This document shows positions 1 to 21,930 of a DNA stretch of 21,930 bases, one piece after another. The position numbers and the translations under genes were made by a program. Source of the stretch: a virus; IMG/VR virus record IMGVR_UViG_3300025168_000768, positions 1-21,930 of that record, one strand, 5' to 3'. Below the pieces are notes generated by a model. That model had not been told where the DNA came from and searched no databases. It saw only the letters and a program-made list of their open reading frames with translations. Within the stretch, counting starts at the first letter, position 1, and each line of letters starts with the position of its first letter.

Positions 1-199
1 CGACATGATCTATCATGTGTTTACGCATATTTAGAGCTCTTTCAAAATCTGTAAAAGAGTACTCTCTTATGTCATGTTGAGATAGACGTAGAGAAAAACA
101 GTAGAAACTACCCTTCTTCTGTACAGAGGAACAAGACCCTCTTGCAACGCTTGATGCATTGTAGTGTGTTCCGAATTTCTTCTTAATAATATTTGACAT
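1..199 (-). CDS. Hypothetical protein, 3' end beyond window
   Basis: An open frame starts with ATG at 199-197 and runs without a stop to the left edge, giving 66 visible codons. It begins MSNIIKKKFGTHYNASSVAR, so the N-terminus is basic. The ribosome binding site GAGAGG lies just upstream and overlaps the stop codon of the preceding tail-tube-like gene, which argues for translational coupling. I do not recognise the family. In marine T4-like phages the position after gp23 often holds small tail-completion or recombination genes, but nothing visible here settles that. The frame and the binding site support a real gene; the function is unknown. Confidence 0.6.
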   Translation of the reverse strand, partial: MSNIIKKKFGTHYNASSVARGSCSSVQKKGSFYCFSLRLSQHDIREYSFTDFERALNMRKHMIDHV

Positions 200-210
200 A
201 TGCTACCTCT

Positions 211-771
211 CTATGTAATATTGTCAATAGTGAATTTACGATATCTAAAAGATACTGTTGCCTCAAGATATGCAATCTCTGTTCCTGATACATCAAACTC
301 AAGAGCAGTCAATCCAACAGGAAACAAATCAAAGAAAGCAATACGAATATTTGCATTGTTGTTACTTGTGAGTATGATGAGTGAACCATCAGAGTAAATG
401 TTTGCAGCTTTTGTTTTTGAGGATGCAGCTGCAGTTCTTCTTATTCCACCCTCTACAGAATTTGCAATGTCTTTATACTGATTGAAGTTGTCTGGAAATC
501 CAAGACCGATCATCCAGTCATATATTTCTTGATAATTCTTCATATCTTCGTCAACTCTAAAACGAATATCAAATGGCTCAAATGATATCTTTGTGCCTGG
601 AGTTGGATTGGTTAAAAAAGGATTTGCAGTTAGTGCTTCTGGCATAATCATATTTGGAAGGGTTGCAGCTTGACAAAAGTATTCTATGTTTGGTGTGCGA
701 GACAAAATAAATCTAAATCCAAGAGGACTTAGAAAGTTTTTATTTGTTGGTTGATTGTCCGTTATTGCCAT
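211..771 (-). CDS. Tail-tube-fold structural protein (gp19/gp54-like)
   Basis: 186 residues. The N-terminal part (about residues 14-40) reads PLGFRFILSRTPN...FCQAATLPN, the pattern of tail-tube proteins: a short beta strand, a Cys-containing strand and a conserved LP. Residues about 66-93 (FDIRFRVDEDMKNYQEIYDW) resemble the segment of T4 gp54 and gp19 in which a strand is followed by a helix ending in W. The C-terminus (FDVSGTEIAYLEATVSFRYR) fits the closing strands. It is therefore probably a minor tube, tube-initiator or tube-cap protein. The true tail tube gp19 is encoded at 8664-9215, so this is a second copy of the fold. It has its own late promoter and an AAAGGTG ribosome binding site. 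The exact T4 equivalent is uncertain. Confidence 0.6.
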   Translation of the reverse strand: MAITDNQPTNKNFLSPLGFRFILSRTPNIEYFCQAATLPNMIMPEALTANPFLTNPTPGTKISFEPFDIRFRVDEDMKNYQEIYDWMIGLGFPDNFNQYKDIANSVEGGIRRTAAASSKTKAANIYSDGSLIILTSNNNANIRIAFFDLFPVGLTALEFDVSGTEIAYLEATVSFRYRKFTIDNIT

Positions 772-799
772 GAGACACCTTTATAAGTTGTGTTTCTCC

Positions 800-807
800 T
801 ATTTATA
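800..807 (-). promoter_or_regulatory. T4-type late promoter TATAAATA
   Basis: A perfect TATAAATA preceded by T on the minus strand, 29 bases before the ATG at 771. It follows the gp23 terminator and so starts a new late unit. The 17-base stretch at 792-808 (TTATAAATAGGAGAAAC on the minus strand) is identical to that at the gp13 promoter (16316-16332). Confidence 0.75.
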
Positions 808-819
808 AGAACTGAAAAC

Positions 820-850
820 AAAAAAAGGGGCAGGACTTTCATCCCACCCC
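820..850 (-). terminator. Intrinsic terminator after gp23
   Basis: On the minus strand GGGGTGGGA pairs with TCCTGCCCC over nine base pairs (two G-T wobbles) around the loop TGAAAG. A run of T (TTTTTTGTTTT) follows. This is a textbook factor-independent terminator, 26 bases after the gp23 stop codon. It separates the abundant capsid transcript from the next unit, which has its own late promoter immediately downstream. Confidence 0.88.
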
Positions 851-875
851 CCAGTTTTATTGAACTGTGTAGTTT

Positions 876-2240
876 CTACATTAGGTTTGTAACGAAACCA
901 GTTCTGTAGTATTTGTTGGTTTTTGCGAAAGCAATCGCACCATCAGCAGCTGTAGTAGCAAACGGATTAGCAACAATACCATAACGAGTCTTAAACCCGA
1001 TTTTTGGTTGGAATGTATTCTCACCAACGGCACGAACCATCTGGAGAGGTACATAAGGACAATAGAATAGACCAGCATCAAATGATGAAGCACCCTTATA
1101 CCCAACTGTGTAGTATTCGTCACCAGCAGCAGTTGCGAAGTATGGGTCAACATAGACTTTGATACGACCATTAAGTGTTCCAGCAAAAGTATTTCCTGAG
1201 TCATCAACATTTAAGTCTGCTGATAATGCAGGAGCATAGTCAAGAACACCAGCCATCTGAAGTGCAGATGCAACATCTGATCCACAGATCAATACGTTAC
1301 CTTTACCTCTACGAGTTGCTTTTGCAATTTCGTTGGCATCTCTGTCAATCTGGAAGATAAGACCTTTAAATCTTTCAACTGACCAACGACCATTTGAATC
1401 GGTGTCCATGTTGAATGTTCCAGCAGTAGCAGTGTTGTTCTGAGCACCAGCAGTAGCAGTGTAGTTGATTGTTCTAACAACTTCACGATTTATTTCTGCA
1501 AGGATTTCATTGGACAGAATGTTTGATAATTCTGTTTCTGCGTCTAAACCATGAATCGCTTTTAGGTCTTGAGCAAGTTCCATTGTGTACTCAGCTTTTA
1601 ATGCCCGAGTAACAGCAGTTACAGTAACTTTCTCAATACTAAATGCCATCTGAGCGATTTGGTTAGCAGCTGAATCTCCGAGAGCTTCTCCAAGAGCAGT
1701 TGTCATACCTGTTGAAACTGTGTATCCTGTGCCTGACCCACGATCCGTTGGATCAGAACCAACTTGTCTAGTGGTTACAGCACCATCAATAACAGGAGTA
1801 AAGTTTATAGTATTAGCAGTCAGATCACCCTGTGCAGAGTGAGAAGTGTTTGCTTCGTTAAGGAAAGCATCATCCCCGCCCTGTTTCTGTAGTTGTGGTC
1901 GTAGTGCAAATATAAGACCTGATGGGCCTGACATTGGTTGTACACCACAGATATCATAAGCAATAAGGTTAGGCATAGAACGTCTAACCAAACTTATTAA
2001 TACAGGATCGAATGTATCAAGGCCTGAACCTGTTGCATTAACTGGTGCAGCCTCACCAAGTAGTGTTGGTGCAGAATATCCACCAGAACCAAAACCTTGT
2101 TCCTTAGCAGAAGCTTCCTGTTGTTCTAGTAAGTGAGCAGTAACTGCTCTTTTGTGTGTTCCTTGAATCTTAGGAAGGTCTGGATGATCTATTACAGGCC
2201 CCCACTTGTTCATCAAGTCTTCTTTTAAAAACTCAGCCAT
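876..2240 (-). CDS. 23: Major capsid protein gp23
   Basis: 454 residues (T4 gp23 has 521). The precursor forms the hexamers of the head. The segment RRSMPNLIAYDICGVQPMSG (about residues 86-105) is the gp23 signature; T4 has RRAIPNLIAFDICGVQPM. The N-terminal propeptide (NKWGPVIDHPDLPKI...AHLLEQQE) also matches T4. The prohead protease site is visible: LLGE at residues 60-63 followed by AAPVNATG, with cleavage expected after Glu63, equivalent to T4 FLTE/AEIGG. The C-terminal part (FQPKIGFKTRYGIVANPF) is also characteristic. AAGGA precedes the ATG by 6 bases. It lies 46 bases after gp22 without a promoter between them, and ends in a strong terminator. Confidence 0.97.
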   Translation of the reverse strand: MAEFLKEDLMNKWGPVIDHPDLPKIQGTHKRAVTAHLLEQQEASAKEQGFGSGGYSAPTLLGEAAPVNATGSGLDTFDPVLISLVRRSMPNLIAYDICGVQPMSGPSGLIFALRPQLQKQGGDDAFLNEANTSHSAQGDLTANTINFTPVIDGAVTTRQVGSDPTDRGSGTGYTVSTGMTTALGEALGDSAANQIAQMAFSIEKVTVTAVTRALKAEYTMELAQDLKAIHGLDAETELSNILSNEILAEINREVVRTINYTATAGAQNNTATAGTFNMDTDSNGRWSVERFKGLIFQIDRDANEIAKATRRGKGNVLICGSDVASALQMAGVLDYAPALSADLNVDDSGNTFAGTLNGRIKVYVDPYFATAAGDEYYTVGYKGASSFDAGLFYCPYVPLQMVRAVGENTFQPKIGFKTRYGIVANPFATTAADGAIAFAKTNKYYRTGFVTNLM

Positions 2241-2286
2241 TTATTTTTCCTTAGCTTTGTTAGCGTTAAACAATGTTACTTCAGTG

Positions 2287-3408
2287 TCAAAGTTTTTGTA
2301 AAGACCGAGACAATGAGGCAACATAGTTACCCATTTGGCCAGTTACAACAGTTTCTTCAACTTCTTCGTTTATTGGTGTTTCAGCATCAATATTAACATC
2401 CGAAGTTAATTCTTCTGTAGTTTGGTTGAAGTAGTTTTCTCTAATAATATTAATCTTAGACTTATAGTTGTCTTGACTTTCAAAGTCTACATTAGCAGCT
2501 AGATCACGAAATTTTACAATTTCACTTTCTGTCAAACCATCTGTACAACTATTAAAAGTTTTTTCACACTCAAACTCTTTTATCGTTTTGTTGAGTTCAA
2601 TGTTATTTTCAGTTTGTTCTTTAAGATCGGACTCTAGGTCATCAACTTTAGTAACAAGTTCTTCAACAACATCTACTTTCTCTTCTGGAATCTCAACATA
2701 ATGTTCTGTGAACAATGCTTTAAGTCCAGAGAGGAAATCTTCAGAAATCTCTCCACGAATACCTCTTTCAATGGCAACCTTGTTTTCTTCAATCCAAGAA
2801 CCAGTAACGTAGTCAAGATAATCGTCTAATTTAGTAGCAAGTTCTTCTGCAATCGTTTCCTTAGACTCTGCAAGTTCAGCTTCATTAGAATCTGAAATCT
2901 TTGCAAGAACTTCGTTAACCTTAGAAATTACAGCAGTCTCAAATATGATTGTTGCTTTTTCTTTAAAGCCTTCGGTAAGTTCATCTTCAGAATTGAAGAT
3001 TGCTTGAATATCTTGAGAAATGTCAATATCTTCCTTGGTGATTTTCTTGGAAGCAACTTTGACGGACTCTTCTTGTTCGTCATCATCTCCTTCCTCGTCA
3101 TCATCTCCTTCCTCGTCATCTTCGTGAGCACCTTCTAACTTCTTGACCATTTCTTGATAAGCAGCGGTGAGTTCATCTTTTTTAACTCCACGCATTTTAT
3201 CGACCATAGCGTTGATCATACCGATTTTTGTATTCGGTGCTTTCTCGCCATTTTTATTGTCACCAGCTCGAGCACTCTCAGTTGCTTTTAACTCGTCTAT
3301 TTGCTCAGATGCTTCGTCAAGAGTAGATTGTGTCTCAACAGCTTCCAAGTCCTGAGTGTCAGTATCTACAGTTTCTTCAACTGAGGCTTCTTGTTGACCA
3401 TTGGACAT
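2287..3408 (-). CDS. 22: Prohead core scaffold gp22
   Basis: 373 residues, longer than T4 gp22 (269). Position between protease gp21 and capsid gp23, very acidic composition and long predicted helical/coiled-coil stretches (about residues 120-290) identify the scaffolding core that is degraded by gp21 during head maturation. An acidic low-complexity insert of alternating DDEEGD units lies at about residues 96-113, encoded by an 18-base tandem repeat. The C-terminal end (NYVASLSRSLQKL) resembles the conserved tail of gp22 proteins, thought to contact the shell. GGGAG lies upstream of the ATG. The gene has its own late promoter at 3466-3473. The extra length comes largely from the acidic N-terminal region. 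Confidence 0.88.
   Translation of the reverse strand: MSNGQQEASVEETVDTDTQDLEAVETQSTLDEASEQIDELKATESARAGDNKNGEKAPNTKIGMINAMVDKMRGVKKDELTAAYQEMVKKLEGAHEDDEEGDDDEEGDDDEQEESVKVASKKITKEDIDISQDIQAIFNSEDELTEGFKEKATIIFETAVISKVNEVLAKISDSNEAELAESKETIAEELATKLDDYLDYVTGSWIEENKVAIERGIRGEISEDFLSGLKALFTEHYVEIPEEKVDVVEELVTKVDDLESDLKEQTENNIELNKTIKEFECEKTFNSCTDGLTESEIVKFRDLAANVDFESQDNYKSKINIIRENYFNQTTEELTSDVNIDAETPINEEVEETVVTGQMGNYVASLSRSLQKL
3077..3120 (-). repeat. 18-base tandem repeat in gp22
   Basis: The unit at 3077-3094 is repeated exactly at 3095-3112 and continues for 8 bases to 3120. It encodes the acidic hexapeptide (E/D)EGDDD in the scaffold protein. The period is a multiple of three, so copy-number change would keep the frame. 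Confidence 0.85.
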
Positions 3409-3465
3409 TGCATATTTCTCCCTATAACTCTAAGTAAAGAATTTCTTTATTTATTTTGTTAATAT

Positions 3466-3473
3466 TATTTATA
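3466..3473 (-). promoter_or_regulatory. T4-type late promoter TATAAATA
   Basis: Perfect TATAAATA preceded by T on the minus strand, in the 77-base gap between gp21 and gp22, 58 bases before the gp22 ATG. It should drive gp22 and gp23, the most abundant head products. Confidence 0.75.
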
Positions 3474-3485
3474 ATATCTCAAATC

Positions 3486-4139
3486 TTACAATTTATTCAG
3501 AAAATTGTTAAATAGTTTAAGTTTAGTCTCTTCGAGATTTCGACTTGAAGTACTTGATATAGTTTTCTGAATATTCTCTATTTCTTGAGGCATCCAAGTA
3601 TTATTTACCTGTATCCACTCAACACCTTCCATAATTCCCTCTACAAATGCAGATGGGGCAGAAGGGTCTGCTACAATATCCCCAGCAGTTGCAAGTTGAA
3701 AGTCACTTTGAACTTCTGCAACACCAGATTTATTATTCTTTAATGTTCCCATGCCTCTTGATGATACACCTAATGTTGCACCTTCACGCATAAGATTCTT
3801 GACTATTTCTCCCATTGGAGTACCCATGATCTTTGCACGACCTCTAAAGTCATCTCCATCTGCTTTTAATTCTTTAATCATGTGAGAAACTCTGTCGAGA
3901 TTAATGACTGGGCCTTGTGGATGTCCTAGTTCTCCGTATGCACGATTCTTTGCAACGTACTCACGATTGTATCGTGCAGTCTCTTTCTGAAGTATCTCTA
4001 CTGGATAAACTCGACCATTGCGATTCTTAATTCCACCTTGCATAAAGATGCCTTCGATGAAATATTCTTTTTCACCATCTTCTTTTGCCTCAGTGATAAG
4101 TTCAAGGGCATGGTTCTGTACTTCGCAGATGAGTTTCAT
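3486..4139 (-). CDS. 21: Prohead maturation protease gp21
   Basis: 217 residues, close to T4 gp21 (212). It is a herpesvirus-assemblin-like serine protease (family U9/S78) that sits in the prohead core and cleaves capsid and core proteins after L/I-x-E. The catalytic His is seen in GELGHPQGP (His73) and the Ser in LGVSSRGMG (Ser126 or Ser127). The conserved FIEGIFMQGG...NGRVYP at about residues 27-46 and the DDFRGRAKI strand at about 96-104 also fit the family. The start ATG lies one base past the stop of the preceding 130-aa gene, with TAGGAA inside that gene. It precedes gp22 and gp23, its substrates. Confidence 0.95.
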   Translation of the reverse strand: MKLICEVQNHALELITEAKEDGEKEYFIEGIFMQGGIKNRNGRVYPVEILQKETARYNREYVAKNRAYGELGHPQGPVINLDRVSHMIKELKADGDDFRGRAKIMGTPMGEIVKNLMREGATLGVSSRGMGTLKNNKSGVAEVQSDFQLATAGDIVADPSAPSAFVEGIMEGVEWIQVNNTWMPQEIENIQKTISSTSSRNLEETKLKLFNNFLNKL

Positions 4140-4140
4140 G

Positions 4141-4533
4141 TTAGTTTCCTACGTCTGATCTTTTGTGGAGTTTGAGAACAATACTTCCTTTTGCAGCTGC
4201 ACCAGAAAGTGTAAAGACAACATTTGATGCTCTCTCGAATGAATTACACTCTAAGTGTAGGTTGTCTCTCTGAACATTGATTTGTCCATTTTGACCATAA
4301 CATTTAAATATAGTGTTTGCACCTCTTTTAATATCCCACATATTGGCTGCACCGAGATTTGACCAAATGATCTCAGATATATTCATCTCTTGGACTTCTT
4401 CTCCAACTGTGTTTGCACCATTACCAGTTAATCCACCTACACCATCAGTATTATTCAAAGCTACAAAACCTGTTGCATTTGCAGATACAGTTACATATCC
4501 ACCCTTTTGATTGTTGTATATTTTAGTTGTCAT
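4141..4533 (-). CDS. Head-region structural protein, unknown family
   Basis: 130 residues, with no Cys/His cluster or enzymatic motif. The composition (many N, G, V, T; segments GGYVTVSANATGFVALNN and VVFTLSGAAAKGSIVLKL) suggests an all-beta protein, as for head decoration or small virion proteins. It sits directly before gp21 and next to other core genes, so a role in the head or prohead is likely, but the sequence alone does not show it. AAGGAATAGAG precedes the ATG, and the gene is 9 bases from its upstream neighbour. Similar small proteins occur here in marine T4-like phages in my recollection; not verified. Confidence 0.72.
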   Translation of the reverse strand: MTTKIYNNQKGGYVTVSANATGFVALNNTDGVGGLTGNGANTVGEEVQEMNISEIIWSNLGAANMWDIKRGANTIFKCYGQNGQINVQRDNLHLECNSFERASNVVFTLSGAAAKGSIVLKLHKRSDVGN

Positions 4534-4542
4534 CTCTATTCC

Positions 4543-5214
4543 TTATTTCGTAGCAGAATAAGCAAAATCTACCATCTTCATAAATGCACTAGGGCCCTTT
4601 TCCATAGTGTCAGCAAACTTCTTTTGATTAGCGGGTTTTAATGCACCAATAACTTTGACGAGAAGATTTGCAGTTTGCATATCAACTGTTAAAGTCTTAC
4701 CATTTTTAAATTTAATTTTTTGTGCTTGTTTGTCTTTTGCAATCTTTTTAAGAGTGTCTACTATTGCTTCATCAAGTTGAACTTCTACAACTTCATCTTC
4801 ATCAAGTTCGACTTCAACTTCTTCTCCAAGTTTATTACCTGTGAGATTTGAAGTGTTACGATTCTTACCAAAGAGTTTACCCATGACCTTTGCAGATGCA
4901 TCAGTTCCCTGAGTAGGTTTGTCATCTCTCTCACCTTTCTCTGCCAACTTACCAGATACAGGGGGATTACCTTTTCCTCTGTCATTACCTTCATGGCCTG
5001 GCGTTGAAAAGGGTTGATCTATTGTACCATTGAAAATCTTTTCTTGTGAATCATTCAAATATGGTGCTTTCTGAATTGTATGTAAATCCATAAATTCTTT
5101 TTCACCTATTGCATGAGGAGCTGCACCGAGAGCAGCTGCATCATTTGCAGGCCTTGGTCTATAACCTGTAAATGGTTGCCCTGCTTCGGTAAATAACTCA
5201 CTAAACTTTTTCAT
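4543..5214 (-). CDS. Prohead-core candidate protein (gp68 position)
   Basis: 223 residues. The N-terminus MKKFSELFTEAGQPF resembles N-termini of T4-like head-internal proteins, and FTE followed by A is close to the gp21 cleavage consensus (L/I-x-E). The middle (about residues 70-125) is polar, Gly/Lys/Asn-rich and probably disordered. An acidic stretch (about 130-148, EEVEVELDEDEVVEVQLDE) follows. The C-terminal 75 residues form a likely helical domain (KKIAKDKQAQKIKFKNGKTL..., TANLLVKVIGAL, NQKKFADTMEKG). It occupies the place of T4 gene 68 between the gp67-like gene and gp21, but I see no clear similarity to gp68. AGAGGA lies upstream. Confidence 0.72.
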   Translation of the reverse strand: MKKFSELFTEAGQPFTGYRPRPANDAAALGAAPHAIGEKEFMDLHTIQKAPYLNDSQEKIFNGTIDQPFSTPGHEGNDRGKGNPPVSGKLAEKGERDDKPTQGTDASAKVMGKLFGKNRNTSNLTGNKLGEEVEVELDEDEVVEVQLDEAIVDTLKKIAKDKQAQKIKFKNGKTLTVDMQTANLLVKVIGALKPANQKKFADTMEKGPSAFMKMVDFAYSATK

Positions 5215-5217
5215 TGG

Positions 5218-5391
5218 TTATTCCTCTTCTGTGGTTTCTTTATCAAACAAAGATTGTCCAACTTCTATTCTTTTAAGTGCAACAGCATCTTTTGCTTTCT
5301 GCATAAGAAGGTCTGCAACGCCTTGTTTGAACTCAGATGTTCTATCTTGCATTAAATGATTCACAACGTCTTTACTTAATACCTCTGTCAT
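5218..5391 (-). CDS. Small prohead core protein (gp67-like)
   Basis: 57 residues from the ATG at 5391 (MTEVLSKDVVNHL). A longer reading from a TTG at 5403 is possible, but that codon overlaps the ribosome binding site GGAGGA, so the ATG is preferred. The protein is a single amphipathic helix-rich chain ending KRIEVGQSLFDKETTEEE. This recalls T4 gp67, a small prohead core protein that also ends in an acidic tail after KIAIARNFLIEGEE. Gene order (gp20, then gp67, then gp68, then gp21 in T4) supports the assignment. The T4 acidic tail is much longer. The gene has its own late promoter and a strong binding site, as expected for an abundant core component. Confidence 0.6.
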   Translation of the reverse strand: MTEVLSKDVVNHLMQDRTSEFKQGVADLLMQKAKDAVALKRIEVGQSLFDKETTEEE

Positions 5392-5419
5392 AATATCCTC
5401 CAAATAGACTAATTTTTAT

Positions 5420-5427
5420 TATTTATA
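5420..5427 (-). promoter_or_regulatory. T4-type late promoter TATAAATA
   Basis: Perfect TATAAATA preceded by T on the minus strand, 28 bases before the ATG at 5391. The 20-base stretch at 5409-5428 is identical to 11227-11246 at the gp18 promoter. It starts the unit of core protein, two head-region proteins and gp21. Confidence 0.75.
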
Positions 5428-5452
5428 AGTTTTAAAACTTTATTCAAAAAAA

Positions 5453-6658
5453 CTATGAAAAATAAGGAACTTTATATTCAGTTCCACCAATATTTATCGT
5501 GATATATCCAGCTGGATTTACCAAAAGTCTATCTGAAAACTGTACTCCTGCCTGTGTTTCTGTATTTTCAGATGTTGATGCAGTCGCAACAAGGTTTGCA
5601 GAAGCAAATTTTGTAGCAATACTTGTATTTGTATTTGCAAGTGCAGCTAAAGATGCAACATTTGCAACCTGAGCACGATCATTAACAAGAAGTGTTGTAT
5701 TCGAAACTTGCATACGATCATTGACAAGAAGTGTCGTGTTTGCAACTTGCATACGATCATTAAACAGAACAGTTGCATTTGCAACCGCAAGAAATAGTAC
5801 GTTATTTGAAGTTCCATCCTGACCTCTCCACTTTCCAGTGGCTGCATTGTATTGAAGAAACTTGTTGTTAACCTTTGCAGTTGCTCTGTCAACATCATCT
5901 AAAAACTCAAGTCTTACCTCTCCACCACCACTACTACTTCCAGCAGAAGCTGCAATACGAGACATACGATTGTCAAGTCTTTTTGATAAATCCTCTTTAA
6001 GTTTTCCGAATTGATCTACAATCGGTTCGAGAGATGGTGTATCTCCTGTATCACCTTTCTCTCCCTGATCCCCTTTATCGCCCGTTTGACCTGTCGATCC
6101 TTTTACGCCTTGCAGTCCAATAGAACCCTGTTGTCCTCTTTCACCTTGACTGCCCTTTTCCCCTGTGGGCCCTGTTTTACCTTGTACACCAGTGTCCCCT
6201 TTGATACCCTTACCTTGGATTCCCTGTATTCCTTGGTTGCCCTTTTCTCCTTGACTTCCTCTTTGACCTTCTGGGCCTTGTAGTCCCTGTATTCCTTCAT
6301 ATCCACGAAACCCTCTTGAGCCTGTGTCTCCCTTATTTCCTTGTTCACCTTTATCGCCAGTCTCTCCCTTGTCTCCCTGTGGCCCGACATTACCTGTATC
6401 ACCCTTGTCTCCTTTTAATGTACGAAGTTGTTCCGCAAGTTCTTTTGCAGAAACAGAATCACCTTTTTCGCCCTTCGTACCTTGAGGGCCTTGATCACCA
6501 GTCTCTCCCTTTTCTCCTTGTTCTGGAGTAGGAATTTCAAGAGACTCGAAAAGATTAATTGTTTCTTCTTTTAATTCTTTTGAGAGTTCTGTACGCTGTT
6601 TTTTGAGTACTCCAATAAGCGTAGAAAGTATCTTAGCATTTGCAACTTCTTGGCTCAT
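5453..6658 (-). CDS. Collagen-like virion fibre protein
   Basis: 401 residues. An N-terminal helical segment (1-46) is followed by Gly-X-Y repeats at residues 48-68 (7 triplets) and 83-207 (about 41 triplets, with one break at about 149-152). A helical linker follows (about 210-240). The C-terminal part has three 13-residue repeats of the type NTTLLVNDRMQVA and ends GYITINIGGTEYKVPYF, a short beta domain I associate with marine T4-like virion proteins. The triple-helix repeats predict a trimer that protrudes from the particle. Its location between portal and prohead genes suggests a head fibre, but it may belong to the tail. The start overlaps the preceding gene by four bases (ATGA). Confidence 0.85.
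   Translation of the reverse strand: MSQEVANAKILSTLIGVLKKQRTELSKELKEETINLFESLEIPTPEQGEKGETGDQGPQGTKGEKGDSVSAKELAEQLRTLKGDKGDTGNVGPQGDKGETGDKGEQGNKGDTGSRGFRGYEGIQGLQGPEGQRGSQGEKGNQGIQGIQGKGIKGDTGVQGKTGPTGEKGSQGERGQQGSIGLQGVKGSTGQTGDKGDQGEKGDTGDTPSLEPIVDQFGKLKEDLSKRLDNRMSRIAASAGSSSGGGEVRLEFLDDVDRATAKVNNKFLQYNAATGKWRGQDGTSNNVLFLAVANATVLFNDRMQVANTTLLVNDRMQVSNTTLLVNDRAQVANVASLAALANTNTSIATKFASANLVATASTSENTETQAGVQFSDRLLVNPAGYITINIGGTEYKVPYFS
5676..5792 (-). repeat. Three 39-base tandem repeats
   Basis: Units at 5676-5714, 5715-5753 and 5754-5792 begin CGATCATT on the plus strand and encode 13-residue copies of TTLLVNDRMQVAN type. Bases 5676-5720 match 20255-20299 in the other repeat fibre gene with a single mismatch in 45. 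Confidence 0.9.
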
Positions 6659-6921
6659 GCTAAAATGTCCAACCGAGACTTCTCCACGTTAGCTTGTAAT
6701 ACTTTTATGATTTGTTTTGCACGATTTACTTTATAGACCAGCATATATGGATCAAGAGGATCACCCTTGACCTTAGTGCCACGTAACTGTTGTAGATGTT
6801 GAACGTAGTTAGACTTTCTCGTTTTGTCTTTTTTCTCAACTTCCGTATAGTGTATTGCGTTTGTTCTTATTGTTCTGAGAAGGTCTGAAATATGTTTTGC
6901 CGTATTTACGTTCAATTTCAT
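6655..6921 (-). CDS. Small basic protein downstream of portal
   Basis: 88 residues, strongly basic and helical, rich in Lys and Arg (KKDKTRKSNYVQHLQQLRGTK). No membrane segment and no catalytic motif are seen, and I do not recognise a named family. AAGGAATG lies upstream of the ATG. The gene begins 3 bases after the gp20 stop and overlaps the collagen-like gene by 4 bases (ATGA), so all three are translationally coupled. It holds the position of T4 gene 67 but is basic rather than acidic, so it is not a gp67 equivalent. A nucleic-acid or scaffold contact is possible from charge alone. Confidence 0.75.
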   Translation of the reverse strand: MKLNVNTAKHISDLLRTIRTNAIHYTEVEKKDKTRKSNYVQHLQQLRGTKVKGDPLDPYMLVYKVNRAKQIIKVLQANVEKSRLDILA

Positions 6922-6924
6922 AAA

Positions 6925-8595
6925 TCATTCCTTATCAGCCGTTGAAGATTCAGAGTTTGCAACCGACTCCATAAGATTCGTCATACTTTCAACAAGTTTT
7001 TTTTCTTCGTAACTAATTTCTTTTTCAACAACAATAGGTTCGATTCTCTTTTCTTCTTCTTTTTCTTCTTCTTCAATTGTTGGAGCAACAGGTTCAACTG
7101 CCTCTTGTTCTTCATCTTCATCATCATACGCACCAGCTTTCTCTTCGTCAGCTATTTCTTCTTCTTGTTGTTTAATATCTTCTTCATTCATTCTCAATAT
7201 GGTCTTACGAACATAATTCTCTGAGAAGTATTTTCCAACAAACTGATCTACCTCTTGTAAAAGGCCAAGTCTTTCTCTCAATATTTCAGACTCTTTTAAT
7301 TCTGTGAAATGATTGTCATCAGCAAAGTTGTATGAAATCTTTTGTTTGAGTTCTTTCCACTCACTTCTTCTTACAACACCTTTAAGTGCAAGATGTATTT
7401 CAAGCATATTGTCAAACATCTCTGAGAAACGAGAACGTAGTCTCTTAACGAATTTTGAGAACTTTACCTCATCTCTTGTAACTTCGGTGGAACGACCAAT
7501 AGAAAATTGATTTTCAGCCTCTAATCGAGATACTGGAACATTTAATGATTTATATAATCGCTTACGAAAATACTCTACATCCTCCATCTCTCCGAGGTTT
7601 TGTCCGCCAGGAAGCGTTGTAATTTCTGTGCCTCGCCCACCTTCTCTTCTAGGGAGCCAAAAGTCCTCTAGCATTGTCATAAACTTACGATCATCTCGCA
7701 CTTCACCAGTGGCTGCATCGTAGACAACTTTGTTCTTATTACGAGTCATCATGTCTCGTAAATGTTGCTCCGCTTTAATCTTTGGTAAGTTTCCTACGTC
7801 AATATAGAAAACTCTTCTCTCAGGAGCTCTTGCAAGACGATAGATGACAACTGCATCTTCCATCATTCTAAGCTGATTGAGAGGTTTAATTGATTTGTGT
7901 AGATGAGACAGAACCATATTGTTGTTCTCATCAAGTATACCAGAGTGACAATAGATGATACTGTCTGGTGCTATCTTAATTCCACCTGTTGTCTTATCAC
8001 TAATCCCTGTGTTATTGAACATATAAAATTCATTGTAACCTTTTATGATCTCGACACCTGTTTTGTTGTCAGTTGCTTTGATAGGTTCTCTCATCTTACG
8101 AATTTTACGTGGGTCAATATATCTTAACTCTTGTATTCCGAGTCGTGTTTTCTTTTTGTTGATAAGAACATGAAAATAGATACGACCATCCACATACCAG
8201 CGTCTGAACAACTCGTATGCATCATTACTAAAGTCAACAAGACCGAGTAAGTGATCAAATTCTTCTCTGATTTTATCTTTTATGGAATCAGCTATCTCAA
8301 GTCGGTCAAGTTCTATTGATACAGGAGTGTCATCATCATCTAAAACAATTGCTTCATTGATAATGTCCTGTACAGCAATATCTGCTTCGGGCTGAATAGA
8401 CATCACCCGATACTTGGTAACAAGATCAGCTTCCGTCTTTGCATTACCCTCTAAATCAAGGTATGTGCCTGTATGCCCACCACCCGATAGTTCTACGGCC
8501 CCATCCGATTGTTCTGGAGCTATAAAAGATGGTGTGAGGTCTTGCTCATCTTTGTTCGCTTGATTGCGATTGATTTGAAATCCAAATAATTCCAT
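6925..8595 (-). CDS. 20: Portal vertex protein gp20
   Basis: 556 residues (T4 gp20: 524). The dodecameric portal starts head assembly, is the DNA entry channel and joins the head to the neck. Diagnostic segments: MSIQPEADIAVQDIINEA at about residues 65-82, LVDFSNDAYELFRRWYVDGR around residue 120, and the central helical region RAPERRVFYIDVGNLP and GTEITTLPGGQNLG. The C-terminal 90 residues carry a long Glu-rich, probably disordered tail (EEEEKEEEKR) not required for the fold. GGTAGGGAAC precedes the ATG. It follows tail tube gp19 as in T4 (18-19-20). Confidence 0.96.
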   Translation of the reverse strand: MELFGFQINRNQANKDEQDLTPSFIAPEQSDGAVELSGGGHTGTYLDLEGNAKTEADLVTKYRVMSIQPEADIAVQDIINEAIVLDDDDTPVSIELDRLEIADSIKDKIREEFDHLLGLVDFSNDAYELFRRWYVDGRIYFHVLINKKKTRLGIQELRYIDPRKIRKMREPIKATDNKTGVEIIKGYNEFYMFNNTGISDKTTGGIKIAPDSIIYCHSGILDENNNMVLSHLHKSIKPLNQLRMMEDAVVIYRLARAPERRVFYIDVGNLPKIKAEQHLRDMMTRNKNKVVYDAATGEVRDDRKFMTMLEDFWLPRREGGRGTEITTLPGGQNLGEMEDVEYFRKRLYKSLNVPVSRLEAENQFSIGRSTEVTRDEVKFSKFVKRLRSRFSEMFDNMLEIHLALKGVVRRSEWKELKQKISYNFADDNHFTELKESEILRERLGLLQEVDQFVGKYFSENYVRKTILRMNEEDIKQQEEEIADEEKAGAYDDEDEEQEAVEPVAPTIEEEEKEEEKRIEPIVVEKEISYEEKKLVESMTNLMESVANSESSTADKE

Positions 8596-8618
8596 GTTCC
8601 CTACCTTATATCATTATA

Positions 8619-8626
8619 TATCTATA
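8619..8626 (-). promoter_or_regulatory. Possible late promoter TATAGATA for gp20
   Basis: The 68-base gap between gp19 and gp20 has TATAGATA on the minus strand, one base off the late octamer and 24 bases before the gp20 ATG. It is weaker than the perfect copies elsewhere. No hairpin terminator is seen in the gap. Confidence 0.35.
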
Positions 8627-8663
8627 GTGTGTCAATGTCAATAGTAAATTTAGAACTTTTGGA

Positions 8664-9215
8664 TTAAGCCCCTCCAGCATTACCTGTTTGACCACCACTC
8701 ACTTCCCAATAATCGTATTGGAATGTACAAGTGAACTCTTCAATGGCGTCACCACCATCCCATGCAAGGTCAATCGCACCAACTTCTGAAGGAAAGAGTC
8801 CTATAAAGTTATAGATTCTAAGTTCTTGACCATCTTTACCATAGTGAGTTACTTGTGCAGAAGATTTATAGAGTGTTGGAGATGCACCACCCGTAGTTCT
8901 AAGGTTTCCTTGAAAACTATTGATGCTGTTTGTCCATTGTTCCATTGCATTTCGTAGACCAAAATCCTCATCATTGAGTATTGTAACTGTCCACTCTGCA
9001 AAGGTTCTATTTCCAGCAATCTTTATTCTTCTACCAAAGTAAGGAACTTCAATAGGAGTTAGAGTTGAAGCAGGAATCTGTGCAGCTCTACAAAGTAACG
9101 GAACTTGTATATCATTAGCTCCGTTTATCGGATTTTGTATATCCACTTTGAAAAGTGAATTTCTTGCACCGCCTCCGACTAAAGCACCAGCAAATTCATT
9201 TACATTAAAAGCCAT
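8664..9215 (-). CDS. 19: Tail tube protein gp19
   Basis: 183 residues (T4 gp19: 163). It forms the stacked hexameric rings of the inner tail tube. The family pattern is clear: NSLFKVDIQNPINGAND near residue 20, VPLLCRAAQIPASTLTPIEVPYFGRRIKIAGNRTF in the first half, WTVTILNDEDFGLRNAMEQW in the middle, and CTFQYDYWEV near the end. A short Gly-rich tail (GGQTGNAGGA) follows. AGGAG lies upstream of the ATG. It starts 26 bases after the sheath gene with only a weak AATAAATA in the gap, so it is probably mostly co-transcribed with gp18. Confidence 0.96.
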   Translation of the reverse strand: MAFNVNEFAGALVGGGARNSLFKVDIQNPINGANDIQVPLLCRAAQIPASTLTPIEVPYFGRRIKIAGNRTFAEWTVTILNDEDFGLRNAMEQWTNSINSFQGNLRTTGGASPTLYKSSAQVTHYGKDGQELRIYNFIGLFPSEVGAIDLAWDGGDAIEEFTCTFQYDYWEVSGGQTGNAGGA

Positions 9216-9241
9216 TAGTGTGTTCTCCTAAAAAGTATTTA

Positions 9242-11188
9242 TTAACCAAATTTGCCTACTACTTCGGTAAATTCAACTCCTGTTCTTACTGCAACAAAGT
9301 TCAACTGAATGTAGTTGATTGAACGATTTGGTTTGACGTATATATCTCCGACAAACTCATTACGATCAATAACTTCTCCTGTATTATTTGAACCATCACA
9401 TACTACTTGGAAGTCTGTAATTCCTCTTCGACCTTGAACATCTCTTAGGAAAGGTTCTATAAGATTCTTGAACTGTGACCGAGTAAACTCGTCATTGAAC
9501 TCGAACAGTGTAAAGTTAGCTGCAAGTTCGATTGCTTTCTCTAGTACAATGAACAATCTTCTTACATTGATTCTATCAAAGGCACTTGGTTGAGACAATA
9601 ACGTCTTATCCCCAAAGAGAACTGTTCCTTGGCCTGGGAAAGTTACTACAGGATTGATTCCAGACTTATAGAGTTGATCTCTCTGTGCTTTAATAGGATT
9701 ATAAGAAAGTCTAAGTACATTTTTAATCTGACCACGATTAAATCCAGCAGGAGAATACCATGCATCTCTTGTAATGTCAGCCCTAACAATAAGTCCAGCA
9801 GTATCTCCATTCAGAGGTACATAACGATTCTTATCATTGTATCTGTCATATTGAAGTTTGTACGAACTATCCATAATTGCATAAGAAGTTGATGGAAGTG
9901 TGTTTCTAAAGGCAATAACTGCATCCATTGTTTTTGATACAGTGCCATCATTACCAACAACCATTGCTGATGGAGGAGTTAAACAAACAACACAGTCCTT
10001 ACGAACCTCTGCGATATTGTTTATCAGGTGTATTGCTCTTGCCTGATTTGCACCAGCACCAAGTAATAAAGATACATCTGTCTTTGTCTTATCATTAAAC
10101 TCATTAAATGCAAGATTATAGTTTCCGTCTGATGGTTGAGGCCCATCACGACCCTGAGTGAAACTTCTGTTATCAGGTAAAGAGCCAGGATTTCCAAAGG
10201 TTGAACTTGCAGCCCCACCAAGATTTGAACCTCCTTCGAAGTGACGTAACCACCAGAGCCACTGTGACTTGTTGTTTATAACATCTTTGTAGAAAATTGT
10301 TCTTCCGTCATCACCTTTTGCATCAAATGCGACTGAAAGATTTTCGTATGTTTCAAGTATCTGTCCTGCTGTACCTGTGATTTCTCCCTTTTCGTCTTCT
10401 ACAACGATATGAAGTTCATCATTGCTACCACCTCTAGTGTTAGCATAGTTACTTGTGCCTGGAGCCTTCTTAAAGAAACTTGCATATTCCCAACGTCTTA
10501 TTGGATTTTGAGCTGCCGCCTGATACGTAGCTGCACTACTAAATCCACTTGTAGTGTTACCTGTGTATGCACTTGAAAGTACAAGTACAGTTGTATTTGT
10601 GATTGAAGAAACTTGTCTCTCTTCTTTATCTACACCAAGTAATAGAGTATCACCAACCTGTACTTGTGAAGTTAAGCCAGCCACAAAAGTAATTGTTGTA
10701 CTGTTCGCAGTGAGGTTGACGTTTGCAGTAGTTGTAGATTCAAATGCATTTGCACCCAAACATGAAGATACTCTTAAAGAGTTTCCTAATGCTCCTGCAT
10801 ATTTTGCAGCCCATGTACCTGTGGATGCAATACCATCAGAGTAGTTTTCTTCATAATCGTCAGAATTTTTAATAAGAGTATGTTTACTGTTTGTATTTGA
10901 TGTAGCATTTTGAGCACCAGTTGCATCAGTGTTCTTTACTCCAACAACAAAAAGTTGATTTCCATAATTAAGAAAATTTGCAGATGTGAAAAAATCTATA
11001 AATGTGTTTGTGCTTGGAGTCTGAAAGGTCTGAACCAATTGGTTTTCATCAGAAATTAGTATAGGCTGGAATATTGGCCCCCATCTAAAATGTCCAACAG
11101 AACCACCTGTAGTGGTAGAAACTGTTGGCACAACTGTTGTAAGATCAATCTCACTTACGTTAATGCCTGGCGATACTTGTAGGGCCAT
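9242..11188 (-). CDS. 18: Contractile tail sheath protein gp18
   Basis: 648 residues (T4 gp18: 659). It polymerises around the tail tube and contracts to drive DNA injection. The N-terminus MALQVSPGINVSEIDLTTVVP...GHFRWGP is the sheath signature. The variable protruding domain occupies about residues 90-360. The conserved C-terminal domain is seen in the last 130 residues (RRLFIVLEKAIELAANFTLFEFNDEFTRSQ..., RRGITDFQVVCDGSNNT, DIYVKPNRSINYIQLNF). AAGGAG lies upstream of the ATG, and a perfect late promoter precedes it at 11238-11245. Confidence 0.97.
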   Translation of the reverse strand: MALQVSPGINVSEIDLTTVVPTVSTTTGGSVGHFRWGPIFQPILISDENQLVQTFQTPSTNTFIDFFTSANFLNYGNQLFVVGVKNTDATGAQNATSNTNSKHTLIKNSDDYEENYSDGIASTGTWAAKYAGALGNSLRVSSCLGANAFESTTTANVNLTANSTTITFVAGLTSQVQVGDTLLLGVDKEERQVSSITNTTVLVLSSAYTGNTTSGFSSAATYQAAAQNPIRRWEYASFFKKAPGTSNYANTRGGSNDELHIVVEDEKGEITGTAGQILETYENLSVAFDAKGDDGRTIFYKDVINNKSQWLWWLRHFEGGSNLGGAASSTFGNPGSLPDNRSFTQGRDGPQPSDGNYNLAFNEFNDKTKTDVSLLLGAGANQARAIHLINNIAEVRKDCVVCLTPPSAMVVGNDGTVSKTMDAVIAFRNTLPSTSYAIMDSSYKLQYDRYNDKNRYVPLNGDTAGLIVRADITRDAWYSPAGFNRGQIKNVLRLSYNPIKAQRDQLYKSGINPVVTFPGQGTVLFGDKTLLSQPSAFDRINVRRLFIVLEKAIELAANFTLFEFNDEFTRSQFKNLIEPFLRDVQGRRGITDFQVVCDGSNNTGEVIDRNEFVGDIYVKPNRSINYIQLNFVAVRTGVEFTEVVGKFG

Positions 11189-11237
11189 CTGTTATTTCTC
11201 CTTAATAAAAAAGACATTTATTTATTCTAATTTTTAT

Positions 11238-11245
11238 TATTTATA
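11238..11245 (-). promoter_or_regulatory. T4-type late promoter TATAAATA
   Basis: Perfect TATAAATA preceded by T on the minus strand, 50 bases before the gp18 ATG, in the 60-base gap after gp17. Its flank from 11227 to 11246 is identical over 20 bases to the promoter at 5409-5428. Confidence 0.75.
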
Positions 11246-11248
11246 ATT

Positions 11249-12850
11249 TCACAATTTTAACCAATCTGCGTCATCCAAAACTGTTTTAACTTCAGACTCT
11301 ATTCCGTCATCTATAAACCCAAAAGGAAGAACATTGTCCTCAATATACTTATTTTTTTCTGCAAGAAACTGGGTTCTAAAGTCGGTATTGGTTAAGTCTT
11401 TAAAATAATCTTGTTTTGCAAGCCAACAGAATAAAACAAGACACATAACAAGATCGTCATGCCCTCCGTCTGCTTCGAAGGAACTTTTTTTCGATACAAA
11501 ATTAGAAAGCTCGGTAAGTATATCGAAATCATTGACAATTAACTTGTCTGACTCGATCATATCCTTGAGATTCGAACAACCTATACTTTTCACTTGTTTT
11601 GTTGTTCGTACTCCTTTAACAACATTCGTACCAAATCCACTACCTATCTTCTGTCCAGCTCTACCCTTGATACTTGACATCAAAAGATTGTCATACTCAA
11701 GGTCACTATGAAGGATATCTGCGACTTGACCACCGATATCATTTATCTCAACAAGAACATAAGCTTCATTGTAAGACTTTGCAGTATTATATATAATTTC
11801 TGGAAAAAGTAAAGGGGATATTTTGTTATTCTTGTATTTACCAACAACCCTATAAGGAATCTCTGTAATGTCAAATATTACAAAGGCAGAATAGTCTCCC
11901 ATATTTCCTCTTGCAACGTCAACAACTATACAATATTCATGTAATTTCTGTGGTTCTTCGTAAATTTGTATATTCTCGTTAGAGTAGATTGGATTTTTAA
12001 AAGGTATGTTTCTTAACTTTGTTGGAGATATTAAAGTATCTGAGCTTCCAATAAACTCACACTCAAACTCTTGACGAAACTGTTCTTCACTTGTATTTGC
12101 AATTGTCTGTTCTTTCCAATCCTCATCTCGGCCTGGAATATCTGACCAGTGTACTTCAATCGGTATATACTCGTTTTTTCTCTCTGTGGCGTCAGAATAC
12201 AACTTGTAAAAGTGATTCATTCCCTTTGGTGTGGATACTACAAATATCTTTGTTGATGTACCAGAAGATATTGTTGGATATACAGATGCAAAGAACTCTT
12301 GTGCAATATTGTCTCCAATAAAGGCAAACTCATCAAGAAAGACTATATTATAAGACCCACCACGAATAGCACTTGATGATGTTGCAGCTGCTACAATCTT
12401 ACTTTGATTCTCAAGAAGAATACTTCCCTTGTTCCACTCAAGTACTCCTTGTTGTAACCATTTCGGAAGATACTCGTATGCAAGTCGTATCTTTCCAAGA
12501 AGTTCAATAGCAAGTCTTTCTTTATTTGCAAGAATAGCAACACTCTGAGAGTCATTAAAGAGAACAACCCATAGAAGATACCCTGTAACTGTTACGGATT
12601 TACCAGCCTGTCTTGGAAGTTTACAAATAACGAATCGGTTATTATGAAACTGATTGACCATCTCTCTCTGATAGTCGTACATATTAAAAGGTACAAGTCC
12701 TTTGTCAACATTAATAATCTTAACATATTCTTCTATAAAATGTTCTGGATTTCTGGCACATTTGACATATTCGGCCAATTGTTCCTTTGTATATTCAACA
12801 GGAACACTTGCACTTTTCAAATTCTTATTATTTAAATAGTTTTCTGACAT
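11249..12850 (-). CDS. 17: Terminase large subunit gp17
   Basis: 533 residues (T4: 610). The packaging motor pumps DNA through the portal and cuts the concatemer. The ATPase domain has Walker A PRQAGKSV (79-86), Walker B IVFLDEFAF (169-177, with Asp173 and Glu174) and the coupling motif STPKGMNHFY (206-215). The RNase-H-like nuclease domain has Asp311 in IVVDVARG, Glu368 in VLVEINDIGG and Asp465/466 in GGHDDLVM, matching the three acidic residues of T4 gp17. No Shine-Dalgarno sequence is visible upstream of the ATG, where the leader is nearly pure A and T. In T4 gene 17 overlaps gene 16; here a nuclease gene and a promoter-bearing gap separate them. Confidence 0.97.
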   Translation of the reverse strand: MSENYLNNKNLKSASVPVEYTKEQLAEYVKCARNPEHFIEEYVKIINVDKGLVPFNMYDYQREMVNQFHNNRFVICKLPRQAGKSVTVTGYLLWVVLFNDSQSVAILANKERLAIELLGKIRLAYEYLPKWLQQGVLEWNKGSILLENQSKIVAAATSSSAIRGGSYNIVFLDEFAFIGDNIAQEFFASVYPTISSGTSTKIFVVSTPKGMNHFYKLYSDATERKNEYIPIEVHWSDIPGRDEDWKEQTIANTSEEQFRQEFECEFIGSSDTLISPTKLRNIPFKNPIYSNENIQIYEEPQKLHEYCIVVDVARGNMGDYSAFVIFDITEIPYRVVGKYKNNKISPLLFPEIIYNTAKSYNEAYVLVEINDIGGQVADILHSDLEYDNLLMSSIKGRAGQKIGSGFGTNVVKGVRTTKQVKSIGCSNLKDMIESDKLIVNDFDILTELSNFVSKKSSFEADGGHDDLVMCLVLFCWLAKQDYFKDLTNTDFRTQFLAEKNKYIEDNVLPFGFIDDGIESEVKTVLDDADWLKL

Positions 12851-12865
12851 TTTTTAAAAAAACAC

Positions 12866-12912
12866 TTGACAAATATTTTTATATAGTATATAAGTTAGCT
12901 TGTACCCTGCAA
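12866..12912 (-). promoter_or_regulatory. Promoter region upstream of gp17
   Basis: The 71-base gap holds several promoter-like elements. On the minus strand, TTGCAG (12912-12907), a 16-base spacer and TATACT (12890-12885) resemble a sigma-70 promoter, and TATAAAAATA (12883-12874) is a near match to the late octamer. On the plus strand, TTGACA (12866-12871), a 17-base spacer and TATAAG (12889-12894) form a good sigma-70 match pointing against the genes. Which are used cannot be told from sequence. Confidence 0.45.
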
Positions 12913-12921
12913 AGACATATA

Positions 12922-13425
12922 CTAATCACAAAATGATGACTTAGTTCCTCCATCATACCTTTTAGCTAATCCTGCAGCTAGTATTAAGTCAGAATAGTTT
13001 TCTGTTCCCACATACATATCAGCAATAATTCTTCCACCATACTTTCCCCAAGAAACATCTCCGAAAGTAATTGGAGTATTAGTAGCAGCTGCATCGGCAA
13101 TTACGTCTGTTACAAATTGAGTAGCAATTTTACCCTGTTCTTTCTCATATGCACATTTTGCACGATATCCTTTTTCGGGAGTATCAATACCACGAATACG
13201 AATACTTAGTTTTCTTAATTCTAAGGGGCCCCATTCAACACGAATACCAACAGTATCCCCATCAATGACTCTTGTAACTTCCCATTCGAATAGTCTTTCT
13301 TCTTCTACAGAAGCATAGATATATGGGTCTTCACTATAAGCATAGACATATTGTGTTGACATTACTGCTACAGTAACAGATAGTGCAAAAAAGATTCCGA
13401 CTAAGTTCTTAAATGGTTCTAACAT
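12922..13425 (-). CDS. Exported staphylococcal-nuclease-like protein
   Basis: 167 residues. Residues 1-30 form a signal peptide or membrane anchor: hydrophobic core LVGIFFALSVTVAVM, then a possible signal-peptidase site at YVYA/YSED. The mature part is a thermonuclease (SNase, OB-fold) domain that cleaves DNA or RNA with Ca2+. Key residues are visible: Asp55 and Asp57 in VIDGDTV, Arg76, Asp81 and Glu84 in RIRGIDTPE, and Arg132 in KYGGRIIAD, corresponding to Asp19/21, Arg35, Asp40, Glu43 and Arg87 of the staphylococcal enzyme. Three Cys (91, 166 and none paired elsewhere) might form one disulphide. AGGAA lies upstream. It is inserted between the two terminase genes, starting 7 bases after gp16. 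Periplasmic location is inference. Confidence 0.88.
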   Translation of the reverse strand: MLEPFKNLVGIFFALSVTVAVMSTQYVYAYSEDPYIYASVEEERLFEWEVTRVIDGDTVGIRVEWGPLELRKLSIRIRGIDTPEKGYRAKCAYEKEQGKIATQFVTDVIADAAATNTPITFGDVSWGKYGGRIIADMYVGTENYSDLILAAGLAKRYDGGTKSSFCD

Positions 13426-13432
13426 ATGTTCC

Positions 13433-13846
13433 TCACATTTCTTTTAACATTTTTTGAAGGTCTTTTGTATTTCCTACGAACATTGCATTTGTAACATTCT
13501 GAGGAGTTGGTTGTTTTGACTTGTCTTCTTTTATATCTTTAACTTGTTTCTGAAGTGAGATAAGGTCTTTGTTTGCATCAATCATTGTTTTCATTAATTG
13601 ACTGACCACTTCGAAAGCTCTTGGATGTTCACTTACCTGTGCAATATTTATAAGAGATTGCAATACGTTCTCTCCATTGTCAATGATACTTCTTAGATTA
13701 CCACGAGCATAATCATAGTCATCTTGTAGTGTATCTGACATTTCTTTCTTTGGCGGTTTTGATTCATTAATAATTTCGACAAGAGCCTTACTATCAGGAA
13801 GGTCAAATATCTTTTCAAATTTATTTTCCATATTTCCTTTAGACAT
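13433..13846 (-). CDS. 16: Terminase small subunit gp16
   Basis: 137 residues (T4 gp16: 164). It recognises viral DNA and stimulates the gp17 ATPase. The central segment DYDYARGNLRSIIDNGENVL (about residues 43-62) and ISEHPRAFEVVSQLMKT-like stretch (about 72-88), followed by the coiled-coil DANKDLISLQKQVKDI, are typical of gp16 of T4-like phages. The first ATG (13846) overlaps the gp15 stop as TAATG. A second ATG at 13831 (MENKFEKIF) has AAAGGA three bases before it, so either start is possible. The gene holds an internal late-promoter octamer. Confidence 0.88.
   Translation of the reverse strand: MSKGNMENKFEKIFDLPDSKALVEIINESKPPKKEMSDTLQDDYDYARGNLRSIIDNGENVLQSLINIAQVSEHPRAFEVVSQLMKTMIDANKDLISLQKQVKDIKEDKSKQPTPQNVTNAMFVGNTKDLQKMLKEM
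13645..13652 (-). promoter_or_regulatory. Internal late promoter octamer in gp16
   Basis: Perfect TATAAATA preceded by T on the minus strand inside gp16, about 220 bases before the nuclease gene and pointing towards nuclease and gp17. It is the only perfect copy inside a gene, so it may be functional or chance. Confidence 0.4.
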
Positions 13847-14694
13847 TAATCTGAGTCACTTCCTGTTTTTGGATCGTATGTAAATCCATCTGTAAAGAAG
13901 AATAAATTCTGTGCAAACCCAAAGTCACTATTTGAAGAGATAGTATTTCTATGTACTGATAAAGTACTGTTTGATGTACTATCACCATTTGCAAATTGCC
14001 CAGGCACAACAACAAGTCTTGAGTTTCTTGCAGAGCCAACAATGTTATTTGCATGAAAGTCAACTTGTGTTCTCTTGATGATACCTGTAGTAGAGACAGG
14101 CCCAAAGAAGTAACCTTGCACAGTAAAGTCGAGATTCCATATCAATGCTCTTCTTGTAAGAAAGTCTCCTTCATATGCATCTTCTAAATTTATAGAGTTA
14201 AGAACAACAGGAGTATCCATAGTAATATTCATACTTGGAACTAGCTTTATATTTGTTGTGAACTCTGGTCTAAAATAAGGAACGATTTGTTCAAGTATCT
14301 GTGTTCCATCATCTGCATTTTTTACAAAGATAGAAAGAAGAATTTGTATGTCATAAGGAACTGGAACAAACTGTGTTCTTAAACGATTACTGTCAGATGT
14401 ATCATAGTTTGCATTTTTTATTGTTGAAGAAAGTTTTCTCTGTCCAGCATATGACATTCCTGTGATTTCAAATCCCATACGAGGAAGTTGAACCATAACT
14501 TCTTTTTCAAGATTAGAGTCTTGTGCAAGGCGAACAAGAAACTTTTCTTTTGGCCCATATGCAACAGGAACGGCAATTGATTGAACTCGAGCTCCTGCTG
14601 AGTTAAGTCTTTGTACAACAATATCATTGAATAAGTTTCCAAATCCAATAATATATTTACGAACTATCTGATTGTAGTATTGAGCTCCAAACAT
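13846..14694 (-). CDS. 15: Tail sheath stabiliser / tail completion gp15
   Basis: 282 residues (T4 gp15: 272). It forms the hexameric ring at the head-proximal end of the tail that joins it to the neck. The N-terminus FGAQYYNQIVRKYIIGFGNLFNDI and the following YGPKEKFLVRLAQD and QLPRMGFEITGMSYAGQRKL segments are diagnostic. The C-terminal part includes TRRALIWNLDFTVQGYFFGP (about residues 180-199). The ATG overlaps the gp14 stop as TAATG, and its own stop overlaps gp16 in the same way, so gp14, gp15 and gp16 are translationally coupled. Confidence 0.95.
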   Translation of the reverse strand: MFGAQYYNQIVRKYIIGFGNLFNDIVVQRLNSAGARVQSIAVPVAYGPKEKFLVRLAQDSNLEKEVMVQLPRMGFEITGMSYAGQRKLSSTIKNANYDTSDSNRLRTQFVPVPYDIQILLSIFVKNADDGTQILEQIVPYFRPEFTTNIKLVPSMNITMDTPVVLNSINLEDAYEGDFLTRRALIWNLDFTVQGYFFGPVSTTGIIKRTQVDFHANNIVGSARNSRLVVVPGQFANGDSTSNSTLSVHRNTISSNSDFGFAQNLFFFTDGFTYDPKTGSDSD

Positions 14695-15545
14695 TAATAC
14701 CTATCCACTTCACTAAACGGATTGACTTCTGAGAAATCTATGATACTATCTGCCTGTGTAGTAAAGAACTCATTGTTAGCAGCTGCATCTTGAGTTTCGA
14801 GTCTATACTCTTGTATAACTGAATCACCATCCTCATAAAGCATATTATCTCCGTCTTCAAGTTGAACTTGATAAAGAAGAGCATCTCTTGAGAATGCTGA
14901 CTCGATTGCATCAATCTCTGTATTACCTGTATCAAGTCTTTCATCACTATATTTAAAGAGCTCACATTTGAGGTCATATGTTGGTAAACGACCTGTCTGA
15001 TAGAAAAGAGTCTCATGTTCAACGTGTTTAATCTCAAACAACTTACTATTCAATGGAAAGAAAATAAGATCACCTTCCATCGGTCTTTCACTTGCAATCG
15101 TATATGCGTCATATCCTTCAAGAATAATAGAATCAGTATTTGCAGTTCCACTTGATATGTACTGGCGACTTGCAGCTGTTGTGTTTGCACTTTCTTGAAG
15201 AAGGTTATACCCTACCTCTGTAGTAATCTTCTCTGTCTTTATTTGCTCGAATCTTTTCTTTGCAACTGTAAGAGTAAGCTCATCTCGTATTTCAAGACCG
15301 AACTTTGAAAGAAAATCTCCTTCTCCCTCAAACCCTTCTACGTTCTTGACGTACATTTCAAGTTCGGCTGCATTATCGAAAGTCGAAAGAATATCCTCTC
15401 CATAGAGACTATCATTCTTTACGATTGTTCTTGGTAGATACTTACACTCAACACCATGCATCTTGATTGACTCAATAGCCAAATCTTCTACGAGGTCTTG
15501 TTCTCTACCATAACTGAAATTTTGAAAGTATTTATTTGTAGCCAC
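14694..15545 (-). CDS. 14: Neck protein gp14
   Basis: 283 residues (T4 gp14: 256). Together with gp13 it closes the filled head and forms the collar connection. The N-terminus ATNKYFQNFSYGREQDLVEDLAIESIKMHG and YLPRTIVKNDSLYGED (about residues 36-51) are typical of T4-like gp14. Translation starts at GTG (15545-15543): an out-of-frame ATG overlaps it by two bases, and no in-frame ATG exists nearby that keeps the conserved N-terminus. CAGGTT lies 8 bases upstream, inside the end of gp13. The gene starts 4 bases after the gp13 stop. Confidence 0.94.
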   Translation of the reverse strand: MATNKYFQNFSYGREQDLVEDLAIESIKMHGVECKYLPRTIVKNDSLYGEDILSTFDNAAELEMYVKNVEGFEGEGDFLSKFGLEIRDELTLTVAKKRFEQIKTEKITTEVGYNLLQESANTTAASRQYISSGTANTDSIILEGYDAYTIASERPMEGDLIFFPLNSKLFEIKHVEHETLFYQTGRLPTYDLKCELFKYSDERLDTGNTEIDAIESAFSRDALLYQVQLEDGDNMLYEDGDSVIQEYRLETQDAAANNEFFTTQADSIIDFSEVNPFSEVDRY

Positions 15546-15549
15546 ATTA

Positions 15550-16290
15550 TCAACCTGTCATATCTGCAACAGGTAAACTATACCCACTTGTCATTTCTTC
15601 TTCAAGTTTTAACAACTCAGCTGATGAATCATCATAGATTTTTGCACCATTGAAAGTTAAACCGCCTGGCAACTGAACCCCCTCAAACTTGGTAAGATTA
15701 GAACCCCATTGTTGTTTTATCATGGCCGTTGCATATCTCTGCAACCAACGATCTTTCCACACACTTGCATATGTGTCTCCATCAATCTCACGATAACAGT
15801 CAATGACGATATATTCACCCAAAGCAACTGTATCGAAGTCGAAATCAATATGAAGTTTATCCACATGACGATTCCAACGAATAATAGGATTACCTGTCAG
15901 AAGTTCTTGCATGGTTTCAACATGACGCATAGCTGTATAGTACGGAATAAGAGATGTATGAGACATATCAAACAACTCATTGAGATGTATTTGATACTTA
16001 GCAGAAAACATTGCAGATGAACTATTTGAATCGTGAATTGATAGTACATTGACAACACCGATAATATTATCATTTGTTGTAATATACTTGTTCGTTTTAT
16101 CTGTCGAAGTTATCTGATGTTGAATGAGGACACGCTCTGTGCCATCATAGTGATAATCCCTGTAATATGCAAGGGCATCGTCAATTCTATCTTCAACTTG
16201 ATCATCATCTACATTGACATCTACGACTGGCTCACCGAGTCGTCTAAGACAATAAGTTTTAAATGTTTCTCTTGTAGTTGGAACAGCCAT
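15550..16290 (-). CDS. 13: Neck protein gp13
   Basis: 246 residues from the ATG at 16290 (MAVPTTRETFKTYCLRRLGE). An upstream in-frame TTG two codons earlier is less likely. T4 gp13 has 309 residues; the shorter form is usual for marine relatives in my recollection. The segment RRLGEPVVDVNVDDDQVEDR and following DDALAYYRDYHYDG (about residues 15-50) is the gp13 signature. The protein seals the packaged head below the portal. AAAGGG lies 8 bases upstream. A perfect late promoter at 16324-16331 begins this neck and packaging unit. Confidence 0.94.
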   Translation of the reverse strand: MAVPTTRETFKTYCLRRLGEPVVDVNVDDDQVEDRIDDALAYYRDYHYDGTERVLIQHQITSTDKTNKYITTNDNIIGVVNVLSIHDSNSSSAMFSAKYQIHLNELFDMSHTSLIPYYTAMRHVETMQELLTGNPIIRWNRHVDKLHIDFDFDTVALGEYIVIDCYREIDGDTYASVWKDRWLQRYATAMIKQQWGSNLTKFEGVQLPGGLTFNGAKIYDDSSAELLKLEEEMTSGYSLPVADMTG

Positions 16291-16323
16291 GCACAAACCC
16301 TTTATTATGTAGTCGGTTTCTCC

Positions 16324-16331
16324 TATTTATA
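16324..16331 (-). promoter_or_regulatory. T4-type late promoter TATAAATA
   Basis: Perfect TATAAATA preceded by T on the minus strand, 34 bases before the gp13 ATG, in the gap between peroxiredoxin and gp13. Its flank (16316-16332) is identical over 17 bases to the promoter at 792-808. Confidence 0.75.
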
Positions 16332-16360
16332 ACAAAGAGTCGTGCAGGCCAAATTAATCC

Positions 16361-16867
16361 TTAAGCTACGAAACTTTCACCTTCTGTCCACCCACAACCT
16401 GTGAGTCCACCAGCCTGAAGTGCTTTGAGTGTTCGTATTGTCTCATCTACATTTCTTCCTGTATCGAGAGCATTAACTGTGATGGATTGAATTGTATTTT
16501 CGGGATCAACAATATATGTTGCCCTGAGACACACTTGTTCATGTTGATCAACAACTCCTAACTCACCAGAAAGTTCTAAACCAGAATCAGCAGCTAAAGT
16601 ATGACGAATATTTCTTATAAGATCGTTGTCTTTCTTCCAAGCAAGTTTACAGAACTCATTGTCTCCACTAAATCCAATAACATTGACTCCTTCATCAACG
16701 AGTCTATCCATCTCTAATATTTCTGTTGGACATATAAAAGTGAAATCTTTTGGATAGAAGTAGTATATAGTCCATCCTTCATTGAGATCATTGACCTCAA
16801 TCATTTCATTTTTATCATTCACACCATTACATTTAAACTCTGGAAAAAAGTCTCCAACACCAATCAT
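16361..16867 (-). CDS. 2-Cys peroxiredoxin (AhpC/TSA family)
   Basis: 168 residues from the ATG at 16867; GAGGAG lies 8 bases before it, while the upstream TTG at 16873 would be only 2 bases from it. Peroxiredoxins reduce hydrogen peroxide and organic peroxides in the cytoplasm. The active-site motif is complete: Pro39, Thr43 and peroxidatic Cys46 in FYPKDFTFICPTEI, and Arg115 in LRATYIVDP. A candidate resolving Cys158 sits in LTGCGWTEGE, the place of the CP-W motif of AhpC-type enzymes. Further Cys at 13, 73 and 113. No signal peptide. It follows the outer-membrane protein gene after 16 bases and precedes the gp13 promoter. The reductant (AhpF or thioredoxin) is not encoded in this window. 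Confidence 0.93.
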   Translation of the reverse strand: MIGVGDFFPEFKCNGVNDKNEMIEVNDLNEGWTIYYFYPKDFTFICPTEILEMDRLVDEGVNVIGFSGDNEFCKLAWKKDNDLIRNIRHTLAADSGLELSGELGVVDQHEQVCLRATYIVDPENTIQSITVNALDTGRNVDETIRTLKALQAGGLTGCGWTEGESFVA

Positions 16868-16883
16868 CTTCAAATCTCCTCAA

Positions 16884-17528
16884 TTAAAATTCATATGTTA
16901 TATTAATAGCCTGTGCCTTTGTTCCGATGTTACCACCGACTGTAAATTTACCTACTTGTTTCTCAAGAGTAACTGCTTGATACTCTGACAAATTCCAAGA
17001 CTTTCCATATTCGATACCGACTACGATATGATCAAGTAGATCAACGATACCATTATGAATATGTAACTTATATCCAAACTTATAGAAATCTTCTTCAGTA
17101 TTATTTATGTTGACTGAATAAGTTCCAAAGAGTCCATATGCACTTACTGTGCCTTCAACTTCATCAATGTCTGATAAAACTGTTCCATCATATCCAAAAC
17201 GAGTAAAGATACCTTCTATAGATATATTGTCTGTGATGTCAATATTTCCACCAGCATACAAATCATATTCATACGTTGTATCGTCATCATAGTCCACCTG
17301 AGAGGCCCAAATTCCCCCGAACACTTCTACCACTCCGACACGACCTGATGCTTCAGCCCCTCCATTTACTGCAAGGTGACCCCCATTCTGATTGTATCCA
17401 CGAAAGATATAATCGGAAGAGACTCCAGCGGTAATATCTAAGTCAGCACCAAAAAAACTTTTCTTTTCTTCTTCTGCAAATGCAGAAAATGGTAATAAAC
17501 ATAGTAATAGTATAAGTATCTTTTTCAT
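16884..17528 (-). CDS. Outer-membrane beta-barrel protein (TorF/Gcw_chp-like)
   Basis: 214 residues from the ATG at 17528, preceded by AGAGGA; a longer frame from 17567 would bury the signal peptide and is rejected. Residues 1-18 (MKKILILLLCLLPFSAFA) are a clear Sec signal peptide with a cleavage site before EEE. The mature protein begins with LDITAGVSSDYIFRGYNQNG, the hallmark of the TIGR02001 (Gcw_chp, TorF-like putative porin) family. Alternating hydrophobic strands with many Tyr, Gly and Asp follow, and the chain ends ITYEF, with a terminal Phe as in substrates of the BAM complex. It should fold as a barrel in the host outer membrane. The gene sits between fibre and neck genes and is probably co-transcribed with the peroxiredoxin. 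Confidence 0.85.
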   Translation of the reverse strand: MKKILILLLCLLPFSAFAEEEKKSFFGADLDITAGVSSDYIFRGYNQNGGHLAVNGGAEASGRVGVVEVFGGIWASQVDYDDDTTYEYDLYAGGNIDITDNISIEGIFTRFGYDGTVLSDIDEVEGTVSAYGLFGTYSVNINNTEEDFYKFGYKLHIHNGIVDLLDHIVVGIEYGKSWNLSEYQAVTLEKQVGKFTVGGNIGTKAQAINITYEF

Positions 17529-17551
17529 TTTAATCCTCTTTAAATTTAATC

Positions 17552-17944
17552 TTAAGCACCTGTCCATTGAGCGTTATCTTCATCCCAAACGTAACTATGC
17601 GTTGCATTTGCAGTTGGAGATGGAGTTGGTGCAGTCCATACTAAAGTGTTTGCATGAAGATGCCAAGAACTGTGTGGTTTAGGCCAATGAATAAATCCAT
17701 TAGCAGTATCTCCAGATTCTCCACCGAGATACACCATGCCCAAACCACTATATCTTACTCTAAAATTATTATTGTAAGAAGTTTGTACCCATGTACCTCC
17801 AAGAACCTTTTGACAATAAGCTTGACCTATAGATTCAACTTCATTTCCACCTTCATCCTCTGTATCACTGTCTTGAACAACCACAACTTGTGTAACTGTG
17901 TTTGCAACACCACTTACAGTTTCTAATTTCGCAAAATGTGCCAT
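17552..17944 (-). CDS. Marine T4-like fibre-cluster protein
   Basis: 130 residues from the ATG at 17944 (MAHFAKLETVSGVANTVTQVVVV). A GTG at 17953 overlaps the AAGGAG binding site and is not used. The order of segments is characteristic: an N-terminal strand pair, an acidic segment, LGGTWVQTSYNNNFRVRYSGLGMVY, then HSSWHLHANTLVWTAPTPSP and a C-terminal YVWDEDNAQW. Short proteins of this shape are repeatedly found next to tail fibre genes in cyanophages and other marine T4-like phages and are thought to be virion or fibre-associated. The role is not established. It lies 12 bases after the oxygenase gene. Confidence 0.78.
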   Translation of the reverse strand: MAHFAKLETVSGVANTVTQVVVVQDSDTEDEGGNEVESIGQAYCQKVLGGTWVQTSYNNNFRVRYSGLGMVYLGGESGDTANGFIHWPKPHSSWHLHANTLVWTAPTPSPTANATHSYVWDEDNAQWTGA

Positions 17945-17956
17945 TGGCACCACTCC

Positions 17957-18652
17957 TTATTTTACATTATGTATTTTTTCTTCAAGAATACATTCTGTTA
18001 ACGACTCTCTCGTTCCCAAATTACCCCTTGGAAACGTATTAAATGAAAGACTAATTCTTTCGTGACCTTCTTTCTCTATCGTTGCAACTCTGTGTGTCAA
18101 AGAAGAAGGAAATAAAATAAGTTGTCCTTCCTGTACTTGATACCACCATGAGTCACTATTATATACGTTAAACTCACTTACCTCTGGCTTTATTTGTCTA
18201 TACTCATTTCTATCAAAATATATTTTATCTGTTTCTGCATCAGTTTTAACATAAAACACACCCGATACCATAGAATTAGGATGCTCATGTTTGTGATGAT
18301 ATTCACCTGTCTTTGTAAAATTTGCCCAAGATTGAGTGATATAAAGGTCTGTTCCACTACTCATACTCATAATTCTACTTGCATACTCATTCACACATAT
18401 AGAAAAAAACTCTTTTAACTTTTTTAATTTTTTATCGTTTAAAATATAACTGTATTTAGTTGAGTGATTTCCTTCATTTAATGATTTATCCAAATTCTCA
18501 ATAAACTTAAATTCTGATTTTGTAAGCTTTCTTTTTAATCTAAAACTACCAATGGGAATTGGAAATAAATTAAAAACCTCAAGAGTTTCTGAAACTTGTA
18601 TTCCAGAAGATAAAGTACTTACAACATCAACTTTATTGTTTAAGCTTGTCAT
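17957..18652 (-). CDS. 2OG-Fe(II) oxygenase-like protein (TIGR02466 type)
   Basis: 231 residues. Members of this superfamily use 2-oxoglutarate, O2 and Fe(II) to hydroxylate substrates. The double-stranded beta-helix core is visible: QSWANFTKTGEYHHKHEHPN (107-126) with metal-binding His122 and/or His124, SGVFYV (130-135), the distal His187 in FPSSLTHRV, and Arg199 in ERISLSFN to bind 2-oxoglutarate. The N-terminal LFPIPIGSF is also typical of TIGR02466. Such genes are common in marine T4-like phages near fibre genes; substrates are unknown. It overlaps the upstream 93-aa gene by 20 bases, and GGTGA precedes the ATG. No helix or signal sequence for export is seen. Confidence 0.87.
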   Translation of the reverse strand: MTSLNNKVDVVSTLSSGIQVSETLEVFNLFPIPIGSFRLKRKLTKSEFKFIENLDKSLNEGNHSTKYSYILNDKKLKKLKEFFSICVNEYASRIMSMSSGTDLYITQSWANFTKTGEYHHKHEHPNSMVSGVFYVKTDAETDKIYFDRNEYRQIKPEVSEFNVYNSDSWWYQVQEGQLILFPSSLTHRVATIEKEGHERISLSFNTFPRGNLGTRESLTECILEEKIHNVK

Positions 18653-18914
18653 TATTTTTCACCATTCCAGCATCCTCTAATATTTGATTGTATTCTAATA
18701 CTTCTTCGTATTGGGCATCTTTCCATATAGTCTCTATATTATCTTCGAAGGCTTTTGCTTTTTTCATAACATCATAAACTTCTTCTATTGTTGGGCAAGG
18801 TCTTTCATCTTCCCAACGAGTAAATCTATCGTTTGTAATTTCCCATTTTGCCTTTGGTCGCAAAAGTTCCATTGCACTATCAATACCATATAATCTATAC
18901 ACTTTTTGTTTCAT
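18633..18914 (-). CDS. Hypothetical protein in fibre cluster
   Basis: 93 residues, charged and mostly helical. The first half (YGIDSAMELLRPKAKWEITNDRFTRWED) contains two Trp and the segment RPCPTIEEVYDVMKKAKAFE. I associate this with small proteins in marine T4-like fibre regions that may act as chaperones or tail-assembly factors, but I cannot name the family. TTGGAG lies 7 bases before the ATG. It follows the glycine-rich gene after 21 bases and overlaps the oxygenase gene, so it is part of the same operon. Confidence 0.75.
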   Translation of the reverse strand: MKQKVYRLYGIDSAMELLRPKAKWEITNDRFTRWEDERPCPTIEEVYDVMKKAKAFEDNIETIWKDAQYEEVLEYNQILEDAGMVKNNDKLKQ

Positions 18915-18935
18915 TCTATAACTCCAAATATATTT

Positions 18936-19802
18936 TTATGTTGCGGTTCTATATTTTATAATTATAACTCCAGAACCACCACTATTTCCTAATGCACCTG
19001 ATGATTGACCACCACCGCCACCGCCTCCACCGCCTAGGTTGGCTGTTCCTGCAACTGCTGTATCGTCATCTCCTGTTCCTGCTCCACCACCACCAGAACC
19101 TCCAGCAGAATCGGCAGAAGTGAAACCACCACCTCCTCCACCACCAGCGTATGTGACAGATGAACCTGTGATTGTAGAGGCTGTTCCGTTACCACCAGCT
19201 CCGCCTACTCCATTATTTCCAGGCGAACCTGCTGCACCTCCGGCAGCTGCTCCACCGCCACCACCTGCACCACCTATGTTTCCTCCATTTGTTCCACCTG
19301 GCCCACCATCACTTCCTTGTGATGGCGAAGTTGAAGGTGTGTTGCCACTTCCACCTGCTCCGCCTGAACTGGAACTGTGAGCTCCACCGCCACCAGAGCC
19401 ACCATTTCCTCCTGCTCCAGCATTAGGCCCGCCTTTGCCAAGACCACCGCCAGCAGATGCAAGAGAAACAGGACTTCCTATGGAAGAATTATTCCCAGCT
19501 GCACCAGAAGCTCCACCACGTGGGCCGTTTGCAGCTCCTCCAGCACCAATTGTAAATGTGTAAGCATCACCGCCAGTTACAGCTTGTCCTGTACCAATTC
19601 GGAATCCTCCAGCACCTCCACCGCCTCCACGATTAGAACCGCCTCCTGCTCCGCCGGCAACAATGAGATATTCTATCTCATCAACGTCAGCTGGAATAGT
19701 GAAGTCTGCTGTAGAATTAAAAGTTCGAATAGTAATAGTGCCGGCAGCTGCAGCTGATTGAGAGAGAATACCGAACTTTCCGAAACCTGTGACGAGAACC
19801 AT
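18936..19802 (-). CDS. Glycine-rich adhesin-type protein
   Basis: 288 residues. A short N-terminal region (1-45) with beta strands (ITIRTFNSTADFTIPADVDEIEYLIVAGG) leads into about 230 residues dominated by Gly, Ala and Ser (runs such as GGGGGAGGFRIGTG and GGGGGGGG), ending SGVIIIKYRT. This is the glycine-rich domain often found in phage tail-fibre tips and adhesins, thought to form polyglycine-II sandwiches as in the gp38 adhesin of T4-like phages. Its position next to fibre genes supports receptor recognition. The region is much richer in G and C than its neighbours because of GGN codons. AGGTGA precedes the ATG. The long Pro-rich frame on the other strand is only its complement. Confidence 0.8.
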   Translation of the reverse strand: MVLVTGFGKFGILSQSAAAAGTITIRTFNSTADFTIPADVDEIEYLIVAGGAGGGSNRGGGGGAGGFRIGTGQAVTGGDAYTFTIGAGGAANGPRGGASGAAGNNSSIGSPVSLASAGGGLGKGGPNAGAGGNGGSGGGGAHSSSSGGAGGSGNTPSTSPSQGSDGGPGGTNGGNIGGAGGGGGAAAGGAAGSPGNNGVGGAGGNGTASTITGSSVTYAGGGGGGGFTSADSAGGSGGGGAGTGDDDTAVAGTANLGGGGGGGGGQSSGALGNSGGSGVIIIKYRTAT

Positions 19803-19812
19803 TTTATATCAC

Positions 19813-21018
19813 CTAAGCCAAGTTACCAATAAGAATCCAAGTATTTTCTTCAAGTTTTTTGAGGGTTGCAGAAGTAAATCTGTCTGCAACTGTATTTGCA
19901 AGTTCTTTTGAAAGCAGTGTAACACCAGCTGCATTGGAAAATCCAAGTGTATTTGCAGATGCGTGAGTAAGTTCATTAACAAATGATATTTCAGAACCCA
20001 AAGGCATACCGACAGTATCGTATGCTGGTATGTGAATATTAACGGCACTTGCAGTATTGATACACCGAATAAGTTTACCATTATCAGTCAATGCAAGTGT
20101 TATATTGTTTCCACCTGATTTACGAATCGGCATACCTTGAGCTGCAATAAATGTTCCTTGAACATGAAGATTTGCAGCTGGAGCTGAATTACCAATACCA
20201 ACCGAACCTGTAAAGACAGGAGCAACTTTTGTAGCTGCATTTGCAACTTGCATACGATCATTAACAAGAAGTGTTGTATTCGCAACTTGCATACGATCAG
20301 CAATAAGTAATCTTAATGCTGTGTTTGTACCTACGAGATTTGTATTGACAAGAGTTGTTCTTGCAACTTCTGTCGCAATACGTGCATTTGTATTTCCAAG
20401 TGCAGCTAAAGCTGCAACATTTGCAACCTGTGCCCTATCAGCAATAAGTAGTCTCAACGCAGTGTTAGACCCTACGAGATTTGTATTAACAAGTGTAACT
20501 CTTGCAGTCTCTACTGCGATACTAGAATTTGTGTTCGCAAGTGCAGCCAAAGCTGCAACATTTGCAACTTGAGCCCTATCGTTAATCAATAATCTCAATG
20601 CAGTATTTGTGCCTATAAGATTTGTATTAACAAGAGTTGTTCTTGCAACTTCTGTCGCAATACGAGCATTGGTGTTACCAAGTGCAATCGTTGCTTGAAG
20701 GGTTGCACCTCCAATAGAAACTGTACCTCCTGAGAATTTAGTATTTGCTTCAACAAGAAGATTGTTACCAAGAAATCTGGTGTTTGCACTTGTGTGAGCA
20801 GAAACTGCACCACCATAAGTGTTCAATGCACCCGAAACTGTTGCGTTTGCAGTAACATTAGCTGTTTTCTTGATTGACAAAATACGACTCGTTACGTGAT
20901 TTACGCCTGTAGTATTTGCAAGAAAACTTAATTCTTCTGCGAGTTCATTATGGTCTGTACGAAACTGACCAAGTGTATTCGCAACCGCTAAACTGCCAAA
21001 TTTTGTACCAACTGCCAT
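19813..21018 (-). CDS. Repeat-containing tail fibre protein
   Basis: 401 residues. The N-terminal part has beta-helical character (residues about 40-115: VTANATVSGALNTYGGAV, NLLVEANTKFSGGTVSIGG). A tandem repeat of 47 residues follows (ALRLLINDRAQVANVAALAALANTN...ARVTLVNTNLVGSNT), with about two and a half copies at residues 105-245, then two short NDRMQVANTTLLV repeats. The C-terminal 130 residues (VGIGNSAPAANLHVQGTF..., ITLALTDNGKLIRC) are like the end domains of marine T4-like structural proteins. The pattern predicts a trimeric fibre. It shares its repeats with the collagen-like protein at 5453-6658. AGGAAG precedes the ATG. Confidence 0.82.
   Translation of the reverse strand: MAVGTKFGSLAVANTLGQFRTDHNELAEELSFLANTTGVNHVTSRILSIKKTANVTANATVSGALNTYGGAVSAHTSANTRFLGNNLLVEANTKFSGGTVSIGGATLQATIALGNTNARIATEVARTTLVNTNLIGTNTALRLLINDRAQVANVAALAALANTNSSIAVETARVTLVNTNLVGSNTALRLLIADRAQVANVAALAALGNTNARIATEVARTTLVNTNLVGTNTALRLLIADRMQVANTTLLVNDRMQVANAATKVAPVFTGSVGIGNSAPAANLHVQGTFIAAQGMPIRKSGGNNITLALTDNGKLIRCINTASAVNIHIPAYDTVGMPLGSEISFVNELTHASANTLGFSNAAGVTLLSKELANTVADRFTSATLKKLEENTWILIGNLA
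20255..20705 (-). repeat. 141-base tandem repeats plus 39-base repeats
   Basis: Coding repeats. A 141-base unit begins near 20300, again at 20441 and again at 20582 (incomplete). A 39-base unit begins at 20255 and 20294. All preserve frame and encode the repeats of the fibre protein. The two repeat types share the sequence GCATACGATCA with the 5.7-kb repeats. Confidence 0.88.
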
Positions 21019-21043
21019 AAGTTCTTCCTAAAAGTCTTTTATC

Positions 21044-21051
21044 TATTTATA
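21044..21051 (-). promoter_or_regulatory. T4-type late promoter TATAAATA
   Basis: Perfect TATAAATA preceded by T on the minus strand, 26 bases before the ATG at 21018, in the 39-base gap. It is the only perfect late promoter between here and 16331, so it probably transcribes all genes down to the peroxiredoxin. Confidence 0.75.
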
Positions 21052-21057
21052 ACACAT

Positions 21058-21930
21058 TTATATTGAGAGTGTACGAGTGGTTGAAGTTACTTGACCACCA
21101 CCACCTCCACCGCCTCCGCCACCGCCTCCTGCTCCTACAGCAAGAATTGTGACAGCAATTTCCGAACCTGTTGTTCCTTGTACATTTAATGCTCCAGAAG
21201 AAGTAAATGTATGTATAGTATTGTCACCCGAAGTAGCACTTGAACCACCTGATATAGTCAATTCAGCATCACTTGCGTCTGAAGTATCATAACTAATTAC
21301 AATTACACCAGATGCACCATTAGATCGAATACTTGACTCACCTGTTCTTGAACCACTACCTCCACCACCACGATTAGCTGTTGGAGCAGTTGGTAAATCT
21401 CCCTCATCTGGGCCACCACCACTACCACCATTACCTGTACCACCATTTCCAGCACTACCAATATTTGTACCACCGCCACCACCAGCACCATATGTAATAG
21501 AAGAACCTGTTATCGAAGATGCAGTTCCAGCACCACCAGCTCCAGCATTTGAATCTGTACTAGATGCCCCACCAGCTGCTCCGTCACCTCCACCGCCACC
21601 ACCGACTGAACCAGAACTTATTTTACCAAGACTACCATTCCATTCCGCAGATAGGTTGTTATTATTTCTACCACCTGATGCACCACCACGATAGACATTG
21701 CTTGCGTCATGGAAACCTCCACCACCCCCAATGCCAGTTACAGTTGCTATTCCACTACCCGAAAAAGTTGAACTTCCGCCCGTATACGAATATCCTGTTT
21801 CAGCAAAAGGAACTCTAGGCCCTCCTGCTCCAACTTGCACAACCCAATCTGTGCCTGAAGTACCACCACCACTTGCCATAGTTCTACGAGTGATAAACAT
21901 TAAAAGAAGTCCTGCCCCGCTGTAAATGCA
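21058..21930 (-). CDS. Glycine-rich adhesin-type protein, 5' end missing
   Basis: 290 visible residues; the frame is open through the right edge, so the ATG at 21900 is probably internal. The body has the same Gly-rich pattern as the protein at 18936-19802, ending in GVIVISYDTSD (about residue 213 of the visible part). A second unit then begins (GDNTIHTFTSSGALNVQGTT, IAVTILAVGAG) but stops after a run of 12 Gly and only 10 further residues (QVTSTTRTLSI end). This looks like a truncated duplicate of the module. The GGN codons give a G- and C-rich stretch. As a fibre-tip type protein it may mediate host recognition. Confidence 0.78.
   Translation of the reverse strand, partial: CIYSGAGLLLMFITRRTMASGGGTSGTDWVVQVGAGGPRVPFAETGYSYTGGSSTFSGSGIATVTGIGGGGGFHDASNVYRGGASGGRNNNNLSAEWNGSLGKISSGSVGGGGGGDGAAGGASSTDSNAGAGGAGTASSITGSSITYGAGGGGGTNIGSAGNGGTGNGGSGGGPDEGDLPTAPTANRGGGGSGSRTGESSIRSNGASGVIVISYDTSDASDAELTISGGSSATSGDNTIHTFTSSGALNVQGTTGSEIAVTILAVGAGGGGGGGGGGGGQVTSTTRTLSI

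Follow-up and report, generated by a model that had tools for sequence, protein, structure and literature searches.

We report a collagen-like fibre gene, here called COL, that lies next to the portal gene in a set of uncultured marine T4-like phages. We propose that COL encodes a collagen fibre that is mobile and coupled to the portal, and that probably serves as an adhesive fibre of the head or neck. As a reading of sequence comparisons, this has a probability of roughly one half. Evidence bearing on it includes the recurrence of the gene after gp20, the architecture of its product, and changes at the C-terminal end of the portal protein that accompany it.

A collagen-like gene in the head-assembly block

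The window (the whole stretch of DNA analysed) is the complete 21,930-base IMG/VR record IMGVR_UViG_3300025168_000768. It comes from a T4-like marine myovirus and carries its structural genes on the minus strand in the order gp13-14-15-16-nuclease-17-18-19-20-(88 aa)-COL-(61 aa)-(223 aa)-(130 aa)-21-22-23. COL (401 amino acids; 5453–6658, minus strand) has upstream of it the portal gene gp20 (6925–8595, minus strand; PHROG 213, E 1e-207) and downstream the genes for the gp21 prohead protease (3486–4139, minus strand; PHROG match), the gp22 scaffold and the gp23 capsid protein. In the window gp20 and COL are not directly adjacent, because an 88-aa ORF intervenes (6655–6921, minus strand), whose stop overlaps the start of COL; among the fetched loci, this ORF has matches in L005–L009, L011 and L016 only. 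The 61-aa and 223-aa genes at the place of T4 67/68 (4543–5403, minus strand; weak PHROG matches) probably encode prohead core proteins, and the 61-aa ORF matches a “prehead core component” of S-CREM1. The 130-aa protein before gp21 (4141–4533, minus strand) is beta-rich in its model (mean pLDDT 74.3, better than the model of COL), and a PDB fold search with this model gave no match at E 0.001; we consider it a candidate capsid decoration protein. Three tandem diverged copies of it occur in L021 (613–1768) and L040 (8170–9325), and in many other marine T4-like phages other small proteins occupy the place before gp21.

The original prediction placed about 48 Gly-X-Y triplets between the portal and prohead core genes, and 48 is the number we count, in three tracts of 7, 23 and 18. 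COL scores 80.1 bits against Pfam Collagen (PF01391; curated cut-off 27.2) and thus belongs to that family. It scores 79.7–100.8 bits against the bacterial collagen-like adhesins SclA, SclB and Lcl (NCBIfam), below their cut-offs of 325–500. The tracts are not due to chance, because the longest run in 2000 shuffles of the COL residues was 7 triplets (mean 2.9). Tract 1 covers residues 48–68 (6455–6517, minus strand). Tract 2 (residues 83–151, 23 triplets by regular expression, the last of which, GKG, straddles a one-residue gap) and tract 3 (residues 154–207) form the main rod (residues 83–207; 6038–6412, minus strand), with the one-residue gap near residue 150. The two interruptions had been read as possible flexible hinges. 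For the first (residues 69–82; 6413–6454, minus strand) that reading holds: counterparts of varied lengths lie 5–9 triplets from the rod start in part of the relatives (L006, L007, L011, L019, L040, L041, L200), but the interruption is only two residues long in L009 and absent in many others, among them L045, L062 and L077. The second (GIQGK-GIKG) is a single missing residue, found only in the window, L005 and L006, and the hinge reading fails there.

On both sides of the rod lie segments that recur in relatives. The N-terminal segment (residues 1–47; 6518–6658, minus strand) has the pattern AK.L......K in relatives and a low-confidence modelled helix at residues 2–39; it is probably the anchor or trimerisation end. 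After the rod, the alignment and a low-confidence model point to a helix, probably a coiled coil (residues 208–241; 5936–6037, minus strand). There follow a GGGEVRLEFLDDVD...LQYNAATGKW module present in related fibres (residues 244–277; 5828–5929, minus strand), three 13-residue ..NDR.QV.N repeats (residues 298–336; 5651–5767, minus strand), whose copy number varies among near relatives, and a C-terminal module, LVNPAGYITINIGGTEYKVPYFS, seen in the alignment with relatives (5456–5524, minus strand). A module like LVNPAGYITINIGGTEYKVPYFS terminates a separate downstream protein in L061, L062 and L077. The AlphaFold monomer model of the whole protein, from an alignment of 14 sequences, has a mean pLDDT of 39.8, too poor for a fold search.

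As had been noticed when COL was first described, the repeats are shared with a second fibre-like protein. This protein carries NDR.QVAN repeats (19813–21018, minus strand) and is encoded upstream of gp13. Protein identity between the two sets is 57–59%, and the five best DNA matches reach 84–92% over 47–90 nt. Because of this high DNA identity, COL and the second fibre gene have probably exchanged DNA recently. The second gene is flanked by two glycine-rich proteins (18936–19802 and 21058–21900; Pfam Gly_rich_2). Elsewhere among the structural genes of the window are a putative porin of the TorF family with a signal-peptide-like start (16884–17567; TIGR02001, 74.9 bits, cut-off 47.15), a peroxiredoxin gene beside gp13 (16361–16873; AhpC/TSA, E 1.2e-23), possibly an auxiliary metabolic gene, and, between gp16 and gp17, a staphylococcal-nuclease-like protein with an N-terminal hydrophobic stretch (12922–13425).

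Recurrence after gp20 and variation within the family

Is COL a stray insertion in one phage? A scan of IMG/VR seeded with COL returned eight loci, seven of them close relatives, and the close relatives mostly have the same neighbours within the reach of their contigs. A second scan, seeded with a 35%-identical homologue, showed that many distant phages, too, carry this gene behind gp20; two further scans were seeded with portal alignments, avoiding selection by COL. Over all scans, 35 of 169 distinct portal loci have COL after gp20, and these 35 cover 47–100% portal identity; the collagen-seeded scans enrich this sample for COL. In the portal-seeded scans alone, 8 of 128 distinct portals have COL; among the 103 whose downstream sequence extends for 900 nt or more, 4 have it. 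The start of COL lies -37 to +7 nt from the portal stop in 29 of the 35 loci; the remaining six, the subclade of the window, have a gap of 267–270 nt with the 88-aa ORF between. Since the same architecture and position recur in relatives and in 35 distinct portal loci, we reject a stray insertion.

COL is the sole collagen gene found in one 131-kb and one 80-kb contig, and two COL-negative contigs, a sister's of 152 kb and another of 177 kb, yielded none (all four contigs may be incomplete). Together with the recurrent position, this gives good support to the claim that the gene belongs to the head-assembly block. The synteny between gp20 and gp21 that the original prediction proposed to check thus extends well beyond the window, yet COL is found there in none of the 11 cultured or single-cell phage records examined (Melnitz, HTVC008M, Mosig, P-SSM4, S-CREM1, S-SM2, S-H38 and four single-cell viruses).

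On a tree of the portal core, with the tail left out, the presence of COL changes at least eight times, seven of which are forced by well-supported branches; by this measure COL is gained or lost repeatedly. The tree was built with FastTree only, after merging portals with identical last 250 residues and leaving out portal fragments shorter than 400 aa (L005 and L045; the L045 tail is included in the tail-model test below). One locus, L230 (14 triplets, 1695 nt downstream), was removed from the positives, and 21 portals with little downstream sequence were kept unlabelled.

The family keeps some of its parts and varies others. In 26 distinct proteins the stretch before the rod is 27–64 residues long. 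In 20 representatives, picked by hand from these 26 by thinning close kin, the rod spans 150–205 residues (median 166.5, coefficient of variation 0.09; the 205-residue span, in L053, counts a short tract beyond its 162-residue main tract). A measure that allows comparison with other collagens is the longest uninterrupted tract: it is 69–204 residues (coefficient of variation 0.21) in these 20 proteins and 21–942 residues (0.82) across 56 further collagen ORFs from mixed families. After the rod comes a probable coiled coil and, in several members, a GGGEV.L..LDDVD module. The C-terminal end of complete proteins is 23–452 residues long, and that of L049, cut by its contig, 928; the complete proteins themselves measure 247–693 aa, with one truncated by the contig end at 1145 aa. 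Lineages resemble one another more at the N-terminus than at the C-terminus.

Two loci have adhesin-type neighbours beside COL, and only two. L062 carries an Mtd_N-domain protein with tail-fibre PHROG matches (E 5.8e-12), whose C-terminal motif is of the same kind as the end of the window COL; L040 carries two similar ORFs (256 and 255 aa), the 256-aa one matching the lectin-fold Laminin_G_3 (E 2.2e-21). Large proteins of about 530–900 aa lie downstream of COL in L047, L051, L055 and L072. Searches of large neighbours in L047, L051, L060 and L072 against PHROGs and Pfam gave no family match (six of these proteins are from L047, L051 and L072).

Could COL encode an ordinary tail or baseplate fibre whose gene stands after gp20 by happenstance? 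Collagen-like phage tail fibres (PHROG 5073, 6320, 366 and others) share with it the Gly-X-Y rod, the flanking coiled coil and the variable end. Among the 25 PHROG matches of COL listed (of 48), many are named tail fibre or tail protein, and most cover the collagen region. COL has repeats in common with the fibre gene that lies upstream of gp13. Cyanophages also encode proteins with related modules that are annotated as tail fibre: in S-SM2 and MA01 the gene is between gp16 and gp17, and in S-B05 it stands next to one for a putative carbohydrate-binding-module protein, in a region where no structural genes are annotated. Triple collagen repeats, together with concanavalin A and major tropism determinant domains, have also been described in a pelagimyophage structural operon (PMC7029224); the excerpts of that paper suggest a tail fibre complex or baseplate for these proteins and mention neither a position after gp20 nor the portal tail. 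However, COL lies outside any tail-fibre or baseplate module, following gp20 in 35 loci; this position is kept although the gene is repeatedly gained or lost, and changes in the portal tail accompany it, features that set COL apart from the collagen-like tail fibres. We regard an ordinary tail fibre as very unlikely.

Portal tail and COL

In COL-bearing phages the C-terminal tail of the portal protein terminates in a short amphipathic-looking stretch. In the window this is the motif EKKLVESMTNLMESVAN (residues 531–547 of gp20; 6955–7005, minus strand), of a type common to other COL-bearing phages; the portal of L049 ends in KELTKSMTKFFETL. To judge from the comparisons below, the tail switches together with COL clearly in three lineages and partially in the window's own, and a switch is not evident in three others. 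The excerpts available from the open-licence PMC literature yielded no report of a collagen gene after gp20 or of its coupling to the portal tail, and the switching described here is new.

Tail models were trained without the lineage being tested, and their scores compared with the best of 113 COL-negative tails in the same run. All five tails of lineage B exceed the best negative (7.5–27.1 bits versus 5.5), as do both of lineage D (18.8 versus 4.3) and the single tail of lineage E (22.0 versus 3.9). Lineage A, which includes the window (11.2 bits), has 6 of 16 tails above the best negative (6.6); its other 10 are unrecognised by the cross-lineage models. All tails of lineages C (0/6), F (0/1) and G (0/4), which score -7.8 to 5.2 bits, are likewise unrecognised. 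In total 14 of 35 COL-positive tails exceed the best negative, and we reject a single portal motif across all lineages. At a threshold of 5 bits, 17 of 34 positives pass (left-out models) versus 1 of 113 negatives (full model). With the full model all positives separate from negatives, but this is circular. Two unlabelled portals, L212 and L245, score 42–55 bits when their kin are among the training sequences; once lineage A is left out, L212 drops to 13.3 bits, and L245 falls outside the four best unlabelled rows (the lowest of the four at -0.2). For three thresholds, a sign test on seven independent pairs gives median p-values of 0.0625, 0.125 and 0.25; hardly any pair runs in the reverse direction.

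In lineages D and E the inner tail is like that of COL-negative sisters and the end alone differs. The clearest cases of switching are L072/L073 and L049, which show this pattern, and L210, which sits inside a COL-bearing clade and has neither COL nor the motif. Some COL-negative portals also carry clade-specific terminal motifs (L198, TFTKLKRIL; L180 and L192, KRGEF; also L219, L225 and L254), which hints that partner-specific peptides on portal tails may be more widespread.

The correlation might instead reflect recombination linkage only, with the end of gp20 carried along with the cassette and no interaction between the two proteins. Because the 3' end of gp20 adjoins COL, co-transfer could mimic co-adaptation, and a recombination joint could account for part or all of the switching. 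In 29 of the 35 loci COL overlaps the portal stop or lies directly against it, L049 resembles a transfer from a lineage-B-like donor in both its tail and its COL N-terminus, and the models find no likeness in the tails of lineages C, F and G. On the other hand, the short motif is retained while the linker diverges, and it is retained where the 88-aa ORF splits gp20 from COL. Linkage as the sole cause seems to us somewhat unlikely; it concerns the correlation only and is compatible with any location of COL in the virion.

Where the fibre may sit on the virion

The original prediction read COL as a head fibre or whisker-like decoration, and our results support this in part. The change of the portal end with COL in several lineages points to attachment at or near the head, not to an ordinary tail fibre, and the adhesin-type neighbours at two loci, along with the variable ends, favour a fibre that faces outward. 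We hypothesize that COL, made within the portal gene unit, forms an accessory trimeric fibre at the head or at the portal/neck vertex, and that COL and the last part of the portal tail are exchanged together between marine T4-like phages. The conserved N-terminal helix would serve as the anchor, and the rod of about 160 residues would keep the variable adhesive end, or a separately encoded partner, off the particle, where the end held out by the rod could touch the host or surface glycans. We infer that COL is a trimer and a virion component, that it is anchored N-terminally in the portal region, and that it points outward and binds glycans or the host.

Allowing 0.286 nm for each residue, the rod would be about 46 nm long. 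The whiskers of T4, made of fibritin (wac), are fibres near the neck of about 50 nm, and thus similar to the proposed COL fibre in place and length, but their shaft is a coiled coil, compared with collagen in COL. No fibritin domain was found in COL: Collagen was the sole Pfam family at E up to 0.1, and no fibritin family is among the 25 PHROG matches listed of 48.

A different precedent is SPP1 gp12, a collagen-like capsid protein (PMC7602432, PMC6316719, PMC6813328). According to the excerpts of these papers, gp12 is accessory and trimeric, sits on hexon centres and has its gene in the capsid module, much as COL lies inside the head block. By analogy, COL trimers might decorate capsid hexamers in many copies. 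However, gp12 has 64 aa and is bound to hexons in 180 copies, while complete COL proteins are far longer (247–693 aa), encoded beside the portal and variable at their ends; the two are likened here by description, and of the 794 records with a match, the 60 listed do not include SPP1. The feature seen to covary with COL is the portal tail (the comparison was made on the portal), and the overlap with the portal gene suggests a low, portal-like dosage. In T4, moreover, no part of the portal lies deeper in the head than its crown and C-terminus, according to the excerpts of PMC4493910 and PMC9958956, and a C-terminus that faces the head interior disfavours simple surface decoration. We consider capsid decoration quite unlikely.

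The same orientation counts against an outward fibre docked at the portal C-terminus: if the portal tail binds COL, the contact would lie inside the head. A rival reading has COL act inside the prohead: within the core its N-terminal helix would bind the portal tail, much as a propeptide targets a protein to the core, and the fibre would be packaged, or anchored from inside, and perhaps ejected. The covarying feature is the portal tail itself, and COL stands between the portal and core genes. A further, weak pointer is the tripeptide [LI]xE, of the T4 gp21 type. It occurs at most 12 residues before the rod in 16 of the 20 chosen head-block proteins, where shuffles expect 5.5, and in 8 of 52 collagens away from portal genes. 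However, these sites do not align, Leu/Glu-rich helices make them likely, and the sequences are related; the lectin-like and Mtd_N neighbours and the variable ends resemble outward adhesins. We know of no internal collagen fibre of any phage. A prohead-interior role seems unlikely.

One form of this idea, to which we give equally little weight, is that the end of T4-like portal tails may be an exchangeable docking peptide that recruits a collagen fibre encoded next to it. The fibre would be loaded in the prohead core, since the portal tail points into the head, and the product would be either an internal rod able to exit via the tail tube, for which a collagen rod is thin enough in diameter, or a portal-vertex fibre anchored inside.

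The portal-coupled, probably adhesive fibre of the head or neck is the reading we prefer. COL provides, in uncultured marine phages, a fibre whose genetic ties are to the portal and not the tail, a case open to testing, and the portal tail that changes with it is a candidate binding partner. If this is true, portals would also act as platforms on which accessory fibres dock.

Follow-up and report, generated by a model that had tools for sequence, protein, structure and literature searches.

The window, the whole 21,930-base IMG/VR record analysed here, is a fragment of the genome of an uncultured T4-like phage. Its T4-type head and tail genes follow a T4-like order (terminase, sheath, tube, portal, protease, capsid), which places the phage among the T4-like myoviruses. 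Profile matches identified Portal_T4, Gp23 (the major capsid protein), Peptidase_S77 (the prohead protease), T4-gp15 (the tail-sheath stabiliser), a neck protein and a T4-type terminase, and the sheath and tube genes were assigned from position alone. A gene for an AhpC/TSA-type peroxiredoxin (16361-16873, minus strand; PF00578, E 1.2e-23) lies within this structural region, with a Gcw_chp protein and a 2OG-Fe(II) oxygenase as neighbours.

Between the portal gene (gp20, 6925-8595) and the Peptidase_S77 protease gene (gp21, 3486-4139), both recognised by profile match, sits an open reading frame for a fibre of 401 amino acids (5453-6658, minus strand). We regard it as a collagen-like phage fibre: the Pfam Collagen profile matches at 1e-22 (PF01391, 80 bits with a Pfam cut-off of 27) and PHROG assigns it as a tail fibre. 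The protein consists of a short N-terminal part, a Gly-X-Y collagen region, a repeat array and a small C-terminal domain. In three relatives (L016, L005 and L039) an array-bearing gene directly follows the portal gene as well, and it is visibly collagen-like in L016 and L039. The second gene of interest, hereafter the repeat fibre gene (19813-21018, minus strand), also encodes 401 amino acids and was delineated from its open reading frame, its relatives in L001-L004 and their alignment. It comprises a unique N-terminal part of 133 amino acids, a repeat array and a unique C-terminal domain, and Pfam and PHROG profile searches with it gave no match. Outside their arrays, the two proteins are unrelated.

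Both arrays are built of 13-codon units (DRMQVANTTLLVN type, also written as the NDRMQVANTTLLV type) and of longer units, which in the repeat fibre gene measure 47 codons; short and long units end in a common DRxQVAN core. In the collagen-like gene, a first 39-nt unit (5720-5758, minus strand; DRMQVANTTLLVN, the AACACGACA variant, found also in the relative L056) is followed by a second, mobile one (5681-5719, minus strand; DRMQVSNTTLLVN, the AATACAACA variant) and by the array end DRAQVANVASLAALANTNTSIATKF (5606-5680, minus strand). The repeat fibre gene carries three 141-nt units that are 77-78% identical (20278-20700, minus strand) and one 39-nt unit, DRMQVANTTLLVN (20260-20298, minus strand). 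At most unit borders in both genes stands a core of 16-23 nt, GATCGTATGCAAGTTGC(AAA), which recurs in unrelated phages with exact runs of up to 26 nt.

The module is widespread among uncultured phages, with 1 to 26 copies per gene. At the upper end, a 923-aa fibre (L042:8565-11333, locus coordinates) holds 26 copies of the DRMQVAN unit; the synonymous sites of these units are well diverged, so homogenisation within that array is weak. Among cultured phages, the array alone found no match with the low-complexity filter on, the collagen region found generic collagen matches only, and the fibre had nothing beyond a weak match of its C-terminal part to Gordonia phages. A search of 84,980 prokaryote genomes with the full unit pattern gave no match. 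The structure of the fibre, predicted from eight sequences, came out poorly (mean pLDDT 38.6), with hints of a long helix at residues 168-260, over much of the array; a search of solved structures found no match.

The two arrays resemble each other at the level of DNA, as the initial annotation had noticed: both of the repeats it described are there, the first with one mismatch in 45 (5676-5720 and 20255-20299), the second with one in 34 (5638-5671, within the collagen array end, and 20397-20430 on the minus strand of the repeat fibre gene). The first lies in a wider match of 62 nt with 5 mismatches (5659-5720 and 20238-20299), the second in one of 78 nt with 10 mismatches (5604-5681 and 20363-20440), and an additional stretch differs at 4 of 55 positions (5705-5759 and 20245-20299). 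All of them share one codon frame and lie in the 3' parts of the two minus-strand genes, 14.5 kb apart. The second repeat is less diagnostic than the first, falling within the more widely shared QVANVAxLAAL part. The most telling element is a 42-nt unit encoding DRMQV(A/S)NTTLLVND, which differs by a single nucleotide between the repeat fibre gene (20257-20298) and the collagen-like gene (5678-5719). A 26-nt hallmark, AATACAACACTTCTTGTTAATGATCG (5676-5701, minus strand, with its copy at 20255-20280, minus strand), was searched in 2.9 million viral contigs and recovered only from L052, the L080 contig and the L001 contig, that is, in the window species only and there in both genes.

Close relatives show how such a unit comes and goes. 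Clean units of 39 nt, or 13 codons, are present or absent at homologous junctions of both genes, with sharp borders at several of these junctions. L056, 98-99% identical to the window overall, has one 39-nt unit in its collagen array and lacks the second, AATACAACA-type unit that follows the first in the window and in L052. In L080 (about 99.5% identical) the AATACAACA-type unit stands one junction earlier, ahead of the first unit, an order seen in one contig and close to its end. The 39-nt unit of the window's repeat fibre gene is of the same type and has no counterpart at this place in the fibres of L002, L003 and L004. Comparable steps occur elsewhere: the L004 fibre differs from the L003 fibre by a clean 39 nt at one junction, the L045 collagen gene differs from L081 likewise at the same kind of junction, and the inserted units of the L004 fibre and the L045 collagen gene are 3 bases apart. 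These two genes, which come from one sample and are not proven to belong to one genome, share a stretch of 144 nt with 16 mismatches, and neither has a better cross-gene match. Between the window and L002, the repeat fibre genes have 0 mismatches in 400 and 1 in 407 nt of flanking DNA (1 in 807), and these flanks enclose a rearranged array that differs by 71 substitutions in 339 positions plus 72 gap columns.

A recent exchange between the collagen-like gene and the repeat fibre gene is thus well supported, in keeping with what had initially been proposed. The idea of gene conversion needs refinement, since the junctions of the relatives record the clean gain of a 39-nt unit and not the overwriting of a tract. 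We consider it likely that short-homology or homologous recombination copied a 39-nt unit between the two arrays. Transfer could proceed through strand invasion or template switching during recombination-dependent replication, with the homology supplied by the conserved GATCGTATGCAAGTTGC(AAA) core on both sides of the gained unit, and each event would add one unit. The donor would most likely be the collagen-like gene and the recipient the repeat fibre gene: the junction lacks the unit in L002, L003 and L004, so the fibre insertion appears derived, and the collagen-like genes of the window species, L056 and L045 all carry a TTLLVND unit. The opposite direction is disfavoured. In T4-type phages, homologous recombination is highly active (PMC3016280) and also proceeds at short homologies (PMC9391042). 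A RecA/UvsX-family recombinase is encoded on the L080 contig (sister contig G007). Each unit spans a whole number of codons and the codons at the junctions agree, so an event should change only the length of the fibre rod, by 13 residues. Given that the unit is cleanly gained, lost or moved in relatives, we infer that recombination lengthens and shortens these fibres.

A rather unlikely alternative is that each gene acquired the unit on its own from a third source, either another phage or an unsequenced gene, and that the likeness reflects a shared pool and not direct copying. The window covers only a fragment and leaves much of the genome unseen, and the fibre and its neighbouring DNA are mosaic with respect to L002. 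Moreover, taken over its full length, the window's collagen array matches the L004 fibre, from another species, as closely as or slightly more closely than the fibre of its own genome (score 54 and 48, respectively), which implies that a between-phage pool is also at work. Against a third source for the unit itself, the hallmark occurs nowhere else in the 2.9 million contigs, and the L001 and L080 contigs contain no third array gene. In a comparison of eight phages or samples that each have a pair of array genes, matches between the two genes score higher within a phage than from one phage to another (permutation P 5e-5, three of the pairs being adjacent genes). For the five non-adjacent pairs the same holds at P 0.017, and for those proven to lie on one contig P is 0.17 with three genomes only, a number at which significance is unreachable. 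One could take direct copying further and regard the module, common in uncultured T4-like phages, as a portable rod cassette whose copies in several virion fibre genes of a single genome are constantly kept alike, so that two different fibres would go on changing length together in 13-residue steps. We can offer this only tentatively and lean against it. The array is in any case no universal hypervariable cassette, a notion that we rejected: in three other groups (L005-L008, L014-L017 and L009-L012) arrays and flanks are conserved to about the same degree, and rapid array turnover is therefore so far a property of the window lineage and not a general rule.

It is improbable that a conserved peptide and preferred codons, or ancient shared ancestry, produced the likeness without any exchange. 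Such an explanation draws on the wide distribution of the module, with as many as 26 copies in one gene, on the occurrence of GATCGTATGCAAGTTGC in unrelated phages, and on the distant phage L059, which differs at only 6 of 60 positions. Statistics on the longest exact match were too weak, since stretches of 22-26 nt from the core turn up elsewhere, and we replaced them with a comparison of full units; with the core common to unrelated phages, a match is diagnostic only over the full unit. Wherever the two genes encode the same amino acid in the main repeat, they also use the same codon (13 of 13); the codon usage of the phage itself would predict 6.3-7.1 (P 5e-5 to 3e-4). For the 42-nt unit, taking the better of two collagen copies, simulation puts the chance of such closeness at P 2.7e-4. 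A pattern admitting every coding of the 14 amino acids found 17 distinct codings in the 2.9 million viral contigs, yet the window's two genes are 1 nt apart. The nearest relatives of the unit in that collection are the same phage's other gene and its sisters, at 1-4 nt (2 nt from the window fibre in the case of the L080 collagen gene), and phages outside the group are at least 6 nt from the window fibre. Stretches of two units paired from other species, with up to 3 amino-acid differences, show on average 15.3 mismatches per 60 nt; the corresponding figure is 5 within the window genome, and 2-3 between the L080 collagen array and the window fibre. Mean codon identity of units across species is 0.45. 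For the 39-nt unit, identity between genes of one genome therefore exceeds identity between species at synonymous sites, as ectopic exchange or concerted evolution predicts. The excess of synonymous identity suspected at the outset is real, and the equal similarity in distant phages that would have spoken for codon constraint was not seen. Codon constraint is thus largely refuted, the more so as clean 39-nt indels require recombination.

It had also been suggested that the repeats may serve the phage as recombination sites for shuffling parts of its fibres. Programmed diversification of this kind, with dedicated sites at which fibre tips are swapped and host range changes, appears very improbable to us. 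The arrays are the crossover points when L056 and L002 are compared with the window; however, among the loci examined there is no chimera that joins the unique domains of the two genes, the arrays are stable in the three other groups, and it is the rod that varies in length and not the unique end domains. A diversity-generating retroelement was considered and rejected, as no RVT_1 match, and hence no reverse transcriptase, was found in seven records, which are fragments. A dedicated shuffling system is not supported. Finally, it is barely credible that one array is a copy of the other made in assembly, a concern raised by the repeats of this metagenome contig: two independent contigs hold arrays identical to those of the window (L001 for the fibre, L052 for the collagen-like gene), which tells us that the repeats are no assembly artefact, and each copy in the window carries private differences.

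Copying of a unit from array to array has parallels in other phages. Studies of T4-type phages from 1996 and 1998, cited in PMC6466182, reportedly describe how recombination at short, conserved DNA motifs duplicates small in-frame segments of fibres or exchanges them. The exchange is said to take place between alleles of one locus and to concern the receptor-binding part, whereas the 39-nt rod unit of the window is common to two different genes. In crAss-like phages, tail-associated BACON tandem repeats evolve by duplication and horizontal transfer of single units, as seen in metagenome contigs (PMC6949934). The window resembles them in having tandem repeat units in tail-associated proteins of a metagenome contig, but BACON is a folded domain with bacterial relatives, and the units described here have 13 or 47 residues, are weakly predicted to be helical and belong to no known family. 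The collagen-like phage fibres EPclA and EPclB contain a trimeric coiled coil, and modular mixing between prophages has been proposed for them (PMC3368898). They share with our fibre a Gly-X-Y region, a (here putative) helical rod and end domains; in contrast, no PfN or PfC domain is recognised in the window fibre, and the exchanged element is a non-collagen repeat. In T4, recombination between very short homologies yields duplications that amplify a gene locus locally (PMC9391042), whereas in the window a single unit turns up in another gene. In kind, the event is related to known tail-fibre repeat recombination, and what is new is a discrete unit common to two different fibre genes. In the window and its relatives, nature has cleanly recorded the movement of short repeat units between two distinct structural genes of the same virus, with sister strains from before and after. 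This suggests a way in which the fibres of uncultured phages may change length while keeping their ends, and the rate of exchange becomes directly measurable in virome reads.

Two glycine-rich (Gly_rich_2) genes flank the repeat fibre gene (18936-19802 and 21058-21900, both on the minus strand) and have DNA-level repeats in common (19128-19202 and 21469-21543, 79%); the pair is possibly a second case of exchange between genes. L002 and the window are strongly mosaic over 17957-21900: the fibre flanks and the gene at 21058-21900 are 99-100% identical, the gene at 17957-18652 is about 81% identical and the one at 18936-19802 can barely be aligned. At the other end of the window, in the gp22-like gene (2287-3408, minus strand), the L052 and L080 alignments both break at about 3279-3283, with some 42 extra bases, and a perfect 18-bp tandem repeat lies near this break, at 3077-3120.
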